Source: Catenuloplanes indicus (GTDB taxonomy: Bacteria > Actinomycetota > Actinomycetes > Mycobacteriales > Micromonosporaceae). Taken from it: a stretch of DNA of 64,000 nucleotides. Under the pieces are notes generated by a model. The model worked only from the letters and a program-made list of their open reading frames with translations. It did no database searches and was not told where the DNA came from. The stretch is taken from the NCBI RefSeq assembly GCF_030813715.1, contig NZ_JAUSUZ010000001.1, positions 868,001 to 932,000 on the forward strand, written 5' to 3'. Made by a program: the position numbers and the translations under genes. Below are positions 1 to 64,000 of the stretch, one piece after another; position 1 is the first letter of the stretch, and the number at the start of each line of letters is the position of its first letter.

Positions 1-933
1 GCCTCGGTGCTGCCGTTCGGCGAGGCGGTCAAGAACACGGTCAACGGCATCCCGGCCGGCATCAACGAGGGCGACTGGTCCGACCTCTACTCCGCGGGCG
101 CGGACCTGCTCGGCAACGCGGTCTCGATCTACATGGACCCGCTGAACTGGCTGATCTCGGCCGGACTGACGTTCCTGATCGACTTCGTCCAGCCGCTGGA
201 GGACCTGCTCAGTCTCGTCACCGGCAACGCCGAGCGGATCGAGCCGTACGCGGCGAAATGGGAACAGCTCGGCGCCGCGCTCGTCCCGCTGGCCGCCGCG
301 GCCCGGCAGGCCGCGGACGACGACCTGATCGAGTGGCAGGGCAAGGACGCGGACGCGGCCAAGGCCCGGCTGCACCAGTTCGCCGAGGCGGTCGAGGCGA
401 CCGGCGGCGAGGCCTCGTCGATCAACGGCATCCTCACGCTCTTCTCCAAGATCATGGGTGCGGCGCAGCAGCTGATCATCGGCATCATCGCCACGCTGAT
501 CGAGTGGATGATCATCGAGTGGGGTCTCGCGATGGCCGCCGCGGTGCCGACCGCCGGTGCGTCCGTCGCGGCCGCCGGTGCCGCCACCGCGGTGCAGGCC
601 ACCGTCGCGACCAGCCGCGCGGTCCGGATCATCGACAGGGTCGTCTCGCTGCTGCACAAGATGGGCGCGGTCCTGCAGAAGGTGCTGCCCGCGATGCTGA
701 AGGCCCGGGTCGGCGAGAGCGTGCTCCAGTTCACCGCGGCCGGGCTCGGGCACGCCGCACCGGCCACGCTGTCCACCGTCGCCCGGATCGCCGGTGACGT
801 GGCCAGCGACCCGGCCAGCTACGTCGGCCCGTTCGTCAACAACGTCGGCACCGGCGTCTACAAGAACGCGGAGGCCGGCGGGCCGGACATGTCGGAAGCC
901 GAGATCGAGGCGGCGCTGGACGTGACGAAGTGA
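1..933 (+). CDS. WXG100-like / ESX-type secretion-associated protein, 5' end outside window
   Basis: The frame is open from the first base, so the true start may lie upstream; the first in-window start is GTG at 7 (308 aa). The protein is mostly helical. An IEWQG segment near residues 107-111 gives a W-x-G turn between two alpha-helical stretches, as in WXG100/ESX-secreted proteins. Hydrophobic Ala/Ile-rich helices follow at about 150-215 (IIGIIATLIEWMIIEW and an Ala-rich run), which could be membrane-inserting. The stop overlaps the GTG of the next gene by 4 bp, so the two are translationally coupled. Role inferred: substrate or structural partner of a type VII-like system. No toxin domain is visible. 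Family call moderate; exact function unknown. Confidence 0.6.
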   Translation, partial: ASVLPFGEAVKNTVNGIPAGINEGDWSDLYSAGADLLGNAVSIYMDPLNWLISAGLTFLIDFVQPLEDLLSLVTGNAERIEPYAAKWEQLGAALVPLAAAARQAADDDLIEWQGKDADAAKARLHQFAEAVEATGGEASSINGILTLFSKIMGAAQQLIIGIIATLIEWMIIEWGLAMAAAVPTAGASVAAAGAATAVQATVATSRAVRIIDRVVSLLHKMGAVLQKVLPAMLKARVGESVLQFTAAGLGHAAPATLSTVARIAGDVASDPASYVGPFVNNVGTGVYKNAEAGGPDMSEAEIEAALDVTK

Positions 934-1985
934 ACCCGTTCGAGGCACCGAGGCCGTTCCCCGGCGCACCCGTCCTGCCCTGGCCGGAACGCACGCCGCC
1001 ACCACCGCTGCCACCGGGCACGGCCGGGATCGCGGTCCGGGTCCGGCGTGCCCGCTTCGACTCGCCGAACTTCCGCAGGTCCCGCGCGATCGGCCTCGAC
1101 GACCGCCCGCTGTGGCACGGCCTCGACCGCGCCGTCGTCGTGACCGCACCGGGCGAGCACCTGGTCGAGGTCCGGGACGAGACCGGCGCGGAGTCCGTCC
1201 GCCGGGTCCGCGCCACCGCGGGTGAGATCACCGAGTGGCACATGTGGAGCCCGGCCAGCTACGGCCGGGTGCCCGGCATGCTGGTCCCGGCCGGCAGCCC
1301 GCGCCGCCGCCCCGGTCCCGGCATCTGGCCGATCCTGCTCGCCCCGGCGCTGCTGGCCGCCGGTCCGCTGCTGCTGGCGCCGGAGAGCCGGGCCGGGCGC
1401 ATCGCGATGCTGATCTACATGCTGCTCGTCATGCCGCTGACGATCCTCGCGTACAGCCGGGTGAAGGGCGTGATCGACCGCCGGTACCGGGTCGCGATGT
1501 CCACCGAGGCCCGGGCGGAGCCGTCCGACGTCATGTTCCTGGCGCACGGCGACGTCCCGCCCGGGCTGGCCGGCGCCGCCCACGGCGTCCTGCTGCTCAC
1601 CGGCGACACCACGCTCGAGTACACCCGGGACGGGCGGGAGATCGCCGTACGCCCGGTCACCGACCCGCACGCGTGGATCCGGTGGCCCGCGCTCCGCATC
1701 GACGGCGCGGACCGCCCGTTCGCCTGGCACAACTGGGCGTACCGCCTGCCGCCGGGCCCGCACGAGCTGCTGGTGACGCCGCGGCCACCGGCCGGCGCCG
1801 GGGACCAGGCCCGGATCACCACCACGCCGGTACGCGTCCGCGTCGACATCCGGCCCGGCGAGACCACGCACCTGCGCCTCACCGTGCACGCGACCGTCAC
1901 CGTCGTCTCCGCCGCACCGTCCCCGGGCGCCGCCACGTCGCTCACCTCGTTCACCGCCACGGTCGAGCCGGCCCCGCAACGCTGA
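930..1985 (+). CDS. Uncharacterised two-TM membrane protein coupled to the WXG-like gene
   Basis: This protein has 351 aa and starts with GTG inside the previous gene's stop (GTGA overlap). The N-terminus is proline-rich (PWPERTPPPPLPPG). A beta-rich segment follows at about 30-115. Two adjacent hydrophobic helices lie at about 131-150 (IWPILLAPALLAAG) and 157-177 (MLIYMLLVMPLTILAY). A second beta-rich extracytoplasmic or cytoplasmic part then runs to the end. Both soluble parts contain similar strings (GEHLVEVRDE and GPHELLVTPR, each followed by a VR..G.ITE/TTHL stretch), which suggests a duplicated beta domain either side of the membrane hairpin. I do not recognise the family. Coupling suggests that it works with the WXG-like protein. 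Confidence 0.7.
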   Translation: MNPFEAPRPFPGAPVLPWPERTPPPPLPPGTAGIAVRVRRARFDSPNFRRSRAIGLDDRPLWHGLDRAVVVTAPGEHLVEVRDETGAESVRRVRATAGEITEWHMWSPASYGRVPGMLVPAGSPRRRPGPGIWPILLAPALLAAGPLLLAPESRAGRIAMLIYMLLVMPLTILAYSRVKGVIDRRYRVAMSTEARAEPSDVMFLAHGDVPPGLAGAAHGVLLLTGDTTLEYTRDGREIAVRPVTDPHAWIRWPALRIDGADRPFAWHNWAYRLPPGPHELLVTPRPPAGAGDQARITTTPVRVRVDIRPGETTHLRLTVHATVTVVSAAPSPGAATSLTSFTATVEPAPQR

Positions 1986-2024
1986 GCGCCGGCGTGGCCG
2001 GCCCGCACCGGCGTTCCCGGAGCG

Positions 2025-2909
2025 CTACGGCGTACCGGCGGAAGGGTTCGATCGTGCATCGGATCCGGTCACGATGTCGAGGGTGCGGGCGCGGTCGCCG
2101 AGCGGCATGAGGACCACGTCGGTGGCGCCGGCGTCGCGAAGCCGGTCGATGGCGGCCGCGATCGACGACTCGTCGCCGACGGCCACGGTGTCGGTGACGC
2201 CGGTCAGGCCGGCGCGGCGCAGCGAGGCGGTGTAGGCGGGCAGTTCGCCGGCGGCGCCGAAGTCGCGGGCGATCCGCTCGCGGGCCGCGTCCGGATCGGT
2301 GGTCAGCGCGGTGACCAGGCTGACCACGATGCGGGCACCCGGCGGCTGGCTGGGTACCAGGCGCTCGGCGACGATCTCCGGCGTGACCCAGGTGGCGACG
2401 ACGCCGTCGGCCAGGTCGTGGGCGAGGCGAAGCATCTTCGGGCCGAGCGCGGCCAGCAGGACCGGTGGTGCGGGCGCGGTGACGTCGAGTGCGGTGTCGA
2501 CGGTGAGGAACTCGCCGGTGAGCCGGGCGGGCTCGCCGTGCAGCAGCGGGCGGAGCGCGGTCAAATACTCGCGGGTGTGCCGCAGCGGCGAGGCGTAGGA
2601 GAGGCCGAGCGCACGCTCGACGTACCAGGCATGGCCGGGGCCGACGCCGAGCATCAGCCCGCCGCCGGCGGCCTGGAGCGTGAGCGCCTCCGACGCCATG
2701 GTCACCGGGTGCCGCGGGTAGGTGAGCACGACCGCGGTGCCGATCTCGGCCGGCCGCTCGCGGAGGCCGGCCAGCAGCGTGAGCGGGTCCCAGCCACCGG
2801 CCATCTGGTTGGTCCAGAAACTGTCCAGGCCGCGCCGGGCGGCGTCGGCCGCGGCGGCCACCGTGTCGGCGGGCGTCGCGGCGTGCAGAAGGGCGGTTCC
2901 GATGCGCAT
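2025..2909 (-). CDS. Luciferase-like (F420/flavin-dependent) monooxygenase
   Basis: This 294-aa protein starts at ATG 2909 (MRIGTALLHA). It is a bacterial-luciferase-like TIM barrel: a GLDSFWTNQ segment near residue 30, then LGVGPGHAWYVE near 105, and ADGVVATWVTPE near 180. The glycine-rich LGVGPG turn is typical of LLM-class F420-dependent oxidoreductases. A much longer minus-strand frame extends upstream but crosses the divergent lysR gene, so the ATG at 2909 is taken as the start. It is divergently transcribed from a LysR regulator across 84 bp that contain a LysR box, so it is the probable target. Substrate unknown. F420 rather than FMN is inferred from the actinobacterial context. Confidence 0.85.
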   Translation of the reverse strand: MRIGTALLHAATPADTVAAAADAARRGLDSFWTNQMAGGWDPLTLLAGLRERPAEIGTAVVLTYPRHPVTMASEALTLQAAGGGLMLGVGPGHAWYVERALGLSYASPLRHTREYLTALRPLLHGEPARLTGEFLTVDTALDVTAPAPPVLLAALGPKMLRLAHDLADGVVATWVTPEIVAERLVPSQPPGARIVVSLVTALTTDPDAARERIARDFGAAGELPAYTASLRRAGLTGVTDTVAVGDESSIAAAIDRLRDAGATDVVLMPLGDRARTLDIVTGSDARSNPSAGTP

Positions 2910-2966
2910 TAGGCCATTCCAGCCGCTCGCGGCCGCCGGATCGATGGCCGGCCTTACTCGGCAGCG

Positions 2967-2981
2967 ATCATTTTCTGTGAT
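2967..2981. promoter_or_regulatory. Putative LysR-type box (ATC-N9-GAT, T-N11-A)
   Basis: The sequence ATCA-N7-TGAT forms a perfect dyad with the classic T-N11-A geometry (T at 2968, A at 2980). It lies in the 84-bp divergent gap, 13 bp before the lysR GTG and 58 bp from the monooxygenase ATG. It is the only such dyad I found in the gap. Use as the LysR operator is inferred. Confidence 0.65.
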
Positions 2982-2993
2982 AGATGAGGTGGG

Positions 2994-3854
2994 GTGGAAC
3001 TGAAGACGCTGCGCTACTTCGTGACCGTCGCCGAGGAGCTGCACTTCGGGCGCGCGGCGGAACGGCTGCACATCGTCCAGCCCGCGGTCAGCCAGCAGAT
3101 CACCCGGCTGGAACGCGAACTCGGCGTACGGCTGCTCGACCGCACGTCCCGGCGGGTCGCGCTCACCCCGGCCGGCCTGCGCGTGCTGGACGCCGCCCGG
3201 GAGACGCTGGCCGCCGCGGCCCGGGTGCGGGTGGTGGCCGGCGAGCGGGCCGCCGCACTCCGGATCGGCGTCGAGTCGTGCGTCACCGACCGGCTCGACC
3301 GGGCCCTCACCCGGCTGCGCGACGGACCCCGGCCGGCCGACCCGGTGCTGATCGACCTCCCGGAGGCCGCCCGGCTGGACGCGGTCCGCGACGGAGAACT
3401 CGACCTGGCACTCGTGCGCGGCACCACCACCCCGGCGGGTACGGCCGTGGTGCACACCTGGCCGGACCCGCTGCACGCGATCGTGGCCCGGGAGCACCCG
3501 GCGGCCGGGCGTGCCGCGGTCGACGTCCGGGACCTCGACCCGGACGGGCTGCGGCTGCCGGACCGGCGGCACGACCCGTCGCTGTTCGACGCGATCGTGG
3601 CGGCGCTGCCGGTGACGCCGGTGCGGCCACCGGCCGGGGATCCGGTGCACGTGCTGTTCGAGGTCGCCGGTGACCCTCGGCTCTGGACGGTGCTGCCGGC
3701 CGAACGGGCCGCCGGGGCGCGGTCGGCCCGGATCCGGCAGGTGCCGATGGACCCACCGGTCACCATCGCCGGGTACGTCGTCACCTCGCACGCCACGCCA
3801 CCGTCCTGCATGTCGGCGTTCGTCGCGGCCTTCGCCGACTGCCATCCCGGTTGA
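2994..3854 (+). CDS. LysR-family transcriptional regulator
   Basis: This 286-aa protein begins with GTG ([25 protein letters not shown]). The N-terminal winged helix (about 1-62) is canonical: [19 protein letters not shown] followed by [16 protein letters not shown]. The rest is a periplasmic-binding-like effector domain; ALRIGVESC opens the first subdomain. It is divergent from the luciferase-like monooxygenase and should control that gene and itself through the box between them. The effector domain gives no clear ligand hint. Confidence 0.92.
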
Positions 3855-4020
3855 CAGGCTGGCCCGCAGGTCATGAGTGCCGGCGCGCAGCCCCGGCTCG
3901 CCGGCCGGCCCCCTCGTCCCGCGGTCGGGGTGCCCCGGGTGATGACCGGGCGCGGCGTGGTCGCGGCGGGCGGCACCGCGAACCGGAGGCACGGCGCTTC
4001 TACCCCCTCGCGCTCGGCGC

Positions 4021-4110
4021 GCGACCTCGCGCGACCCGGCCCCGCAAGCCTCGGCGCCGCACGACCTGGCGCCACGCGACCCGGCGCCGCATCACCCGGC
4101 GCCGCACGAC
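4021..4110. repeat. Degenerate 15-bp tandem repeat, six units
   Basis: Six consecutive 15-bp units run from 4021 to 4110. The last four (4051, 4066, 4081, 4096) are close to CCGGCGCCGCACGAC; the first two are more diverged. The array sits in the 310-bp gap between lysR (stop 3854) and the minus-strand gene ending at 4165. A plus-strand frame across it would give PGAAR-like pentapeptides, but that frame has no ribosome-binding site or recognisable domain. The rest of the gap (3855-4020 and 4111-4164) shows nothing else. Confidence 0.75.
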
Positions 4111-4164
4111 CCCCGGCCCCGTGCGGCGCGCGGCGATCCGTGCGACCGGCGCGGCGTGACGGGG

Positions 4165-5469
4165 TCAGACGCTGAGTTCGACGAGGACGGCGTCCTCGAC
4201 CGTGACGCGGTAGGCGCCCTTGCCGCCGAGCTGGAACGTGACCTCGCCGGTCGCCTGGCTGGTCGCGGCCGCGGTGAACGTGTAGCTCAGCCGGCAGGGC
4301 ACCGGCCCGACCGGCACGTTCCTGGTGAGGGACTCGCGGTACTCCGGTGATTCGTTGTCCTGGATGCGGCGCAGGATGTCCCTCCGGCGGTCGCCGGACA
4401 CCGTGAAGTCGAACCGGTACCGGTGATCCTTGATGATCGTGATGCCGCTCCGGATTCCCATCAGGTCGGACGGCGTGACGGAATCCGCGGGCACGGCGGC
4501 CACGAAACCGGTGTCGGTGGGCGACAGGTCGAGGTGTGGATTGTTCGGCCACCAGTTCGGCGACACCGTCTCCGGCACCCCGGGCGGCCCCATCACCATC
4601 GCGCCGGACGGCTTCGCCGCGCCGGGCGGCAAACACGCCGGCCTGACCGGGCCCGCCTGGTCGGTTGCGGTCGCCGGAGCCGTCGCGCTCGCCGGGATAT
4701 CGCTCGCGCCGCGAACGGTCCGCGGCTCCGCCAGCCGGGAGCCGGTCACGCCCACGACCACCCCCGTCGCGAAGATCGCCACCAGCGCGGCCCACGACGC
4801 CGGCCCGGGCCGCAGCCGCGCCCACCGCGACGACGCTCCGGACCCCGGCGGATCCGGCGGCCTCGCGGCTATCGGAACCATGACATACCGCGAGCCGGCG
4901 CTCAGCCCTTCGGAGTCCCACCCCGCGGCGCCCGGCCCGGCCGCGCCGAGCCCATCCGCGTCCAGCTCTTCCGCGTCCACGCCGTGCTGGCCCCGCCCGT
5001 GCGCGCCCCATGGAAGCAGCGCGGCGGCCGGGCGCGGGACCGGCAGGAGATCCGGTGCCCGCCGGTCCGCCTCGTGCGCGGCCGCCAGCAGCGCGTTCAG
5101 GTAGTCGACCGCCACGGTCAGCCGCCGGGCGTCATCGGCGCCGAACGGCACGCCGGCGATCCGGTGCGAGGCCCGCGCCACCGCCACCACAGTCACCGGA
5201 TCGGTGAGATGCCGCAGGTCACCGGCCAGCACACCGGCCACGTCGTCCTTGTCGACGGCCCGGCCGGGCGCCATCCGGTAGGTGCGGATCACCTCGGCCA
5301 GGTGCCGCAGCGACGCGGCCCGGCGCCGCCGGCGCGGCGGCGGTGATCCGCGGGGCGGCGAGTAGGTGCCGTCCCGGCCGGCCCGCGCCGCGGCCGCGTT
5401 CACCGCCGAGGCGATCAGCGCGGCCGCGTCGTCGACCTGCTTCCACCACGGTGCCGGTCGTGCCGCCAC
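4165..5469 (-). CDS. Membrane-anchored protein with cytoplasmic helical domain, function unknown
   Basis: This 434-aa protein starts with GTG at 5469, preceded by a good GAGGGGG ribosome-binding site. Residues 1-130 are helical ([47 protein letters not shown]) and may be a small helix-turn-helix-like or interaction domain. An Ala/Gly-rich linker follows, then one transmembrane helix at about 223-243 ([17 protein letters not shown]), and a C-terminal exported domain of about 190 aa ending in beta-like segments ([15 protein letters not shown]). The in-out topology resembles actinobacterial one-pass sensor proteins, but I do not recognise the family. It has no close operon partner. Confidence 0.7.
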
Positions 5470-5607
5470 GGGCGCCCCCTCACATCGGCCGACGTGATTA
5501 TATTTCAGGCACGCCGGCCCGGTCCGGATCGATCACCAGCAACCAACCTCCACGAAGCCGGCCAGACAGGCCGGCGCGATATGTGGCCCAGCCCACTGAA
5601 CCCTCAC

Positions 5608-5635
5608 GGAAACGTACGACCGCACGTACGTTTCC
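5608..5635. promoter_or_regulatory. Perfect 11-bp inverted repeat, 6-bp spacer
   Basis: GGAAACGTACG, six bases, then CGTACGTTTCC. The dyad is perfect over 22 paired bases and lies 4 bp before the possible start of a small ORF at 5640 and 118 bp before the P-loop gene. No T-run follows on either strand, so an operator is more likely than a terminator. The rest of the 5470-5752 gap shows nothing else recognisable. Confidence 0.55.
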
Positions 5636-5639
5636 CCTC

Positions 5640-5756
5640 GTGAACCGCGCCGATACGCCGCTGATCAGCTGCCGCCACGTCGCCGGTGGGCCCGCCGAGG
5701 AGGCCGACCGGGTGGTCGCCCGCATCATGCCCACCCGGTTCACCGTGCGCCGATGA
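5640..5756 (+). CDS. Possible 38-aa leader ORF coupled to the P-loop gene
   Basis: GTG at 5640 opens a 38-codon frame (VNRADTPLISCRHVAGG...) whose TGA (5754-5756) overlaps the ATG of the next gene as ATGA, the usual sign of translational coupling. Codons are G/C-ending as in genes. It starts directly after the inverted repeat at 5608-5635. Upstream there is only a weak ribosome-binding site. It could be a real small protein, a leader peptide or a remnant of a longer gene. Confidence 0.3.
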   Translation: MNRADTPLISCRHVAGGPAEEADRVVARIMPTRFTVRR

Positions 5757-6412
5757 CCATGGACCAGCGCCCCGGCGCCGCACCACCCGCCCGGACGGCC
5801 GTGCGCCCGGATCACCGGATCGGCGCCGCGCCGCGCGGCGGGACCGCCGTGGACCGGGCGAGTGCGCACGCCGGCGGCCTCGTCGCATGGGTGCGCAGCC
5901 TGCCGGCGACCGCCGGCCGTACTCGCGTGGTGTGCGTCGAAGGGCGGTCCGGCGCCGGGAAGACCGGCCTGGCCGGCGCGCTCGCGGCGGATCTCGGCGC
6001 GACGCTGATCCGGATGGACGACCTCTACCCCGGCTGGGACGGGCTGCTCGGCGGCGTCGACGCGCTGCGGGAGTGGATCCTGGCGCCGCTCGCGGCCGGG
6101 CAGCCGGCCCGGTGGCGGCGCTGGGACTGGGCGGCGGGCGCGTACCGCGACTGGGAGCCGCTGCACGCCGGTGACGACCTGGTCGTCGAGGGTGTCGGTT
6201 GCGGGGCGGGCGCGCTCCGGCCGTACCGCAGCGGCCTGGTCTGGATCGAGGTGCCCGAAGCGGAACGCAAGCGGCGGGCGCTGGCCCGCGACGGCGAGAC
6301 CTACGCTCCGCACTGGGAGCGGTGGGCACGCCAGGAGGACGCGTTCTACGCCGCGAATCAGGTCCGCGAACACGCGGATAAGATCATTGACAATTCCGGG
6401 GGTACGGCATGA
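5753..6412 (+). CDS. Uridine-kinase-like P-loop NTPase
   Basis: This 219-aa protein has a Walker A motif GRSGAGKTG at about residues 64-72 and an acidic RMDDLYPGWDGL segment at about 87-98, the layout of small nucleoside/uridine-kinase-like P-loop enzymes. A later VWIEVPEAERKRRALARDGE matches the lid region. The first 40 residues are low-complexity and may be untranslated: a start near 5850 (VDRASAHAGG) is possible, but ATG 5753 overlaps the preceding small ORF and is kept. Substrate cannot be told from the sequence. Confidence 0.75.
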   Translation: MTMDQRPGAAPPARTAVRPDHRIGAAPRGGTAVDRASAHAGGLVAWVRSLPATAGRTRVVCVEGRSGAGKTGLAGALAADLGATLIRMDDLYPGWDGLLGGVDALREWILAPLAAGQPARWRRWDWAAGAYRDWEPLHAGDDLVVEGVGCGAGALRPYRSGLVWIEVPEAERKRRALARDGETYAPHWERWARQEDAFYAANQVREHADKIIDNSGGTA

Positions 6413-6728
6413 GCAGGCAGGTACGACCGGACGGTCTCCGGCAGTGCACCGTCGGGCACACCGCGACCGGATCGGGGCGGCACCCGGACTCGCAGGCGCA
6501 CCGCCACCGGCGTCCCTCCTGATGGGTGGACGCGCGGCCCGGCCGGCACCTGCCGCCGCTCCTGGCCCGGCCGCCGCCTGGCGGCGACCCACGTCCGTTC
6601 CGCACGGCGACGTCTTCGGCACCGGAATCGGCGTGGCCGGACGGGGCCGGCCGCCGCCCCCACGGTGACGCCGTCGCCCCGCCCGGCCGGTCAGCCGTCG
6701 CGCCGCCGGGTGCGCGCCCGGCCGGTCG
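6413..6728. other. 316-bp gap, nothing recognised
   Basis: This lies between convergent genes. Frames are open on both strands only because of base composition. I see no gene-like protein, promoter or long dyad. Confidence 0.5.
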
Positions 6729-7604
6729 TCAGAGGAGCGGCTGGCCGGTGCCGAAGAGGCCGGGGAGGCCGCCGGTGTGCAGGAAGACCACGCGGTCACC
6801 GGCGCCGGACGTCGCCGCGAGCCCGGCCATCGCCCGGCCGGTGTAGATCGGGTCGAGGAACAGCCCTTCGGTGCGGGCCGCCAGCCGCAGCGCGGCTCGC
6901 ACCTCGTCCGTCACCGTGGCGTAGCCGGCACCGATCCGCTCCCGGTCGATGCGCGGCTCACCGGGATCCGCCGGCAGCAGCGCCCGTACCGCGGCGGCCG
7001 GATCGGGCAGCGCGCCGGTGTCCACACCGGCCACCCGGGCCGCGCCGAGGCCGAGCACCAGACCGGCCATCGTGGCCCCGGAGCCGACCGCGACCACCAC
7101 CCGGTCGAAGTCCACTCGCGCGGTCAGCTCGCGGGCGCACTCGGCATAGGCGTGCACGGACGTGCGCGACGACCCGCCGAACGGGATCAGGTGTGCGCCC
7201 GGCCGCGCCGCCGCCTCCGCCGCGGCGACGTCGCCGGGTGGCCGGTCACCGGCCCAGATGATCTCCGCACCGGCGAGCCGGTCCAGCAGCAGGTTGCCGG
7301 TCTCCCGGGCCGGGCCGTCGCCGGCCAGCACCAGCACGCAGCCGAGCCCGAGGCGGGCCGCCACCGCGGCGGTCGCGCGCGCGTGGTTGGACTGCGGCGC
7401 CCCGGTCGTCACCAGCGTCCGCGCGCCCGCGGCCAGTGCCTCCGCCGCGGTCCAGCGCAGCTTGCGGGCCTTGTTGCCGCCGCCACCGGCCCCGATCAGG
7501 TCGTCGCGCTTGATCCACAGCCGGTCCAGGCCGAGCGCCTCGGCCAGGCGCGGCGCGTCCTCCAGCGGCGTAGGGAACGTACCGAGGTCCAGCGGCTCGA
7601 TCAT
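6729..7604 (-). CDS. D-cysteine desulfhydrase / ACC deaminase-family PLP enzyme
   Basis: This 291-aa protein has the fold-type II PLP lysine in GGGNKARKLRW (about Lys45) and WIKRDDL just before it. TGAPQSNHARATAAVAARLG and the glycine-rich GSGATMAGLVLG phosphate loop also match the family that includes D-cysteine desulfhydrase and 1-aminocyclopropane-1-carboxylate deaminase. Start ATG 7604 gives MIEPLDLG; an in-frame ATG three codons upstream (7613) is an alternative. It should carry out PLP-dependent elimination on a small amino acid; which one is not decided by the sequence. It is divergent from the CBS gene. Confidence 0.87.
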   Translation of the reverse strand: MIEPLDLGTFPTPLEDAPRLAEALGLDRLWIKRDDLIGAGGGGNKARKLRWTAAEALAAGARTLVTTGAPQSNHARATAAVAARLGLGCVLVLAGDGPARETGNLLLDRLAGAEIIWAGDRPPGDVAAAEAAARPGAHLIPFGGSSRTSVHAYAECARELTARVDFDRVVVAVGSGATMAGLVLGLGAARVAGVDTGALPDPAAAVRALLPADPGEPRIDRERIGAGYATVTDEVRAALRLAARTEGLFLDPIYTGRAMAGLAATSGAGDRVVFLHTGGLPGLFGTGQPLL

Positions 7605-7691
7605 GACACGCATTATCACCGCCGGAGGTCTTCCGGCCCTGCCGGGCGGGACCTCAACGGCCGTACCGTCGAGGTCCTGGAGGTGGTTTCG

Positions 7692-8369
7692 ATGAGGAAC
7701 TGGCAGGTCGGCGACGTCATGACCGAGGACGTCGCGACGGTCACGGCGGACACCCCGTACCGTGCGATCGTGGATGTCCTGATGCGGCGCCGGGTGAGTG
7801 CGGTCCCGGTCGTGGACGAGATGGGCCGCGCGGTCGGCGTGGTGTCCGAGACCGATCTGCTTCACAAGATCGAATTCGCCGGTACGGACGAGGCGCCGCG
7901 GCTGTTCGAGAGCCGCCGTAACCGCCGGGCCCGCGTCAAGGCCGACGCCGTGGTCGCCGCGGACCTGATGTCCACACCGGCGAGCACCGCGCTGGCCACC
8001 ACGTCGATCACCGCCGCCGCCCGCCGGATGGACGCCGGCCGCGTCAAGCGCCTCCCGGTCGTCGACGAGCTTGGCCGCGTCATCGGCATCGTCACCCGCT
8101 CCGACCTGCTCAAGACCCACCTGCGTCCGGACGAGGCGATCCGCGTCGACATCGAGAGCGGCATCCTGCACCGCATCCTGCTGCTCGACCCCGGCACGAT
8201 CACGGTGACGGTCACGAACGGCGCGGTCACGCTGACCGGCACGACCGACCGCCGCTCCTCCGCCGACCTGGCCGCCCGCCTCACCCGCCAGGTGCCCGGC
8301 GTCGTCGAGGTCATCGACACCCTGACATTCGACTTCGACGACACGGCGATCCTCTACCCCGCGTTCTGA
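7692..8369 (+). CDS. CBS-pair and BON-domain protein
   Basis: This 225-aa protein has two CBS motifs: residues 1-60 (VGDVMTEDVATVTADTPY ... VGVVSETDLL) and 90-140 (AADLMSTPAS ... GIVTRSDLLK). A BON-like domain follows at about 150-218 (TVTVTNGAVTLTGTTDRRSS ... VPGVVEVIDTL). CBS pairs bind adenosyl nucleotides and BON domains often contact membranes or other proteins. Proteins of this build are common in actinobacterial stress and dormancy regions. ATG 7692 has GAGGTGG upstream. It is a stand-alone gene. Confidence 0.9.
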   Translation: MRNWQVGDVMTEDVATVTADTPYRAIVDVLMRRRVSAVPVVDEMGRAVGVVSETDLLHKIEFAGTDEAPRLFESRRNRRARVKADAVVAADLMSTPASTALATTSITAAARRMDAGRVKRLPVVDELGRVIGIVTRSDLLKTHLRPDEAIRVDIESGILHRILLLDPGTITVTVTNGAVTLTGTTDRRSSADLAARLTRQVPGVVEVIDTLTFDFDDTAILYPAF

Positions 8370-8507
8370 GGGCATACCGCGAGGCCGACGAGAGCGAACA
8401 GCCGCTCCGGCGCGGTGGCGGTCACGAGGCACCACCGTGGTCGATGGATACCGATGTTGAGGTCTCCCGTCTACATTGAGATTTCGACCTCGACCGCGGG
8501 GGTTCCG

Positions 8508-9198
8508 ATGTCGCAGCAGGTGTCCCGGCGTGGCCTTCTTCGCGCCACCGCCGCCGGTGGCTTCGTGACCGCTGTCCCCACCGCACCGGCGCGCGCCCCG
8601 GTGCCGTACGCCGTGCGGGAGCTGGAGGAGAGGATCCGCGCCGGGATGGAGCGGTACGGGATCGCCGGTGCCGCGCTCGGCCTGTGGTACCGCGGCCGCG
8701 GAGTACGTGCGGGGCTTCGGCGTCACCCGCACGGACGCGCCGCGGGACGTGGACGGTGACACCGTCTTCCGGGTCGCGTCGACCACCAAGACGTTCACCG
8801 GCGCGGCGATCATGCGGCTCGCGGAACAGCGCCGGATCAATCTCGACGGTACGGTCCGCGACTACCTTCCCGGCTTCCACACCGCGGACGCCGCCGCGTC
8901 GGCCCGGGTCACGGTGCGGCAGGCACTGAACCACACCGGCGGCTGGCTGGGCGACCTGGTGATGCTGTCCGGCGGCCAGGCGGTCGACGGTTTCGCGTTC
9001 TACCGCAGGGACTACGTCGTCGACCTGCCGCTGTCCGGCGGCACCGAGGAGGGCATCCGGGCGAACTTCGTCCGCGCCCCGGACGGCTCCGTCCGGTGGT
9101 TCCGCATCGGCGGCCGCCTCTACCGCCGCGGTGTGCCCACCACCGCCGCCGACGCCGGCCGGGCCGTACCCTTCCACCGGCGGCCGAAGCTGTCCTGA
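8508..9198 (+). pseudogene. Broken beta-lactamase-like serine hydrolase
   Basis: The N-terminus (ATG 8508, MSQQVSRRGLLRATAAGG) is a Tat signal, and the frame continues to LGLWYRGRG near 8698. There the homologous reading moves to another frame (EYVRGFGVTRTDAP), consistent with one extra G near 8700. The second frame holds the catalytic S-x-x-K (VASTTKTFTG) and LNHTGGWLGD. It then passes directly to a C-terminal-looking segment (VRWFRIGGRLYRR) with the middle missing. Class C beta-lactamase/esterase-type proteins normally have 350-480 aa; only about 230 codons remain. The frameshift plus internal deletion makes this a pseudogene. A sequencing error alone would not explain the missing middle. 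Confidence 0.75.
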
Positions 9199-9338
9199 AT
9201 CACGATGGAGGCGTACCGGATCCGGGGTTCCGCCCGACGCCCCTACCCGGCTGCCCGGTGGCGCGGCTCATCCCCGGACCACGCCGCCGACCACCGCGTG
9301 CCTCCGCACGGCGGAACCCGGCGGCGGGCCCGGGGACG

Positions 9339-9373
9339 CCCACGGGGCGGGCCGTGGTGGCCCGCCCCGCGGG
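9339..9373 (-). terminator. Strong hairpin after metQ
   Basis: Two 15-base arms (9339-9353 and 9359-9373) pair with one mismatch around a 5-base loop. They lie just past the metQ stop (9380), so this is the likely end of the metNIQ transcript. There is no clear U-run, as is common in high-GC actinobacteria. Confidence 0.65.
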
Positions 9374-9379
9374 CAAGGG

Positions 9380-10201
9380 TCAGAACGCGGCCAGGACCGA
9401 GCCGTTGTACTTCTGGGCGATGAAGTCCTTGACCTGCTGGGAGTGGAGGAGCTTCTCGAGCTTGACGATGCGCTCGTCGGTCTCCTCGCCGGTGCGGACC
9501 ACGACCAGGTTCGCGTACGGGTTGTTCTCGCCGGTCTCCAGCGCGAGCGCGTCGGTGGCCGGGGACAGGCCGGTCTCGATCGCGTAGTTGCCGTTGATGA
9601 CGGAGACGGCGGTGTCCTCGAGGCTGCGCGGCAGCTGGGCGGCCTCCAGCGCCTCGAACTTGAGGTTCTTCGGGTTACCGGTGATGTCGGCTTCGGTGGC
9701 CTTGACGCCGACACCGTCCTTCAGCGTGATCAGGCCGTTGGTGGCGAGCAGGCTGAGCGCGCGGCCGGAGTTGGACGGGTCGTTCGGGATCGCGACCACG
9801 CCGCCGTCCGGGACCTCGGTGAGCGCCTTGACCGTCTTGGAGTAGACGCCGAGCGGCTCGATGTGCACCGGCTTGAGCGGCGTGAACGTGTAGCCCTTGG
9901 ACGCGATCTCCTCCTCCAGGTACGGGATGTGCTGGAAGTAGTTCGCGTCCAGCTGCTCGTCCTGGAGCGCGGTGTTCGGCTGGATGTAGTCGCTGAACTC
10001 GACGATCTCGATCTTCAGGCCCTCGGCGGCCGCCAGGTTGTCGCTGACGTACTTGAGGATCTCGCCGTGCGGGACGGGACTGACGCCGATCTTGAGCGTG
10101 TCGCTCGCGCTGCCGCCTTCCGCGCCGGAGTCGTTGCCGCAGGCGGCCACGCCGATCAGGAGCGAGGCGGCCGCGGTGAGCGCGACGAGGGTACGACGCA
10201 T
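9380..10201 (-). CDS. metQ: Methionine ABC transporter substrate-binding lipoprotein MetQ
   Basis: This 273-aa protein has a lipoprotein signal with lipobox (LIGVAACG, Cys about 21). The mature part matches NlpA/MetQ: LKIGVSPVPHGEILKYV, VEFSDYIQPNTALQDEQLDANYFQHIPYL cut by region, and VAIPNDPSNSGRAL. It captures D/L-methionine outside the membrane for MetNI. It is last in the minus-strand order metN-metI-metQ. The 110-bp gap before it contains an AT-rich palindrome, so it may also have its own promoter. GGAAGG precedes the ATG. Confidence 0.95.
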   Translation of the reverse strand: MRRTLVALTAAASLLIGVAACGNDSGAEGGSASDTLKIGVSPVPHGEILKYVSDNLAAAEGLKIEIVEFSDYIQPNTALQDEQLDANYFQHIPYLEEEIASKGYTFTPLKPVHIEPLGVYSKTVKALTEVPDGGVVAIPNDPSNSGRALSLLATNGLITLKDGVGVKATEADITGNPKNLKFEALEAAQLPRSLEDTAVSVINGNYAIETGLSPATDALALETGENNPYANLVVVRTGEETDERIVKLEKLLHSQQVKDFIAQKYNGSVLAAF

Positions 10202-10228
10202 GACTGAACTACCTTCCGTTGTACGGAT

Positions 10229-10242
10229 TTTTATCGATAAAA
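10229..10242. promoter_or_regulatory. 14-bp AT-rich palindrome upstream of metQ
   Basis: TTTTATCGATAAAA is a perfect palindrome 28 bp upstream of the metQ ATG, in the metI-metQ gap, and is conspicuous in a region of about 70% GC. It could be an operator or the core of an internal metQ promoter. The regulator is unknown. Confidence 0.5.
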
Positions 10243-10311
10243 CAGCCCGGTAGGGGCGGCATCGGGCGGCCCGGGCCGATCCGCGGGGAGACGGCCGGCC
10301 CCGGGCCGGGC

Positions 10312-10968
10312 TCAGCGGTGGGACAGCCGGCGCACCACGAGGTCGCCGAGGCTCTGCACGGCCTGCACGAACAGCACCAGCACCACCACGGTCGCGATCA
10401 TCATCTCGGTCTCGAAGCGCTGGTACCCGTACCGAATGGCCAGGTCGCCGAGGCCGCCACCGCCGACGGTCCCGGCCATCGCGGAATAGCCGACCAGCGC
10501 GATGACCGTGATGGTCAGTCCGGCCGCCAGGCCGGGCCGCGCCTCGCGCAGCAGCACCTTGCGGACGATCTGCCGGCGCGACGCACCGGCCGCGATCGCG
10601 GCGTTGACCACGTCGCGCGGCACCTCACGGATCGCGGTCTCCACGATCCGGGCGAAGAACGGGATCGCGCCGATGGTCAGCGGCACGATCGCGGCGTCCG
10701 TGCCGATCGTGGTGCCGACCACCGCGCGGGTGAACGGGATGACCGCGACCAGCAGGATGATGAACGGCAGCGACCGGCCCACGTTGACGATCAGGCCGAG
10801 CACCAGGTTCACCGCGGGCGCGGCGAGCAGGCCGCCACGCTCGGTCAACACCAGCAGCACGCCGATCAGCAGCCCGCCGAGCGCGGTGATCGCCGTGGAG
10901 ATCCCCACCATGTAGGCGGTCTCCCACAACCCCGCACCGAGCAACGGCCAGATGTCTTCCCACGTCAC
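10312..10968 (-). CDS. metI: Methionine ABC transporter permease MetI
   Basis: This 218-aa membrane protein begins with GTG (MTWEDIWPLLGAGLWETAYM), typical of MetI. Five hydrophobic helices are visible, and the EAA loop that contacts MetN is present (VNAAIAAGASRRQIVRKVLL, about 125-145). The terminal helices contain GGGGLGDLAIRYGYQ, a MetI hallmark. The GTG overlaps the metN stop by 4 bp. Confidence 0.95.
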   Translation of the reverse strand: MTWEDIWPLLGAGLWETAYMVGISTAITALGGLLIGVLLVLTERGGLLAAPAVNLVLGLIVNVGRSLPFIILLVAVIPFTRAVVGTTIGTDAAIVPLTIGAIPFFARIVETAIREVPRDVVNAAIAAGASRRQIVRKVLLREARPGLAAGLTITVIALVGYSAMAGTVGGGGLGDLAIRYGYQRFETEMMIATVVVLVLFVQAVQSLGDLVVRRLSHR

Positions 10969-12023
10969 GACCGGTCTCCCGTCTTGTCGACAACGGCGGC
11001 CGCGGCACCGTCCGGCCCGGCACCGTCCGGGCCCGCACCGGTGCGCGGCACCTCGGCCGGGATGCCGGTCTCGCGCAGCCAGGTCAACGCGCCACGGTTG
11101 TGCTCCGCGGTGCCCGGCAGTGCCAGCCGCAGCCGGCCCGCGCGCGTCGCGGCCAGTTCCTCCACAGTGCCGCCGAGGATGCGCACGTCCACCTCGAAGC
11201 GCCGGGCAAGTTCCGCGATCAGCGGCCGGTCCGCGTGGTCGCCGCTGACCGTAACGTCCACCACGGTCTGCCCCGGCAGGTCCGGCGCCGGCCCGAGCCG
11301 CAGCAGTTCGGCCGCCAGCTCCGAGCCCGGCCGGGCCAGGATCTCGGCGATCCGCCCGGACTCGGTGAACCGCCCGTCCCGCATGATCGCGGCCGAGTGG
11401 CAGATCCGCTTCACCACGTCCATCTCGTGCGTGATCAGCAGGATCGTCAGCCCGAGCCGCCGGTTCAGGTCGGCCAGCAGCGCCAGGATCGAGTGCGTGG
11501 TCTCCGGGTCGAGCGCCGAGGTGGCTTCGTCGGAGAGCAGTACCTTCGGGTCGCCGGCCAGCGCCCGCGCGATGCCGACCCGCTGCTTCTGACCGCCGGA
11601 CAGCTGCGCCGGGTACGCCCCCGCGCGGCCCTCCAGCCCGACCAGCTCCAGCAGCTCCGCCACCCGCGCGGCCCGCCGTGCCCGCGGCACGCCGGTCACC
11701 TCCAGCGGGAACGCCACGTTACCGGCCACGGTCCGCGAGCTGAGCAGCGCGAAGTGCTGGTGGATCATGCCGATTCGCTGCCGTTCCCGGCGCAGCCGCC
11801 GCTCCGGCAGCGCGGTCAGCTCGACCCCACCCACGGTGACGGTGCCGGAGTCCGGGCGTTCCAGCAGGTTCACGCTGCGCAGCAGCGTGCTCTTGCCGGC
11901 GCCGCTGCGACCGAGCACACCGTAGATCTCGCCCTCGGCGACGTCCAGCGTGACGCCGTCGAGCGCGGTCACGGCCCGGCCGCGCCCGCGGTAGACCTTG
12001 CGCAGATCCCTGATGCTGATCAC
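10965..12023 (-). CDS. metN: Methionine ABC transporter ATPase MetN
   Basis: This 352-aa protein has Walker A GRSGAGKS (about 38-45), signature LSGGQKQRVGIARAL, Walker B VLLSDEATSALDP and an H-loop (LLITHEMD). The C-terminal part (about 265-340: VVDVTVSGDHADRPLIAELAR) is a NIL/ACT-like methionine-sensing domain that inhibits transport when methionine is high. GTG 12023 gives MISIRDLRKVY; upstream in-frame codons look non-coding. It is the first gene of metN-metI-metQ. I looked for a SAM riboswitch or MetJ-like boxes upstream and found none. Confidence 0.95.
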   Translation of the reverse strand: MISIRDLRKVYRGRGRAVTALDGVTLDVAEGEIYGVLGRSGAGKSTLLRSVNLLERPDSGTVTVGGVELTALPERRLRRERQRIGMIHQHFALLSSRTVAGNVAFPLEVTGVPRARRAARVAELLELVGLEGRAGAYPAQLSGGQKQRVGIARALAGDPKVLLSDEATSALDPETTHSILALLADLNRRLGLTILLITHEMDVVKRICHSAAIMRDGRFTESGRIAEILARPGSELAAELLRLGPAPDLPGQTVVDVTVSGDHADRPLIAELARRFEVDVRILGGTVEELAATRAGRLRLALPGTAEHNRGALTWLRETGIPAEVPRTGAGPDGAGPDGAAAAVVDKTGDRS

Positions 12024-12198
12024 TAGATGAGTCCTGAGGTAAGGGGTGATGGGCGCTCGCCACAATACACTACTTGCCCGATAGGGTTTACAGACTTTTG
12101 ACCCGGAGTGACGGGTGACTCACTTCCCCATTCTGCCGGGACCGACCCGCCCGATGTCCGGCCGCCCACGAAGCTGTGCCCTGCGTAACATGCGCGAA

Positions 12199-12426
12199 AT
12201 GATCGACCCGTGCTTGCATGCACCATGGTCGATTCGCGGCGGATCTGCGCGCTGGGGGCGGCTGAGCACATGGCACGAGCACGACGGCCGCTGGACCCGG
12301 CTACACGACGCGCCGGCCGGCGCCGCGGCCGGCGCGGCCACGCTCGCCTCCTGGTCCCCCGCTACCGGCCCGCGGCTGGACGACGGCACGATCACCCTCG
12401 ACCGCTTCACCGTGCGACACCGGTGA
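12199..12426 (+). CDS. Doubtful small ORF, possibly a gene remnant
   Basis: ATG 12199 opens 75 codons (MIDPCLHAPWSIRGG...). The second half (TWHEHDGRWTRLHDAPAG ... DDGTITLDRFTVRH) has strong G/C-ending codon use like a real gene, but the first half does not. The frame extends upstream to GTG 12115. No family is recognised. The rest of the 12024-12643 gap shows nothing but the metN upstream region. Confidence 0.25.
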   Translation: MIDPCLHAPWSIRGGSARWGRLSTWHEHDGRWTRLHDAPAGAAAGAATLASWSPATGPRLDDGTITLDRFTVRHR

Positions 12427-12643
12427 CGCGCGTTCACCGCCGTCACCGTTCGTGTTCCCCGATTGCCGGTACGTCCACGTTGACTTCGGGCGGGCGCGGC
12501 CGCGAACGCCGAGTCCAGCGCGGGTAGCGGCGGCAAGAGCACCATGGTCACGTCGATCAGCGGTGCGGAGCGCGACCACGATCGCGGTCGTGCCGGAGGG
12601 CGGTTCGCCGCCGCAACCGCTACCGGATCGGCTGATGTGGCGG

Positions 12644-12673
12644 GGGGCGTCCCGGCCGTGTGCGGGACGCCCC
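12644..12673 (-). terminator. Hairpin after the tryptophan-dioxygenase-like gene
   Basis: Perfect 11-bp arms GGGGCGTCCCG and CGGGACGCCCC surround an 8-base loop. It starts 11 bp beyond the stop at 12684 on the minus strand. Confidence 0.7.
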
Positions 12674-12683
12674 GCACCGATGG

Positions 12684-13835
12684 TCAGCCGAACACCGGGA
12701 TCTCCCGGGCCTTCGCCAGATACGAGGCGCCGCCGGTGTACCCGGTGCCGCCGGTCTCCGCGCCCAGCATGCGCACGGCCAGGCGGTGGTGGGTGCGGCG
12801 CCAGACGTCCACGGACGCGGCGAAGTCGGCCATCGCGGCACCGGCCGCCGCACGCGCCTCCGGCGGCAGCGTCGCGGCCCGGTAGGCCGCGTCGACCGAC
12901 GGCAGTCCGGTCAGCACCAGCTCGCGGATCTCCGGCACGTGGTCGTAGGCGGCCGAGCCGAGGCGCGCGTCGTCCGGCCGGCGAGCCAGACTCTCCATCA
13001 GCTTGTAGTGCCGGGACTGGATCGCGCTCGCGCCCTCCGTCCACTGCCGGAACCGCCGGAACGCCTCCACCCGCATCGTGGCCACCACCGACCAGAGCGG
13101 ACTCACCTCACGCAGCAGTGCGGCCGCGTGCCGCAGCAGGCGATCCGCCGTGCTGACCGAGCCATCAGTCAGTGCACTGGGCACGCGTTCGAGGTCGCGG
13201 ACCAGCGCGGCGAACGCGGCCTCGAACGTCTGGAGCACCCGGATGAACAGGTACTCGTCGTGCACGATGTCGACCGGCAGCACCGTGCAGCGCAGCATCA
13301 GCCGCTGATCGTCGCGGAGCCGTGCGTCCGTGGCCGCCCACACCGCGCGCGCCTCGGCCCGCACGCCCGGCTCCGGCACCGGCACGGTCCAGCCGAGCCT
13401 GGCCAGCACCGGCCGGACCACCCGCAGCCCGTGCCGCAGCCGCTTGTCCACCAGCCCCCCGTCCGGCGGCATCACCGGCAGCGGACCGGCCGGATCGCCG
13501 GCCACCGCGGGGTCGCCGGCCGCGGCCAGTTCGAAGCGCATCAGGTCGGCGACCAGCAGCACGGTGAGCAGGTCGCGGTCGGCCAGGTGCGGCGCCAGCA
13601 GCGGCAGCGCCAGATAGGAGCGGTAGTCGTAGGCGCCGTCCCGCTTGTCCAGCAACACGTCCAGCAGCGCCCGGAGCCCGGCCCCCGCGTGCGGCCGGGC
13701 CTCGGACAGCGCGTCCAGCAGCCCGTTCGGAACCAGAGCCTTACCCCATCGCCGGTACGCGGTGAGCACTTCCCGGTACGGGAACTCCCCGCCGGCCGCG
13801 GTCCACGCCCGCACCGCGGCCGTCTCGGCGCTCAC
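12684..13835 (-). CDS. Tryptophan 2,3-dioxygenase-like heme enzyme
   Basis: This protein has 383 aa from GTG 13835, which has GAGGGAAA seven bases before it; a GTG at 13886 lies further up but has no such site. Three TDO motifs occur in order. First is VHDEYLFIRVLQTFE (about 190). Next is GASAIQSRHYKLMES (about 275), matching the substrate-carboxylate-binding loop. Last is WRRTHHRLAVRMLG plus GGTGYTGGASYL (about 345-375), with the proximal-histidine helix and the GTGG-type loop. Bacterial TDOs are usually about 280 aa, so it has extra helical segments, as in the wider TDO superfamily found in biosynthetic clusters. Predicted role: oxidative opening of an indole ring. No kynurenine-pathway neighbour is present, so the substrate is open. 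Confidence 0.8.
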   Translation of the reverse strand: MSAETAAVRAWTAAGGEFPYREVLTAYRRWGKALVPNGLLDALSEARPHAGAGLRALLDVLLDKRDGAYDYRSYLALPLLAPHLADRDLLTVLLVADLMRFELAAAGDPAVAGDPAGPLPVMPPDGGLVDKRLRHGLRVVRPVLARLGWTVPVPEPGVRAEARAVWAATDARLRDDQRLMLRCTVLPVDIVHDEYLFIRVLQTFEAAFAALVRDLERVPSALTDGSVSTADRLLRHAAALLREVSPLWSVVATMRVEAFRRFRQWTEGASAIQSRHYKLMESLARRPDDARLGSAAYDHVPEIRELVLTGLPSVDAAYRAATLPPEARAAAGAAMADFAASVDVWRRTHHRLAVRMLGAETGGTGYTGGASYLAKAREIPVFG

Positions 13836-13922
13836 GTATCCGTTTCCCTCAGCAGGCAACACCGGTCTACTTAGGTCAGTCAGCACGACCGAACCATATC
13901 GATCAATAAACAGTCTCGGTCG

Positions 13923-13938
13923 GTGATTTATCTATCAC
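13923..13938. promoter_or_regulatory. Possible operator GTGAT-N6-ATCAC
   Basis: A 5-bp dyad with a 6-bp spacer lies about 88 bp upstream of the dioxygenase GTG, in an AT-richer stretch (13895-13940) likely to hold its promoter. It is short, so chance cannot be excluded. Confidence 0.3.
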
Positions 13939-13999
13939 TCTCAGTGCCGTCTCGGCGTTGTCCGGAAACGGATCATGCGAGAACATCCCGCGATACGGG

Positions 14000-14782
14000 T
14001 CAGGACCCGAGGCGCCGGTACCGGCGGACCGCGAGCGGGGCGAAGACCGCGATGAGCAGCAGCGGCCAGCCGATCGCGAGCGGCAGCGCATGGCCGGCCG
14101 CCCAGGAGTCACCGCCCACGCCGGGGTTGCCGAACAGATCCCGGGCCGCCGCGACGGTCGCGGAAAGCGGGTTCCACTGGGCGACCACGCCGACCCAGGA
14201 CGGCATCAGCTCCGGAGCCACGAACACGTTGGAGAGCGCGGTCAGCGGGAACGCCAGCGGGAAGACGATCACGGAGACCGTGTCCGGGTTCGGCACCAGG
14301 CTGCCCAGCCAGATGCCGACCCAGGTGAGTGCCACCCGCAGCAACAGGATCAGGGCGACGCCGGCCAGTGCGAGCCCGATCCCCCGGTGCGCCTGCCAGC
14401 CGACCAGCAGGCCGCAGACGATCAGTACGGACATCTCCAGCAGCGCGCGGACCAGGTCGGCGGCGCTGCGCCCGGCCATCAGCGCGGATCGCGCGGTCGG
14501 CATCGACCGGAACCGGTCGACCACGCCCCGGTTGATGTCGACCGCGACCGCGGTGGCGGTCGCACCCAGCCCGTACAGCATGGTCATCACGAACACGCCG
14601 GGGATCAGGAACTCGCGGTACGTGTCGCCGGAGACCGCCATGCCGGCGCCGAACACGTAGCCGAAGACCAGCGTGAACATGATCGGCAGGGTGAAGTAGA
14701 GGACGATCTCCTCCGGTGCGCGGGCCACGTGCGTGAGGTAGCGGCCGGTCATCACGCGGGCGTCGCGGAGAGCGTGGTTCAT
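14000..14782 (-). CDS. ABC-2-type permease (DrrB-like)
   Basis: This 260-aa integral membrane protein starts at ATG 14782 (MNHALRDARVMTGRYLTHV). Six hydrophobic helices are visible, beginning with IVLYFTLPIMFTLVFGYVFG, and the family segment PLTALSNVFVAPELMPSW lies near 195-215. DrrB-like permeases pair with a DrrA ATPase to export drugs or lipids. The start overlaps the ATPase stop (ATGA). It is the last gene of a SARP-ATPase-permease unit, so it probably exports a compound or confers self-resistance. Confidence 0.9.
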   Translation of the reverse strand: MNHALRDARVMTGRYLTHVARAPEEIVLYFTLPIMFTLVFGYVFGAGMAVSGDTYREFLIPGVFVMTMLYGLGATATAVAVDINRGVVDRFRSMPTARSALMAGRSAADLVRALLEMSVLIVCGLLVGWQAHRGIGLALAGVALILLLRVALTWVGIWLGSLVPNPDTVSVIVFPLAFPLTALSNVFVAPELMPSWVGVVAQWNPLSATVAAARDLFGNPGVGGDSWAAGHALPLAIGWPLLLIAVFAPLAVRRYRRLGS

Positions 14783-15714
14783 GCCTGGTGTCCCGTCAGG
14801 TGGAGGAAGACCTCGTCGAGCGTGGGCCGGTGGACGCCGAGGTCCACCACCGTGATGCCGGCGTCCTGCAGCGCGCGGGCCGCCTCGATCAGCGCGCCCA
14901 CCCGGTCCGTGACCGGCACCCGGATCCGGCGCGTGTCCGGGTCCACGTCCGGGTCCGCCGCACCGAGGATCGCCGCCGCCTTGGCCAGCACGTCCGCGTC
15001 GCGGATCACCACCTCGAGGCGGTCCGCGCCGATCACCGACTTGAGCGCGTCCGGCGTACCGCCCGCGACCACCCGGCCCGCGTCGATCACCGAGATGTGG
15101 TCGGCGAGCTGGTCCGCCTCCTCCAGGTACTGCGTGGTCAGCAACACCGTGGTGCCGTCCGCGACCAGGTCCCGGACGGCCTGCCAGACCTGGTTGCGGC
15201 TGCGCGGGTCCAGGCCGGTGGTCGGCTCGTCCAGGAACAGCACGGACGGGCGGCGGATCAGGCTCGCGGCCAGGTCCAGCCGGCGCTGCATACCGCCGGA
15301 GTACGTCTGCGCGGACCGGTGCGCCGCATCCGTCAGGCCGAATCGTTCCAGCAGCTCGTCGGCGCGGCGGCGGGCGGCCTGGGCGCTCAGGTGGTGCAGG
15401 CGGCCGAACAGCACCAGGTTCTGCCGGCCGCTGAGCAGGCCGTCCACCGCGGCGTACTGGCCGGTCAGCGCGATCCGCTCGCGTACCGTGCCGGGCTGCT
15501 TCGTCACGTCGGCACCGGCCACCACCGCACGGCCGGCGTCGAAGCGCAGCAGCGTGGCCAGGATGCGCACCGCCGTGGTCTTGCCGGCGCCGTTCGGGCC
15601 GAGCAGCCCGTGCACGGTGCCGGCCGGGACGTCGAGATGGAAGCCGTTCAGCGCGGTCGTCCGCGCGTAGCGTTTGTGCAGGTCCTCGGCGAGGATCCCG
15701 GGTGTCGTGGTCAT
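14779..15714 (-). CDS. ABC transporter ATPase (DrrA-like)
   Basis: This 311-aa protein starts at ATG 15714 (MTTTPGILAEDLHKRY). It has Walker A GPNGAGKTT, Q-loop GQYAAVDGLLSGRQN (the YAAVD form typical of DrrA/daunorubicin-resistance ATPases), signature YSGGMQRRLD, Walker B LFLDEPTTGLDP and H-loop TTQYLEEAD. The C-terminal domain (about 220-311) ends in RPTLDEVFLHLTGH, as in DrrA. The gene overlaps the permease by 4 bp and follows the SARP gene by 42 bp. Confidence 0.93.
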   Translation of the reverse strand: MTTTPGILAEDLHKRYARTTALNGFHLDVPAGTVHGLLGPNGAGKTTAVRILATLLRFDAGRAVVAGADVTKQPGTVRERIALTGQYAAVDGLLSGRQNLVLFGRLHHLSAQAARRRADELLERFGLTDAAHRSAQTYSGGMQRRLDLAASLIRRPSVLFLDEPTTGLDPRSRNQVWQAVRDLVADGTTVLLTTQYLEEADQLADHISVIDAGRVVAGGTPDALKSVIGADRLEVVIRDADVLAKAAAILGAADPDVDPDTRRIRVPVTDRVGALIEAARALQDAGITVVDLGVHRPTLDEVFLHLTGHQA

Positions 15715-15756
15715 GCCGGTCAGCGTGACCGGGCGCGCGCACCGGGCGCGCACGGA

Positions 15757-18700
15757 TCACGCACCGATGACGTACGCGATCGCCTCCGCGCGCGTCAGCC
15801 GGGCACCACGGGCGTGTGCCTCCCGGTAGGCCGCGTCGCCGAGCATGTCCCGAACCGTGCCGGCCTGATCCTCCTCACCGGCGAAACCGGGGTTCCGTTC
15901 CTCCGCGACCACGCCGGGATCGCGGCCTTCCACGGCCGTGCCGGTTGCGCTGGTGGCGGAGGCATCGGTTCGCGGGGCACCGGTGGTCGCCGAGCCGATC
16001 AGCAGCGTGGTGGAGGCGCCGAGCAGGACCGCCGCGCGGTCCGCCGCGCCGGACCGGACGGCCGCGCCGATCAGGCCGTGCAGCGCCTCGCCGAGCGCGG
16101 GCAGGCCGTCCGGGCCGGGGACAATCATGAAGACCTCGCGGAACAGGCGCCCGGCCGTGGTGTCGTCGCCGTCCTGCGCGGCGATCCGGCCCAGCACGGC
16201 CAGCGCGGTCACCCGCACGCCGTACGAGCCGTACCAGCCGACCGGGCACTCGCTCAGCGCCTCCCGGCACAGCCGGCGGGCCTCGGCGCGGTCGCCGCGG
16301 CGCAGTGCCAGCCGGCCCAGGCCGAGCAGCGCGGCGGACAGCAGCTCCGGTGCGCCGCACCCGCGGGCCAGTTCCGCGGTCCGAATCAGGTCGGCCGCGG
16401 CGCCGTCCAGGTCGCCGGCGAGCAACCGGCTGTCCGCGCGGCTGCGCAGCAGATCCGCGGTGTCCACGGTGGAGCCGAGTTCCCCGGCGAGCCGCATCGC
16501 CTCCGCCATCCGCTGCTCCGCCACCGCCTGGTCGCCGCGCGCGGACGCCATCTCGAACAGGCCGTTCAGCGCCAGCATCGTGCCCCACCGCTCACCCAGC
16601 GCGCGGAAACCGGCCAGCGCGGCCACGAACTCCGGCTCCGCCTGCGCAGGCGTGCCACCGGCCAGCAGCACCATCCAGCCCGCGCCGATCGCGCCCAGCG
16701 CCTCGCTCCACGGATCGCCGTACAACTGGTTCCGCAGGTGTACGTGCACGGTCTGCACATCGGCGAGACTGCCGGCCGGTGGGCCGGACACGATCGCGGA
16801 CAGATACATCAGGAACGGCTGCGCCGGCGGGCGGGTGATCCCGGTCAGGTACGGCGCCGGCTCCCGGCCGGTGCCGGTGGCGCCGAGACGCGCGGTCAGC
16901 TCGCACAGCGCGTACTCCTCGGTCGGCTCCGGCTCCGGCTGGCGTTCCAGCAGCATGCGGGCCAGGTCAGCGGCCTCGGTCCGCAGGCCGCGCAGCCACC
17001 AGTAGAACGACAGCGCGGCCAGCAACCGCAGCCCGGTGCGTACGTCCGCGTCGCGCAGTGCCGCGTGCAGGTTGTCCCGGTCCACGTCCAGCCGGCGCAG
17101 CGCGCTCAGCTGCCGTCCGGTGCGCAGCTCCCGGTCCGCCGCCTGCGCGACGGTCAGGAACCAGGCCGCGTGCGCCGCTCGGATCGCGGGCTCCTCACCG
17201 GACTCGGCCAGCCGCTCCGTGCAGAACGCCCGGATCGTCTCCAGCATCCGGTAGCGGTCGCCGTCCCGCTCGATCAGCGACTTGCCGACCAGATCAGCGA
17301 GCAGGCCGACCGCGTCCGGGCCGCACACGCCCTCGACCGCGTCCAGCGCGCAGCCGCCACGGAAGACCGTGAACCGGCGGGCCAGCGCCCGCTCCGGCTC
17401 GCTCAGCAGCTCCCAGCTCCACTCGACCACCGCGCGCAGCGTGCGCTGGCGTTCCGGCGCGGTCCGGCTCCCCCGGTTCAGCAGCCGGAACCGGTCACCG
17501 ACCCGGGCCGCGACCTCGCTCACCGGCAGCGCCTGCAGCCGCGCCGCGGCCAGTTCCAGCGCCAGCGGCAGCCCGTCCAGCGTCCGGCAGATCGCCCGTA
17601 TCGCCGCGGCGTTCTGCTCCTGGATCGTCTGCGCGTTCATCCGCCGCTGCTCGGCGAGTCGCTCCCCGGCGAGTCGTCCGGGAGTGTCGCTTTCGGACGC
17701 GTTGGGCCGAGCAGTGAAGCCGAGGGCCGGCTCCGCGGCGGTGGAGCCGGGGTCCCGGGCCGCCGCGGCGGAGCCGGGATCCTGACCCGCCACGGTGAAG
17801 CCGGCGTCCCGGCCCGCGGCGACGGAGCCCGGGTCCTGACCCGCGGCGCCGAAGCCCGGGTCGACGAGCGCGGCCCGGTCCAGGAACAGCCGCACCGCGG
17901 CCTGCTCCGGGAGGCCGCCGACCGGGCGCAGAACCTCGCCGGTCAGGCCGAGCGGCTCGCGGCTGGTCGCCAGGATCCGCACGCCGGGGCACGCCGTGAG
18001 CAGCCGGGACGCCAGCGCGGCCGCCTCGGCGATGACGTGCTCGCAGTTGTCCAGGACCAGCAGCACGTCCCGCGTGGTGAGCGCCGCGATCAGCCGATCG
18101 GTCACGCTCGGGCCGCCGTCCCGCAGGTCGCGGCTGCGCAGCCCGGTGTCCCGCAATCCGATCGCGTCGGAGACCGCGCGGGGCACGTCCGGCGCGGTCG
18201 CGGCCGCCAGCTCGACGAACCGCACCGCACCGGGGTACCGGGTCGCGGTCTCCACGGCCAGGCGTGTCTTCCCGGACCCGCCCGGCCCGTGCAACGTCAC
18301 CAGCCGGCCCGCAGCCAGCGCGGCCGCGACCGCCCGCAGCTCGTTGTCGCGCCCCACGAAGCTGGTCAGCTGGGCCGGCACACCGTGCCGATCGGCGCCG
18401 TCGGCGCGCGACGGCACGGCGTCCGCGTCGGCCGTGCCGGGTGGCCCGGCCGGCACCGGACGGGTGGACCCGGCCGGTCCGGCGTCGGGAGACTCCGCCG
18501 ACGCCGGACCGGAAGATCCGGCCGGCACCGCACCGGCAGACCCCGCCGACGCCACACCGGGAAACCCCGCCGGCACCGCACCGGAAGACCCGGTCGACAC
18601 CGCACCGGAAGACCCGGCCGGCGCCGGGCCGACCGGTGTGCCGCGCAGAATCGCCGTGTGCAGCGCGGACAGGTCCGGTGACGGATCCGCGCCGAGCGTG

Positions 18701-19356
18701 TCGGCGAGCGTGCGCCGGGCCGTCTCGAACGCGGCCAGCGCCTCGGCCGGCCGCCCGTCCGCGGCCAGCGCGCGCATCAGCAGTGCCCACGCGCGTTCGC
18801 GCAGCGGGGCCGCCACGACCAGGTCCCGCAGCGGTCCGATCACCGCGCGCGGCGCACCGGCCGACAGTTCCGCCTCGGCAAGATCCTCGGCCGCGAACCG
18901 CCGTGCCTCGGTCAGCCGGGTGACCTGAGCGTCCGCGAACGGTGCCGCACGGACGTCGGCGAGCGGCTCGCCGCGCCACAGCGCGAGCGCCTCGCGCAGC
19001 GGCGGTACCGCGCGCGCTGGTTCACCGGCCGCGAGCGCGTCGCGGCCCGCCGCGGCCAGCCGGGCGAACCGGTGCGCGTCCACCTCGTCCGGGTCGATCG
19101 CCAGCCGGTAGCCGCCGCCGTCGTGCTCCACCGGCAGCACCGCGCGCAGCCGGGAGATCTGCGACTGCAGCGCGTTGCCCGCACCGGCCGGTGGCCGGTC
19201 GCCGTACACCCCGTCGATCAGCCGGGCGGCCGGGACCGGGCGGCCGGCGTCCAGCAGCAGCATGGCGAGCAGCGCGCGCAGTCGCGCACCGCCGAGCGGC
19301 ACCGCCCGCCCGGCCGCGCCGTCCGCCCGCACCGGGCCCAGAATCCCGAACCGCAC
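15757..19356 (-). CDS. Large SARP (AfsR-like) regulator with NB-ARC ATPase
   Basis: This protein has 1199 aa with a GTG start. Residues 1-90 form an OmpR-like winged helix (MRFGILGPV ... NALQSQISRLRAVL) and about 95-235 a BTAD bacterial transcriptional-activator domain (FARLAAAGRDALAAG ... TLGADPSPDLSALH). A repetitive linker follows (about 240-310). An NB-ARC ATPase has Walker A GPGGSGKTRLAVE (about 353-365) and Walker B VLLVLDNCEHVI (about 430-441). The C-terminal half is TPR-like helices. Such proteins activate secondary-metabolite or resistance genes when the ATPase senses a signal. A second repetitive stretch interrupts the region after the ATPase core (about 498-552). It probably regulates the DrrAB-like exporter 42 bp downstream. 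Confidence 0.93.
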   Translation of the reverse strand: MRFGILGPVRADGAAGRAVPLGGARLRALLAMLLLDAGRPVPAARLIDGVYGDRPPAGAGNALQSQISRLRAVLPVEHDGGGYRLAIDPDEVDAHRFARLAAAGRDALAAGEPARAVPPLREALALWRGEPLADVRAAPFADAQVTRLTEARRFAAEDLAEAELSAGAPRAVIGPLRDLVVAAPLRERAWALLMRALAADGRPAEALAAFETARRTLADTLGADPSPDLSALHTAILRGTPVGPAPAGSSGAVSTGSSGAVPAGFPGVASAGSAGAVPAGSSGPASAESPDAGPAGSTRPVPAGPPGTADADAVPSRADGADRHGVPAQLTSFVGRDNELRAVAAALAAGRLVTLHGPGGSGKTRLAVETATRYPGAVRFVELAAATAPDVPRAVSDAIGLRDTGLRSRDLRDGGPSVTDRLIAALTTRDVLLVLDNCEHVIAEAAALASRLLTACPGVRILATSREPLGLTGEVLRPVGGLPEQAAVRLFLDRAALVDPGFGAAGQDPGSVAAGRDAGFTVAGQDPGSAAAARDPGSTAAEPALGFTARPNASESDTPGRLAGERLAEQRRMNAQTIQEQNAAAIRAICRTLDGLPLALELAAARLQALPVSEVAARVGDRFRLLNRGSRTAPERQRTLRAVVEWSWELLSEPERALARRFTVFRGGCALDAVEGVCGPDAVGLLADLVGKSLIERDGDRYRMLETIRAFCTERLAESGEEPAIRAAHAAWFLTVAQAADRELRTGRQLSALRRLDVDRDNLHAALRDADVRTGLRLLAALSFYWWLRGLRTEAADLARMLLERQPEPEPTEEYALCELTARLGATGTGREPAPYLTGITRPPAQPFLMYLSAIVSGPPAGSLADVQTVHVHLRNQLYGDPWSEALGAIGAGWMVLLAGGTPAQAEPEFVAALAGFRALGERWGTMLALNGLFEMASARGDQAVAEQRMAEAMRLAGELGSTVDTADLLRSRADSRLLAGDLDGAAADLIRTAELARGCGAPELLSAALLGLGRLALRRGDRAEARRLCREALSECPVGWYGSYGVRVTALAVLGRIAAQDGDDTTAGRLFREVFMIVPGPDGLPALGEALHGLIGAAVRSGAADRAAVLLGASTTLLIGSATTGAPRTDASATSATGTAVEGRDPGVVAEERNPGFAGEEDQAGTVRDMLGDAAYREAHARGARLTRAEAIAYVIGA
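17701..17862 (-). repeat. 27-bp (9-aa) repeat inside the SARP gene
   Basis: About six imperfect 9-residue units of the type DPGS-AAAGR/DPGFGAAGQ are encoded in frame at about residues 498-552. The units vary in sequence but keep length, so the reading frame is preserved. They form a low-complexity insertion between ATPase-side helices. Confidence 0.7.
18436..18630 (-). repeat. 24-bp (8-aa) repeat encoding the SARP linker
   Basis: About eight 8-residue units such as AVPAGSSG, AVSTGSSG, AVPAGFPG and VASAGSAG form the linker between the BTAD domain and the NB-ARC ATPase. At DNA level a 24-bp period near ACCGCACCGGAAGACCCGG is clear at 18560-18615. Confidence 0.75.
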
Positions 19357-19410
19357 CCCGCCATTCTCACCGGTCGCGCCGAAACCCCGACGCCAGGTGC
19401 CGGCCGGCGA

Positions 19411-20601
19411 TCACGCCTTGACGGCGTCGTCCGGACCGGCTGACGGGTCGGCGGACGGCCCGGCCGGGGCCGATGGTGCCGGACCACCCGGGTCAGCCGG
19501 GTCAGCCGTGCCCGCCGGGTCCGGGTCGTTCGGCTCCGTGCCCGGGCCGCTGAGCTGCTCGCGCAGGTACGTCCAGAAGACCGCGACCAGCGCCGCCACC
19601 GGCACCGCCAGCAGCGAGCCGACGATGCCGGCCACGCTGCCGCCGAGCGTCACCGCGAGCAGCACCACGGCCGCGTGCAGGCCCAGGCCGCGGCTCTGGA
19701 TCATCGGCTGGAAGACGTTGCCCTCCAGCTGCTGCACGACCAGGATGATCGCCAGCACGATCAGCGCGGACCAGAATCCCTCGAAGACGAGCGCGATCAG
19801 CACCGCGACGAAACCGGCGAACAGCGCGCCGACGATCGGCACGAACGCGGCGACGAACGTCAGCACGGCCAGCGGCAGCACCAGCGGCACGCCGACGATC
19901 CACAGTCCGATGCCGATGAAGACCGCGTCGAGCAGGCCTACGAACGCCTGGGACAGCACGAACGAGCCGAGCGTCCGCCAGCTGCGCTCCGCGATCGTCG
20001 GGATGTCCACCGCGAGCCGGCCCGGCAGCTGACGGCTCAGCCAGGGCAGGAACCGCGGGCCGTCCTTGAGGAAGAAGAACATCAGGAACAGCGCGAGCAC
20101 GGTCGTGATGACGCCGTTGAGCACCGTGCCGACGCCGGTGATCGTGTAGTTGACGATGCTGCTGGCGCTGGACTGGATCTGCTCGATCGCGGTGTTGAAC
20201 GCGTTGTCGACCTGCGCGTCGCCGATGTTCAGCGGCGGGCCGGACGCCCACTCGCGCAGCTGGGTGATGCCGTCGACGACGCCCTTGGCGAGCTCCGGGC
20301 CCTGTCCCGCGACCGGCAGCACGATGCCCACGATGATGCCGGCCGCGACCAGCAGGAACAGCAGCGTGACGACGGTCGCGGCGAGCGCCGGCGGCCAGCC
20401 CCACTTGCGCAGCAGCCGGGCCGGCGGCCAGGTGAGCGTGGTGAGCAGCAACGCCACCGTCAAGGGCCAGACGACCGGCCACGCCCAGCCGAGCAGCTTC
20501 AGCAGCACGTAGCCGAGCAGCATGACGACGAGCGTCTGACCGGCGACGAGCGCGGCGGTGCCCAGGGCGGATCGGCTCTTGGCCGCGTTCAGGACCTTCA
20601 C
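19411..20601 (-). CDS. AI-2E-family (YdiK/PerM-like) membrane transporter
   Basis: This 396-aa protein takes GTG 20601 (MKVLNAAKSRSALG) as start; the frame extends upstream without gene-like sequence. The layout is that of the AI-2E transporter family: paired helices at the N-terminus (VVMLLGYVLLKLLGWAWPVV), a large extracytoplasmic loop (about 120-180), then VLALFLMFFFLKDGPRFLPW. The conserved C-terminal half contains FVPIVGALFAGFVAVLIAL and VVQQLEGNVFQPMIQSRG. The acidic Pro/Gly-rich tail is disordered. The transported substrate is usually unknown in this family; some members are Na+/H+ antiporters. Confidence 0.9.
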   Translation of the reverse strand: MKVLNAAKSRSALGTAALVAGQTLVVMLLGYVLLKLLGWAWPVVWPLTVALLLTTLTWPPARLLRKWGWPPALAATVVTLLFLLVAAGIIVGIVLPVAGQGPELAKGVVDGITQLREWASGPPLNIGDAQVDNAFNTAIEQIQSSASSIVNYTITGVGTVLNGVITTVLALFLMFFFLKDGPRFLPWLSRQLPGRLAVDIPTIAERSWRTLGSFVLSQAFVGLLDAVFIGIGLWIVGVPLVLPLAVLTFVAAFVPIVGALFAGFVAVLIALVFEGFWSALIVLAIILVVQQLEGNVFQPMIQSRGLGLHAAVVLLAVTLGGSVAGIVGSLLAVPVAALVAVFWTYLREQLSGPGTEPNDPDPAGTADPADPGGPAPSAPAGPSADPSAGPDDAVKA

Positions 20602-20837
20602 CCCCGTACCATATGGGATCTGTCCGCTCACCACCCGCTGGACGCGGCGTGGACCGGCGAGCGGGGCCGCGCGGCCGGCGACGACCGGCCGGAGCATGGG
20701 CGCGGAGCGGACGAACGGCCTCGTGTACGGGTGGACCGGGTTGCCGATCACGTCGCGGACCGCCCAGGAGGCCATCGTGATCAACGTGAACAACCTGCGC
20801 CGGGTCGGCCCAGTCACGATCGCGGAGTCCTGACCGA

Positions 20838-23800
20838 TCACTCCAGCATCCGTTGCAGTTCCCCGATCCACCTCTGGCGGGATTGGTCCGGCACGTCCGC
20901 TTGCATCGCGTGGACCGTCACGAGGACAGCGCGGGCGCTGCGCCGCCGCACATACGTGCCCACCTGCGGTGACCAGCCACTGGTGACCGCATGGACCGCG
21001 GCGTCGCCGGCGTGCCGGATCTCGTCCGGGTCCTCGCCGAGTACCGCCGCCAGCTGGAACCGGCTGATCGCGGCGGCTATCGAGTAGGCGCGGTCACCGT
21101 CGGCCACGAAGGTGGTGGTCGCGTCCGCGAAGCGCGCCATCAGCGGCTGCACCGCGTGCATCAGCGTCTCGTTGACCCGGTCACGCACCAAGTTGCTCTG
21201 CCGGGCCAACCCGTCGGCGTGGGTGTGCTGCCAGGAGGTCATCGTGCGCGTGGGGTGACCCGGATGGATGCGATAGTGCCAGTAGGGGTCGACCAGTGGT
21301 GGCAGCGACGAGCGGTCGAGCAGCACGACGAGATCACGGCGGTCGCCGAGCCAGACCGCTCGCGTCTGCAGCGTGAAGACCACGGCCCACCAGGCGACTG
21401 TCCCTAACATCGCCTGCCAGAGCAACGCGTGCCGTCGCCAGCTCAGCGCCAGGTCAACAGCACCCGGAAACAGCTCACTCGCCCGCACCCCGCCGTTCAG
21501 CACGACCGCGAGCAGCAGCAGATTCAAGTCATACACCGCGTACCGTTCCGGCACCGGCAGCGTCACGGGTACATAGTCGCGCACGTCCTGATCGGTAGGC
21601 CGCCGGTCGAGCCGCTGGAACAACGTAACCGGCAGACTCCGCACCGCGTCCGCACGGTGTTGGGTAGCGAGACCGGCCACGAACGCCAGAACGGACTCAC
21701 GGTTGGTCAGCGGCGCGAAGGACAACAGTGCGTGCAGCTGATGGTCCCGGCAGCCCGTCGAGCCGAACACCGCACCAGCCGCGTCCATCTCCTCCCTCGC
21801 GAGTTGCTCGATCAGGCGCACGGTCAGCCGCGCGATCAGATACTCACCGAACGTGGCGTGAAGAAACTCGTAGGTCCGCAGCCGGGCACCGGCCTGATTC
21901 GCCTCGCTGCGCTGCATGAAGAAGAAGCGCCCGACCAACTGCTCCGCAGCACCGAGTTTCCGCCGGAAGTCCCCGGCCAGCTCGACACGGCGATCCGGCA
22001 TCAACGCGCGCAGATCCGCGTCCAGCTCGTGCTCGGCGATCCACTGGCGATTCCGGTTGAACATGCCGAACGCGGCCACGGAGAGGCGGAGCAGTTCCGC
22101 CTCGACCAGCGCGGCGAGGGTCACCTCGTCCGCCGGCTCGTGCGTCTTGCTCACCTCACGCCGAGCGAACGTGGTGAGCAGGCGCTCGTAAAGGGCGCCC
22201 TCGTCAAGGGCCTCGCCGGCGGCGCGGAGCGCGTTCGCGTCCGCGTCGTAGAGCGCCAGCATCATCAGTAGCAGCGGTTGTCCGGCCAGCTGGGGCTGCC
22301 GCAACACCACCTCCGCGTCGAGCACGGCAAGCCCGCGGCCGTGCAGCGCAGCGGTGTTCGCCGTGTTCCAGATGGCGAGCCACCGCTCGACATGCGGCCG
22401 ACGGAACGGCTCCAAGCGCAGGCACAGTGTGCCAGCCGGCGGGCGGGCCCGGTCGGCGACCGCGGTACGGCTGGTGACCAGCACCACGACCGGCCGGCCA
22501 AGGTCGGCCTCGCGTCGTTGGAACGCGGCGACCTTGCTTAGGTAGTCGGACTGGCTGACGCCGGTGGCTTGCAGCAACTCGTCGAAGCCGTCGATCAGCA
22601 CCACCGGCAGCGCCGGCCCCGCCGCACGGACCAGCGCGGGCCAGGAGAGTGTTTCGCCGGTGGCGGCACGGACCGCGTACTCGATCTGGTCCTGCACGTC
22701 CGCCTCGGCCGGGACCTCTCGCAGCACCACGCGGACGGGCAGGAAGTGGCGCGCATCGAGACGCGCCGCGAGGATCCGGGTAAGTACCGACTTCCCGGCC
22801 CCCGGCTGGCCCAGCACCAACAGCGGCGACTCCGTGGCTCCTGGCGTGGTCAGGTGGCTCGCCAGGAACTCGGCAAGGTCGGATCGGGCCGTCACCTGCT
22901 CCCACCAAGCCTCCTCGGCCGGCGACCCGGCCGCGGCCACCTGATCCAGCCAAGCCTCGCCGGCTGAGGACGCGGTCGAATCGACTGTGCGGATCCGGAA
23001 GTCCGGGTCGACGTAGCCGAGCGCGAGCGTGGGGATGGTGAGGTCGCCGGAGACGGCACCATCGGAGAGGATCGGCCGATCCAGCGCGGCTTGCCAGGCG
23101 CGGACGAGGCTGGCGGCCACGTCGCCGGGTGTGTGCTCCGAGGCGATCGGCGCGAGCACCGTCTCGATCCGGGACAACGCGGTACCGATCTCCCGTTGCC
23201 GCGTCTCAGCGGTCCAGAAGCCGAACTCGGGTGCCTCCACGACGAGCCGACGATGAAGGTCGGCATAGCGCTGTTCCGCGGCCTTCGGTAGATAGGCGAA
23301 CGCACGGTCGGATGCACGACGGTCGGCTCCATTCAGGTTCTCGAAGACCCTGAGGTTCCGTACGAACTCGATGAGATTGAGCGCACCGTGGCTGTACCAG
23401 AGGAACAAAGCGGCCTCGAACTCCGCGTGGTCGAGATGCGGAACGGGTATCGGCACGGCGCCCGCCACTACGTGACGGACACCGTCGTTCGCTTCGAGGA
23501 TGCGACTCCGCTCCTCCGCGGTGAGCCGCAGGTCGCGTGGGTCGAACGGCAGGCCGATGTCGTCCAGCGCCTCGAAGAACGCGGTCACCACGATGATCGT
23601 GTGTGCGGCCTGTAGGCGCTGTGTCCGGTCGTACCGTGAATAGCCCTTGATCCTGTCCCGGAGCCCGGTGATCAGCTGGCTGCCGAGCCGGACCGCCTCA
23701 CCCTTGGCGTCGAACAGGCTGATCGCCAGCTCGCTGCCGCCGCCCGTGGCCGCCAGCAGCAGCCCGCCCAGGGCCCGGTCGAGCGCCGTGACCAGCGGTG

Positions 23801-23852
23801 ACGACCCGCCGAGCAGCTTCACCGCATCCGCGTAACCCAGCTGTGTGGACAT
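20838..23852 (-). CDS. NACHT-domain STAND ATPase with N-terminal helical domain
   Basis: This protein has 1004 aa from ATG 23852 (MSTQLGYADAVKLLGG). The first 250 residues are a helical domain (LGYADAVKLLGG; KGYSRYDRTQRLQAAHTIIVV) like those that precede NACHT modules in actinobacteria. The NACHT ATPase has Walker A LGQPGAGKSVLTR (about 343-355), Walker B VVLIDGFDELLQ (about 417-428) and an arginine-rich sensor (VLVTSRTAV). The C-terminal 450 aa are helical, with hydrophobic stretches near 780-830 (LLLLAVVLNGG; AWWAVVFTLQTRAVW) and no clear LRR, TPR or nuclease effector. Bacterial NACHT proteins include antiphage defence proteins and regulators; which applies here is not decided. Divergent from the lanthipeptide cassette (134-bp gap). 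Confidence 0.88.
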   Translation of the reverse strand: MSTQLGYADAVKLLGGSSPLVTALDRALGGLLLAATGGGSELAISLFDAKGEAVRLGSQLITGLRDRIKGYSRYDRTQRLQAAHTIIVVTAFFEALDDIGLPFDPRDLRLTAEERSRILEANDGVRHVVAGAVPIPVPHLDHAEFEAALFLWYSHGALNLIEFVRNLRVFENLNGADRRASDRAFAYLPKAAEQRYADLHRRLVVEAPEFGFWTAETRQREIGTALSRIETVLAPIASEHTPGDVAASLVRAWQAALDRPILSDGAVSGDLTIPTLALGYVDPDFRIRTVDSTASSAGEAWLDQVAAAGSPAEEAWWEQVTARSDLAEFLASHLTTPGATESPLLVLGQPGAGKSVLTRILAARLDARHFLPVRVVLREVPAEADVQDQIEYAVRAATGETLSWPALVRAAGPALPVVLIDGFDELLQATGVSQSDYLSKVAAFQRREADLGRPVVVLVTSRTAVADRARPPAGTLCLRLEPFRRPHVERWLAIWNTANTAALHGRGLAVLDAEVVLRQPQLAGQPLLLMMLALYDADANALRAAGEALDEGALYERLLTTFARREVSKTHEPADEVTLAALVEAELLRLSVAAFGMFNRNRQWIAEHELDADLRALMPDRRVELAGDFRRKLGAAEQLVGRFFFMQRSEANQAGARLRTYEFLHATFGEYLIARLTVRLIEQLAREEMDAAGAVFGSTGCRDHQLHALLSFAPLTNRESVLAFVAGLATQHRADAVRSLPVTLFQRLDRRPTDQDVRDYVPVTLPVPERYAVYDLNLLLLAVVLNGGVRASELFPGAVDLALSWRRHALLWQAMLGTVAWWAVVFTLQTRAVWLGDRRDLVVLLDRSSLPPLVDPYWHYRIHPGHPTRTMTSWQHTHADGLARQSNLVRDRVNETLMHAVQPLMARFADATTTFVADGDRAYSIAAAISRFQLAAVLGEDPDEIRHAGDAAVHAVTSGWSPQVGTYVRRRSARAVLVTVHAMQADVPDQSRQRWIGELQRMLE

Positions 23853-23986
23853 CGACGCAGCGTATGACAGCCCCGCTAGCTGTCCGGCGGGGACAGATAG
23901 CGCCACGCGGCGGACAGATGGGCGTTGCCCGGACGGGAGCGGCGTGCCCAGCATCGGGGACACGACCGTTACGGAGAGGGGTTCCC

Positions 23987-24178
23987 ATGTCTGTCGCACT
24001 GCTGTCCGCCCTGGACGAGCTCACGCCGCGGGCACTCGGCGAGCTGGCCGGCGAGCCGGAGGTGGCGTTCGGCGACGTTCAGGAGGCGTTGCTGTCCGCG
24101 GATCGCTGCCCGGCCACCTGCGGGCCGTGCAGTAGGGGCACCGAGTTCTGCGACGCCACCGGCCGCACGCTCTCCTGA
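23987..24178 (+). CDS. Putative lanthipeptide precursor, four-Cys core
   Basis: This 63-aa peptide starts at ATG 23987, with GGAGAGGGG upstream. The leader is acidic and leucine-rich (ALLSALDELTPRALGEL, then FGDVQEALLS). The C-terminal part from residue 41 is cysteine-rich, with Cys41, 45, 48 and 55 and Ser/Thr at 44, 49, 52, 58, 61 and 63. The gene ends 2 bp before a class IV lanthionine synthetase, which makes it the obvious substrate. It has no GG or GA cleavage motif and does not resemble the class IV precursors I know (venezuelin-type). Several Thr/Ser lie after, not before, their nearest Cys, so reversed ring direction or partial thiol retention is possible. Confidence 0.75.
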   Translation: MSVALLSALDELTPRALGELAGEPEVAFGDVQEALLSADRCPATCGPCSRGTEFCDATGRTLS

Positions 24179-24180
24179 CG

Positions 24181-26640
24181 ATGACCGGCTGGTTGTCCGC
24201 ACCGTACGTCCGGGAGCAGGTCGCCGGTGCGTACGACCACGAGTACACCGTCGCCGGCACGCCGGAGTGGACGTATGCCCGGCGGGACGTGCCGCTTCCC
24301 GCGCACGGCTGGAAGCTGCACGTCTCGGCGCGGGCCGGGGACCTGCCGGACCTGGCCGCGGTGCTGGTGCCGTACCTGCTGGCGGAGCGGCACGACTTCA
24401 AGCTCGCGGCCGGCACCGCCGCGCTCGCCGCGATGAACGACGGCTACGAGCACCCGGCCACGGTCGGCAAGGCGTTCACCGTCTATCCGGAGCCGGACCG
24501 GGTGCGCACGCTGGGCCTGGCGCTGGCCCGGATGCTGCGCGGCCGGATCGGGCCCCGTGTGCTCAGCGACCGGCGTGTCGCCGCCGACGCGCCGGTCTAT
24601 TACCGGTATGGGCCGTTCGTGAACCAGTGGTTCGCTGGTGCGCGCGGCGTGCTGGCCGTGCAGATCCCCGGCCCGGGCGACGCCCGCTTCGACGCGATCG
24701 CCACGCTGCACTACCGGCAGCCGGACTGGGTCAGCGATCCGTTCGGGCCCGCACCGGCCGCGCCGCAGCTGCTCGGCGGCCGGTACACCGTGGACGACGG
24801 CATCATCCGGTCCGCGCACGGTGACGTGCTCCGCGGCCGGGACACCGCGACCGGCGACCGGGTGGTGATCAAGCAGGCCCGGGCGTACGTCGGCGAGGCG
24901 CGTCTGCGGCTGCGCAACGAACGCCGTGTGCTCGGCGCGCTGGACGGTGTCGGCGGCGTGCCGCGCTTCCTCGACCACTTCGCGCACGGCGACGACGAGT
25001 TCCTGGTCAGTACGGATCTCGGCGGCGACAATCTGCAGACCCGGATCATGACCGGCGGTGCGCTCGGCCTGTCCCCCGCGTTCACCCGGCTCGCCCACGA
25101 GCTGGCCGGGATCGTGTGCGCGCTGCACGACCGCGACGTGATCATGCGGGACGTCACGCCGCGCAACGTGGTCGGCACCGGCCTGGTCGACTTCGGCATC
25201 GCCGCGCTGCACGGGCTGCATCCGCGCGGCGGCACGCACGGCTTCGCCCCGTCCCGGCAGATGCGCGGCGCACCGGCCGTGCCGGAGGACGACGCGCACG
25301 CGCTCGGCATGACGCTCGCGTTCGCCGCGACCGGCCTGGTACCGGTGATCGTGGAGACCGAGGACGGGCTGTCCGCCGCGCGCATGCGCTCGTCGGTGAC
25401 CGCGCTGCTCGGGCCGTCCGCCGGCGTCCTGCTCGACCTGATCAGCGGTGACGGACCGGTCGCGCTCGCGGCGCTGCGCGCGCTCGCCGCCGGCTCGCTC
25501 TCACTCACGGGACCCCGCCGGGGGTACGGCCGGCGACCGTGCCCGGACGTACCCGCGCTGCGCCGTCACGTTCTCCGGGTCGTCTGCGAGCAGGCGCCGG
25601 GAAGGGTGCTCGACGCACCGGAGTCGGCGTACGCGTCGTTCGACGCCACGCTCTACACCGGCAGCGCCGGACTGGGCCTGGAGCTGCTGCATCATCGGGA
25701 GTTCCCGGCCGTACCCCCGCTGCTGGACAGGCTTTTCGAGCATGCGGGGCGAGCCGCCCGGCGCTTCCCGCGGCCGCCCGGTCTCCACCTCGGCTCCACC
25801 GGCACGCTGCTGTTCCGCGCGCGGATGGGTGACCCGGACGCGGCCGCGCCGGCCACGCCGTTCGACGCGGCCGATCCGCACGACGACATCATCAGCGGCA
25901 TCGCCGGGTGCGGTATCGGGCATCTGCTGCGCGGCGACCACGCCGCCGCCCGCGCCTGCGTGGACGCGCTGCTGCGGCCCGGGCCGATGCGGCTGTCCGT
26001 GACCGACACGCCGTCGCCGAGCACCGAGCCCGCGTCCAGCTACGCGCACGGCACCGCCGGGGTGCTCGATCTGCTGCTGGAGTACGTGGCCGCGACCGGC
26101 GACCCGGCGGTGCGCACCGAGGCCCGGCACCGTGCGGGCGTGCTGGCGCACACCGCGGCGGACCTGATCGTCCGGGCCCGCCGCCGCGGTGCCGTGCCGC
26201 TCGCGGTCTCCTGGTGCCAGGGCCTGGCCGGGATCGGCCGCGCGCTGCTGCACGCCACCACGGTGCTGGGTGCGGGCGAACGAGGCGACGCGCGTTTCGC
26301 GGAGTTGGCGCTGGCGGCCGCGGAGGTCTGCGCCGAGTGGGTGCCGCGCATGCAGAATCCGGGACAGTGCTGCGGCCTGGCCGGTGTCGGCACCTATCTG
26401 ATCGACTGTGCCCGGCACACCGGCGACGGCCGCTGGCTCGACGCGGCCCACGACGTGGCCCGCCAGCTGATGCGCCGCAGCCACGGCCCGGACGACGCGC
26501 CCAGGTTCGTCGATCTGGACCGGCAGGACGCGCCGCTGTCCTGGTCCGCCGGCTACACCGGCATCCTGACCTTCCTCCGCCGCCTCGACGACCCGGCCGC
26601 ACCGGGCCTGCTGGAACCGTCAGCTCTCCTGGCCGAGTAG
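24181..26640 (+). CDS. lanL: Class IV lanthionine synthetase LanL (lyase-kinase-cyclase)
   Basis: This 819-aa protein has three domains in order. The phospho-Ser/Thr lyase domain (about 1-195) includes VYYRYGPFVNQWF near 140-152. The Ser/Thr kinase domain (about 200-450) has Lys231 (VVIKQA), catalytic Asp324 and Asn329 (IMRDVTPRNVV) and the DFG motif at Asp337 (LVDFGIAA). The LanC-like cyclase (about 490-819) has WCQG (Cys679) and CCG (Cys730-731). The three Cys could bind zinc as Cys-Cys-Cys, instead of Cys-Cys-His as in most LanC enzymes. Zinc ligands separate LanL from class III LanKC. It phosphorylates, dehydrates and cyclises the adjacent precursor. No exporter or protease gene lies beside it. 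The 3' end overlaps the convergent small gene by 21 bp. Confidence 0.92.
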   Translation: MTGWLSAPYVREQVAGAYDHEYTVAGTPEWTYARRDVPLPAHGWKLHVSARAGDLPDLAAVLVPYLLAERHDFKLAAGTAALAAMNDGYEHPATVGKAFTVYPEPDRVRTLGLALARMLRGRIGPRVLSDRRVAADAPVYYRYGPFVNQWFAGARGVLAVQIPGPGDARFDAIATLHYRQPDWVSDPFGPAPAAPQLLGGRYTVDDGIIRSAHGDVLRGRDTATGDRVVIKQARAYVGEARLRLRNERRVLGALDGVGGVPRFLDHFAHGDDEFLVSTDLGGDNLQTRIMTGGALGLSPAFTRLAHELAGIVCALHDRDVIMRDVTPRNVVGTGLVDFGIAALHGLHPRGGTHGFAPSRQMRGAPAVPEDDAHALGMTLAFAATGLVPVIVETEDGLSAARMRSSVTALLGPSAGVLLDLISGDGPVALAALRALAAGSLSLTGPRRGYGRRPCPDVPALRRHVLRVVCEQAPGRVLDAPESAYASFDATLYTGSAGLGLELLHHREFPAVPPLLDRLFEHAGRAARRFPRPPGLHLGSTGTLLFRARMGDPDAAAPATPFDAADPHDDIISGIAGCGIGHLLRGDHAAARACVDALLRPGPMRLSVTDTPSPSTEPASSYAHGTAGVLDLLLEYVAATGDPAVRTEARHRAGVLAHTAADLIVRARRRGAVPLAVSWCQGLAGIGRALLHATTVLGAGERGDARFAELALAAAEVCAEWVPRMQNPGQCCGLAGVGTYLIDCARHTGDGRWLDAAHDVARQLMRRSHGPDDAPRFVDLDRQDAPLSWSAGYTGILTFLRRLDDPAAPGLLEPSALLAE

Positions 26641-26802
26641 TTTCCGCAGCTCCGCGTGCATGCTGACGACCTCGATGCGCGCGTCCAGGAAGCCGCGCCG
26701 GTAGTCCGCGCCGGTCTCCGGGTGTTCGGCCAGGTCGGCGTCCCGGCGCCCGTCCAGCGCGTCGACGCGGCCGGCGTTGTAGGCCAGCAACGCGTCCTCC
26801 AT
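26620..26802 (-). CDS. Small charged protein, function unknown
   Basis: This 60-aa protein starts at ATG 26802 with an excellent GAGGAGGA ribosome-binding site. It is a predicted helical hairpin: MEDALLAYNAGRVDAL and GADYRRGFLDARIEVV. Codon use is gene-like. It is convergent with, and overlaps, the 3' end of lanL by 21 bp. No family is recognised, and a link to the lanthipeptide is not evident. Confidence 0.7.
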   Translation of the reverse strand: MEDALLAYNAGRVDALDGRRDADLAEHPETGADYRRGFLDARIEVVSMHAELRKLLGQES

Positions 26803-26927
26803 GGCGATCCTCCTCGTGACGACGACGGCAGTCATTCTGCCCGCCCCGATCAAGCTCGCCACCAGGCATTTCGGCGTTCCGGGCAGCACTCGGACGCGTC
26901 ACCGCTGTCGGACTCCCGACACCGCCC

Positions 26928-27398
26928 TCACTCGGCGGTACGACGTGCCCGTTCGTAGTGCCGGCGCGCCTTCAGCTTGTTGCCGCAGGTCGCCATCGAG
27001 CACCAGCGGGCGCTGTTGGACTTGCTGCGATCGAGCAGGAACAGCTCGCACTCGTCGTTCGCGCACGGCCGCAGCCGGCCCGGTGCGGCGCGGCGCAGTT
27101 CGTCCCAGGCCAGGACCGCCTCGACGACGAGCGCGCGGGCGCCGTCGGCGTCGATCGCCCACACCACGCCGTCCGCGGTGACCGACGGCACCGAGCGCAC
27201 GCCGTCGAGCAGCGGCGCCAGCGCGGTAGCCGGACGCCGGCCCCGAACCACGTCCTGCAGCAGGTCACGCGCGGTGCGCAGCGCCCGCCGGCCGGCGTCC
27301 GGCAGCTCCGGCCACGCCTCGTCGAGCCGGTCCGTCCGTACCCCGTCGATCACCGGTGCGGTGTTGAGCAGTGTCAGCAGGAACGCGGTGTCCGCCAT
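26928..27398 (-). CDS. CGNR zinc-finger protein (ABATE-type regulator)
   Basis: This 156-aa protein carries a stress-response-type N-terminal domain (FLLTLLNTAPVIDGV, about 6-20). It ends with the CGNR zinc finger at about 110-152, with Cys pairs in LRPCANDEC and ARWCSMATCGNK and the CGN hallmark. Such proteins are probable DNA- or RNA-binding regulators. It is divergent from the alpha/beta hydrolase, and the 5' leaders of the two genes are near-perfect mirror images, so it most likely controls the hydrolase and itself. Confidence 0.88.
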   Translation of the reverse strand: MADTAFLLTLLNTAPVIDGVRTDRLDEAWPELPDAGRRALRTARDLLQDVVRGRRPATALAPLLDGVRSVPSVTADGVVWAIDADGARALVVEAVLAWDELRRAAPGRLRPCANDECELFLLDRSKSNSARWCSMATCGNKLKARRHYERARRTAE

Positions 27399-27483
27399 TT
27401 CTAACCCCCATAAGCCTCTTGACAGGTTACCGCATCCGATGCTTGGCTCTAACCATCAAAGTTACTTATGGAGGTTAGAAATG
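27396..27483. promoter_or_regulatory. Symmetric divergent control region with 19-bp inverted repeat
   Basis: The left arm 27396-27414 and right arm 27465-27483 are inverted copies with one mismatch in 19 positions; each arm holds the start codon, RBS and leader of its own gene (CTTATGGAGGTTAGAAATG on the right). A GGTTA half-site occurs twice more between the arms (27425 region and, inverted, near 27449). A -35-like TTGACA lies at 27419-27424. This looks like a two-faced promoter with a shared operator. Confidence 0.7.
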
Positions 27484-28350
27484 CCCGAGATCCACCACCG
27501 GTATGCGACCGTCGACGGCCGGCGCCTGTTCTACCGCGAGGCCGGCGACCCGGCGCAGCCCGCGTTCGTGCTGCTGCACGGCTTCCCGACCAGTTCGCAC
27601 ATGTTCCGCACGCTGATACCGCTGCTGGCCGGCGACTTCCACGTCATCGCCCCGGACCACCTCGGCTTCGGCCTCTCCGACGCCCCGCCGGCCGCCGAGT
27701 TCGACTACTCGTTCGACGCGCTCGCGGACCTCACCGAGGCCCTGCTCGACCAGCTCGGCATCGACCGCTACGCGATCTACGTCCAGGACTACGGCGCCCC
27801 GATCGGGTGGCGGCTCGCGCTGCGCCGGCCCGAGGCGATCACCGCGATCGTCACTCAGAACGGCAACGCGTACGAGGACGGTCTGGTCCCCTCGTTCTGG
27901 TCCCCGGTCCGCGACTACTGGGCCGCACAGACGCCGCAGACCGAGGCCGGCGTACGCGGCGCCCTCACGCTGGACGCGATCCGCTGGCAGTACCTGCACG
28001 GCGTCCCCGACGAGACCCTGGTCGACCCGACCGCCTGGTGGCACGACGTCACGCTGATCGGGCGCCCCGGCAACGACGAGATCCAGCTCAAGCTGTTCCT
28101 CGACTACGCCAGCAACCTCGCGCTCTACCCCCGCCTGCACGACTACTTCCGCGCCGGCGGAGTCCCGCTGCTCGCCGTCTGGGGCCGCAACGACGAGATC
28201 TTCGGCCCGGCCGGCGCCCACGCGTTCTCCGCCGACCTCCCGCACGCCGAGGTCCACCTCCTCGACGGCGGCCACTTCCTCCTGGAGACCGCGGTCGACG
28301 AGGTCGCCGTCCTGATCCGCGATTTCCTCACCCGGCGTCTGCCGCACTGA
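27481..28350 (+). CDS. Alpha/beta hydrolase, epoxide hydrolase/haloalkane dehalogenase type
   Basis: This 289-aa protein has oxyanion motif LLHGFPTSS (about 34-42), nucleophile Asp103 in YVQDYGAPIGWR, acid Asp238 (WGRNDEIF) and base His265 (DGGHFLLET). An aspartate nucleophile places it with epoxide hydrolases and haloalkane dehalogenases. The residue after the nucleophile is Tyr, not the Trp that stabilises halide in dehalogenases, so dehalogenation is less likely. GGAGG precedes the ATG. Its gene is divergent from the CGNR protein across a symmetric regulatory region. The physiological substrate is unknown; a detoxification role is inferred. Confidence 0.88.
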   Translation: MPEIHHRYATVDGRRLFYREAGDPAQPAFVLLHGFPTSSHMFRTLIPLLAGDFHVIAPDHLGFGLSDAPPAAEFDYSFDALADLTEALLDQLGIDRYAIYVQDYGAPIGWRLALRRPEAITAIVTQNGNAYEDGLVPSFWSPVRDYWAAQTPQTEAGVRGALTLDAIRWQYLHGVPDETLVDPTAWWHDVTLIGRPGNDEIQLKLFLDYASNLALYPRLHDYFRAGGVPLLAVWGRNDEIFGPAGAHAFSADLPHAEVHLLDGGHFLLETAVDEVAVLIRDFLTRRLPH

Positions 28351-28426
28351 GCGAACAACAACACGATCACGGCGGTACGGGCCGCCGGCGCTTCCCGCAG
28401 CGCGGCCGGATCGGTACGGCGGCGAG

Positions 28427-29134
28427 TCAGGCGAGGAGCTTCTCGCGCATGGTCTTGCCCGGGTTGAACTGGCCGACGATCTGCTGGCCGGTGGGGAGCA
28501 GGACGTCGATGGTGTTGTTGCGGCGCATCAGTTCGCGGACCGGCTTCGGCAGCGGGGGCTCCTGCGGCATCGCGTTGCGGATGTCGGTGGCGGTCTGGAT
28601 GAGACGGTCGGCCAGCATCGCGGAGTCCGCGTCGACCCGGACCCGGCCGAACTCCCACCCGCAGATCAGCAGGTCGAGGCTCTCGAAGAGATGGGTGAGC
28701 GTGGCGTACGAGTCGGCCACGTCGACGAAGCGGTGTGCGTTGCGGCCGATGACGGTTGCGGCGGCCTGCACGTGGATGTAGGGGTGCAGGCCGCCGGCGA
28801 GCGCGAACAGCGGCCACTGCATGGCGTGGCCGGCTTCCTTCCAGAGTGGCCGGTAGTTGCGGCGGTCGACGATCAGGCGGTGGCCGCTGCGGCGGTAGAT
28901 GTCGGCGCACTGGGCGGCGAGCGCGTCGTTGGCCGTGTCGGCGAACTCGCGCATGATCGTGGCGGCGGCCATCAGGCCGTCGTCGCCCTGCAGGAACGGG
29001 CCGACGGCGGCCGCCTGGTCCGGGAAGCGGCCCTGCACGTGTGCGCCGAAACCCTGCCGGACCTGGGCGAGGATCTGCGCCTGCTGGCCGGGGTCGTGCT
29101 GGACCTTCCGCTTACCAAGACCGAAAAGTCGCAT
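28427..29134 (-). CDS. Conserved-looking cytoplasmic protein, function unknown
   Basis: This 235-aa protein starts at ATG 29134 with GAGGGC upstream. It is a soluble, mainly helical protein with a basic N-terminus (MRLFGLGKRKVQHDPGQQAQ) and segments such as CADIYRRSGHRLIVDRRNY and FESLDLLICGWEFGRV. The C-terminal strand-rich part (TIDVLLPTGQQIVGQFNPGKTMREKLL) could be a small beta domain. I do not recognise the family. The codon use and length indicate a genuine gene standing alone between the hydrolase and the glycosyltransferase operon. Confidence 0.7.
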   Translation of the reverse strand: MRLFGLGKRKVQHDPGQQAQILAQVRQGFGAHVQGRFPDQAAAVGPFLQGDDGLMAAATIMREFADTANDALAAQCADIYRRSGHRLIVDRRNYRPLWKEAGHAMQWPLFALAGGLHPYIHVQAAATVIGRNAHRFVDVADSYATLTHLFESLDLLICGWEFGRVRVDADSAMLADRLIQTATDIRNAMPQEPPLPKPVRELMRRNNTIDVLLPTGQQIVGQFNPGKTMREKLLA

Positions 29135-29248
29135 GTGCCCTCGTTTCGACCGCGCCGGTAAACGGGAGTCATGTTAACGAAGATCACCGCGGACGGTCTC
29201 GGCGCGGGTCCGGAATCCCCGAAAGTGGATCCCGGACCCACGGTACGG

Positions 29249-30802
29249 TCAGGCCGTGACCAGGCGGCGGCGCGTCCCGCTGCGGGCGACGACCGCGTCG
29301 TACAGCTCGGCCGGGGTGAGCGTGGCGTACCAGGGCTCGCCCGGCGCCCGCTCGTACCGTTCCATCGAGATCAGGAACGTGGCCGCGTAGCCGGTGCTGA
29401 GCGCGATGAACGCGCCGGCCCAGGCCGCGATCGCGACGTGCTCGCCCTGGACCAGCCGCACCACCGCGAGCGTGAGCACGGCCAGGCTCGCCAGCGCGTA
29501 GAGCCGGTAGGTGTTCTTCAGCGCACCGCTGGAGGTGCGGTCGGTGCGCTTGACCGTGACGCCGAACTTCCGGTCGTCACCGATCAGCGCGCGAAGGGCC
29601 GAGATCATCGGTACGGTGTCCGCCACGCCGAACGCCTCGCTGTGCAGCAGGTGGTAATGGCCGCGGCCGAAGACCACCACGATCCACACCGACACGACCG
29701 TGAAGGCCAGGAACGCGAAACCATATTGGCTGTACGGCCCGGTGACCGGCGCGACGCCGGTGATCAGTGCGGCCAGCGGGGCCAGCAGGTAGAGCACGCG
29801 CGTCGGCCCCTGCAGGTGCGTGACCATCGCGCTGAAGTAGTTGAGCCGCTGCCAGCCGGTCAGGCCACGTACGCGCAGCGGCGAATCCGGGTGCCGGAAC
29901 AGCAGGCGCAGGCTGCCGGCCGCCCAGCGCCGCCGGGTCCGGTAATACTCGCGCAGGTTCTCCACTTCGAGGCCGTACGCGAGCGACTCGCCCAGGTAGA
30001 TCGACTTCCAGCCGCGGGCGTGGATGCGCAGCGACGTGTGGATGTCCTCGGTCGGCGTGTCCGGCGCGAACCCGCCGGCCGAGTCGATCGCGGCCCGGCG
30101 CAGCATCGCGGACGTACCGGTGTAGATCGCGCTGTTGGTGTAGTTCTTGGTCGGCTGGATGCCACCGTAGAACATGCCCTGCTCGTGCCAGCCCCGGTCG
30201 CCGCGGAACGTGAACGACTCCTGGTTGTAGAAACTCTGCGGCGACTGTACGAAGCCGACGCGCGGGTCGTCGAAGTAGCCGACGGTCCGCTCGATGAACT
30301 CGGGCAGCGGTATGTGGTCGGCGTCCAGCGTGACCACGAACTCCGCGTCCGTGTAGCGCAGGCCGTTGTTGAGGTTGCCGGCCTTGGCGCCCTCGTTCGT
30401 GGTACGCGCGACGTAGCGGGCGCCGTGCCGGGCCGCCATCTCGCGCACCTCGGGCCGGTCGCCGTCGTCGAGCACCAGCACGTCCCGCACGCCGCGCACG
30501 CGCATCGCGCCGATCACCGTGGGTTCGAGCACCAGCGGCGGCTCGTTCGCGGTCGGGATCAGGATGTCGACCGTCTCCCGGACCTCTTCGACGGTACGGG
30601 GTGCGGCGCTCGCCGCCCTGCGCAGTGTGAGCATGAAGCAGATCGAGGTGAGCACGCCGAACAGCTCGATCAGCCAGGCGGCCGGGCCGTACCAGACGGT
30701 CCAGTTGACCACCGCGGTCCGCCACACCACGAACGCGGTGGCGAGCGCGAGGAACGTCCAGAACAGCGCGGGGAACCAGCGCGGGTCACGGTGCACGATC
30801 AC
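29249..30802 (-). CDS. Membrane glycosyltransferase 2 (cellulose-synthase-like)
   Basis: This 517-aa protein starts with GTG. Two helices sit at the N-terminus (about 11-28 and 42-60). The GT-A domain follows with the processive D,D,D,RxxRW set: VDILIPTANEP, DDGDR, LDADHIPLPEF, a TED (PTEDIHTSLRIH) and YYRTRRRWAAGSLRL. At least four helices lie at the C-terminus. This is the BcsA/hyaluronan-synthase layout: it polymerises a nucleotide-sugar on the cytoplasmic face and extrudes the glycan. No PilZ domain is present. It is last in a four-gene overlapping operon; its GTG overlaps the upstream glycosyltransferase stop by 4 bp. Confidence 0.92.
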   Translation of the reverse strand: MIVHRDPRWFPALFWTFLALATAFVVWRTAVVNWTVWYGPAAWLIELFGVLTSICFMLTLRRAASAAPRTVEEVRETVDILIPTANEPPLVLEPTVIGAMRVRGVRDVLVLDDGDRPEVREMAARHGARYVARTTNEGAKAGNLNNGLRYTDAEFVVTLDADHIPLPEFIERTVGYFDDPRVGFVQSPQSFYNQESFTFRGDRGWHEQGMFYGGIQPTKNYTNSAIYTGTSAMLRRAAIDSAGGFAPDTPTEDIHTSLRIHARGWKSIYLGESLAYGLEVENLREYYRTRRRWAAGSLRLLFRHPDSPLRVRGLTGWQRLNYFSAMVTHLQGPTRVLYLLAPLAALITGVAPVTGPYSQYGFAFLAFTVVSVWIVVVFGRGHYHLLHSEAFGVADTVPMISALRALIGDDRKFGVTVKRTDRTSSGALKNTYRLYALASLAVLTLAVVRLVQGEHVAIAAWAGAFIALSTGYAATFLISMERYERAPGEPWYATLTPAELYDAVVARSGTRRRLVTA

Positions 30803-31872
30803 GACGGGACCTCCTCGGTCACGGTGCGGGCGACCCGGTGCGCCTCGGCGCGCACCAGGGCGGTGAAACGGCCGCCGAGCCGGAGCACCGGCGGCAGCAG
30901 CCGGGCCTCGGCGATGCTGTGGTCGTCGTAGGGCAGCGCCAGACCGGCGATCGGAAGCCGCTCCCTGACCTCGCCCGGCGTGTCGTCGCCGGACACGCCG
31001 ATGGTGAGCACGTCATCGTGTCCCAGGACCACGGACAGCCGGGCACCGGCGAGCGCGCGCAGCAGCTCCGGATAGGCCGCGTTCGCCTCGAAGTCACCGA
31101 GTGCGCAGGCCAGCTCGACGTCGTGGCCGGGCCAGCGGCGCAGGAAGTACCGGTAGTTGACGGTCTCGGTGCGCCGGTTCGCCGCGACGTCGCGCACGTG
31201 CGGCAGGTGCACGCCGTAGAGGTCGCGGCCCATCACGATCGGCGTGCCGGAGCGGCTGACCCGGTACGCCCATTCCAGGTCCTCCACGCCGTATCCGGTG
31301 AAGGCCTCGTCGAAGAACGGCGTGGTGTCCCGGCGCAGCGCGATCAGCGCGGTCCAGGCGAACGACCACGGAATCACCTGCGGCGTGCGCAGGCGTGGGT
31401 CGTCGTGTACCGACGGCCGGGCCTGGAGGTCGTCGAGGACCTTGCGGTAGTGCTCCCACGACCGTGCGACCACGGACGTCACGTCGCCGGTGTTGTTGTC
31501 GTAGTCGAGCATCTGGCCGACCACGCAGACGCGCTGCCCGTACCCGAAGTGGCGCTCCCAGAGGGTTTCCAGCGACCGGGACGGGAGCGTCATGTCCACG
31601 TCCATCAGCACCACCACCTCGCCGGTGGCCTGGCGCAGCGCCAGGTTGCGGGCCGCGCCGACCTTCCACGGCGCGGCGGAGAGCACGGAGACGACGTTCA
31701 GCGTGGCCGTGAACTCGCGGCAGATCGCCACGTACTCCGCGCTGTACTCCATCGCGCCGATCACGACCTGCGGGCGGAGCGTCTGCTCGGCCAGCGACGA
31801 CAGCGCCAGCCGCAGGTTGTCCGGCCGCCCCCGGTACGGGATCACCACGCTGATCTCAGGCACCGTGCTCAC
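30799..31872 (-). CDS. Family 2 glycosyltransferase with C-terminal extension
   Basis: This 357-aa protein has the GT-A core EISVVIPYRGRPDNL, a DxD-like LMDVDM (about 90-95) and the acceptor-side motif FTGYGVEDLEWAYR (about 190-203). The last motif is the G..(E)D.EW signature of galactosyl/N-acetylgalactosaminyltransferases and chondroitin-type polymerases. The last 110 aa may form a separate domain. It has no membrane helix. GTG 31872 overlaps the dehydrogenase gene by 17 bp; an in-frame GTG at 31863 is an alternative. It probably adds or primes a sugar for the product of the neighbouring membrane synthase. Confidence 0.88.
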   Translation of the reverse strand: MSTVPEISVVIPYRGRPDNLRLALSSLAEQTLRPQVVIGAMEYSAEYVAICREFTATLNVVSVLSAAPWKVGAARNLALRQATGEVVVLMDVDMTLPSRSLETLWERHFGYGQRVCVVGQMLDYDNNTGDVTSVVARSWEHYRKVLDDLQARPSVHDDPRLRTPQVIPWSFAWTALIALRRDTTPFFDEAFTGYGVEDLEWAYRVSRSGTPIVMGRDLYGVHLPHVRDVAANRRTETVNYRYFLRRWPGHDVELACALGDFEANAAYPELLRALAGARLSVVLGHDDVLTIGVSGDDTPGEVRERLPIAGLALPYDDHSIAEARLLPPVLRLGGRFTALVRAEAHRVARTVTEEVPS

Positions 31873-32893
31873 CCGGCATCAGCAGCACCTTGCAGCTCGC
31901 CTCCGGCGCCGCGCCCACCGACCGGGCGTCGATGTCGCAGCCGAGCGCCGCGAACCCCTTGCGGTAGTCGGCCAGCGGCACCGTGTGGCTGATCAGCCGC
32001 TCGGCCGGGACCCGGCCGGAGACGATCAGGTGGAACGCCTCCTCGAACGAGCCGTGCAGCGAGTCGATCGAGCCGATGATGTTCAGGCTCCGGTCGCCGA
32101 TCAGCATGGTGTCGATCGCGGCGACCCGCTCCTTGAGCCCGATCGACATGAACGTGCCGCCCGGCGCCATCCGGGGCAGCAACTCCTCCAGGAAGTGCGA
32201 CGTGGTGTCCACGACGATGTCCAGGTCGTCGGCGTCGCTCAGCGAGGCGACGGCCCGGCTGCCGGCCGGGAGCCGGTCGCGGGCGAAGTCGAGCCGGGCC
32301 GGTGACCGCTCGACCACGGTCGGGGTGAGGCCCTTCAGCGACAGCATCCAGGCGTAGAGCAGGCCGAGCGGGCCGGCGCCGATCACGTACGTGTTCATCG
32401 CCAGCGACGCCGGCTGGATCTTCCGCACGCCGGTGACCACGCAGCTGAGCGGCTCGGTCAGCGCGGCCGCGCGCAGCGGCACATGATCCGGGACGCGGTG
32501 CACGAACGCGGACGTGGTCCGGTACCGCCCGGCGAACGCGCCGTCGTAGCTGACGCCGCTCTCCGTGCCGTGCTTGCCCACGCAGTGGTTGATCCGGCCG
32601 GTCCGGCACATCCGGCAGCGCCCGCAGTACGGCGTCGGGTTGATCACCACGCGGTCGCCGGGCGCGATCGTGGTGACGCCCGCGCCGACCTCGGCCACGA
32701 TCCCGGACGCCTCGTGACCGAGCGTGACACCGGGGACCGCGACCGGGTAGGCGCCGGAGACGATGCCCAGGTCGGTGCCGCAGATGCCGCAGTAGGCGAT
32801 GTCCACCACGACGTCGTCGTCGCCGATGACGTGCAGGTCGGGTACGTCCGCCAGGTCCACGTTCCACGCCGATGCGAAGGTGAGCGCCTTCAT
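31856..32893 (-). CDS. Zinc-dependent medium-chain dehydrogenase
   Basis: This 345-aa protein starts at ATG 32893. It has the catalytic-zinc site YCGICGTDLG (Cys about 38), GHEASGIVAEVG, and a structural-zinc cluster in PYCGRCRMCRTGRINHC. The NAD(P) Rossmann motif is VIGAGPLGLLYAWML (about 170-184). It resembles sorbitol/threonine-type and aminocyclitol (2-deoxy-scyllo-inosamine type) dehydrogenases. Its start overlaps the aminotransferase stop (ATGA). In this context it would oxidise a sugar or cyclitol hydroxyl to the ketone that the aminotransferase then aminates. Confidence 0.9.
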   Translation of the reverse strand: MKALTFASAWNVDLADVPDLHVIGDDDVVVDIAYCGICGTDLGIVSGAYPVAVPGVTLGHEASGIVAEVGAGVTTIAPGDRVVINPTPYCGRCRMCRTGRINHCVGKHGTESGVSYDGAFAGRYRTTSAFVHRVPDHVPLRAAALTEPLSCVVTGVRKIQPASLAMNTYVIGAGPLGLLYAWMLSLKGLTPTVVERSPARLDFARDRLPAGSRAVASLSDADDLDIVVDTTSHFLEELLPRMAPGGTFMSIGLKERVAAIDTMLIGDRSLNIIGSIDSLHGSFEEAFHLIVSGRVPAERLISHTVPLADYRKGFAALGCDIDARSVGAAPEASCKVLLMPGEHGA

Positions 32894-34113
32894 GATCCCT
32901 CTTCCTCGAACGTCCGCAGGGCCGCGCGCAGCCGGTCCAGCAGGTCCTCCACCTGCGACGGCGTGATGATCAATGGTGGGCGGACCTTGACCGCGCGGCC
33001 GAAGCCGTACCGGCTGCCGCGCATGATCAGGCCGTGCCGCTTGGCGACCGGCAGGAACCGGTGCACCGCGTCCGCGTCCGACAGGTCGAACGCCTGCATG
33101 AGCCCGACGCCACGTGGGTGGGAAACGGTTACATGATCGCGCGCGAGCGCGTGCAGTCCGTCCAGCAGCGACGCCCCCACGGTCGTCACGTTGTCCAGCA
33201 CGTCGTGGTCGCGGATGTAGTTGACCGTCTCCTCCAGCGCGGTCAGCGACAGCGGGTTCGCGCCGGCGGTGCTGGAGTGCTCCCACGGTTCGAGCACGTC
33301 CAGCTCCGGCCGCATCAGCACGCCGGCGACCGGGATGCCGACGCCGCCCGCGCCCTTGGCGAACGTGATGATGTCCGGGCGCAGCTCGTGCGCCACGCCG
33401 GTGGAGGCGAAGAACGTGCCGGTGCGGCCGAAGCCGGTCTGCACCTCGTCCGCGACGATCAGGATGCCGAGGTCGTCGCAGACCCGGCGCAGCTCACGGA
33501 AGTAGCCGTCCGGCGGCACCAGGTTGCCGCCGTTGCCGAGCACCGGTTCGATGATCAGCGCGGCGATCCGGCCGCTGGACGCGTACTCCGCGAAGTCCGC
33601 GACCCGGGTGGCGCAGAGCATCCGGCACCGGTCCGGCGTCTGGCCGAAGAAGCAGTTCGCGCAGTCCGGCGCCGGGACCTTCACCGAGCCGGGGAACGGC
33701 AACGTGAACGACCGGTGCCGGAACGCGTTGCCGGAGACGCCGGTCGCGGCCACGGACTGGCCGTGGTGGGACAGGAACAGCGAGAAGACGTCGGTGTTCC
33801 CGGTGGCCTTCTGCGCTATCCGGATCGCGGCCTCGTTCGCGGTCGAGCCGGTGATGTCCCGGAACCAGAACGCGCCGATGTGCGGCGGGAGATATTCGCG
33901 CATCGATTCAAATATGCGCGCCGAGGCTTCTCTCGTGTGCTCGGACGTCAGGTGGGCGAGGCGATCCAACTGCCGGTGAAGTGCGTCGACAACCTCTTTG
34001 GCGGAATAGCCGAGCGAAACGTTGAACGTGCCGGACGCGCAGTCGATGTACTGCTCGTCATGTGCGGTCAGATAGATTCCGTTACCCGTGTACTCGGCGA
34101 GATGCGAGCTCAA
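32890..34113 (-). CDS. Class III PLP aminotransferase
   Basis: This 407-aa protein starts with TTG 34113, with AGAGGGGG upstream. The PLP fold-type I class III layout is clear: DITGSTANEAAIRIAQKATG (about 85-104), IVADEVQTGFGRTGTFF (about 223-239) and the Schiff-base lysine in ITFAKGAGG (about 258). The Cys-rich insert CANCFFGQTPDRCRMLCA (about 152-169) occurs in a subset of class III enzymes acting on amino- or phospho-alcohol substrates. It is the first gene of a four-gene operon (aminotransferase, zinc dehydrogenase, two glycosyltransferases), so it may make an amino-sugar or amino-cyclitol. The substrate is inferred only from context. Confidence 0.9.
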   Translation of the reverse strand: MSSHLAEYTGNGIYLTAHDEQYIDCASGTFNVSLGYSAKEVVDALHRQLDRLAHLTSEHTREASARIFESMREYLPPHIGAFWFRDITGSTANEAAIRIAQKATGNTDVFSLFLSHHGQSVAATGVSGNAFRHRSFTLPFPGSVKVPAPDCANCFFGQTPDRCRMLCATRVADFAEYASSGRIAALIIEPVLGNGGNLVPPDGYFRELRRVCDDLGILIVADEVQTGFGRTGTFFASTGVAHELRPDIITFAKGAGGVGIPVAGVLMRPELDVLEPWEHSSTAGANPLSLTALEETVNYIRDHDVLDNVTTVGASLLDGLHALARDHVTVSHPRGVGLMQAFDLSDADAVHRFLPVAKRHGLIMRGSRYGFGRAVKVRPPLIITPSQVEDLLDRLRAALRTFEEEGS

Positions 34114-34616
34114 CGGACGGCCCCCTCTTTCGACTTTCGCGCAGGATTTACCGGTGGTTCACCCGCACCCAGCGGGTACCACGACATTACGGACAAGTTG
34201 CTGCTCGACCCGGGTCTCCCCCTCTCCATGGAAACGCTCCCACGCCTGCACATCCACTCCCGGGCGATGCGTGGGTGGCGATGGGCCCACAGTGCCCCGC
34301 GGTTTTCGCATTGGCAAGGGCGCGTACTTTTTCATCGACGCTCGCAAATCGTTGACAATCGGCGACCAGCGGCGGTAACCGCAAATACACCGATGTGCGC
34401 TGAGTCACTGGAGAATCTGTGTCCGGCAAGGACATTTCCGGACGCGGAACTGAATATGACGGTGCGATTTCACTGTCGCCGACACGACACCCGGCATCGG
34501 GTCATACCACCGGAGTCATGGTCAAAGTGATTTATTGACACCCATAAACCCCGATGCGAGGGTACGCACGGGCGGTCCACCCCCGAGCCGTCCTCGCCCC
34601 GCGGAAGGGATCCTCC
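34114..34616. promoter_or_regulatory. 503-bp divergent gap, AT-richer, promoters likely
   Basis: This lies between the aminotransferase (minus) and the secreted protease (plus) and is lower in GC than its flanks from about 34150 to 34545. TTGACA at 34352-34357 followed after 18 bp by TAACCG is a plausible plus-strand promoter, and another TTGACA lies at 34535-34540, close to the protease. No gene-like ORF is seen. Assignments are weak. Confidence 0.35.
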
Positions 34617-35450
34617 ATGCAGCTTCGACGGGCACTCGCGCTCGGCGCCGCCGCGCTCGCCGCCGTCCTCTTCGGTCCGAGCCTGCCGGCGACGGCCGCG
34701 TCGGCCGCTCCCGCGCTCGCCGCCGCCACGCTGGCCTCGACGATCTCGCTCAGCAACTGCTCCGCGTCGCTGGTGCGCTATCCCACCTCGGTCAGCGGCG
34801 ACCGCGCGATGATGCTGACCAACGGCCATTGCTACGAGGGCGGCTTCATCAACGCCGGCACCGTGCTGCGCAACGTGTCCAGCACCCGGCAGGGCACGCT
34901 GCTCGACGCGACCGGCGGCGCGCTCGGCCGGGTCCGCGCCGACCAGGTCCTCTACGCCACGATGACCGGCACGGACGTCGCGCTCTACCGGCTGAACACC
35001 ACGTTCGCGGCGCTGCAGAGCCAGTACGGCGCCACGCCACTGACCATCGCCGCCGGCCGCACCTCGGCCGGCACGTCGATGTCCATCCCGTCCGGGTACT
35101 GGAAGCGCGTCTGGAACTGCGCGGTCGACGGCTTCGTGCCCACGCTGCGCGAGGACCGGTGGACCTGGCGCGACTCGATCCGGTACAACGCCGGCTGCGA
35201 CACGATCGGTGGAACGTCCGGCTCCCCGATCGTCGACAACGCCACCGGTGCGGTGATCGGCGTCAACAACACCGGCAACGAGTCCGGCGGGCGCTGCACG
35301 CTCAACAACCCGTGCGAGGTCGCGGCGAACGGCGCGGTCACGGTGCTGCAGGGCCGCGGCTACGGGCAGCAGACGTACTGGTTCACCACCTGCCTGACCT
35401 CGTCCCGGACCATCGACCTGACCCTCTCCGGCTGCCTGCTGCCACGCTGA
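34617..35450 (+). CDS. Secreted trypsin-like serine protease
   Basis: This 277-aa protein starts at ATG 34617 (MQLRRALALGAAALAAVLFG), with GGAAGGGAT upstream and a Sec signal peptide ending near ATAASA (about 33). The catalytic triad motifs are in order: LTNGHCY (His), GTDVALYRL (Asp) and GGTSGSPIVD (Ser). Paired cysteines (NCS, GHC, NCAV, GCD, RC, PC, TC, GC) suggest several disulphides outside the cell. It is an S1-type endopeptidase without pro-domain or extra binding module. Alone between two terminator-like regions. Confidence 0.92.
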   Translation: MQLRRALALGAAALAAVLFGPSLPATAASAAPALAAATLASTISLSNCSASLVRYPTSVSGDRAMMLTNGHCYEGGFINAGTVLRNVSSTRQGTLLDATGGALGRVRADQVLYATMTGTDVALYRLNTTFAALQSQYGATPLTIAAGRTSAGTSMSIPSGYWKRVWNCAVDGFVPTLREDRWTWRDSIRYNAGCDTIGGTSGSPIVDNATGAVIGVNNTGNESGGRCTLNNPCEVAANGAVTVLQGRGYGQQTYWFTTCLTSSRTIDLTLSGCLLPR

Positions 35451-35462
35451 CCGACCGGCCGG

Positions 35463-35487
35463 CCGCGCCCGTACCCGCCGGGCGCGG
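35463..35487 (+). terminator. Hairpin after the protease gene
   Basis: CCGCGCCCG and CGGGCGCGG are perfect 9-bp arms with a 7-base loop, 12 bp after the stop at 35450. Confidence 0.6.
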
Positions 35488-35590
35488 TCCGCGTCACCCG
35501 GCCGGAACGTGCCACGGATCCGCCGTACCCGTGATACCGTCGCCTCGTTGCAGTTTTGATTTCCGTAGACGTTGCGATGTGTGAATCGAC

Positions 35591-35633
35591 AGCGCCGGTT
35601 GGGCATCCAGACGGGCCCAGCAGGCGCTTTTTT
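35591..35633 (+). terminator. Terminator-like hairpin with U-run in the cold-shock gene leader
   Basis: AGCGCC (35591-35596) pairs with GGCGCT (35623-35628), and inside it TGGGC (35600-35604) pairs with GCCCA (35615-35619), separated by a small 3x3 internal loop. Six T follow at 35628-35633. This is a complete intrinsic terminator, but it lies 78 bp upstream of the csp ATG and well after the protease terminator. It is therefore probably a leader element (attenuator or temperature-responsive structure) of the cold-shock gene. Confidence 0.65.
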
Positions 35634-35710
35634 CATATCCGGGCGGGCATCCGAGACGGCAACGCGAGGTCGGCACGTTGCTGACCCCACAGCTCGCGAA
35701 GGAGAAACAC

Positions 35711-35914
35711 ATGGCCACCGGCACCGTGAAGTGGTTCAACGCCGACAAGGGTTTCGGCTTCATCGTTCAGGACGAGGGCGGCGCGGACGTCTTCGCGCAC
35801 TTCTCCGCGATCGCCACCAGCGGCTACCGCAGCCTCGAGGAGAACCAGCGCGTCGAGTTCGAGATCACGCAGGGCCAGAAGGGCCCGCAGGCGGCGAACA
35901 TCCGCCCGCTCTGA
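35711..35914 (+). CDS. Cold-shock protein, CspA family
   Basis: This 67-aa protein is a single cold-shock beta-barrel: [20 protein letters not shown] with RNP1 (KGFGFI) and RNP2 (VFAHFS). It binds single-stranded RNA/DNA and melts mRNA secondary structure. GAAGGAGAAACAC precedes the ATG. The leader (about 35540-35710) is long and structured, as is usual for csp genes, and carries a terminator-like hairpin. A strong terminator follows. Confidence 0.97.
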
Positions 35915-35927
35915 CGTAGCAGAACAC

Positions 35928-35965
35928 CATCGCGGGGGTACGGCGTGCGCCGTACCCCCGCGATG
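35928..35965 (+). terminator. Very strong terminator after the cold-shock gene
   Basis: Perfect 17-bp arms (35928-35944 and 35949-35965) flank a GTGC loop, followed by TCTTT. It begins 14 bp after the stop at 35914. Confidence 0.85.
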
Positions 35966-35984
35966 TCTTTGCGCGGCCGTCAGG

Positions 35985-36223
35985 CCGGCTCCGGCGCGGC
36001 GGCGCATGACCGGCAGCAGTAGTGCGTCCACGGTGAAACCGGCCGGCGCCGATCGCGGCCAGCAGCAGCGCGCCCACGCCGAGGGCCAGGACCAGCTCGG
36101 CGCCGCCGGCGTCGACGAACATGCCGTTGCCGGTGCGCACGAAGACGTAGGCGCCAGCATGTTCAGCGCGAGCAGCGCGCCGAGGACCGGCGCGAGCAGG
36201 CCGAGGATCAGCGCGGTGCCCCG
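35985..36223 (-). pseudogene. DoxX-family membrane protein remnant
   Basis: Three pieces typical of DoxX proteins lie in order on the minus strand but in alternating frames. LILGLLAPVLGALLALNML lies at about 36150-36220. AYVFVRTGNGMFVDAGGAE continuing to LALGVGALLLAAIG lies in a second frame at about 36040-36152. FTVDALLLPVMRRR is back in the first frame, ending near 35985. Frameshifts are near 36150 and 36040, and the N-terminal third is missing. DoxX proteins are small four-helix membrane proteins of about 130-160 aa. Confidence 0.65.
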
Positions 36224-36291
36224 GGATCGATGACCGGCAGCCCGCGATCGTGATCCATGCCCAGACAGTGAACCAATCGTTGCCAGGGCAC

Positions 36292-36323
36292 AAAAAAGGG
36301 AGAAAGGGAAAAACCCTTCCTCC
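36292..36323 (-). terminator. Minus-strand intrinsic terminator upstream of helR
   Basis: On the minus strand GGAGGAAGGG, a 5-base loop and CCCTTTCTCC (one mismatch) are followed by C and six T (36297-36292). It would stop antisense transcription running from the helR promoter region toward the DoxX remnant, or it is a relic of the remnant's own control. Confidence 0.5.
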
Positions 36324-36346
36324 GCCACCTCCAAGCTATATCAGAC

Positions 36347-36371
36347 CCCGGGTCTTGCCGCAAGACCCGGG
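36347..36371. promoter_or_regulatory. Rifamycin-associated element (RAE)-like palindrome
   Basis: Twelve-base arms CCCGGGTCTTGC and GCAAGACCCGGG flank a single C. The 19-bp core (36350-36368) has the same 9-1-9 architecture and CTTGC-n-GCAAG centre as the RAE consensus found upstream of rifamycin-inactivation genes and helR in actinobacteria. It lies 57 bp before the helR GTG. Confidence 0.85.
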
Positions 36372-36427
36372 TGATGTCGCAGAATCCTTGCTCGTGCGCC
36401 CGGACCGGGCATTTTGGGGGGATTCTC

Positions 36428-38521
36428 GTGAGTGCGTTTGCTCTACCGGACGGCCTCGCGGCCAAGGCCGCACCCACGCTGATCGACGCGGACGAACGGC
36501 ACTTCGCCGCGATCGCGGACGGCCTGCGACGGCAGCTCGACGACCTGACCGACCGACTCGCCGAGGCCCGCAAGGGTGCCGCGGGCAAGGGGCGGCAGGC
36601 GGTCGACCGCGACCAGGAGGTGCGCCGGCTGTCCACCCGGCTGCGCACGCTGCGCCGGTACGGCCTGGACCTGTGCCTGGGCCGGACGGTCGACGCCGTC
36701 ACCGGCGAGACCATCTACATCGGGCGTCTCGGGCTCACCGACGGCGACGGCGGCCGGCTGCTGACCGACTGGCGCTCACCCGCGGCCGAGCCGTTCTTCG
36801 GCGCCACCCACGCGAACCCGATGGGCCTGGCCAGCCGCCGACGCTACCGGTGGACCGGCGGGCGGGTCACCGACTACTGGGACGAGGTGTTCACACCGGA
36901 CGGGCTGGCGGGCCACGCCGCGCTGGACGACCAGTCCGCGTTCATCGCCAGCCTCGGCGGCGCCCGGTCCGCGCGCATGCGTGACGTGCTCGGCACCATC
37001 CAGGCCGACCAGGACGCGATCATCCGCGCCGGATCGGCCGGGACGCTCGTGGTCGACGGCGGCCCCGGCACCGGCAAGACCGTGGTGGCGCTGCACCGCA
37101 CCGCGTACCTGCTCTACGCCGACCCGCGGCTCGGTCACCGCCGCGGCGGCGTGCTGTTCGTCGGCCCGCACGAGCCCTACCTGGCGTACGTATCCGACGT
37201 GCTGCCCAGCCTCGGCGAGGAGGGCGTGCTCTCCTGCACGCTGCGCGACCTGGTGCCGGAGGGCGCGCACGCGGCCGAGGAGAACGACCCCGCGGCGGTA
37301 CGCCTGAAGTCGTCCGCGGACATGGTCCGCGCGGTCGAGGCCGCGGTCCGGTTCTACGAGGAACCGCCCACGTCCGCGACCACGGCCGGCGGCCTGCGGG
37401 TGACCGCCGGCGACTGGGCCGAGGCGTTCGGCGCCGCGGCCGGCATCCCGCACAACGAGGCCCGCGAGCCGATCCTGGACGAACTCGTCGCGATCCTGAC
37501 CGGCCGGCACGACGCGGACCCGGCCACGCTGCGCCCCGCCCTGCGCGCCACGCTGCACCGGGCCTGGCCGATGCTCGACGCGGCCGACCTGATCGCCGAC
37601 CTCTGGTCGGTCCCCGCCTACCTGCGCCGGTGCGCGCCCTGGCTGACCCCGGCCGAACGCGCCGTCCTCCAGCGCGCGGAGCCGCGCGCCTGGACCGTCT
37701 CCGACCTGCCACTGCTCGACGCGGCCCGGCACCGCCTCGGCGACGCCGGTGCCGACCGGCGGCGACGGCGACGGGACGCGGCCGTGGCCGGCCAGCGCGC
37801 CGGCATGGCCACGGTCATCGACGACCTGATCGCCTCGAACGTCCACGACGACGGCGAGGGCCTGATGCAGATGCTGGTCCAGCAGGACCTGCGCGACGTA
37901 CTGGTCGACGACGCGGCGCTGCCCGAGGCCGAGGCCGACCGGCTGGCCGGCCCGTTCGCGCACATCGTGGTGGACGAGGCCCAGGAACTCACCGACGCCG
38001 AATGGCAGATGCTGCTGCTGCGCTGCCCGTCCCGCAGCTTCACCGTGGTCGGCGACCGCGCCCAGGCCCGCCACGGTTTCACCGGATCGTGGCCGGACCG
38101 GCTGACCCGGGCCGGCCTGGACCGGATCACCCTGGCGTCGCTGAGCATCAACTACCGCACCCCGTCCGAGGTGATGGCCGAGGCCGCGCCGGTCATCAGC
38201 GCTGTGCTGCCGGACGCGAACGTGCCGCGCTCGGTCCGCGACAGCGGGCTCCCCGTCGTACACGCGCGGGTCGAAGATCTTGATCTGATCCTCGCCCGGC
38301 ACGCCGGTGCGGAGGGCACGGCCGTGGTCATCGGGCACCCGGGTTCGGCCGGCGCGGCGAAGGTGCGGTCGCTGACCCCGGAACTTGCCAAGGGCCTGGA
38401 GTTCGACCTGGTCGTCCTGATCGACCCGGACTCCTTCGGCGACGGCGTCGAGGGCGCGGTCGACCGCTACGTCGCGATGACCCGGGCCACCCGGCAACTG
38501 GTGGTGCTGACGAGTTCGTGA
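36428..38521 (+). CDS. helR: HelR-type RNA polymerase-recycling helicase-like ATPase
   Basis: This 697-aa protein starts with GTG 36428 after GGGGGGATT. The N-terminal coiled-coil (about 15-80: ADERHFAAIADGLRRQLDDL) resembles the arm that HelD/HelR insert into the RNA polymerase secondary channel. The superfamily-1 ATPase has Walker A DGGPGTGKTVVAL (about 209-220) and Walker B HIVVDEAQELTD (about 511-522). The C-terminal SF1 motifs include INYRTPSEVM, LTPELAKGLEFDLVVLI and YVAMTRATRQLVVL. HelR removes stalled or rifamycin-bound polymerase from DNA and gives rifamycin tolerance. The RAE-like palindrome upstream fits this assignment. A monocistronic unit. Confidence 0.92.
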   Translation: MSAFALPDGLAAKAAPTLIDADERHFAAIADGLRRQLDDLTDRLAEARKGAAGKGRQAVDRDQEVRRLSTRLRTLRRYGLDLCLGRTVDAVTGETIYIGRLGLTDGDGGRLLTDWRSPAAEPFFGATHANPMGLASRRRYRWTGGRVTDYWDEVFTPDGLAGHAALDDQSAFIASLGGARSARMRDVLGTIQADQDAIIRAGSAGTLVVDGGPGTGKTVVALHRTAYLLYADPRLGHRRGGVLFVGPHEPYLAYVSDVLPSLGEEGVLSCTLRDLVPEGAHAAEENDPAAVRLKSSADMVRAVEAAVRFYEEPPTSATTAGGLRVTAGDWAEAFGAAAGIPHNEAREPILDELVAILTGRHDADPATLRPALRATLHRAWPMLDAADLIADLWSVPAYLRRCAPWLTPAERAVLQRAEPRAWTVSDLPLLDAARHRLGDAGADRRRRRRDAAVAGQRAGMATVIDDLIASNVHDDGEGLMQMLVQQDLRDVLVDDAALPEAEADRLAGPFAHIVVDEAQELTDAEWQMLLLRCPSRSFTVVGDRAQARHGFTGSWPDRLTRAGLDRITLASLSINYRTPSEVMAEAAPVISAVLPDANVPRSVRDSGLPVVHARVEDLDLILARHAGAEGTAVVIGHPGSAGAAKVRSLTPELAKGLEFDLVVLIDPDSFGDGVEGAVDRYVAMTRATRQLVVLTSS

Positions 38522-38631
38522 ACATCGCGTCATCGGAATCGGTTGCGGGCTGTCCGGAATGTCACGATGGATGGACCGGCATCACGATCGAACCTAGTCT
38601 CTCCGCACCGTACCGACACCGGGGAGGCGTC

Positions 38632-38781
38632 GTGGGGAGTTCAGCCGGCGGAGCATGCTCGGGCTCGCGGCCGGAGCGGCGCTTCCCGCGCGGTACTGGA
38701 GCCGCCGCACCACAGCCCCGCCTGCAGGTCTCGCTGGGGCTGATCGCCTCCGCCGCCCACGCCACCGCCCGGAACCCCTGA
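38632..38781 (+). pseudogene. Remnant of an M28 peptidase paralogue (both ends, no middle)
   Basis: In one frame (38640-38700) it reads FSRRSMLGLAAGAALPA, a Tat signal like that of the intact M28 peptidase (SRRRMLALAAGGAAGVALPA). In another frame the last 19 codons (38723-38781) read LQVSLGLIASAAHATARNP and stop, matching that enzyme's end (LKVSMELIGSAAYATARNP). The promoter region is also alike: GATCGAACCTAGTCTCT at 38586-38602 versus GATCGACCTTAGTCTCT at 48022-48038. GGGGAGG precedes the GTG at 38632. Roughly 420 codons have been deleted and the signal is frameshifted. Confidence 0.65.
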
Positions 38782-38831
38782 CCACCACCGGGGGGTACGG
38801 CACGGCGACGCGCTGTTCGTGGCGAGGTGTT

Positions 38832-40325
38832 TCAGCCGGCCGGGACGGCTCCGGAAGGTGCCGGCCGTCCGGCTGTCACGGTGCCGTCGAATTGCGCGGC
38901 CAATTCCGGAGTGGCGGCCCGGATCAGTGCGATCGCCTGATCCGTGCCCGCGTCCTCGGTGTGGTAGAAGCGGTCGCCGGCCGCGGTCGACACGCCGATC
39001 GTGATCCGGCCGCCCCACCGCTGGAGCAGCGACTGCCGCAGCGTCCAGCCGATCACCGCGTCCCGGCGGAGCGCGACCGTCAGCCGGGAGAACGCGCCGC
39101 GCCGCAGCACCAGGTACGGCCCGGCCATGGCGTGCCCGAGCGCACGGTACCCGGCGACCGCGAGCACCAGCGTGAGCGGCAGGAACGCCAGCGGCAGCAG
39201 CCACCACCGGCCCGGGACGGGCAGCGCCAGCAGCGCGGCGGACAGCAGCACCGGGCCGGTGACCGCGCGGATCAGGCGGCGGGTGAGCGCGCCGCGCGGG
39301 TGCCGGTGCAGGCGTGCCTCCAGCGGCCGGTGCCCGCCGGGCAGCACCCGGGCCGCGATCGCGCGCGCCTCCGGCAGCTGGATGCGGGGCAGCAGCGTGG
39401 CGGAGCCGGCCTCGCCGGCGCTGCGCAGGCCCGTGGTGATCAGCTGTGTCTCGGTGATCCGCAGCCAGCGCCACAGTAGCGGTTCTTGGAACGCGAGGCC
39501 GCGTACCCGCTGCTCGTCGCGGTGTGCGGTGTGCGTGTCGAGCAGGCCGCGGCGGGTGATCAGGGTGCCGCCGTCGCGGGTGAGCGTGAATCTCCAGTTC
39601 TCCGCCACGAACGCGCCGGCCTGGATCGCCACGCCGATCGGGTAGGCGACCGCGACGATGCCGGCGATCGTCCACACCGGTCCCAGTCCGAGCGTGTCGT
39701 AGAGGCGCAGACCGGTGTCGAGCAGGTCGACGCCGAACGCGCGCAGGAACCAGTAGAGCGCGAAGACCGGGCCGATCACCGCGAGCACGGCCCAGACCCG
39801 CACCGCGTTGATCACCACCCAGGCGGGGCGCAGGTGGGCGAGGACGTCGTCGGCCGGTTCCTCGACCGGCCGCTGGTGCACCAGTTCCCGACGGAGGCGG
39901 GTGGCGGAGCGGGCGTCGAGCGCGTCCAGCGTGAACGACGACTCCTGCTCGCCGGTGCCGATCCGCACCACGCGCAGCCCGAACGGGCGGTGCAGCAGTC
40001 TCGCGGTGGTGTCGACGCTGCGGATCCGGTCCCGGGCCACGGTGCGGCGGCGGCGCGAGACCCAGCCGCTGTGCAACTCGACTCGGTCGTCCAGCACCCG
40101 GTAGCGGGTGGTCAGCATGCGGATCAGGTCGGCCACGGCCTGCAGTACGCCGATCACGGACGCGGCCACCAGCGGCCACACCGGCCCGTCGTCACCGAGC
40201 ACGACCAGACCGAAATATCCGGGTACGGAGGCGAGCGCGGCCCGGATCAGGTCCACCCAGAACAGCCGGACGCTCAACCACCGCCAGGGCGTGCCGTCGG
40301 CCGGTGTGCCCGCCTCCGCCGTCAT
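38832..40325 (-). CDS. Bacterial PH-domain membrane protein (YdbT-like)
   Basis: This 497-aa protein starts at ATG 40325. It has three bacterial PH (bPH2) segments separated by hydrophobic hairpins: TTRYRVLDDRVELHSGWVSR (about 71-90), then FTLTRDGGTLITRRGLLDTH (about 245), then LVLRRGAFSRLTVALRRDAV (about 405). Transmembrane pairs lie near 25-65, 170-235 and 360-395. It overlaps the upstream single-bPH2 gene by 4 bp (ATGA). The pairing of a large and a small bPH2 protein is the ydbS-ydbT arrangement. Function in envelope stress or drug tolerance is reported for some members but not known here. Confidence 0.9.
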   Translation of the reverse strand: MTAEAGTPADGTPWRWLSVRLFWVDLIRAALASVPGYFGLVVLGDDGPVWPLVAASVIGVLQAVADLIRMLTTRYRVLDDRVELHSGWVSRRRRTVARDRIRSVDTTARLLHRPFGLRVVRIGTGEQESSFTLDALDARSATRLRRELVHQRPVEEPADDVLAHLRPAWVVINAVRVWAVLAVIGPVFALYWFLRAFGVDLLDTGLRLYDTLGLGPVWTIAGIVAVAYPIGVAIQAGAFVAENWRFTLTRDGGTLITRRGLLDTHTAHRDEQRVRGLAFQEPLLWRWLRITETQLITTGLRSAGEAGSATLLPRIQLPEARAIAARVLPGGHRPLEARLHRHPRGALTRRLIRAVTGPVLLSAALLALPVPGRWWLLPLAFLPLTLVLAVAGYRALGHAMAGPYLVLRRGAFSRLTVALRRDAVIGWTLRQSLLQRWGGRITIGVSTAAGDRFYHTEDAGTDQAIALIRAATPELAAQFDGTVTAGRPAPSGAVPAG

Positions 40326-40816
40326 GTGGCGTCCCCCGGGGTCGCCGCGGTCACCGCGCGCAGCCGGTCCACCGTGGCCTCCGCGTCCGCCCGGGACAGC
40401 CCTTCGATCGAGATCGCGCCCTCGGACGACGCGGTGGTCACCTTGATCGTGGCGATCCCGAGCAGGTTCTGGACCGGGCCGATCTCCGTGTCGATGCTCT
40501 GGATCCGGGAGATCGGCACGATCTGCCACTTCCGGGTCAGCCAGCCCTCCAGCGCGTACACCGCGTCGTCCGTGGCCTCCCAGCGGTGCACGCGGTAGCG
40601 CCACGCCGGCGTGACCGCGATGCCGATCAGGTAGCAGGCCGCGAGTACCAGCCACACCGGGCCGGTCCACGGCCGCGCCACCTCGAAGATCACGTGCAGC
40701 ACACCGAGCGGTACGAGTACGACGACCGCCCCGATCGCCGCGCGCACGGTCCGCCAGAGAACGAACCGCCGGTCGACCCGATGCCGCGGCGGCCGTAGGA
40801 CGTCAGCGTCGATCAC
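40322..40816 (-). CDS. Bacterial PH-domain membrane protein (YdbS-like)
   Basis: This 164-aa protein starts at ATG 40816. Two helices at about 27-45 and 52-70 are followed by one bPH2 domain (YRVHRWEATDDAVYALEGW; QIVPISRIQSIDTEIGPVQN; LGIATIKVTTASSEGAISIEG). The QIVP-RIQ-D-GP-Q-LLG-A motif is the bPH2 hallmark. It is the first gene of a two-gene unit with the larger YdbT-like protein and overlaps it by 4 bp. Confidence 0.92.
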   Translation of the reverse strand: MIDADVLRPPRHRVDRRFVLWRTVRAAIGAVVVLVPLGVLHVIFEVARPWTGPVWLVLAACYLIGIAVTPAWRYRVHRWEATDDAVYALEGWLTRKWQIVPISRIQSIDTEIGPVQNLLGIATIKVTTASSEGAISIEGLSRADAEATVDRLRAVTAATPGDAT

Positions 40817-40847
40817 CCGTTCATGATGACCGTGACCGTCAAGACGG

Positions 40848-41027
40848 TCACCAGCGGTGAGCGACGTCGATCACGACGCGGCCCGGGTCGGTCATCGTGA
40901 GCACGCGGAACGGCAGCCGCGCCCGGACACCGACCGCGATCTTGGTGTAGCCCTCGTGCGTGCCGCCGTAGAGCACGTCGCGCAGCGCGTCCACCATGAG
41001 CAGGTACTCGAAGCCGTTCGCGCGCAT
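40848..41027 (-). pseudogene. 3' fragment of an AMIN-like domain protein
   Basis: The 59 codons from 41027 (MRANGFEYLLMVDALRDVL) through YGGTHEGYTKIAVGVRARLP to RVVIDVAHRW look like the end of AMIN-like lipoproteins of actinobacteria, which normally have 180-220 aa with a lipobox and Thr/Ser-rich linker. Here the sequence upstream is a 15-bp tandem repeat and no signal peptide is present, so only the 3' third remains. Confidence 0.55.
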
Positions 41028-41029
41028 CC

Positions 41030-41074
41030 GACGCCGGCGCTTCAGACGCCGGCGCTTCAGACGCCGCACGTTCT
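41030..41074. repeat. 15-bp tandem repeat, three units
   Basis: GACGCCGGCGCTTCA at 41030 and 41045 are identical; a third unit at 41060 is diverged. Beyond it (41083-41135) a looser set of CGTCTCCCGGC-type units follows. The array abuts the broken 5' end of the AMIN-like fragment. Confidence 0.8.
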
Positions 41075-41158
41075 TTTGCACTGCGCGTCTTCCGGCACCA
41101 CACGTCTCCCGGCGCCGGACGTTTCCCGGCAGGCGCATTCAAGCGGTGGGGCCGCGGG

Positions 41159-41749
41159 TCAGAGCAGGGCTTTGTGGAGGGCGCTGAGGAGCCAGTGTTC
41201 AGCGCCGTCGAGGGTCCAGCCGTTGTCGCCGGTCAGGGTGAAGAAGGAGGCGTTGCCGAGGTAGTAGTAGAGCACGTCGGTGGCCTCGTCGACGGTGGGC
41301 CGGAGCGCGCCGAGCGACTCCAGGCGGCGGGCGGCGGCCGCGAGGCAGTCCCGCTGGATCTGGCGGGAGACGCGCAGGCTCTCGGCCGCGGCCGGTTCGT
41401 GCGGTGCGGTGTCGGTGACCACGCGCATCAGGTCGGCCCACGCCGCGAACGCCTCCCGGCTGGCGCGCACGACCAGCCGCAGCACCTCACCCGGCTCGGT
41501 CGCGGCCTCGATCCCGGCCCGCAGCGAGTCGAACACCGGGCTCGCCGGGCCGTCCTGGATGACGGTGCGGAGCAGGTCCTGCTTACCGCCGCCGACCGCG
41601 TACACGGTGGCGGGCGCGACCCGGGCGGTCCGGGCGATCTCGTTGACCGTGGTCTTGACGTATCCCTTGGTCACGAAGAGCTCCCGCGACGCCGCGATGA
41701 TCGCCTGGCGTGTGGCCTCCGCATATTCCGCCCGCCGACTGGTCTGCAC
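41159..41749 (-). CDS. TetR-family regulator
   Basis: This 196-aa protein starts with GTG. The N-terminal helix-turn-helix (about 10-58: ATRQAIIAASRELFVTKGY and TTVNEIARTARVAPATVYAV) is canonical, followed by a helical ligand-binding domain. A perfect 9-bp inverted repeat lies 21 bp upstream, so it is likely autoregulated. No divergent gene faces it on the plus strand, so its other targets are unknown. Confidence 0.93.
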   Translation of the reverse strand: MQTSRRAEYAEATRQAIIAASRELFVTKGYVKTTVNEIARTARVAPATVYAVGGGKQDLLRTVIQDGPASPVFDSLRAGIEAATEPGEVLRLVVRASREAFAAWADLMRVVTDTAPHEPAAAESLRVSRQIQRDCLAAAARRLESLGALRPTVDEATDVLYYYLGNASFFTLTGDNGWTLDGAEHWLLSALHKALL

Positions 41750-41769
41750 CCGCTCACGCTAACATCCCA

Positions 41770-41792
41770 TGATCAGAGTGTCGCTCTGATCA
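41770..41792. promoter_or_regulatory. TetR operator candidate, 9-bp perfect dyad
   Basis: TGATCAGAG, five bases, then CTCTGATCA. It lies 21-43 bp upstream of the tetR GTG, where binding would overlap the promoter. Confidence 0.7.
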
Positions 41793-42129
41793 ACAGGCCG
41801 CCGAGCGGCCAAAACCCCACACCGGTACGACACCCGGGCACACGTTCCGCGGAGACGGGGACATCACCGCCGGCCCTTCCGCGACACGCGCAGCAGCGCT
41901 CGCGGCAGCCCCGAACGACCGGTCCACCACGTCGGGGATCGCCCATCTTCGGACGCGACCGTCGGGATGGACGTCACAGCGACAGTCGCCCAACTGGGGA
42001 TGTTCCCCAGGCCCGCGACGTCGTCACGGGTGGCCGGCCTTCAACGTCGCGGCGCCGCAGCGCGCATTACGGGCGGCCGGCCGCGTGACCGGGGCCCACC
42101 GGGGCGTGGCCGGTGGAAGAGATCCGGGC
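41793..42129. other. 337-bp gap, nothing recognised
   Basis: This lies upstream of tetR and beyond the stop of the next minus-strand gene. A short plus frame from 41967 (MDVTATVAQLGMFPRP) starts well but loses gene-like character after about 20 codons. No other structure is seen. Confidence 0.4.
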
Positions 42130-42435
42130 TCAGAGCCAGGTGCCCATGTAGAGGACGAAGACGGCCGGCATCAGGGCGACGGCGGGGAGGCCGAGCCAGC
42201 GGACGCGGGGCAGGAGGCGGAACCAGACGACCGGGGCGGAGGCGAGCAGGACCGCGGCGGTGATCAGTTCGGCCAGTTGCCGGCCGGAGCCGTGCAGGCC
42301 GGGGAAGAGGTAGGCGCTGAGCAGCAGGGCACCGGCGAGCATCCCGCAGAGGGCGGTGACGGTACCGGCGATGAGAGCACGGGCCTCGATCGGCAGCTCG
42401 TGGACGTTGCCGGCGAACGCGCGGGTCTTGATCAA
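42130..42435 (-). CDS. Small three-helix membrane protein
   Basis: This 101-aa protein has TTG 42435 as start, with AGAAGGG upstream. There are three hydrophobic helices: about 21-44 (ALIAGTVTALCGMLAGALLL), 55-73 (LAELITAAVLLASAPVVWF) and 80-99 (LGLPAVALMPAVFVLYMG). There is no family match I recognise. Stand-alone gene. Confidence 0.65.
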   Translation of the reverse strand: MIKTRAFAGNVHELPIEARALIAGTVTALCGMLAGALLLSAYLFPGLHGSGRQLAELITAAVLLASAPVVWFRLLPRVRWLGLPAVALMPAVFVLYMGTWL

Positions 42436-42799
42436 GGGGTTGCCCTTCTGCCATGCGGTCTGCGAGGTGCGGTGGCAGAACCGTAGGTCAGTGTCGGATA
42501 CCCGCGCACGACCTTGACAACACCGTGTAACCCGTGCATTGCCGAGAGTCTGCCCTCATCCGCGATCCCCCATCCGATTTGACGGGAAATAACAACATAA
42601 AAAGGTGAAGGGGTTCCACCCGAACGGCCGATGCGCCGCCAAAACCGTAAGCAATGACGCAGATACTTTAAGTAACCACTCGACCGGCATCCACCAAGAA
42701 TTTGATCTGGACGCATCGACCGGAGTCGACAAGACTGAGGCATCAGCCCGACGACGAATTCCCGACAAGACCGCCACCGTCTCTTGGTAGGGAGCACCA
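42436..42799. promoter_or_regulatory. 364-bp upstream region with low-GC island
   Basis: From about 42575 to 42790 the GC content falls sharply relative to the flanks (for example AAATAACAACATAAAAAGG near 42588). The island ends 10 bp before the isomerase operon. It probably carries that operon's promoter, but no clear -10/-35 pair or dyad could be fixed. Frames within it (such as 42605-42790) have no gene-like codon bias. Confidence 0.4.
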
Positions 42800-43525
42800 T
42801 TGAGCACCGTTCTCGCCGTCCAGCTCTTCACCGTCCGGGACCGGCTCGCCGCGGACCGGCCCGGCACGCTGCGGGCGCTCGCCGACGCCGGCTACGGCGC
42901 GGTCGAGCCGTTCCAGGCACACCGCGATCCGCACGCGCTCCGGGCCGACCTCGACGCGGCCGGGCTGTCCGTGTGCAGCGCGCACACCGACGTCCTCGGC
43001 GCGGACGCGGACGCCGCGTTCGCCGCCGCGCCGGTCCTCGGCACGGACACGCTGATCCAGGCCTACCTGCCGCCGGAGCGGTTCGCCGGCCCGGACGCGA
43101 TCGCGGACACCGCCCGCCGCCTGGACGCGGCCGCGGTCCGGGCCGCGGACCTCGGACTGCGGGTCGGCTACCACAACCATCACTGGGAGGTGTCCACGCG
43201 CGTCGGCGGCCGCACCGCGCTGGAGGTGCTCGCGGACCGGCTCACGCCGGAGGTGCTGCTCGAGGTCGACCTGTACTGGGCCGCGACCGGCGGCGCGGAC
43301 GTCCCGGCGCTGCTCGCCCGGCTCGGCGATCGCGTCCGCTACCTGCACGTCAAGGACGGGCCGGCCACGATCGAGGGCCCGATGACCGCGGTCGGTGACG
43401 GCGTCGTGCCGATCGGTCCGGCGCTCGCCGCCGCGCCGCCCGGCACACAGCGGATCGTGGAACTGGACCACTGCGCCACCGACGTCCTCGAGGCGCTGCG
43501 GGCGAGCGCGGCGGTGCTGCGATGA
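42800..43525 (+). CDS. Sugar phosphate isomerase/epimerase (xylose isomerase-like TIM barrel)
   Basis: This 241-aa protein starts with TTG (MSTVLAVQLFTVRDRLAADR), with GGGAG upstream. QLFTVRD, VGYHNHHWEV (about 121-130), LEVDLYWAATGG and YLHVKDGP are the metal-binding and active-site motifs of IolE/XylI-type TIM barrels, which take Glu, Asp, His and Glu as divalent-metal ligands. Its stop overlaps the next ATG by 4 bp. Together with the Gfo/Idh/MocA enzyme it forms a sugar or inositol-derivative catabolic pair. Confidence 0.9.
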   Translation: MSTVLAVQLFTVRDRLAADRPGTLRALADAGYGAVEPFQAHRDPHALRADLDAAGLSVCSAHTDVLGADADAAFAAAPVLGTDTLIQAYLPPERFAGPDAIADTARRLDAAAVRAADLGLRVGYHNHHWEVSTRVGGRTALEVLADRLTPEVLLEVDLYWAATGGADVPALLARLGDRVRYLHVKDGPATIEGPMTAVGDGVVPIGPALAAAPPGTQRIVELDHCATDVLEALRASAAVLR

Positions 43526-44607
43526 GCGGCGCAAATCCGGTCGGTGTCGCGATCGTCGGCTGCGGCACGGTCAGCCACCAGTACCTCCCCACGCTCGCCG
43601 GCTACCCCGGCGACGTACGCGTGGTCGTCTGCGCCGACCTGGACGTGGCCCGCGCCGCCGAGGTCGCCAAGGAGTACGACGTCCCGCTGGCCACCGACGT
43701 CCCGGCCGCGATCACGCACCCGGACGTGGAACTGGTCGTCAACCTCACCGTCCCGGCCGCGCACGACGCGGTCGCCGCGGACGTGATCGCCGCCGGCCGC
43801 CACGTCTACAACGAGAAGCCGCTGTCGCTGGACCGTGCCTCCGGCGCCCGCATGCTCGACGCCGCGGCCGCGGCCGGTGTGCGCGTCGGCGGCGCACCGG
43901 ACACGTTCCTCGCGCCGGGCCTGGCGAACGCGCTGCGCGCGGTCGGCGACGGCACCATCGGTACGCCGCAGAGCGCCCTGCTGATCATGCAGAGTCCCGG
44001 GCCGGAGTCCTGGCACCCCTCCCCCGAGTTCCTCTACCAGCCCGGTGCCGGACCGCTGCTGGACATCGGCCCCTACTACCTGACCGCGCTCACCGCCGCG
44101 TTCGGCCCGGCCACCCGCGTGGTCGCGCTCGGCCGGCGCGCGTTCGCGCAGCGCACGATCGGTAGCGGCCCGAAGGCCGGCACGGTCTTCCCGGTCGAGG
44201 TGCCGACGCACGTGACCGCGCTGATCGAGTTCGCCACCGGCCGGATCGCCACCCTCGTGATGAGCTTCGACTCGCCGCTCGGCCGCACCGGCCTGCTGGA
44301 GATCACCGGCACCGCGGCCACGCTGGCGCTGCCCGACCCGAACCGGCACCGCGACCACGGCCGGATCCTGCGCCGCGGCGACACCACGTGGACCGGCCTG
44401 CCGGTCGCGCCCGGCGACGAGGACCCGCACGTCGCGCGCGGGATCGGCGTGGCGGAGATGGCGCGGGCGATCCGGGCCGGCGTCCCGCACGCCGCGTCCG
44501 GCGAACGGGCGCTGCACGTCCTCGACCTGATGCTGTCCATCATGGAGTCGGTCGCGCACGGCGAGCACGTCACCGTACACAGCAGTTTCGACCCGGTGGC
44601 CGGATGA
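43522..44607 (+). CDS. Gfo/Idh/MocA-family oxidoreductase
   Basis: This 361-aa protein has the NAD(P) Rossmann motif VAIVGCGTVSHQYLP (about 8-22) and the conserved EKP of the family (YNEKPLSLDRA, about 95-105). The catalytic-domain region includes GPLLDIGPYYLTAL (about 174-187). It oxidises or reduces a sugar/inositol derivative with NAD(P). It is coupled by ATGA overlaps to the isomerase before it and to an epimerase remnant after it. Confidence 0.92.
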   Translation: MSGANPVGVAIVGCGTVSHQYLPTLAGYPGDVRVVVCADLDVARAAEVAKEYDVPLATDVPAAITHPDVELVVNLTVPAAHDAVAADVIAAGRHVYNEKPLSLDRASGARMLDAAAAAGVRVGGAPDTFLAPGLANALRAVGDGTIGTPQSALLIMQSPGPESWHPSPEFLYQPGAGPLLDIGPYYLTALTAAFGPATRVVALGRRAFAQRTIGSGPKAGTVFPVEVPTHVTALIEFATGRIATLVMSFDSPLGRTGLLEITGTAATLALPDPNRHRDHGRILRRGDTTWTGLPVAPGDEDPHVARGIGVAEMARAIRAGVPHAASGERALHVLDLMLSIMESVAHGEHVTVHSSFDPVAG

Positions 44608-44933
44608 GCACCGTGCTGCTCACCGGCGCCGCGGGGACGATCGGCACGCTGCCCGGCGAGACGTGGTGGCGTGGCGACGTCGCGGCGCTGACCGTACCCC
44701 CGGATGTGGACGTGGTGGTTCATCTGGCCGCGAACGCGCGCCCCGGCTTCGGCACGTTCCTGATCTCGTCCCGCAACAGCCGCTCCCGCTGGGACGCGAC
44801 CGAGGACGAGCAGCTCCTGGGGTATGCGCCACAGGACGACGCCGAGGCCTACGCCGACCTGGCCGGCAACGTGACGTCACAGCAGGACTGCTTCCGGGGG
44901 ACCGTCGCGAACCGGCACTCCCCACCCCGATGA
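44604..44933 (+). pseudogene. Internally deleted NAD-dependent epimerase/uronate dehydrogenase
   Basis: The 109 codons are open from an ATG coupled to the previous gene (ATGA). The pieces are the N-terminal VLLTGAAGTIGT, then LPGETWWRGDV, then VDVVVHLAANARPG, then the C-terminal SRNSRSRWDATEDEQLLGY and DDAEAYADLAG. In intact epimerases (260-300 aa) these are separated by dinucleotide-fold strands and the YxxxK catalytic region, all missing here. At least three in-frame deletions have removed about 60% of the gene while leaving it open. It cannot be an active dehydrogenase. Confidence 0.75.
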
Positions 44934-45073
44934 CACCTCCGCGCCGGGCATCCACCGGGTGTGGAGCTGACCTCGCGGGCGTCCGTGGGGTGAAGATCTG
45001 GCCGGCGGCATACTCGTCCGGCATGGGGGCCTGCCCTGATCGGCATTTCCGGCGTACCCGCGCGAGCTGTTCT

Positions 45074-45100
45074 GATCTGTCATGCACAGCGTGATAGATC
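45074..45100. promoter_or_regulatory. Inverted repeat before the GNAT gene
   Basis: GATCTGTCA, nine bases, then TGATAGATC (one mismatch). It ends 9 bp before the ATG, overlapping the region where promoter and RBS should be. Possible operator. Confidence 0.4.
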
Positions 45101-45108
45101 GGAGAGTC

Positions 45109-45564
45109 ATGACGACCACCATTGTGGACGCGCCGTTCGACGGTGCCGACGGCGTGCGGCTGCGCACGGACATGGGCGCGGAGCTGATGGAGCGGTTCAG
45201 CGACGTCCAGGAACGGGAGCCGGTGGAGCCGACCGCGGAGAACGTCGACGCGTTCGTCGTAGCCCGGGACGCCGCCGGCACCGCGGTCGGCTGTGGTGCG
45301 CTGCGCGTGCTGGAGGACGGCACGGCCGAGGTGAAACGCATGTACGTGGCACCGGAGGCACGCGGCACCGGCACGTCCACCGCGATCCTGCGCGCGCTGG
45401 AGGACCGGGCCCGCGACCGCGGCGTGACCACGGTGCAGATGGCGACCACGGTGCGGCAGCCGGACGCGGTCCGGTTCTACGAGCGGGAGGGCTACCGGCG
45501 GATCGAGAGCTTCGGGCCGTACCCGGTGCATCCGCTCGGTGTCTACCTGACCCGCGAGATCTGA
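45109..45564 (+). CDS. GNAT-family N-acetyltransferase
   Basis: This 151-aa protein starts at ATG 45109 with GGAGAG upstream. The GNAT core runs from VGCGALRVLEDGTAEVKRMYV to the acetyl-CoA pyrophosphate loop PEARGTGTSTAILRALE (about 84-100) and the C-terminal AVRFYEREGYRRI. The usual Q/RxxGxG/A reads ARGTGT. The substrate is not evident. Stand-alone gene, sharing a terminator hairpin with the convergent reductase gene. Confidence 0.9.
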   Translation: MTTTIVDAPFDGADGVRLRTDMGAELMERFSDVQEREPVEPTAENVDAFVVARDAAGTAVGCGALRVLEDGTAEVKRMYVAPEARGTGTSTAILRALEDRARDRGVTTVQMATTVRQPDAVRFYEREGYRRIESFGPYPVHPLGVYLTREI

Positions 45565-45566
45565 CC

Positions 45567-45604
45567 GGGGCGCGGGCGGCGGCACCACGGCCGCCGCCCG
45601 CCCC
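45567..45604. terminator. Bidirectional terminator hairpin
   Basis: GGGCGGCGGC (45574-45583) and GCCGCCGCCC (45590-45599) pair perfectly around a 6-base loop, extended by GGGGC/GCCCC after a small bulge. It sits exactly between the stops of two convergent genes. Confidence 0.75.
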
Positions 45605-46282
45605 TCAGACCGTGCCGGCGCGCGCGGCCGTCACCACCCGGCCACGGTCGGAGTTCGCGAAGCGGGCCAGCATCGCGCGGATCTCGGCCGCGTCCGTGTT
45701 CGCACCGAACAGTTCGGTGCCCGGCTCCATCCGCACACCCTCGGCCAGCGGCCCGGCCGGTACCGGGTCGAACCCGAGCGCGTCGACCAGCGCCGCCACC
45801 TCCGCCACGTCCTCGTCCGCGCCCGCGACCGCGATCGCCCGGCGGCCCGGCGTGCCGGACGGCAGCGTGCCCTCCTCCAGGTCGTGGTAGCCCATGTGGT
45901 TGAACGCCTTCACCACCCGTGCACCGGCCAGGTACGCCGCCACCGTCTCGCTCGACGACGTGCGCGGGTCGGTGAGGTCGTCGCGCACGCCGTCGACCTC
46001 CCACCAGTAGTTCATCGCGTCGATCACCAGCTTGCCGCGCAGCGCGTCCGCCGGGACCGACCGGTACTTGCCGAGCGGCAGCGCCAGGATCACCACGTCC
46101 GCCCGCGCGGCCGCCTCCGCCCCGGAGACCGCGACCGCACCCGGCGTCAGGATCTCCACGATCAGCCGGATCTTCTCCGGGTCGCCGGAGCCCGCGATCA
46201 GCACGTCGTACCCGGCCGCGACCGCGAGCCGGGCCAGCACCGTGCCGACCTTGCCGGCGCCGAGAATCCCCAGGGTCGTCAT
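45605..46282 (-). CDS. F420-reductase-like NADP-binding oxidoreductase
   Basis: This 225-aa protein opens with the Rossmann motif [17 protein letters not shown] (about 4-20) and continues with [19 protein letters not shown] and [13 protein letters not shown]. Later it has [16 protein letters not shown], all typical of F420H2:NADP oxidoreductase-like proteins. It follows the luciferase-like monooxygenase after 2 bp and may supply its reduced cofactor. Confidence 0.88.
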
Positions 46283-46284
46283 CG

Positions 46285-47310
46285 CTACTTCTCCGTCATC
46301 ATGTCGCGGACCATCGGGAACACCTTGTCACCGAGCAGCTCGACCGCACGCAGTCGCGCGCTGACCGGCTGCGCGCCGACCGTGTAGATCAGGTCGAAGC
46401 GTCCCACGTCCAGCGCCTTCGCGGCGCGGGCGATCTTACGCGCCACCGTCTCCGGCGCGCCGATGTAGAGCGAACCGTGCTCCACCTCGTGGTCGAACTC
46501 CGCGCGGCGCAGCGGCGGCCACCCGCGCAGCGCGCCGATCCGGTCCCGCTGCACCTTGTAGTACGGGTAGAACAGCTCCTTCGCGGCCTCGTCGGTGTCC
46601 GCGACGAAGCCGGGCGAGTGCATGCCGACCGGATGCGCGACCGTGCCGAGCTGCTCCGCGGCCCGCCGGTACAGGTCGACGTACGGCGCGAAGCGCTCCG
46701 GCGTGCCACCGATGATGGCCAGCATCAGCTTCAGGCCGTGCTGCGCGGTGCGGACCACCGACTGCGGCGACCCGCCGACGCCCACCCACGCGTCCATCCG
46801 CCCGGACTCGGTCTTCGGGAACACGTCGGCCTCGTCGAGCGCGGGCCGGGTCGTACCCTTCCAGGTCACCGGGTGCTCGTCGAGCAGCTTCACGAAGAGG
46901 TCGAGTTTCTCCTCGAACAGCACGTCGTACTGGCTCATGTCGTAACCGAACAGCGGGAACGACTCGGTGAACGAGCCACGCCCGAGGATCGGCTGCGCCC
47001 GGCCGCCGGACAGCGCGTCGACGGTCGCGAACCGCTGGAACACCCGGACCGGGTCGTCCGAGCTGAGCACGGTCACGCCGGATGCGAGCCCGATGCGCTT
47101 CGTGCGCGTGGCGATGCCGGCCAGCACGGTCTCCGGCGTGGAGATCGAGTATTCCGGGCGGTGGTGCTCGCCGAGCGCGATCACGTCCACGCCCAGCTCG
47201 TCCGCGAGCACTGCCTCGTCGACGACCTGCCGGATCGCGGCCGCGCCCGACACCAGCGTGCCGTGGTCGTCCTCCGGGACGTCGCCGAACGTGTCCAGTC
47301 CGAGAATCAT
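46285..47310 (-). CDS. Luciferase-like monooxygenase (YtmO/LLM family)
   Basis: This 341-aa protein starts at ATG 47310 ([17 protein letters not shown]). [20 protein letters not shown] (about 36-55), [20 protein letters not shown] (about 76-95), [15 protein letters not shown] and [11 protein letters not shown] match bacterial luciferase-like monooxygenases. It uses reduced flavin or F420. It is transcribed with the NADP-binding partner and divergently from marR across two MarR-like operators, so it is probably induced by a phenolic or other toxic compound. Confidence 0.9.
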
Positions 47311-47330
47311 GGCGCTGCCCTCCGAGGTAA

Positions 47331-47366
47331 TTGACGCGTCAATCGAAGCTATGATGGACACGTCAA
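47331..47366. promoter_or_regulatory. Two MarR-type operators
   Basis: TTGACGCGTCAA (47331-47342) is a perfect 12-bp palindrome; TGGACACGTCAA (47355-47366) matches it at 10 of 12 positions. The centres are 24 bp apart, in the 75-bp gap between the divergent monooxygenase and marR. Confidence 0.8.
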
Positions 47367-47385
47367 CTACCGGAGGTCGAGGTTT

Positions 47386-47841
47386 ATGCCCCGCAAACTG
47401 CCCGATCGTGACGAGCTGCACATCTGGCGTGAGTTCATCGAGTCCACCGAGGCGCTGCGCACCCGGGTGACCGGGCGCCTGCACGACGACACCGGACTGA
47501 GCGCCGGCGACTACACGGTGCTGCTCGCGCTCAGCGAGGCGCCGGAGACCCGCATGCGCTCGTCCGAACTGGCCGGCCACGTCGGCTGGGAACGCAGCCG
47601 GCTCTCTCACCACCTGGGGCGGATGGAGCGGCGCGGGCTGATCGCGCGCACCGGCGCACCGGGCGACAACCGCGGCGCGCTGATCGTGCTGACCGCGGAG
47701 GGCGGCGCGGCGTTCCGCGCGGCCACGGTGCCGCATCTGCGGGTGGTACGGGAGCTGTTCGTCGACGCGCTCACGCCGGAGCAGCTCACCGCCGCCGGCG
47801 AGATCGCCGCCGCGCTGCGCGCGCACCTCAGCGGCCGCTGA
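47386..47841 (+). CDS. MarR-family regulator
   Basis: This 151-aa protein starts at ATG 47386 with GGAGG upstream. The winged helix (about 45-110) includes MRSSELAGHVGWERSRLSHH, then RMERRGLIARTGAPGDNRGA and LTAEGGAAF, all standard for MarR. It is divergent from the luciferase-like monooxygenase and likely represses that operon and itself. Confidence 0.95.
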   Translation: MPRKLPDRDELHIWREFIESTEALRTRVTGRLHDDTGLSAGDYTVLLALSEAPETRMRSSELAGHVGWERSRLSHHLGRMERRGLIARTGAPGDNRGALIVLTAEGGAAFRAATVPHLRVVRELFVDALTPEQLTAAGEIAAALRAHLSGR

Positions 47842-48021
47842 TCCCGGCCGGCGCCGCACGCGCTGCGGCACTCGCTGATCCAGCACTCGCGGTGCCTGCT
47901 TCCGGCGTCACTGGTCCGCGCCCGTCCGGCGTGTCGCACGCCGCCACGCCTAGCGCATCCTAGGAGGCTAGCCTCTTCTCCGTACCGCCGATTTATCGGG
48001 TATTCAATAGACCGCCTTCAA

Positions 48022-48040
48022 GATCGACCTTAGTCTCTTC
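48022..48040 (+). promoter_or_regulatory. Conserved upstream element of the M28 peptidase gene
   Basis: GATCGACCTTAGTCTCT contains a -10-like TAGTCT about 40 bp before the start codon. A near-identical element stands at 38586-38602 before the M28 remnant, so the two genes share an ancestral promoter. Confidence 0.5.
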
Positions 48041-48078
48041 CTGTGGTGGGTCACCCGCCCCCGGAACCAGGAGGAGCC

Positions 48079-49494
48079 TTGGAAACCCCAGCCTCGAAGT
48101 CCTTTCTCAGCCGCCGCCGCATGCTGGCGCTGGCGGCCGGTGGCGCCGCCGGTGTCGCGCTGCCCGCACCCGCCTGGGCGGTCGGTGACCAGCGGCCGGG
48201 CGCGGTCCGCCCACCCGCGCTGACCCCGGGCGACCGCCAGGTGGCCGGCGAGGTGTCCGCCCGGCGCGCGCTCGACCACCTGCGCGTGCTGTCCGAACGG
48301 ATCGGGCCGCGGATCGGCGGCACCCGCTCGGAGAGGCGCGCGGCCGACTACATAGCGGACACTCTCGACCGGCTCGGCTACGACACCACGCTGCAGCCGT
48401 TCCCGGTCGCGGACAAGTTCCTCGCCGACCTGGACGTGCCCGGCGGTCTGCCCCGCGACCTGTGCTGGCAGGCCGGCGCGTCCGGCCAGGCCGCGCTCGG
48501 CACCACGGTGCGCGGCGAGGTGCTGGACGCCGGTGCGGGCGGCGACGCCGACTACCCGGCGGACGTACACCGCAAGATTCTGCTGGTCGACTACGTGGCC
48601 GCGAACCGGGAGGCCGCGGTCGCGCTCGCGGTCACCCGTGGCGCCGCGGCCGTGATCTTCCTGCCCGCCGACCTGGTCGAGCCGCGGCGTGCGTCCGCGT
48701 TCAGCCCTACGCTGCCCGGCTCCGCGACCACGCCGGTGCCGATTCCGGTGGTCGGCGTGGCGCAGGCGCAGAAGCACCGGCTGCGCGCGCTGCTCTCCGC
48801 GGGCCGGCTGCGCAAGCTCACCGTCACCACGACCGCGCACCGCGCGCTGACCTCGCACAACGTCCTCGCGGAGCGGCGCAAGGGGGACGGCACCGGCCCG
48901 GTCGTCATGGTGAGCGCGCACTACGACACCGTGATCGGCGCGCCCGGCGCGAACGACGACGGCTCCGGCACCGTGCTCAACCTGGAACTCGCCCGCGTGC
49001 TGCGCCGGCTGCCGGTCAACGCGACGCTCCGGTTCGGCCTGTGGGGCTCGGAGGAGCAAGGGCTGATCGGCTCCCGCTACTACGTGGCGCAGCTGCCGCA
49101 GACCGAACGGGACCGGATCGTCGCCGTGTTCCAGAACGACATGGTCGCCACCAGCTGGGACCCGGCCACCCGCTACTGGCTGCTGTCCTTCACCGGCCTG
49201 GCAAACCGGGCCACCGACGAGGTCGCCGCGGCCGCGGAACGGCTCGGCTACGCCCCGCAGATCTCCCCGGTCACGCTGCGCGGCTCCAGCGACCACCAGT
49301 CGTTCCAGGAGGCCGGCATCGCGTCCGCGAACTTCTCCTGGCGCGGCGAGGAGTCACCGGCGATCCTCGAACCGCCGTACCACAGCCCGGAGGACACCAT
49401 CGCGAAGAACATCAGCCTGGAGCGCCTCAAGGTCTCGATGGAGCTGATCGGCTCGGCCGCCTACGCCACCGCCCGGAACCCGGTGCCGGCGTAG
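48079..49494 (+). CDS. Tat-exported M28 aminopeptidase
   Basis: This protein has 471 aa from TTG 48079, with AGGAGGAG five bases before it; a GTG at 48043 lies upstream in frame but almost on the predicted transcription start. The Tat signal SRRRMLALAAGG is near residues 12-23. A PA-like insert (about 110-245) precedes the di-zinc M28 core: VSAHYDTV (His), GANDDGSG (Asp), WGSEEQGLIGS (Glu pair), FQNDMV (Asp) and SSDHQSF (His). The enzyme is a secreted aminopeptidase of the Streptomyces griseus type. A decayed paralogue lies at 38632. Confidence 0.92.
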   Translation: METPASKSFLSRRRMLALAAGGAAGVALPAPAWAVGDQRPGAVRPPALTPGDRQVAGEVSARRALDHLRVLSERIGPRIGGTRSERRAADYIADTLDRLGYDTTLQPFPVADKFLADLDVPGGLPRDLCWQAGASGQAALGTTVRGEVLDAGAGGDADYPADVHRKILLVDYVAANREAAVALAVTRGAAAVIFLPADLVEPRRASAFSPTLPGSATTPVPIPVVGVAQAQKHRLRALLSAGRLRKLTVTTTAHRALTSHNVLAERRKGDGTGPVVMVSAHYDTVIGAPGANDDGSGTVLNLELARVLRRLPVNATLRFGLWGSEEQGLIGSRYYVAQLPQTERDRIVAVFQNDMVATSWDPATRYWLLSFTGLANRATDEVAAAAERLGYAPQISPVTLRGSSDHQSFQEAGIASANFSWRGEESPAILEPPYHSPEDTIAKNISLERLKVSMELIGSAAYATARNPVPA

Positions 49495-49564
49495 CCGTTT
49501 GTGCCCGGGCGGGTGGGGTAGGCGGGCCGGTGCCCCACCCGTTCCGGCCAGCAGAGGACCCGTC

Positions 49565-50011
49565 ATGCCCGACATCAAAGGCCCGGAGAACCGCGAACGG
49601 CCGCCCGGCCACGAACTCACCGCGGAGACGGCGCCGCCCACGTACCCGGGACCGGCCGGCGGCCGCCTCTCGCTGATCACCGACATCGGCGTGCTGGTGG
49701 CCGGCGTGTGGCTGGCCGTCGCACCGTTCGTCCTGGGCCACGACGGCATCGCGTTCTGGAACACGCTGGTGACCGGCGCCGTGATCGCCGTCCTGGCGCT
49801 CGCCCGCCTGGGCTCCCCGCCGCGCACCAGCCGCCTCGGCCTGGTCCAGCTGGCACTCGGTGTCTGGCTGATCGTCTCCCCGTTCCTCCTCGGCTACGAC
49901 GACGACCTGCCGGCCACCCGGACCAGCTACGCGACCGGCGCGGTCATCGCGGTGCTCGCCCTGGCCAGCGCCGCGTCCGGGGGCCGGGCCCGCAGCGTCA
50001 CCCGCGACTGA
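49565..50011 (+). CDS. SPW-repeat membrane protein
   Basis: This 148-aa protein starts at ATG 49565 with AGAGGA upstream. After a 35-residue polar head it has two homologous halves, each with a pair of helices and the W-x-x-x-P-F motif: VWLAVAPFVLGHDG (about 48-61) and VWLIVSPFLLGYDD (about 100-113). This is the duplicated four-helix SPW-repeat architecture of actinobacterial membrane proteins of unknown role. Confidence 0.88.
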   Translation: MPDIKGPENRERPPGHELTAETAPPTYPGPAGGRLSLITDIGVLVAGVWLAVAPFVLGHDGIAFWNTLVTGAVIAVLALARLGSPPRTSRLGLVQLALGVWLIVSPFLLGYDDDLPATRTSYATGAVIAVLALASAASGGRARSVTRD

Positions 50012-50507
50012 CGGACCGCGAACCGGGCCGGCCGGGATCCGGCCGTGCTCGCGCTTGACACCGGCAGAGCCCGTCGCGACCGACCTCGCGGTCGGACCGG
50101 ACCGCCCCACCGCCTCGTTCCTCTCCGACCAGGGGACGGTCCCGTGGTGAGGTGCGATCAGCGCGCACGCCTCGAGCCGTCACCCGGAGCGCCGGCCACG
50201 CCCGCGCCAGGACGGCGTGCCGGCCGCCGGCGCGTGGGTAGTCCCCGTCGCCGCGCCCGGTCCCGGCCGGCGCCGGTGCGCGTTCCGCATCGCTCCGGCG
50301 TGGTGGTCTCGGGTCTTGCGGCCACGGATCGTGCAGGGAGGCCGCCCGCGGCCGACCGGTGCCCGCGGGAGCGTGCGGCAGGTGAGACGCCGGAAGCGGG
50401 TAAATCGGCATGTGAGGGGTTGCGCGGATCACCCGGCGGGCGTGCCGGGGCGGGCGGGCGTCGGCCGGATTGACGGTGTGCGGGACGGCTGCACTACCCT
50501 CCGTCGG
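50012..50507. other. 496-bp gap, no gene recognised
   Basis: Frames are open but protein-like sequence is absent. A short dyad CCGACC-TCGC-GGTCGG near 50084-50099 could be a weak terminator. The last 50 bases should hold the promoter of the next gene, but no consensus is clear. Confidence 0.4.
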
Positions 50508-51410
50508 ATGATCGATCGTACGGGGCGATGGATCGGGCTGGCCGGCGCGATGATGTGCGGGCTGTGGGTCTCGGTCGCGCTGGAACTGGACGCGCTGGCG
50601 TTCGAGGGCGGTGGCGGAGTGTCCCTCGACGCGCTGCACATCTACGTGGTGGAGCCGGATCTCTACTCCTCCTGGGCCTACGAGAACGATGGTTCGCTGG
50701 CGTTGCTGGCGCTGGCGACCACGGTCACGGCCGGTGTGCGCGCGCCGTGGGCGCGGCTGCTCGGCGGGGCCTGGCTGGCGATCCTCGCGGTCGTGCACGT
50801 CGCGGACGGCCTGGGCCAGCGGAGCGATCCGGACGGTTACTCCAGTACGTACGCCGGGCACACCGACGAGGTGGGCACCGTGCTCGTCGTCGCGGGCGCG
50901 GTGACCGCGGTGGTGGCGGTGGCGCTGCTGGCCGGGCTGTACCTGGTGCACGACGTGCTGATCGTGCTGCTCTGGGCCGGTGCGGCCGCGATGCACGCGA
51001 CCGTGGTCCTGGGCGCGACGCCGAACCTGGACCAGGGCGAGTACCTGGACACGCGGTTCACGCCGCTGGTCTGGGTCCCGGCCGGGCTGATGGTCGCGGC
51101 GGCCGGGTACGCCACGGCCGCCACGGTCTTCTCGTTCCGGTTGCGCCGTCGCGGCCGGCCGCCGCGCGTCTGGGCGATCGCGGAGCTGTTCCGGGCCGTG
51201 TCCGGCCGCTACGGCGGGCGGCCGGCCGGCTTCGAGGCCTTCCCCCGGCTGCGGACCATGCTGCTCGGCGGCGGTGCCGGCATCGTGCTGATCTTCAGCG
51301 CGTTCGTGGCCGGGTTCGCCGGCACGCCGGCCGTGGTGACGCCGCCGGCCGGGATACCGTCCGACACGCCGGTGACGGCGCCGTCGCCCACGCCGTCGGT
51401 GACCCGATGA
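50508..51410 (+). CDS. Multi-helix membrane protein, function unknown
   Basis: This 300-aa protein starts at ATG 50508 (MIDRTGRWIGLAGAMMCGLW). Seven to eight hydrophobic segments are visible, including LALLALATTVTAGV, LLGGAWLAILAVVHV, VAGAVTAVVAVALLAGLYLV and a penultimate GGGAGIVLIFSAFVAGFAG. A Pro/Thr tail follows. I do not recognise the family. It is coupled to the next membrane gene by an ATGA overlap. Confidence 0.7.
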   Translation: MIDRTGRWIGLAGAMMCGLWVSVALELDALAFEGGGGVSLDALHIYVVEPDLYSSWAYENDGSLALLALATTVTAGVRAPWARLLGGAWLAILAVVHVADGLGQRSDPDGYSSTYAGHTDEVGTVLVVAGAVTAVVAVALLAGLYLVHDVLIVLLWAGAAAMHATVVLGATPNLDQGEYLDTRFTPLVWVPAGLMVAAAGYATAATVFSFRLRRRGRPPRVWAIAELFRAVSGRYGGRPAGFEAFPRLRTMLLGGGAGIVLIFSAFVAGFAGTPAVVTPPAGIPSDTPVTAPSPTPSVTR

Positions 51411-52906
51411 GGGCCGGAGATCTGCGCTCGGCGCCGCTGGTGTTCGTGTCGCTCGGGATGACCGGCGCGTACCTGGTGCAGATGATCTACGACGCGGAGC
51501 GGATGCGCCACGCGTGGTCGTACACGGACGGCGTGCCGGTCTTCGGCATCCTTTCCGACGTGTGGCCGGCGCACGTGCACACGTCGTTCTGGGCCGCGGT
51601 GACCGGCGGGATCGTCGCGGCCGCGCTCACGCTGCCCGCGCTGGTGATCCGGCTCGCGGCCGGGCCGGAACGCGCCCGGCTACCGCTGTTCGTCATCGGC
51701 GTGCTCGCCTCCGTGGCGCTGCTCTCGCCGTACCTGGTGCTGGCCGCGGCCACCTACGCCGGCCACGCGTTCTGGCTGCTGCTGTGCGTGCCGACGACCG
51801 CGGCCGGGCTGTGGCTGACCGGCCGGGCGCAGCCGGTGCGCCGGATGCCGTGGTGGCTGCTGACCGCCGCGTTCGCCTGGGGTGCCACGGTCGCCTACGG
51901 CTTCGGCCACGCCATGAACATCTGGTTCGCCGACTGGCTGCCCGGCACGCTCGCCCCGGACGCGGACGACGCCCGGGACATCCTCGAGGCGCGCTGGCAG
52001 GCCGACACGCTGCTGCAGATCCTCGGCGCGGCCGCGGTGGAGCTCGGCAAGGGCGCCGGCGTGGGCGTGCTCCTCCTGCTCGCCCGGCAGCGGATCACCG
52101 GCGTGCCGTCCGGGCTCGCGCTCGGCGCGGCGGCCGGCCTCGGCGTCAACCTCGCGCTCACGGTCGCGACCGGTGGCGTGTTCCCGTACTGGACGCACCA
52201 GGTCGTCGGGCTGCTGGCCGGCGACACCGCGTTCACGGCGCTGACCGGTGCCGCCTTCGGCGCGACCCGCCAGATCGGCGTGCCGAAACTCCGCCGGATC
52301 ATCGTCACCTGCGGATTCCTCGCGGCCATCGGCACGCACGCGTTCAGCAACATCATGATCCGCGGGTACGTGACCGGAGCGGCCGACGAGACACTGGTGC
52401 GGACGCTGGTGGTGTCCCCGCTGGTGATGCTGGCGACCCAGCTCCCGGCGCTGGCGCTGTGCGGCTGGCTGCTGTGGTCCGGGACCCGCACCGAACGGGG
52501 CGGCCTGTCCGCCGCGCTCGCCGCCGAGACCGCGACCGGGCGGGGCGCGGTGCTGGCCGAGGAGGCCGCGGTCCTGCTCTCCCCGGTGCGGCGCTGGTCG
52601 GTGTCGGCGGACGTGGCGCGGCGGTCCGGGTGGGCGGGTCTCCGCGCGCTGGGCCGGTTGTTCGCGGCCCAGGACGACCTGGCGGCGGCCGGGTGGGCGG
52701 TGCTGCGCGGGGACGCGGGTGCCGCGGAGACCGCCGCGGCCACGGCGCCCGGCGGGCCGGGAGCTGTGGCGCCGGGGATCGCCTCGGCGGCGCCGGGCGT
52801 TGCCCCGGGGCAGCCGGGCGCTTCCTCAGCACAGCCGGATGAGCTGGACGTGCTCCGGCGGCAAGTGATGGCGCGGAAGGCTGAGTTCGCCGCGGTGACC
52901 GGCTGA
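51407..52906 (+). CDS. Large membrane protein, possibly PrsW-protease-like
   Basis: This 499-aa protein starts at ATG 51407. About ten hydrophobic helices occupy residues 8-385. The stretch AAAVELGKGAGVGVLLLLA (about 214-232), GLGVNLALTVATGG and THAFSNIMIRG (about 310) sits where PrsW-type intramembrane proteases carry EExxK, FxxxEN and HxxxD/N. Only part of the expected catalytic set is present (one Glu, Lys, His). It is therefore a diverged or inactive relative, or unrelated. The C-terminal 110 aa are soluble, Ala/Pro/Gly-rich and end in a charged helix. Coupled to the membrane protein upstream. Confidence 0.65.
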   Translation: MRAGDLRSAPLVFVSLGMTGAYLVQMIYDAERMRHAWSYTDGVPVFGILSDVWPAHVHTSFWAAVTGGIVAAALTLPALVIRLAAGPERARLPLFVIGVLASVALLSPYLVLAAATYAGHAFWLLLCVPTTAAGLWLTGRAQPVRRMPWWLLTAAFAWGATVAYGFGHAMNIWFADWLPGTLAPDADDARDILEARWQADTLLQILGAAAVELGKGAGVGVLLLLARQRITGVPSGLALGAAAGLGVNLALTVATGGVFPYWTHQVVGLLAGDTAFTALTGAAFGATRQIGVPKLRRIIVTCGFLAAIGTHAFSNIMIRGYVTGAADETLVRTLVVSPLVMLATQLPALALCGWLLWSGTRTERGGLSAALAAETATGRGAVLAEEAAVLLSPVRRWSVSADVARRSGWAGLRALGRLFAAQDDLAAAGWAVLRGDAGAAETAAATAPGGPGAVAPGIASAAPGVAPGQPGASSAQPDELDVLRRQVMARKAEFAAVTG

Positions 52907-53581
52907 TCCGGATGGCGGGGGCGGCACACCCCCCACCACCGTCGTCGGCCGGAGCCAGGCCGGGGACGGCTTGACTGCGATGCTCGTCAGCACGCGCGGC
53001 GCGATGTTGACGGCGATCATGCTGAGCGAGTGGCGCGCATGTGCGATGTCCGCCGAGCTGGATCGGCGGGCAGGCCGACAGCGGCGGCCGCGAGCAACGC
53101 GGCGAGACCGGCTGGCGGTGGCCGGTTCTTTCCTGTGCACTCCCGTTCCCGCAGCGGCGTCTATGGCCGACAGGACTGCGGCGGTGCGGCACCCTGACGG
53201 ACGCCGTGGCGCGTGCTGGGTCGGCGTGGGAGGCCTGACGGGCTGGTGACCCGCGCGACCGCGGCCTGGCAGACGTTCCTGCACGATCCGCGCCGACGCA
53301 CCGACGCGATACCGAGCCACCGACCAGCCGCGCCACCGGCCCACCGGCCCACCGGCCCGCCGAGCCGCCGAGCCGGATTTCAGGTTCATTCCATCGATCT
53401 CGGTCCGGACCATCCACGCCGTTTCCGCAGCTGAAGGCCAACGACCCCGGGCACCGGCCCCGCATCCGAGATCCGTTCGGCGGATGCCGGGAAATCCGGA
53501 CCCATCCGCTGCCCGGGGGTCGCCGAATCCCTCACAACGGTCCTGACCCGGACTCAAATCTCTATGAGGGGACATTTCACC
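52907..53581. other. 675-bp gap, no gene recognised
   Basis: Both strands were read for remnants; fragments such as AMLVSTRGAMLTAIMLSEW (plus, near 52980) are not attributable to a family. The final 20 bases contain the GAGGGG ribosome-binding site of the fasciclin gene. Nothing else is recognised. Confidence 0.4.
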
Positions 53582-54217
53582 ATGCGTACGATTCGTATGA
53601 TCGCTGTCGCCAGTGCGGCCACGATCTGTCTCGGGCTCGCGGCCTGCGGCCAGAGCGACGACGCGGAGACCAGCACCGGCGCGACCGGCACGCCCGCGCC
53701 CGCGGCGACCGGGATGGCGAGCAGCGCACCGGCGATGGCGGCGGAGTTCGGGCCCGGGTGTGCGTCCGTGCCGACCGATCCGGCGAACGCGGGCAGCTTC
53801 CAGGCGATGGCGCAGGTGCCGGTCGCGACCGCCGCGTCCGGTAACCCGCTGCTGACCACGCTGGTCAGCGCGGTCAAGCAGGCCGGCCTGGTCGACTCGC
53901 TGAACAGCGCGCCCGCGCTGACCGTGTTCGCGCCGGTGGACGACGCCTTCGGGAAGATCCCGAAGGCCGACCTGGACAAGGTGCTGGCGGACAAGAAGCA
54001 GCTGACCGACATCCTCACCTACCACGTGGTGTCCGGGAAGCTGGCGCCGGCGGACCTCGCGGGCACGCACACGACGCTGCAGGGCGGCGAGCTGACCGTC
54101 GCGGGCAGCGGCGAGTCGTTCACGGTCAACGGCAACGCGGCCGTGGTCTGCGGCAACGTGCAGACGGCGAACGCGACGGTGTACATCATCGACACCGTGC
54201 TCATGCCGAAGAGCTGA
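53582..54217 (+). CDS. Fasciclin-domain lipoprotein
   Basis: This 211-aa protein starts at ATG 53582 (MRTIRMIAVASAATICLG). The lipobox LAAC (Cys about 22) is followed by a Thr/Ala linker and one FAS1 domain (about 75-211). FAS1 markers include SFQAMAQVPVATAASGNP, LLTTLVSAVKQAGLVDSL, LTVFAPVDDAFGKIP and YHVVSGKLAPADLAG. FAS1 lipoproteins act in cell-surface adhesion. It lies 2 bp before the molybdopterin oxidoreductase, so the two are co-transcribed; this pairing recurs in actinobacteria. Confidence 0.92.
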   Translation: MRTIRMIAVASAATICLGLAACGQSDDAETSTGATGTPAPAATGMASSAPAMAAEFGPGCASVPTDPANAGSFQAMAQVPVATAASGNPLLTTLVSAVKQAGLVDSLNSAPALTVFAPVDDAFGKIPKADLDKVLADKKQLTDILTYHVVSGKLAPADLAGTHTTLQGGELTVAGSGESFTVNGNAAVVCGNVQTANATVYIIDTVLMPKS

Positions 54218-54219
54218 CC

Positions 54220-55839
54220 ATGCGGCGGCGTTCAGACCTTCTCAGCGGGCTGATCGCGGCCGGTGCCGGGGTCGCGGCGGGCGAGCTTCTCGCCGCCGCG
54301 GCCCGGCCCGGGGCCAGCCCGGTCCTCTCGGTCGGCGCCGCCGTCATCGACGCCACGCCCACGCCGGTGAAGGAGTTCGCGGTCCGCACCGCCGGTACCG
54401 CCGACAAGCCCCTGCTGCTGGCCGGCATCGCGGTGCTGACCGCACTGCTCGCGGCCGCGCTCGGCCCGGCGGCGCACCGCCGTCCACTGTGGGGCGTCCT
54501 CGGTTTCGCGGCGTTCGGTCTGGCGGGCGCGGCGGCCGCGGTGACCCGGCCCGGCGCCGGACCGGTGGACGTGGCGCCGTCGGTGCTGGCGGGCGCGGCC
54601 GCGGCCGCCACGCTGACGGCACTGATCGCGCTGCACACCGGCAACGGCTCACCGGCCGGAGAACCCCGCCTCGACACCGGCGCCGGACCGCGGGCCGGCG
54701 AGCACGGCCCGGCGACTCAGGAACCCGGCCTCGCCACCGGCACCGGCCGGCGGGGCGCGGACGGCGCTGCGGCGCCCGTGGAGCCGGGCCGCCGCCGGTT
54801 CCTGGCCACCGCGGCGGCGGTGAGCGCGGGAGCCGTGCTGGCGGGTGGCGGCACCACGCTGCTGCGCCGTCGGGCGACCACGTCCGTGGACGAGTCCCGG
54901 GCCGCCGTCCGGCTGCCCGCCCCGGCCGAGCCCGCTCCCCCGCTGCCGCCGGGCACGCCACCGGACTTCGTCACCGCGAACGCGGACTTCTACCGCGTCG
55001 ACACCGCGCTGACCGTGCCCCGGATCGATCCGGCGGAGTGGCGGCTGCGCATCCACGGCATGGTGCGCAACCCGGTCACGCTGGACCTGGGCGAGCTGCT
55101 GCGCCGGCGTACCGTGGAACGATTCTTGACCTTGACCTGTGTGTCGAACGAGGTCGGCGGGCCGTACACCGGCACCGCGCGCTGGCTCGGCGTACCGTTG
55201 CGGGACCTGCTCGACGAGGCGGGTGTGGACCCGGGCGCGGATCAGCTGGTGGCGCGCGGCGCGGACGGCATGACGATCGGGACGCCGACGCGCGTCGTGC
55301 GGGACGGCCGGGACGCGATGCTCGCGGTCGGCATGAACGGCGAGCCGCTGCCGCTCACGCACGGGTTCCCGGTGCGGATGCTCACGCCCGGGCTGTACGG
55401 CTACGCCGGTTCCTGCAAGTGGATCACCGAGCTGGAGCTGACCACGTTCGCGGCGTACGACGCGTACTGGGTGGAGCGCGGCTGGGCCGCGGAGGCGCCG
55501 GCGAGGACCGCGTCCCGGATCGACCGGCCGGCGCCGTTCACCCGGCTCGAGTCCGGCACCGGCGTGACGATCTCCGGCGTCGCCTGGGCGTTGCACACCG
55601 GGATCGCCGGTGTGCAGGTGCAGATCGACGACGGGCCGTGGCAGGCCGCGACCGTGCTGCCACCGCCGTCCGACGACACCTGGGTGCAGTGGCGGCTGCC
55701 CTGGACCCCGGCGCCGGGCGGGCACACGCTGCGGGTCCGGGCCACCGACCGGACCGGCGCGGTGCAGACCGACGCGCGCGCCACGCCGTTCCCGAGCGGG
55801 GCCACCGGCTGGCACACCATCTCGGTGACCGCGACATGA
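54220..55839 (+). CDS. Membrane-anchored molybdopterin (sulfite-oxidase-family) oxidoreductase
   Basis: This 539-aa protein has about four helices in the first 150 residues (LLLAGIAVLTALLAAALG; VLAGAAAAATLTALIAL). A Tat-like RRRFLATAAAVSAGAVLAGG at about 190-209 precedes the sulfite-oxidase fold (about 240-440). That fold includes the molybdenum-ligand cysteine in FLTLTCVSNEVGGPYTG (about Cys307) and GFPVRMLTPGLYGYAGSCKW. A dimerisation/Ig-like domain finishes the protein (about 445-539). It is a YedY/SorA-type periplasmic-side reductase or oxidase with a built-in membrane anchor. Downstream partner of the fasciclin lipoprotein. Confidence 0.92.
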   Translation: MRRRSDLLSGLIAAGAGVAAGELLAAAARPGASPVLSVGAAVIDATPTPVKEFAVRTAGTADKPLLLAGIAVLTALLAAALGPAAHRRPLWGVLGFAAFGLAGAAAAVTRPGAGPVDVAPSVLAGAAAAATLTALIALHTGNGSPAGEPRLDTGAGPRAGEHGPATQEPGLATGTGRRGADGAAAPVEPGRRRFLATAAAVSAGAVLAGGGTTLLRRRATTSVDESRAAVRLPAPAEPAPPLPPGTPPDFVTANADFYRVDTALTVPRIDPAEWRLRIHGMVRNPVTLDLGELLRRRTVERFLTLTCVSNEVGGPYTGTARWLGVPLRDLLDEAGVDPGADQLVARGADGMTIGTPTRVVRDGRDAMLAVGMNGEPLPLTHGFPVRMLTPGLYGYAGSCKWITELELTTFAAYDAYWVERGWAAEAPARTASRIDRPAPFTRLESGTGVTISGVAWALHTGIAGVQVQIDDGPWQAATVLPPPSDDTWVQWRLPWTPAPGGHTLRVRATDRTGAVQTDARATPFPSGATGWHTISVTAT

Positions 55840-55875
55840 CCCCCACGACCGGCGCGCGAGTGCCATCATGACGGT

Positions 55876-56034
55876 ATGAAGCCGAAGAACGAGCCGCGGC
55901 CGGCGACCGAGCGGTGGCGGCGGATGCCCGAGCGGACCCGGCCGGAGGACCTGCGCGCCACCACGCCCGCGAGCCCACCGCCGGCCAACCAGGTGATCAG
56001 CGGCGACGAGGCCACCCACGTGCCGCAGGGCTGA
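55876..56034 (+). CDS. Small 52-aa charged protein
   Basis: ATG 55876 opens 52 codons (MKPKNEPRPATERWRRMPER ...) ending in SGDEATHVPQG and TGA. Almost every codon ends in G or C, as in neighbouring genes, so it is likely real though shorter than usual cut-offs. The protein is polar, rich in Pro, Arg and Glu, and probably disordered. No family is recognised. Its stop lies 2 bp before the stop of the convergent UPF0303-type gene. Confidence 0.6.
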   Translation: MKPKNEPRPATERWRRMPERTRPEDLRATTPASPPPANQVISGDEATHVPQG

Positions 56035-56035
56035 G

Positions 56036-56500
56036 TCAGCGGAGGAACGACTCCAGCACGTCGACGACCAGCGCGTGGTCGTCGGCCTGCGGCAGGCCGG
56101 AGACGGTCACCACGCCGACCACGCCGGTGCCGCGGACGTGGATCGGGAACGCACCGCCGTGCGCCGCGTAGCCGGCCGGTTCGACACCCTGGCTCTCGTC
56201 GAGCGTGCGGCCCTTCGCGGCGAGGCGACGGCCGACCAGGTAGGAACTGGCCTGGAAGCGCTCGACCACGCGCACCTTCCGGTCGATCCAGCGGTCGTTG
56301 TCCGGCGCGGTGCCGGGCAGCGCGGCGTGGAACAGCTGCTGGCCGCCGCGGCGGATGTCGATCGTGACGGAGAGGCCGCGTTCCCGGGCGGTGTCGGCCA
56401 GCAGTACGCCGAGCCGCCACGCGTCGTCGTTGTCGAAGCGGTCGAACCGCAGCCGCTCCTCCTGCTCCTCGATGCGGGCGATCAGGTCGGCGTCGCTCAT
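56036..56500 (-). CDS. UPF0303/HbpS-like (GlcG-related) heme-binding-type protein
   Basis: This 154-aa protein starts at ATG 56500 with a GAGGGTA site. The sequence ARIEEQEERLRFDRFDNDDA, LADTARERGLSVTIDIRRGG, DRWIDRKVRVVERFQASSY and GTGVVGVVTVSGLPQADDHAL follows the UPF0303 family, related to the GlcG/HbpS fold that binds heme or its breakdown products. The biochemical role is not established. Confidence 0.85.
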   Translation of the reverse strand: MSDADLIARIEEQEERLRFDRFDNDDAWRLGVLLADTARERGLSVTIDIRRGGQQLFHAALPGTAPDNDRWIDRKVRVVERFQASSYLVGRRLAAKGRTLDESQGVEPAGYAAHGGAFPIHVRGTGVVGVVTVSGLPQADDHALVVDVLESFLR

Positions 56501-56675
56501 CTGCGTACCCTCCGTGTCCGTTAGGTTTTGATCTTCGCACGAATCGTCGGAATGCCGACGGCCGCTTTGTGATCTTGACCCTTGGGGTGCGTCGTACCGC
56601 GTTTGTGACGCCCGGCCGTTGCACACGTTCAGTAAGGTTCCCCGCAACACCGCCACGGGGAACGAGGAGTCACAG

Positions 56676-56990
56676 ATGCACGGTCCACGGCACGACGAGA
56701 TCGTCAAGTCACTGGTGGAGCTGCTTCTCCCGGCGCTGCCGGAGGGCGGCGACCGGATCGTCGCGACCGGCGAGGCTGACCTCGGTCACTCCACCTCGTC
56801 ACTGTCGGTGGTGGGCACGGACGGTTCGGTCACGCCGGTCGCGTCGCTGCCGGAGTTCGACCTGACGCTGATCAAGCTGTACGACGACACCGTGGGCGCG
56901 GACGCGGAGCCGTGGAACACGTACACGCTCACGGTCGAGAGGGACGGCACGCACACGGTCGCGCTGTCCTACGTGTCGCCGGAGGGCTGA
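56676..56990 (+). CDS. Small acidic protein, possibly DUF600/immunity-like
   Basis: This protein has 104 aa from ATG 56676, with GAGGAG upstream. It has an N-terminal helix (HDEIVKSLVELLLPALPEGG), then strand-rich sequence (SSLSVVGTDGSVTPV; LIKLYDDTVGADAEPWNTYT; HTVALSYVSPEG). The alternating charged helix and antiparallel strands recall small immunity-type proteins, but no certain family is seen. It ends 5 bp from the convergent glyoxalase gene. Confidence 0.6.
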   Translation: MHGPRHDEIVKSLVELLLPALPEGGDRIVATGEADLGHSTSSLSVVGTDGSVTPVASLPEFDLTLIKLYDDTVGADAEPWNTYTLTVERDGTHTVALSYVSPEG

Positions 56991-56994
56991 CCGC

Positions 56995-57381
56995 TCAGCT
57001 CTCGATCGCCTTCAGGTGGTCGTAGTCGTAGGAGCCCGGCGGCGGCACGACGAGGCAGAACTCGTTGCCCTGCGGGTCGGCCAGCGTCGCGATCTCGTAA
57101 CCGTTGTCGTCGTGCGGCGCCTGGACCAGCTGCGCGCCGAGCGCGAGGAACCGGCCCAGCTCACCGCGCATGTCGGTGAGCTGGATGTCCAGGTGCATGC
57201 GGTTCTTGCCGCGCTTCTCCTCCGGGACTGCCTGGAAGATCATGTCGGGCCAGCGGCCGGCCGGGTCGACGATGCGCTGGTAGGGCGGTTCCCAGGCGCC
57301 GATCCGGAACCCCAGCGCCTGGGACCAGAACTCGGCGAGCGGCTGCGGGTCGACGCAGTCGAGAATGTGGACCAGGCGCAT
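56995..57381 (-). CDS. Glyoxalase/VOC-family protein
   Basis: This 128-aa protein starts at ATG 57381 (MRLVHILDCVDPQPLAEFWS). It has two beta-alpha-beta-beta-beta modules: HILDCVDPQPLAEFWSQALG and RMHLDIQLTDMRGELGRFLA. It ends with IATLADPQGNEFCLV, the usual VOC C-terminal metal or ligand motif. It belongs to the actinobacterial subgroup of glyoxalase-like proteins of unknown substrate. Confidence 0.92.
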   Translation of the reverse strand: MRLVHILDCVDPQPLAEFWSQALGFRIGAWEPPYQRIVDPAGRWPDMIFQAVPEEKRGKNRMHLDIQLTDMRGELGRFLALGAQLVQAPHDDNGYEIATLADPQGNEFCLVVPPPGSYDYDHLKAIES

Positions 57382-57451
57382 GGAGCGGTGGCCTCCCGTC
57401 AAACCGGTGGATGAAAGTCTCGCCACAACCTAGTCATCCACGGCCGTCCTG

Positions 57452-59020
57452 TCAGGACGCGGTCCCCATCCGCGGCACGACGCTGCGAATCGCCACCGGC
57501 GTGCCCGGCCCGCCACCGGGCCGCGACCGGTACTCCGCGACGCCGACGCAGGTGAACAACAGCGTGACGAGCGTGTCGTCCGCGCGCAGCAGGCCGGGCA
57601 CCTCGGAGTCGAGGAACGTCATGCCGGACGCGGTGGCGCCGAGCGCGTACGCGGCCAGGTGCAGCCGCCCTTCCGCGATCCCGGCGGCCAGCTGGGCCTC
57701 CCGGTAGCCGCGGTCGTCCAGCGCGGCGCCGTCGACCGCGGCGATCACCACGTAGGCCGCGTCCCCGCCGAGCGCCTGGTCGAGACAGACCCGGGTCAGC
57801 TCGTCGCGCAGGTCGCCGGCGTGGACCGGGGTGTCCAGATCCGGCCAGCGGTAGACGCCGGGCGGGACGCCGTCGACGCCGTGCACCGCCACCCAGTGCG
57901 GCACGTCGACGCCGCGCAGGGCGGCCGCGAGCGGCCATTCAAGAACATGCGCGGGTACGGTACGGGAGCGGTCCATCCGGCGCTGGGAGCCACGGCGGCG
58001 GATCACGTCGTCGAGCGTGTCGCCGCCGTCGGCATGCGGGGCGGGGTGCGCGGTGCCGGCCCGGGTGCGGGGTTGCGGTGCGGGCGCCGTGGGCCGGTGT
58101 TCGGGTGCGACGGGCTGGTGCCGTTCCGCCGCGGGTGGCTGTGCGGGCGTGGCCGGTGATGGCGGGCCGGTCGGTGCCGCGACGGGCCAGGGATCGCCGA
58201 GCACATCGCAGTCACCGGCCCGCTGGGCCGCGGTGATCAGCGGGAACTCCACCTCGGGCAGCGTGCCCCGCGCGGCCGGGCCGGCGGGCTCGGTGACCGG
58301 GACGGCACCGTCCACCGTGAGCAGTGCCAGCGGGAACTCGTGCACGCCGTCCGCGCCGACCAGGTCACGCACCCGGGCGTCCGGGAAGCGGGTGACCAGC
58401 CGGGGCGCGTGCCCGGCACTGACCGCCGCGGCCTCGAGCTGCGCCAGCAGCGTGCCCGCGTCCCAGTACAGGTGCCGGAAACCGCGCTCGGCGTACCGCC
58501 AGCCGGTCCGCCACGGCACACCGGTGACCACGAGCGTGGTGGCGCCTCCGGTCGCCGGGCCGACCCGGACCAGCGCGTGCGCGACCGGGTCGTACCAGTG
58601 CACGCCGTCCCGGACACCACCGACGCCGGTGGTGACCGCGTAGACCTCCAGCGGGAACCGGGCTCCGGCCGACCCGGACGCGCGGAACAGCCACGACCGG
58701 CCGTTCCGCTCGGTGGTGCGGACCACGCCGGCGCCGAGGAACAGGATCCGGCCGAGGCCGGCCGCGTCCAGCGGCGCGGCCGGACCGGCGTGACCGGACA
58801 GCACGGCGGTGGCCGCGACCCGGGGCACCGGCAGGTCGCGCGGGAGTGCGGTGCGCTCGAGACCCGGCGGGTACGCCTTGGCCGGCGGCGGGAACGTGTC
58901 CGGATCGTTCGGCGTGAGATCGTGCCGGACGCGCGGGTCGTCCGCGGGGACGTCCCACTCGCGACCCGGCCGGTACGACGTCAGCCGGTGCAGCAGGCCG
59001 GCGCCCAGGTCAGGATTCAC
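57452..59020 (-). CDS. Duplicated nitroreductase (SagB/ThcOx-like) protein
   Basis: This protein has 522 aa from GTG 59020. Two nitroreductase-like halves (about 70-265 and 340-510) are joined by a Pro/Ala-rich linker (about 270-325). The first half contains GRSWLFRASGSAGARFPLEV and YWDAGTLLAQLEAAAVSAG; the second contains RRRGSQRRMDRSRTVPA and AAGIAEGRLHLAAYALGATA followed by GMTFLDSEVPGLL. This is the architecture of SagB-type flavoprotein dehydrogenases, whose best-known members oxidise azolines in RiPP biosynthesis. No cyclodehydratase partner lies in the window, so a RiPP role is not implied. Confidence 0.85.
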   Translation of the reverse strand: MNPDLGAGLLHRLTSYRPGREWDVPADDPRVRHDLTPNDPDTFPPPAKAYPPGLERTALPRDLPVPRVAATAVLSGHAGPAAPLDAAGLGRILFLGAGVVRTTERNGRSWLFRASGSAGARFPLEVYAVTTGVGGVRDGVHWYDPVAHALVRVGPATGGATTLVVTGVPWRTGWRYAERGFRHLYWDAGTLLAQLEAAAVSAGHAPRLVTRFPDARVRDLVGADGVHEFPLALLTVDGAVPVTEPAGPAARGTLPEVEFPLITAAQRAGDCDVLGDPWPVAAPTGPPSPATPAQPPAAERHQPVAPEHRPTAPAPQPRTRAGTAHPAPHADGGDTLDDVIRRRGSQRRMDRSRTVPAHVLEWPLAAALRGVDVPHWVAVHGVDGVPPGVYRWPDLDTPVHAGDLRDELTRVCLDQALGGDAAYVVIAAVDGAALDDRGYREAQLAAGIAEGRLHLAAYALGATASGMTFLDSEVPGLLRADDTLVTLLFTCVGVAEYRSRPGGGPGTPVAIRSVVPRMGTAS

Positions 59021-59280
59021 GCGCCCATCCTGACAGACACGTTGCACGACCGGTGAACGGTTTTCCGGCGGCCGGCGGCACACTTGGCAGGACGCGGATC
59101 CCCGGCACGTGGCCCGGTCCCGGTGCGGGCCGGACGCGCGGGCGGGTTACCGGCGCTCACGCCGCTCACCGGCGTGCGGTCCGGGTTACCGGGGCCCGGG
59201 CCGGGTAACTCACCCGGACGCGGCACGACTCGCCGGGAACCGGCCCGGTTCCCGGCGAACGGCGACAGGAGGCGTGACCG

Positions 59281-59754
59281 GTGCTGACCGAGGTGTGGCC
59301 GTTCGTCATCCGGGCCCGCGCGGCGGGCCGGCCGGTCGTGCTGGCCCGGGCGTGGCCCGAGGAGTGGCTGGCCGCGCACCCGCCGTCGGATGCCGACGCG
59401 GTCGTCGCGATCACTCACGACCCGCGTATCGACGACCGCGCGCTGCGCGCCGCCCTGCCCGGCCCGGCCGGTTACGTCGGCGCGCTCGGCAGCCGCGCCA
59501 CGCACGCCCAGCGTCTCGGCCGGCTGTCCGGCATCCCCGGCCTCGGCCGTCTGCGCGGCCCGGCCGGGCTCGACCTCGGCGCCACCTCGATCGCGGAGAC
59601 CGCGCTGTCCGTCCTCGCCGAGATCGTCGCGGCCGCGCACGACCGCACCGGCGGCCCGCTGGCCACGTCCACCAGCCCCATCCAGGGCGTACGGTCGCCG
59701 GTGCCCGCCACCACCCCGCCGGCCGAGCCGGTCCCGATGACCTGCGCGCGCTGA
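59281..59754 (+). pseudogene. Internally deleted XdhC-family gene
   Basis: The 157 codons are open from GTG 59281 with AGGAGG upstream. The first 22 residues (MLTEVWPFVIRARAAGRPVV) are the start of an XdhC/CoxI domain; the text then jumps to the C-terminal Rossmann part (PEEWLAAHP; DAVVAITHDPRIDDRALRAA; YVGALGSRATHAQRL; LDLGATSIAETALSVLAEI). Intact XdhC proteins are 300-380 aa. About 200 codons are missing in frame, including the usual metal/pterin-site N-domain. XdhC normally helps insert the molybdenum cofactor into xanthine-dehydrogenase-type enzymes; none is nearby. Confidence 0.7.
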
Positions 59755-59768
59755 GCCGGTACCACCGT

Positions 59769-59798
59769 GGTATAAAAATGACGGTATAGAAATACCGT
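59769..59798. promoter_or_regulatory. Repeated GGTATA / inverted ATACCGT sites before map
   Basis: ACGGTAT-AGAA-ATACCGT (59781-59798) is a perfect 7-bp dyad. GGTATA recurs 14 bp upstream (59769-59774) within a -10-like TATAAA. Together these overlap the probable map promoter and suggest a repressor with GGTAT half-sites (GntR/YtrA-like spacing). Confidence 0.55.
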
Positions 59799-59816
59799 AC
59801 GCAGAGGGAGATTGCC

Positions 59817-60602
59817 GTGATCGAGTTGAAGTCCGCCGCGGAGATCGAGCGGATGGCGGTGACCGGCCGGTTCGTCGGTGAGCTGCTGGCCGAGCTGAAG
59901 ACGGTCGCGGCGGTCGGCGTCAACCTGATGGACGTCGAGCGGCACGCCCGCCGGCGGATCAAGGAGCGCGGCGCGGAGTCGTGCTACTGGGACTACGCGC
60001 CGTCGTTCGGGCGCGGCCCGTTCCGGAACGTGCTGTGCCTGTCGGTGAACGACGCGGTGCTGCACGGGCTGCCGCACGACTACGTGCTGGCCGACGGCGA
60101 TCTGCTCAGCATCGACATGGCGGTCGGCATCGACGGCTGGGTGGCGGACTCGGCGCTGTCGTTCGTGGTCGGCACGCCCGCCCCGGCCGACCTGAAGCTG
60201 ATCGAGGCGACCGAGGTCGCGCTGGACGCCGCGATCGCGGCCGCGCAGCCCGGCGGCAAGCTCGGCGACATCTCGGCCGCGATCGGCGAGGTCGCGCACT
60301 CGTACGGATACCGGGTCAACTCCGAGTTCGGCGGCCACGGCATCGGGCGCACCATGCACGAGGACCCGCACGTGTCGAACACCGGCCGCGCCGGCCGCGG
60401 CATGAAGCTCACGCCGGGCCTCACGCTCGCGCTCGAGCCCTGGCTGTGCGCGACCACCGACAAGATCACCTACGACGCGGACGGCTGGACCATCCGCTCC
60501 GCCGACGGCTCCCGCACCGCCCACTCCGAGCACACCGTCGCCATCACCCCGGACGGCCCCCAGGTCCTCACGCTCCGCCCCGCCACGGCCCCGGCCGCCT
60601 GA
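59817..60602 (+). CDS. map: Type I methionine aminopeptidase
   Basis: This 261-aa protein has GTG 59817 after AGAGGGAGA. The pita-bread metallopeptidase motifs are in order: CLSVNDAVLHGLP (about 82-94), LLSIDMAVGIDGWVADSALS (two Asp ligands), FGGHGIGRTMHEDPHV (His), LALEPWL (Glu) and HSEHTVAIT (Glu). It removes the N-terminal methionine from nascent proteins. It lies away from ribosomal-protein genes and has its own operator-rich promoter, so it may be an accessory copy. Confidence 0.95.
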   Translation: MIELKSAAEIERMAVTGRFVGELLAELKTVAAVGVNLMDVERHARRRIKERGAESCYWDYAPSFGRGPFRNVLCLSVNDAVLHGLPHDYVLADGDLLSIDMAVGIDGWVADSALSFVVGTPAPADLKLIEATEVALDAAIAAAQPGGKLGDISAAIGEVAHSYGYRVNSEFGGHGIGRTMHEDPHVSNTGRAGRGMKLTPGLTLALEPWLCATTDKITYDADGWTIRSADGSRTAHSEHTVAITPDGPQVLTLRPATAPAA

Positions 60603-60632
60603 GACCGCCCCGGCCACGCCGGGAACCGGTGG

Positions 60633-61070
60633 CTAGACCGTACGGAGGGCGAGGTCGTAGATGGTGCGGACCCGGGCGGCGTAGCGGCGGGCGTTGGGGA
60701 TGCGGAGACGGCGGACGTAGCGTTCGAGTTCGTCGGGGCGGTCGGCCAGCAGATGGAACTCGACGATGTGACCGACCAGGAACGCCGGTGAGAGATCGTC
60801 CGTGACCAGCCGCGAGTCCCCCTCGTGGTCGCGCAGGTAGGCGACCAGTTTCAGCTGCACGTAGCGGGCCAGTTCCGCGCCGTGGGTGGTGACGACGCCG
60901 GCGAGCTCGCGCACGCCGACGCCGGCCGCGTCCAGGTCCTGCCTGAGGAGTTCGCCGAGGACCGCCGGCTCCGGGCCGCTGTGCAGCGGCAGGCCGCAGC
61001 GGGACAGCACGTCGTGCAGCACGGCCTGATAAGAGTCGGAGGCGACGAACTCGTCGAGACTGACGCTCAT
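60633..61070 (-). CDS. Small helical protein, function unknown
   Basis: This 145-aa protein starts at ATG 61070 (MSVSLDEFVASDSYQAVLHD). It is all-helical and acidic: VLGELLRQDLDAAGVGVREL, ELARYVQLKLVAYLRDHEGD, PDELERYVRRLRIPNARRYA. Codon use is gene-like. No family or catalytic motif is recognised. Confidence 0.65.
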   Translation of the reverse strand: MSVSLDEFVASDSYQAVLHDVLSRCGLPLHSGPEPAVLGELLRQDLDAAGVGVRELAGVVTTHGAELARYVQLKLVAYLRDHEGDSRLVTDDLSPAFLVGHIVEFHLLADRPDELERYVRRLRIPNARRYAARVRTIYDLALRTV

Positions 61071-61087
61071 CTGATCATTTTGCCGCC

Positions 61088-61666
61088 TCAGCGGTCCGGG
61101 ATCGGGTGAATCGCCAACTCCTCGGCGGTCGCGCCACCACCGGCCGCGCCCGCGTCGTACGCCACCGAATCGGCCTCCCGGTCCTCCTCGAGCCCTTCGT
61201 CCGGTGCGACGAGCCGGCCGACCGGGCGGTCGCCGATGCCGGTGTCGTACATCGAGACCGGCGAGTCCAGGTTCGGGTCGACCGGACCGCCGTCGTCGAG
61301 CGGCGTGTCGCGGTCGATGGCGTCCACCTCGGTACCGGCCGCGTCCGGGTCGAACGACTCCGCGGACGTCGGCGACGGGCGGGTGTCGGCCCGGGTCGCG
61401 GCCTCGTCCAGGGCCGGGTCGCGCACCTCACGGCCGATCTTCAGGTCGAGCGACTCGCCCTGCCGGGCCTCCTCCGGCGTGGTACCGAACGCGTCGACGG
61501 CCAGCGGCCGGTCGTCGCGGTCGAGCGGCAGCGCGGCCGGGTCGGGACCGTCCGCGATGCGGCCGCTGGCCACGTCGTCCCGGGCGGTGGAGTCGTCGTC
61601 GGCGGTATCGGGCAGACCCTCGGTCTCCGGGTCGGAGACCGGCTGCGGATAGGTGTTGTCGGACAT
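61088..61666 (-). CDS. DUF5709-like acidic protein
   Basis: This 192-aa protein starts at ATG 61666. It is highly acidic and probably disordered through most of its length. It ends in the signature GRLVAPDEGLEEDREADSVA followed by a Gly-rich DAGAAGGGATAEELAIH, which I associate with DUF5709 proteins of actinobacteria. A middle segment LDLKIGREVRDPALDEAA is also typical. Role unknown; such proteins often accompany stress genes. It lies 17 bp upstream of the unknown helical gene on the same strand. Confidence 0.75.
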   Translation of the reverse strand: MSDNTYPQPVSDPETEGLPDTADDDSTARDDVASGRIADGPDPAALPLDRDDRPLAVDAFGTTPEEARQGESLDLKIGREVRDPALDEAATRADTRPSPTSAESFDPDAAGTEVDAIDRDTPLDDGGPVDPNLDSPVSMYDTGIGDRPVGRLVAPDEGLEEDREADSVAYDAGAAGGGATAEELAIHPIPDR

Positions 61667-61773
61667 GTCTGCGGTCTACCCAGACTGCCGGATTCCACAC
61701 GCGTGTTTGCGCACGGTGACGACGGGTACGCCGACCGGGCGAAGCACGGCACGCAACGACGGAGGGATGCCGC

Positions 61774-61989
61774 ATGACGAACGCGGAACAGAAGCCGGAC
61801 GGGGTCTGGCGGGACGAGGAGCGGCTGCCGCTGTCCGAGCTGGCCGCCGCGGTCGCGACGTCACCGGCGGACGGTCAGACCGACGACCCGACCGGCAACG
61901 ACGCGGGCATCGAGGACGTGGACCGGCGCCGGGAGGACACCGACCGCGCGCTGCGGACCGACTTCACCGGCCCGACCGGCCCGAACTGA
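61774..61989 (+). CDS. Small acidic protein, function unknown
   Basis: This 71-aa protein starts at ATG 61774 with GGAGGGA upstream (ideal spacing). It has a short helix (RDEERLPLSELAAAVATSP) and an acidic disordered tail (GNDAGIEDVDRRREDTDRA). It is divergent from the DUF5709-like gene across 107 bp. No family is recognised. Confidence 0.6.
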   Translation: MTNAEQKPDGVWRDEERLPLSELAAAVATSPADGQTDDPTGNDAGIEDVDRRREDTDRALRTDFTGPTGPN

Positions 61990-62072
61990 ACCAGGCCGGC
62001 CCGAACGAGACGCTGCCCCGGCCCTGGCACAGTCGATGTGTCAGGGCCGTCCGACAACCTGGAGCGCTCCCC

Positions 62073-62318
62073 GTGTTCTTCATCTTCGGTTTCCGCACCA
62101 AGGCCGAGTCGCTCGGCTGGGTGCCGGAGACCTGCCGCGTCTGCGGTCAGTCCGGCAGTCTGCTGCTGATCCGCGAGGTCACCAAGTTCAGCCTGTTCTT
62201 CATCCCGCTGATCCCGGTGCGCACGAAATACGTGGTGCGCTGCCAGAACGCGTTCTGCCACGCGGAGACGCGGATCGGCCGGGACGAGGCCCGCCGCCTC
62301 CAGGCCGCGGTCCGCTGA
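62073..62318 (+). CDS. Small zinc-ribbon protein
   Basis: This 81-aa protein has GTG 62073 as start with GGAG upstream (MFFIFGFRTKAESLG). The zinc ribbon uses CRVC (about 23-26) and CQNAFC (about 59-64), with a hydrophobic strand pair between (KFSLFFIPLIPVRTKYVV). This is the zinc-ribbon build of small actinobacterial proteins of unknown role. It is followed by a bidirectional terminator. Confidence 0.82.
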   Translation: MFFIFGFRTKAESLGWVPETCRVCGQSGSLLLIREVTKFSLFFIPLIPVRTKYVVRCQNAFCHAETRIGRDEARRLQAAVR

Positions 62319-62324
62319 GCGAGC

Positions 62325-62358
62325 GGTGCCGCGGCGCGACGTCACGCGCCGCGGCACC
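62325..62358. terminator. Bidirectional terminator between zinc-ribbon gene and egtD
   Basis: Perfect 14-bp arms (GGTGCCGCGGCGCG and its complement) flank the loop ACGTCA. It lies 7 bp from each of the two convergent stops. Confidence 0.85.
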
Positions 62359-62364
62359 ACCGGT

Positions 62365-63327
62365 TCAGGCCGCCTGCGCCAGGCAGACGGTGAACAGCCC
62401 GTCGTCGTCGGTCCAGCGCTGCCGCAGCCGGAACCCGGCCGCCGCCAGCTCGTCGCGCAGCCGCTCCGGCCGGAACTTCGCGGAGACCTCGGTGCGCAGC
62501 AGCTCCCCGCGGGCGAAGTCGACCTCCAGATCGAGACCCCGCACCGGTACGCGCATGGGCTCCCGCGCCCGCAGCCGCATCTCGATCCACTCGTTGCCGT
62601 CGTCCCAGACCGCGACGTGGTCGAAGCGCTGCGGCTCGAAATCGGCGTCGAGGTGGTGGTTGATCACCCGCAGCACGTTGCGGTTGAAGTCCGCGGTGAC
62701 GCCGGCCGCGTCGTCGTAGGCGGGCAGCAGCGTCCGCACGTCCTTGACCAGGTCCGCGCCGAGCAGCAGCCACTCCCCCGGGTCCAGTACGCCGCGCACG
62801 TCGCCGAGGAAGCCCGCGCGCTCCGCGGGCAGCAGGTTGCCGATCGTGCCGCCGAGGAACGCGACCATCCGGCTGCCGCCGTCCGGCAGGTGGTGCAGGT
62901 GCCGGGTGTAGTCGCCGACGATGCCGCGCACGGACAGCGCCGGGTAGGCCGCGTCCAGCCGGGCGACCGCGTCGGCGAGCGCGGCCGCGGACACGTCCAG
63001 CGGCACGAACGCGCCGAGCGTGCCGTGCGTGAGCAGCGCGTCGAGCAGCAGCCGGGTCTTCTCCGACGACCCGGAGCCGAGCTCGACCAGCGTCTTCGCC
63101 TCGGTGATCCGGGCGATCTCGGCGGACCGGGCGGCCAGGATCGCGCGCTCGGCGCGCGTCGGGTAGTACTCCGGCAGCCGGGTGATCTCGTCGAACAGCT
63201 CGCTGCCGCGCGCGTCGTAGAACCACTTCGGCGGCAGCCACTTCGGGGTGGCGGTCAGGCCGGTCCGGACGTCGGCGCGTAACGCGGCGGCGAGGTCCCG
63301 CTCGTCGAGGTGGACTTCCAGGTTCAC
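62365..63327 (-). CDS. egtD: Histidine N-alpha-methyltransferase EgtD
   Basis: This 320-aa protein has WLPPKWFYDARGSELFDEIT (about 30-49), LPEYYPTRAERAIL, the SAM-binding VELGSGSSEKTRLLL (about 86-100) and FLGGTIGNLL (about 157-166), all EgtD hallmarks. It trimethylates the alpha-amino group of histidine to hercynine with three SAM, the first committed step of ergothioneine synthesis. ATG 63327 overlaps the egtC stop (ATGA), so this is the last in-window gene of an egt operon running off the right edge. Confidence 0.95.
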   Translation of the reverse strand: MNLEVHLDERDLAAALRADVRTGLTATPKWLPPKWFYDARGSELFDEITRLPEYYPTRAERAILAARSAEIARITEAKTLVELGSGSSEKTRLLLDALLTHGTLGAFVPLDVSAAALADAVARLDAAYPALSVRGIVGDYTRHLHHLPDGGSRMVAFLGGTIGNLLPAERAGFLGDVRGVLDPGEWLLLGADLVKDVRTLLPAYDDAAGVTADFNRNVLRVINHHLDADFEPQRFDHVAVWDDGNEWIEMRLRAREPMRVPVRGLDLEVDFARGELLRTEVSAKFRPERLRDELAAAGFRLRQRWTDDDGLFTVCLAQAA

Positions 63328-64000
63328 GGTGCCTCCAGCGGCGTCAGGTCCAGGGTGGATCGGGTCGCTACCAGCAGATGGCGTGGCGGCATCTCCGCCC
63401 AGCCGGGTGTGTCGTCCAGCGGTTCTGAGCTGACGGTCAGCGAGCCGGGGCCGTCCAGGTAGGACAGCGCGTGCCCCCAGGTGGTCGCGGCGACGCGGGT
63501 GCCGTCGGTCAGCAGCAGGTTGAGCCGGGAGTCAGGGGCGGCGGCGTGCACGGCGCGGAGCGTCCCGGCGAGCGCGCCGCCCGGTTCCGCACCGGCCCGC
63601 AGGCGGTCCCGGACCAGCGCCCAGAGCAGCGCGGAGTCGGTCGGCGCGTCCAGCGTGAGCAGGTCGCGCACCGGCAGCCGCTCGGCGAGCTTCGCCACCG
63701 AGTCCGGCCAGCCGGCCACCTTCCCGTTGTGACTGAACAGCCAGCGGCCCTCGGCGAACGGCGCGGCCGCCCCCTCGGTCACCGGCATGCCGGCGGTCGC
63801 GGACCGCACGGCCGCGAGCACCGCGCCGGACGCCGTCGCCGCGGCCAGCGCCATCAGCGACGGGTCCGACCAGATCGGCGTTGCGCGCCGGTAGCGCACC
63901 GGTTCGCCGCCGGAGCCGGGGTACCAGCCGACGCCGAATCCGTCCACATTGATCGTGCCGCCGCCGCGCATGTCGCGTGGCGCCCACGCCTGACGGCACA
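63324..64000 (-). CDS. egtC: Gamma-glutamyl-hercynylcysteine sulfoxide hydrolase EgtC, 5' end outside window
   Basis: The frame is open to the window edge; at the edge it reads CRQAWAPRDMRGGGTINVDG, a segment found about 30-40 residues into EgtC. The ATG at 63971 is therefore internal, and the N-terminal nucleophile (Cys2) lies outside. Class II glutamine-amidotransferase-like motifs follow: FGVGWYPGSGGEPVRYRRA, FSHNGKVAGWPDSV and DSALLWALVRDRL. It removes glutamate from the hercynyl-gamma-glutamylcysteine sulfoxide intermediate. egtB and egtA are expected just beyond the right edge. Confidence 0.92.
   Translation of the reverse strand, partial: CRQAWAPRDMRGGGTINVDGFGVGWYPGSGGEPVRYRRATPIWSDPSLMALAAATASGAVLAAVRSATAGMPVTEGAAAPFAEGRWLFSHNGKVAGWPDSVAKLAERLPVRDLLTLDAPTDSALLWALVRDRLRAGAEPGGALAGTLRAVHAAAPDSRLNLLLTDGTRVAATTWGHALSYLDGPGSLTVSSEPLDDTPGWAEMPPRHLLVATRSTLDLTPLEAP

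Follow-up and report, generated by a model that had tools for sequence, protein, structure and literature searches.

The window, a 64,000-nt stretch of a Catenuloplanes indicus contig, holds two adjoining genes that very probably form a cassette for the modification of an L-CCC lanthipeptide (PMC11251773), one encoding a small Cys-rich precursor and the other a lyase-kinase-cyclase, LanL. The cassette is real and intact in the window, and its enzyme type is named but thinly studied. As a sequence-only reading of this DNA had described, a lanA-type ORF of 63 aa (MSVALLSALDELTPRALGELAGEPEVAFGDVQEALLSADRCPATCGPCSRGTEFCDATGRTLS; 23987-24178, plus strand, ATG start, TGA stop included) ends 2 bp before the start of a complete lanL (24181-26640, plus strand, 819 aa; assigned by Pfam, NCBIfam, alignment and tree). 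The leader would span about residues 1-38 (23987-24100) and the core residues 39-63 (24101-24175), with Cys at 41, 45, 48 and 55. From residue 41 on there are six Ser/Thr, at 44, 49, 52, 58, 61 and 63, the last three lying beyond the last Cys, and here too the earlier positions were accurate.

Two flanking genes were considered as parts of the cassette and rejected. A NACHT-type ATPase gene with an NNH7 domain by Pfam (20841-23852, minus strand, 1004 aa) is divergent from lanA at a distance of 134 bp; it adjoins the cassette in the Catenuloplanes genome G003 too, and is absent from that place in G004. A 71-aa ORF overlapping the end of lanL (26620-26835) has no Pfam match, and an ORF like it adjoins lanL in G003 and G004 and was not seen in G002.

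The sequence-only reading had staked its pairing of the two genes on conservation of the ORF beside lanL, and the ORF is kept there in four of five Catenuloplanes genomes, with identities of 100 (the window's own genome, G000, 9.2 Mb), 94 (G004), 90 (G003) and 70% (G002) and with all four Cys retained in the latter three. It also lies beside lanL in G229 and G242. The precursor is under purifying selection (dN/dS 0.11-0.52 in six pairs; 0.40-0.43 in three pairs for lanL), and its place beside lanL across the genus together with these ratios identifies the ORF as a real gene. Searches of 354 genomes of the wider family gave LanL matches in 11 (E <= 1e-60) and precursor matches in 12 (E <= 0.01); in six of the latter (G000, G002, G003, G004, G229 and G242) the match is the precursor beside lanL, and the other six matches are weak (E 0.001-0.009). 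In the fifth genus genome, G001, neither an orthologous lanL (E <= 1e-60) nor a precursor match was found. Neither Pfam nor NCBIfam gave a match to the precursor itself at E <= 1. The G004 lanL (L038, 6623-8361, minus strand) lacks 734 bp corresponding to window positions 24547-25280, so that the lyase has lost its end, the kinase is mostly gone and the reading frame is shifted; with an intact, 94% identical precursor still beside it, this locus is a natural case of enzyme loss.

LanL combines three domains in one protein, identified by Pfam as RamC_N (lyase, residues 16-194, 24226-24762), Pkinase (residues 213-396, 24817-25368) and LANC_like (cyclase, residues 489-806, 25645-26598). In an alignment of nine LanLs the catalytic residues of the first two domains are invariant, namely K45, H47, K74 and Y102 of the lyase and K231, E247, D324, N329 and D337 of the kinase, the latter five with the roles usual in kinases. 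The lyase roles were assigned by spacing against K51, H53, R83 and Y108 of VenL as given in PMC2843593. The three-Cys motif noticed earlier is present and equally invariant: C679 in WCQG (codon 26215-26217) and C730 and C731 in CCG (codons 26368-26373), presumed by position to be the first, second and third zinc ligands, align with CQG and CCG of PDB 8CAR.

These residues bear on the class of the enzyme. Class III cyclases lack zinc ligands, according to PMC7268733, whereas LanL has the presumed ligand residues and scores 253 bits against the class III model NF038151 (cut-off 575), so that it does not belong with the class III LanKC enzymes. It appears to share with class IV the zinc ligands that class III lacks, but it has CCG rather than CHG, not the Cys-Cys-His triad, and it scores 591 bits against the class IV model NF038150, below the curated cut-off of 650 that its relatives from G229 (667) and G002 (659) exceed. 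No class II dehydratase domain (DUF4135) is among its Pfam hits at E <= 1. In the scheme of PMC11251773, as its main text gives it, type IV corresponds to L-CCH, and LanL, with a predicted lyase/kinase dehydratase and a predicted Cys-Cys-Cys triad, is by its residues an L-CCC enzyme. That main text names the L-CCC synthetase with eight predicted peptides, mentions three CCC subclades, and does not contain the words LanL or class IV.

Phylogenetic analysis places the window's LanL apart from the CHG enzymes. In a tree of 37 rows, 15 CCG LanLs and the LanL of L064 form one clade with support of 100/100; 11 CHG rows and 10 further rows, class III-like ones among them, fall outside it, and LanL does not branch within the CHG LanLs. 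The deeper order, that is, whether the CCG clade stands nearer to class III or to CHG class IV, is weak (92/87, midpoint root), and six rows have an odd letter composition and two CHG rows long branches. The LanL of L064 (G622) lacks both WCxG and CCG in spite of its place in the clade, and the stretch examined there has no leader-family precursor.

At E <= 1e-140 a CCG profile matched 6 of 394 genomes of the class, the window's own included, 31 of 180 genomes in the G755 family and 29 of 240 in the G793 family, these two families having been picked since a member already had a match. The two families yielded 55 new loci, referred to below as the later loci. Of the 72 clade loci, 68 show the CCG motif (15 tree rows and 53 of the 55 later loci), and the other four (L038, L046, L142 and L144) are partial or broken frames. 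The best solved-structure match to the clade alignment, PDB 8CAR/8CAV (751 bits, nearly full length), is an 865-aa 'Serine/threonine protein kinase' that aligns end to end and keeps CQG (Cys729) and CCG (Cys775 and Cys776, numbers counted from the alignment), with Phe instead of Trp before CQG. We considered SgbL as the identity of this protein and rejected it: the SgbL cyclase occupies residues 549-899 (PMC9889658), beyond the 865 aa of 8CAR.

The precursors upstream of related LanLs share a leader motif, L-x-PR-x-x-G, with an F further on. Across 11 precursors the columns L9, L12, P14, R15, G18 and F28 are invariant, making seven invariant leader columns with the start Met, along with two Cys. 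A profile built from 51 precursors matched (E <= 0.01) in 69 of the 72 clade loci, within the stretch examined though not always adjoining lanL, the misses being L046, L162 and L166; among the loci outside its training set it matched 18 of 21, four of which are closely related to training rows. One of the 33 control loci (25 class IV survey loci without CCG and eight others) also matched, marginally (E 0.0064). A regular-expression scan of about 1.5 kb on either flank found the motif in five of five CCG loci against none of 25 others, and it was absent from all 11 CHG loci scanned. The sequence-only reading had called the precursor atypical of class IV; it is indeed unlike those of the CHG loci sampled, but within its own clade it is a normal member of the leader family. 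Mean identity among 13 members (78 pairs) is 0.38 in the leader (shuffled 0.20) and 0.30 in the core (shuffled 0.24), and cores across the clade vary almost to chance level. In L164 and L171 two leader-family ORFs lie beside one LanL, L133 has a single-Cys core, and in L146 (G1253) the leader-family precursor upstream of a CCG LanL has GDSTWP-like repeats and no Cys, and thioethers are therefore impossible there. Identity of the window's precursor with SflA was considered and set aside on the strength of one motif: PDLLK, which PMC10885120 gives as the recognised sequence of SflA, could not be spotted in any of the leaders inspected by eye.

We suggest that the leader, through its L-x-PR-x-x-G motif, would recruit LanL, whose kinase would phosphorylate Ser/Thr of the core and whose lyase would eliminate the phosphate to give Dha or Dhb, and that the zinc cyclase would then add Cys 41, 45, 48 and 55 to dehydro residues. 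For one of the rings we favour C41-P-A-T44 (24107-24118), which would join a Cys to a dehydro residue on its C-terminal side and so have inverted polarity; the next could be T52-C55 or C55-T58. The main alternative for C41 is an ordinary ring with S37. In the six cores of this type (type A), aligned with one gap placed by hand, the four Cys and Ser/Thr 44, 49, 52, 58 and 61 are kept in all and residue 63 in four. S37, four residues before C41, is likewise kept in all six precursors, and therefore an ordinary S37-C41 ring is possible and an inverted ring at C41 is not obligatory. Beyond the genus, DRCPxT or NRCPxT is found again in G229, G242, G755, L148, L149 and L151.

Across the clade, an excess of Ser/Thr three residues after Cys hints at rings of inverted polarity. 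The first ten cores, some of them interrelated, have 16 such residues against 6.8 expected from shuffles (P 0.0002), or 12 against 4.8 with one core per subfamily (P 0.0004). The later loci give a fairer test because the C-x-x-[ST] test was devised after the first cores had been seen: in seven later, unlike cores, hand-picked as one per core type (the types of L145, L146, L148 and L171, which came up afterwards, are not among them), the excess is weaker, 9 against 5.3 (P 0.049), and Ser/Thr three residues before Cys, the ordinary spacing, are in excess too (10 against 5.8, P 0.031). For 14 subfamily cores, grouped by hand by the author, the counts are 21 against 10.2 after Cys (P 0.0001) and 15 against 10.8 before it (P 0.089). 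All these P values are uncorrected, with 16 offsets examined in the first test and nine in the second. The unit C-x-x-T-C is present in seven of ten cores, some of them related (shuffle mean 0.33; none of 20,000 shuffles reached seven). Seven of 12 precursors have no Ser/Thr within six residues before the first Cys, and in all 12 the core Ser/Thr are at least as many as the Cys. C-x-x-[ST] is entirely missing from five cores (G328, G1011, G1298, G1163 and G1103).

Rings that start at an N-terminal Cys have a precedent in venezuelin, the class IV product of VenL and VenA: according to PMC2843593, three of its four proposed rings link a Cys to a Dhx further towards the C terminus (Cys34-Dhb39, Cys45-Dha49 and Cys32-Dhb43). 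The same text gives that system three enzyme domains, four core Cys and no protease in the cluster, as in the window, and, unlike the window's cassette, ABC exporter genes. VenL would stand with the CHG enzymes, which lie outside the CCG clade, an assignment that follows from the equation of type IV with L-CCH in the main text of PMC11251773. The class II enzyme ProcM, as described in the accessible parts of PMC10027976 and PMC12328550, resembles the clade in its three-Cys zinc motif (CCG), conserved leader and diverse cores, and differs from LanL in its dehydratase. Many precursors in one genome are served by ProcM, whereas the window's own genome gave one precursor match at E <= 0.01, a search that distant leaders would escape, and so a ProcM-like service to many precursors finds no support here.

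Other fates of the core must be weighed against this scheme. It is unlikely that LanL dehydrates the core and cyclises only some of the Cys, leaving C-x3-C-x2-C for disulfides or metal binding, which would make the product a small redox or metal-binding peptide: the Cys spacing, with Pro and Gly around it, is conserved in the six type-A cores, and Ser/Thr outnumber Cys, so that dehydro residues would be left over anyway, but LanL keeps its presumed zinc ligands, and the quite different Cys spacings and numbers of other clade subfamilies do not fit one metal site. The labionin motif of class III has the spacing S/T-x-x-T-x-x-C, which is found in the four Catenuloplanes precursors, in the window as S49-R-G-T52-E-F-C55. 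A labionin-like or other carbon crosslink there is nevertheless very improbable, as G229 and G242 are one residue longer in that stretch, G755 lacks it, and the zinc ligands presumed in the LanL cyclase are missing from class III cyclases (PMC7268733).

We also consider it quite improbable that the cassette is decaying and makes no product in its own genome. The broken lanL of G004, the lack of lanL and precursor matches in G001 and the lack of a linked half-ABC transporter gene in the window would agree with decay, but both genes in the window are open, LanL retains its catalytic residues, and each gene has a dN/dS under 1. A broader proposal, that the CCG LanLs make up a lanthipeptide class of their own with an inverted ring code, in which Cys would join a downstream Ser/Thr in small C-x-x-Dhx rings and cores would diversify across species under a constant leader and enzyme, is tentative and rather doubtful, being weakened by the conserved S37 of the type-A precursors and by the five cores without C-x-x-[ST]. 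If true, it would make the clade a kinase-lyase counterpart, independently reached, of the three-Cys zinc site and diverse cores of the prochlorosin synthetases.

The sequence-only reading ranked the cassette as a candidate for an undescribed product, and the product does look undescribed, although the CCG enzyme type is already in print as L-CCC (PMC11251773, main text) and is matched by PDB 8CAR/8CAV. In the literature searched, whose scope excluded supplements and most subscription papers, we recognised no paper on a product of the clade; nor, within the same scope, do the leader family and the spacing pattern seem to have been described. Class IV is called the least studied lanthipeptide group in PMC10676316, which lists venezuelin-like peptides, and PMC7268733 counts 815 clusters and 401 precursors of class IV. 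The clade thus offers a named enzyme type with no product recognised in the literature searched, a leader motif by which its small precursors can be found, and cores in 14 subfamilies. The leader rule linking 69 of 72 loci and the testable proposal on ring direction are the most useful outcomes. If the C-x-x-S/T pattern does reflect inverted rings, it would offer a way to test directly what determines the direction of a ring, and also whether a three-Cys zinc site accompanies core diversity in two unrelated synthetase classes.

Leader removal and export would depend on genes elsewhere in the genome. Directly beside the cassette neither an exporter nor a protease gene was recognised, by eye or by Pfam on four neighbours, as had been reported earlier; about 8 kb away (14000-15753) is a pair resembling an ABC permease and ATPase (by eye; a 30% ATPase match). 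A half-ABC transporter gene is found near lanL in 10 of 36 wide loci (G002, G229, G242, G142, G793, G640, G1184, G1172, G1286 and G1361), L046 not being among the 36, and 26 lack one, including the window, G003 and G004; a two-piece match in G1355 and the ATPase-like matches of several other loci were not counted. The proteins are 617-659 aa in the six that were called and aligned over 609-623 aa in G1184, G1172, G1286 and G1361; the three scanned with Pfam each have an ABC ATPase domain. The window's own genome has an unlinked half-ABC homologue, 73% identical to the lanL-linked one of G002 and about 6.7 Mb away on the contig. Five matches to M1 peptidases, two of which are strong, also occur in that genome, and PMC10885120 describes M1 proteases encoded outside the cluster that process leaders of classes III and IV. 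Because linked half-ABC genes are mostly lacking, an unlinked homologue exists, off-cluster leader proteases are documented and M1 matches are present, the missing exporter says little. A link of the unlinked gene to the peptide is only possible, since all five genus genomes carry a copy (63-73%), among them G001, which lacks this lanL. With low confidence, we expect the peptide to be secreted, for signalling or interference, and not to stay inside the cell.

The unlinked half-ABC gene (L109, G000:C1:7634000-7652000, 8197-11742, minus strand) adjoins GNAT-like and radical-SAM-like genes (by eye), perhaps as part of another peptide cluster. The same genome also has an apparent class I lanthipeptide cluster (L116, G000:C1:3993000-4009000, 3872-8450), with genes for an 82-aa Cys-rich peptide and a 1020-aa LanB-like protein (both by eye) and a 393-aa LanC-like protein (Pfam).
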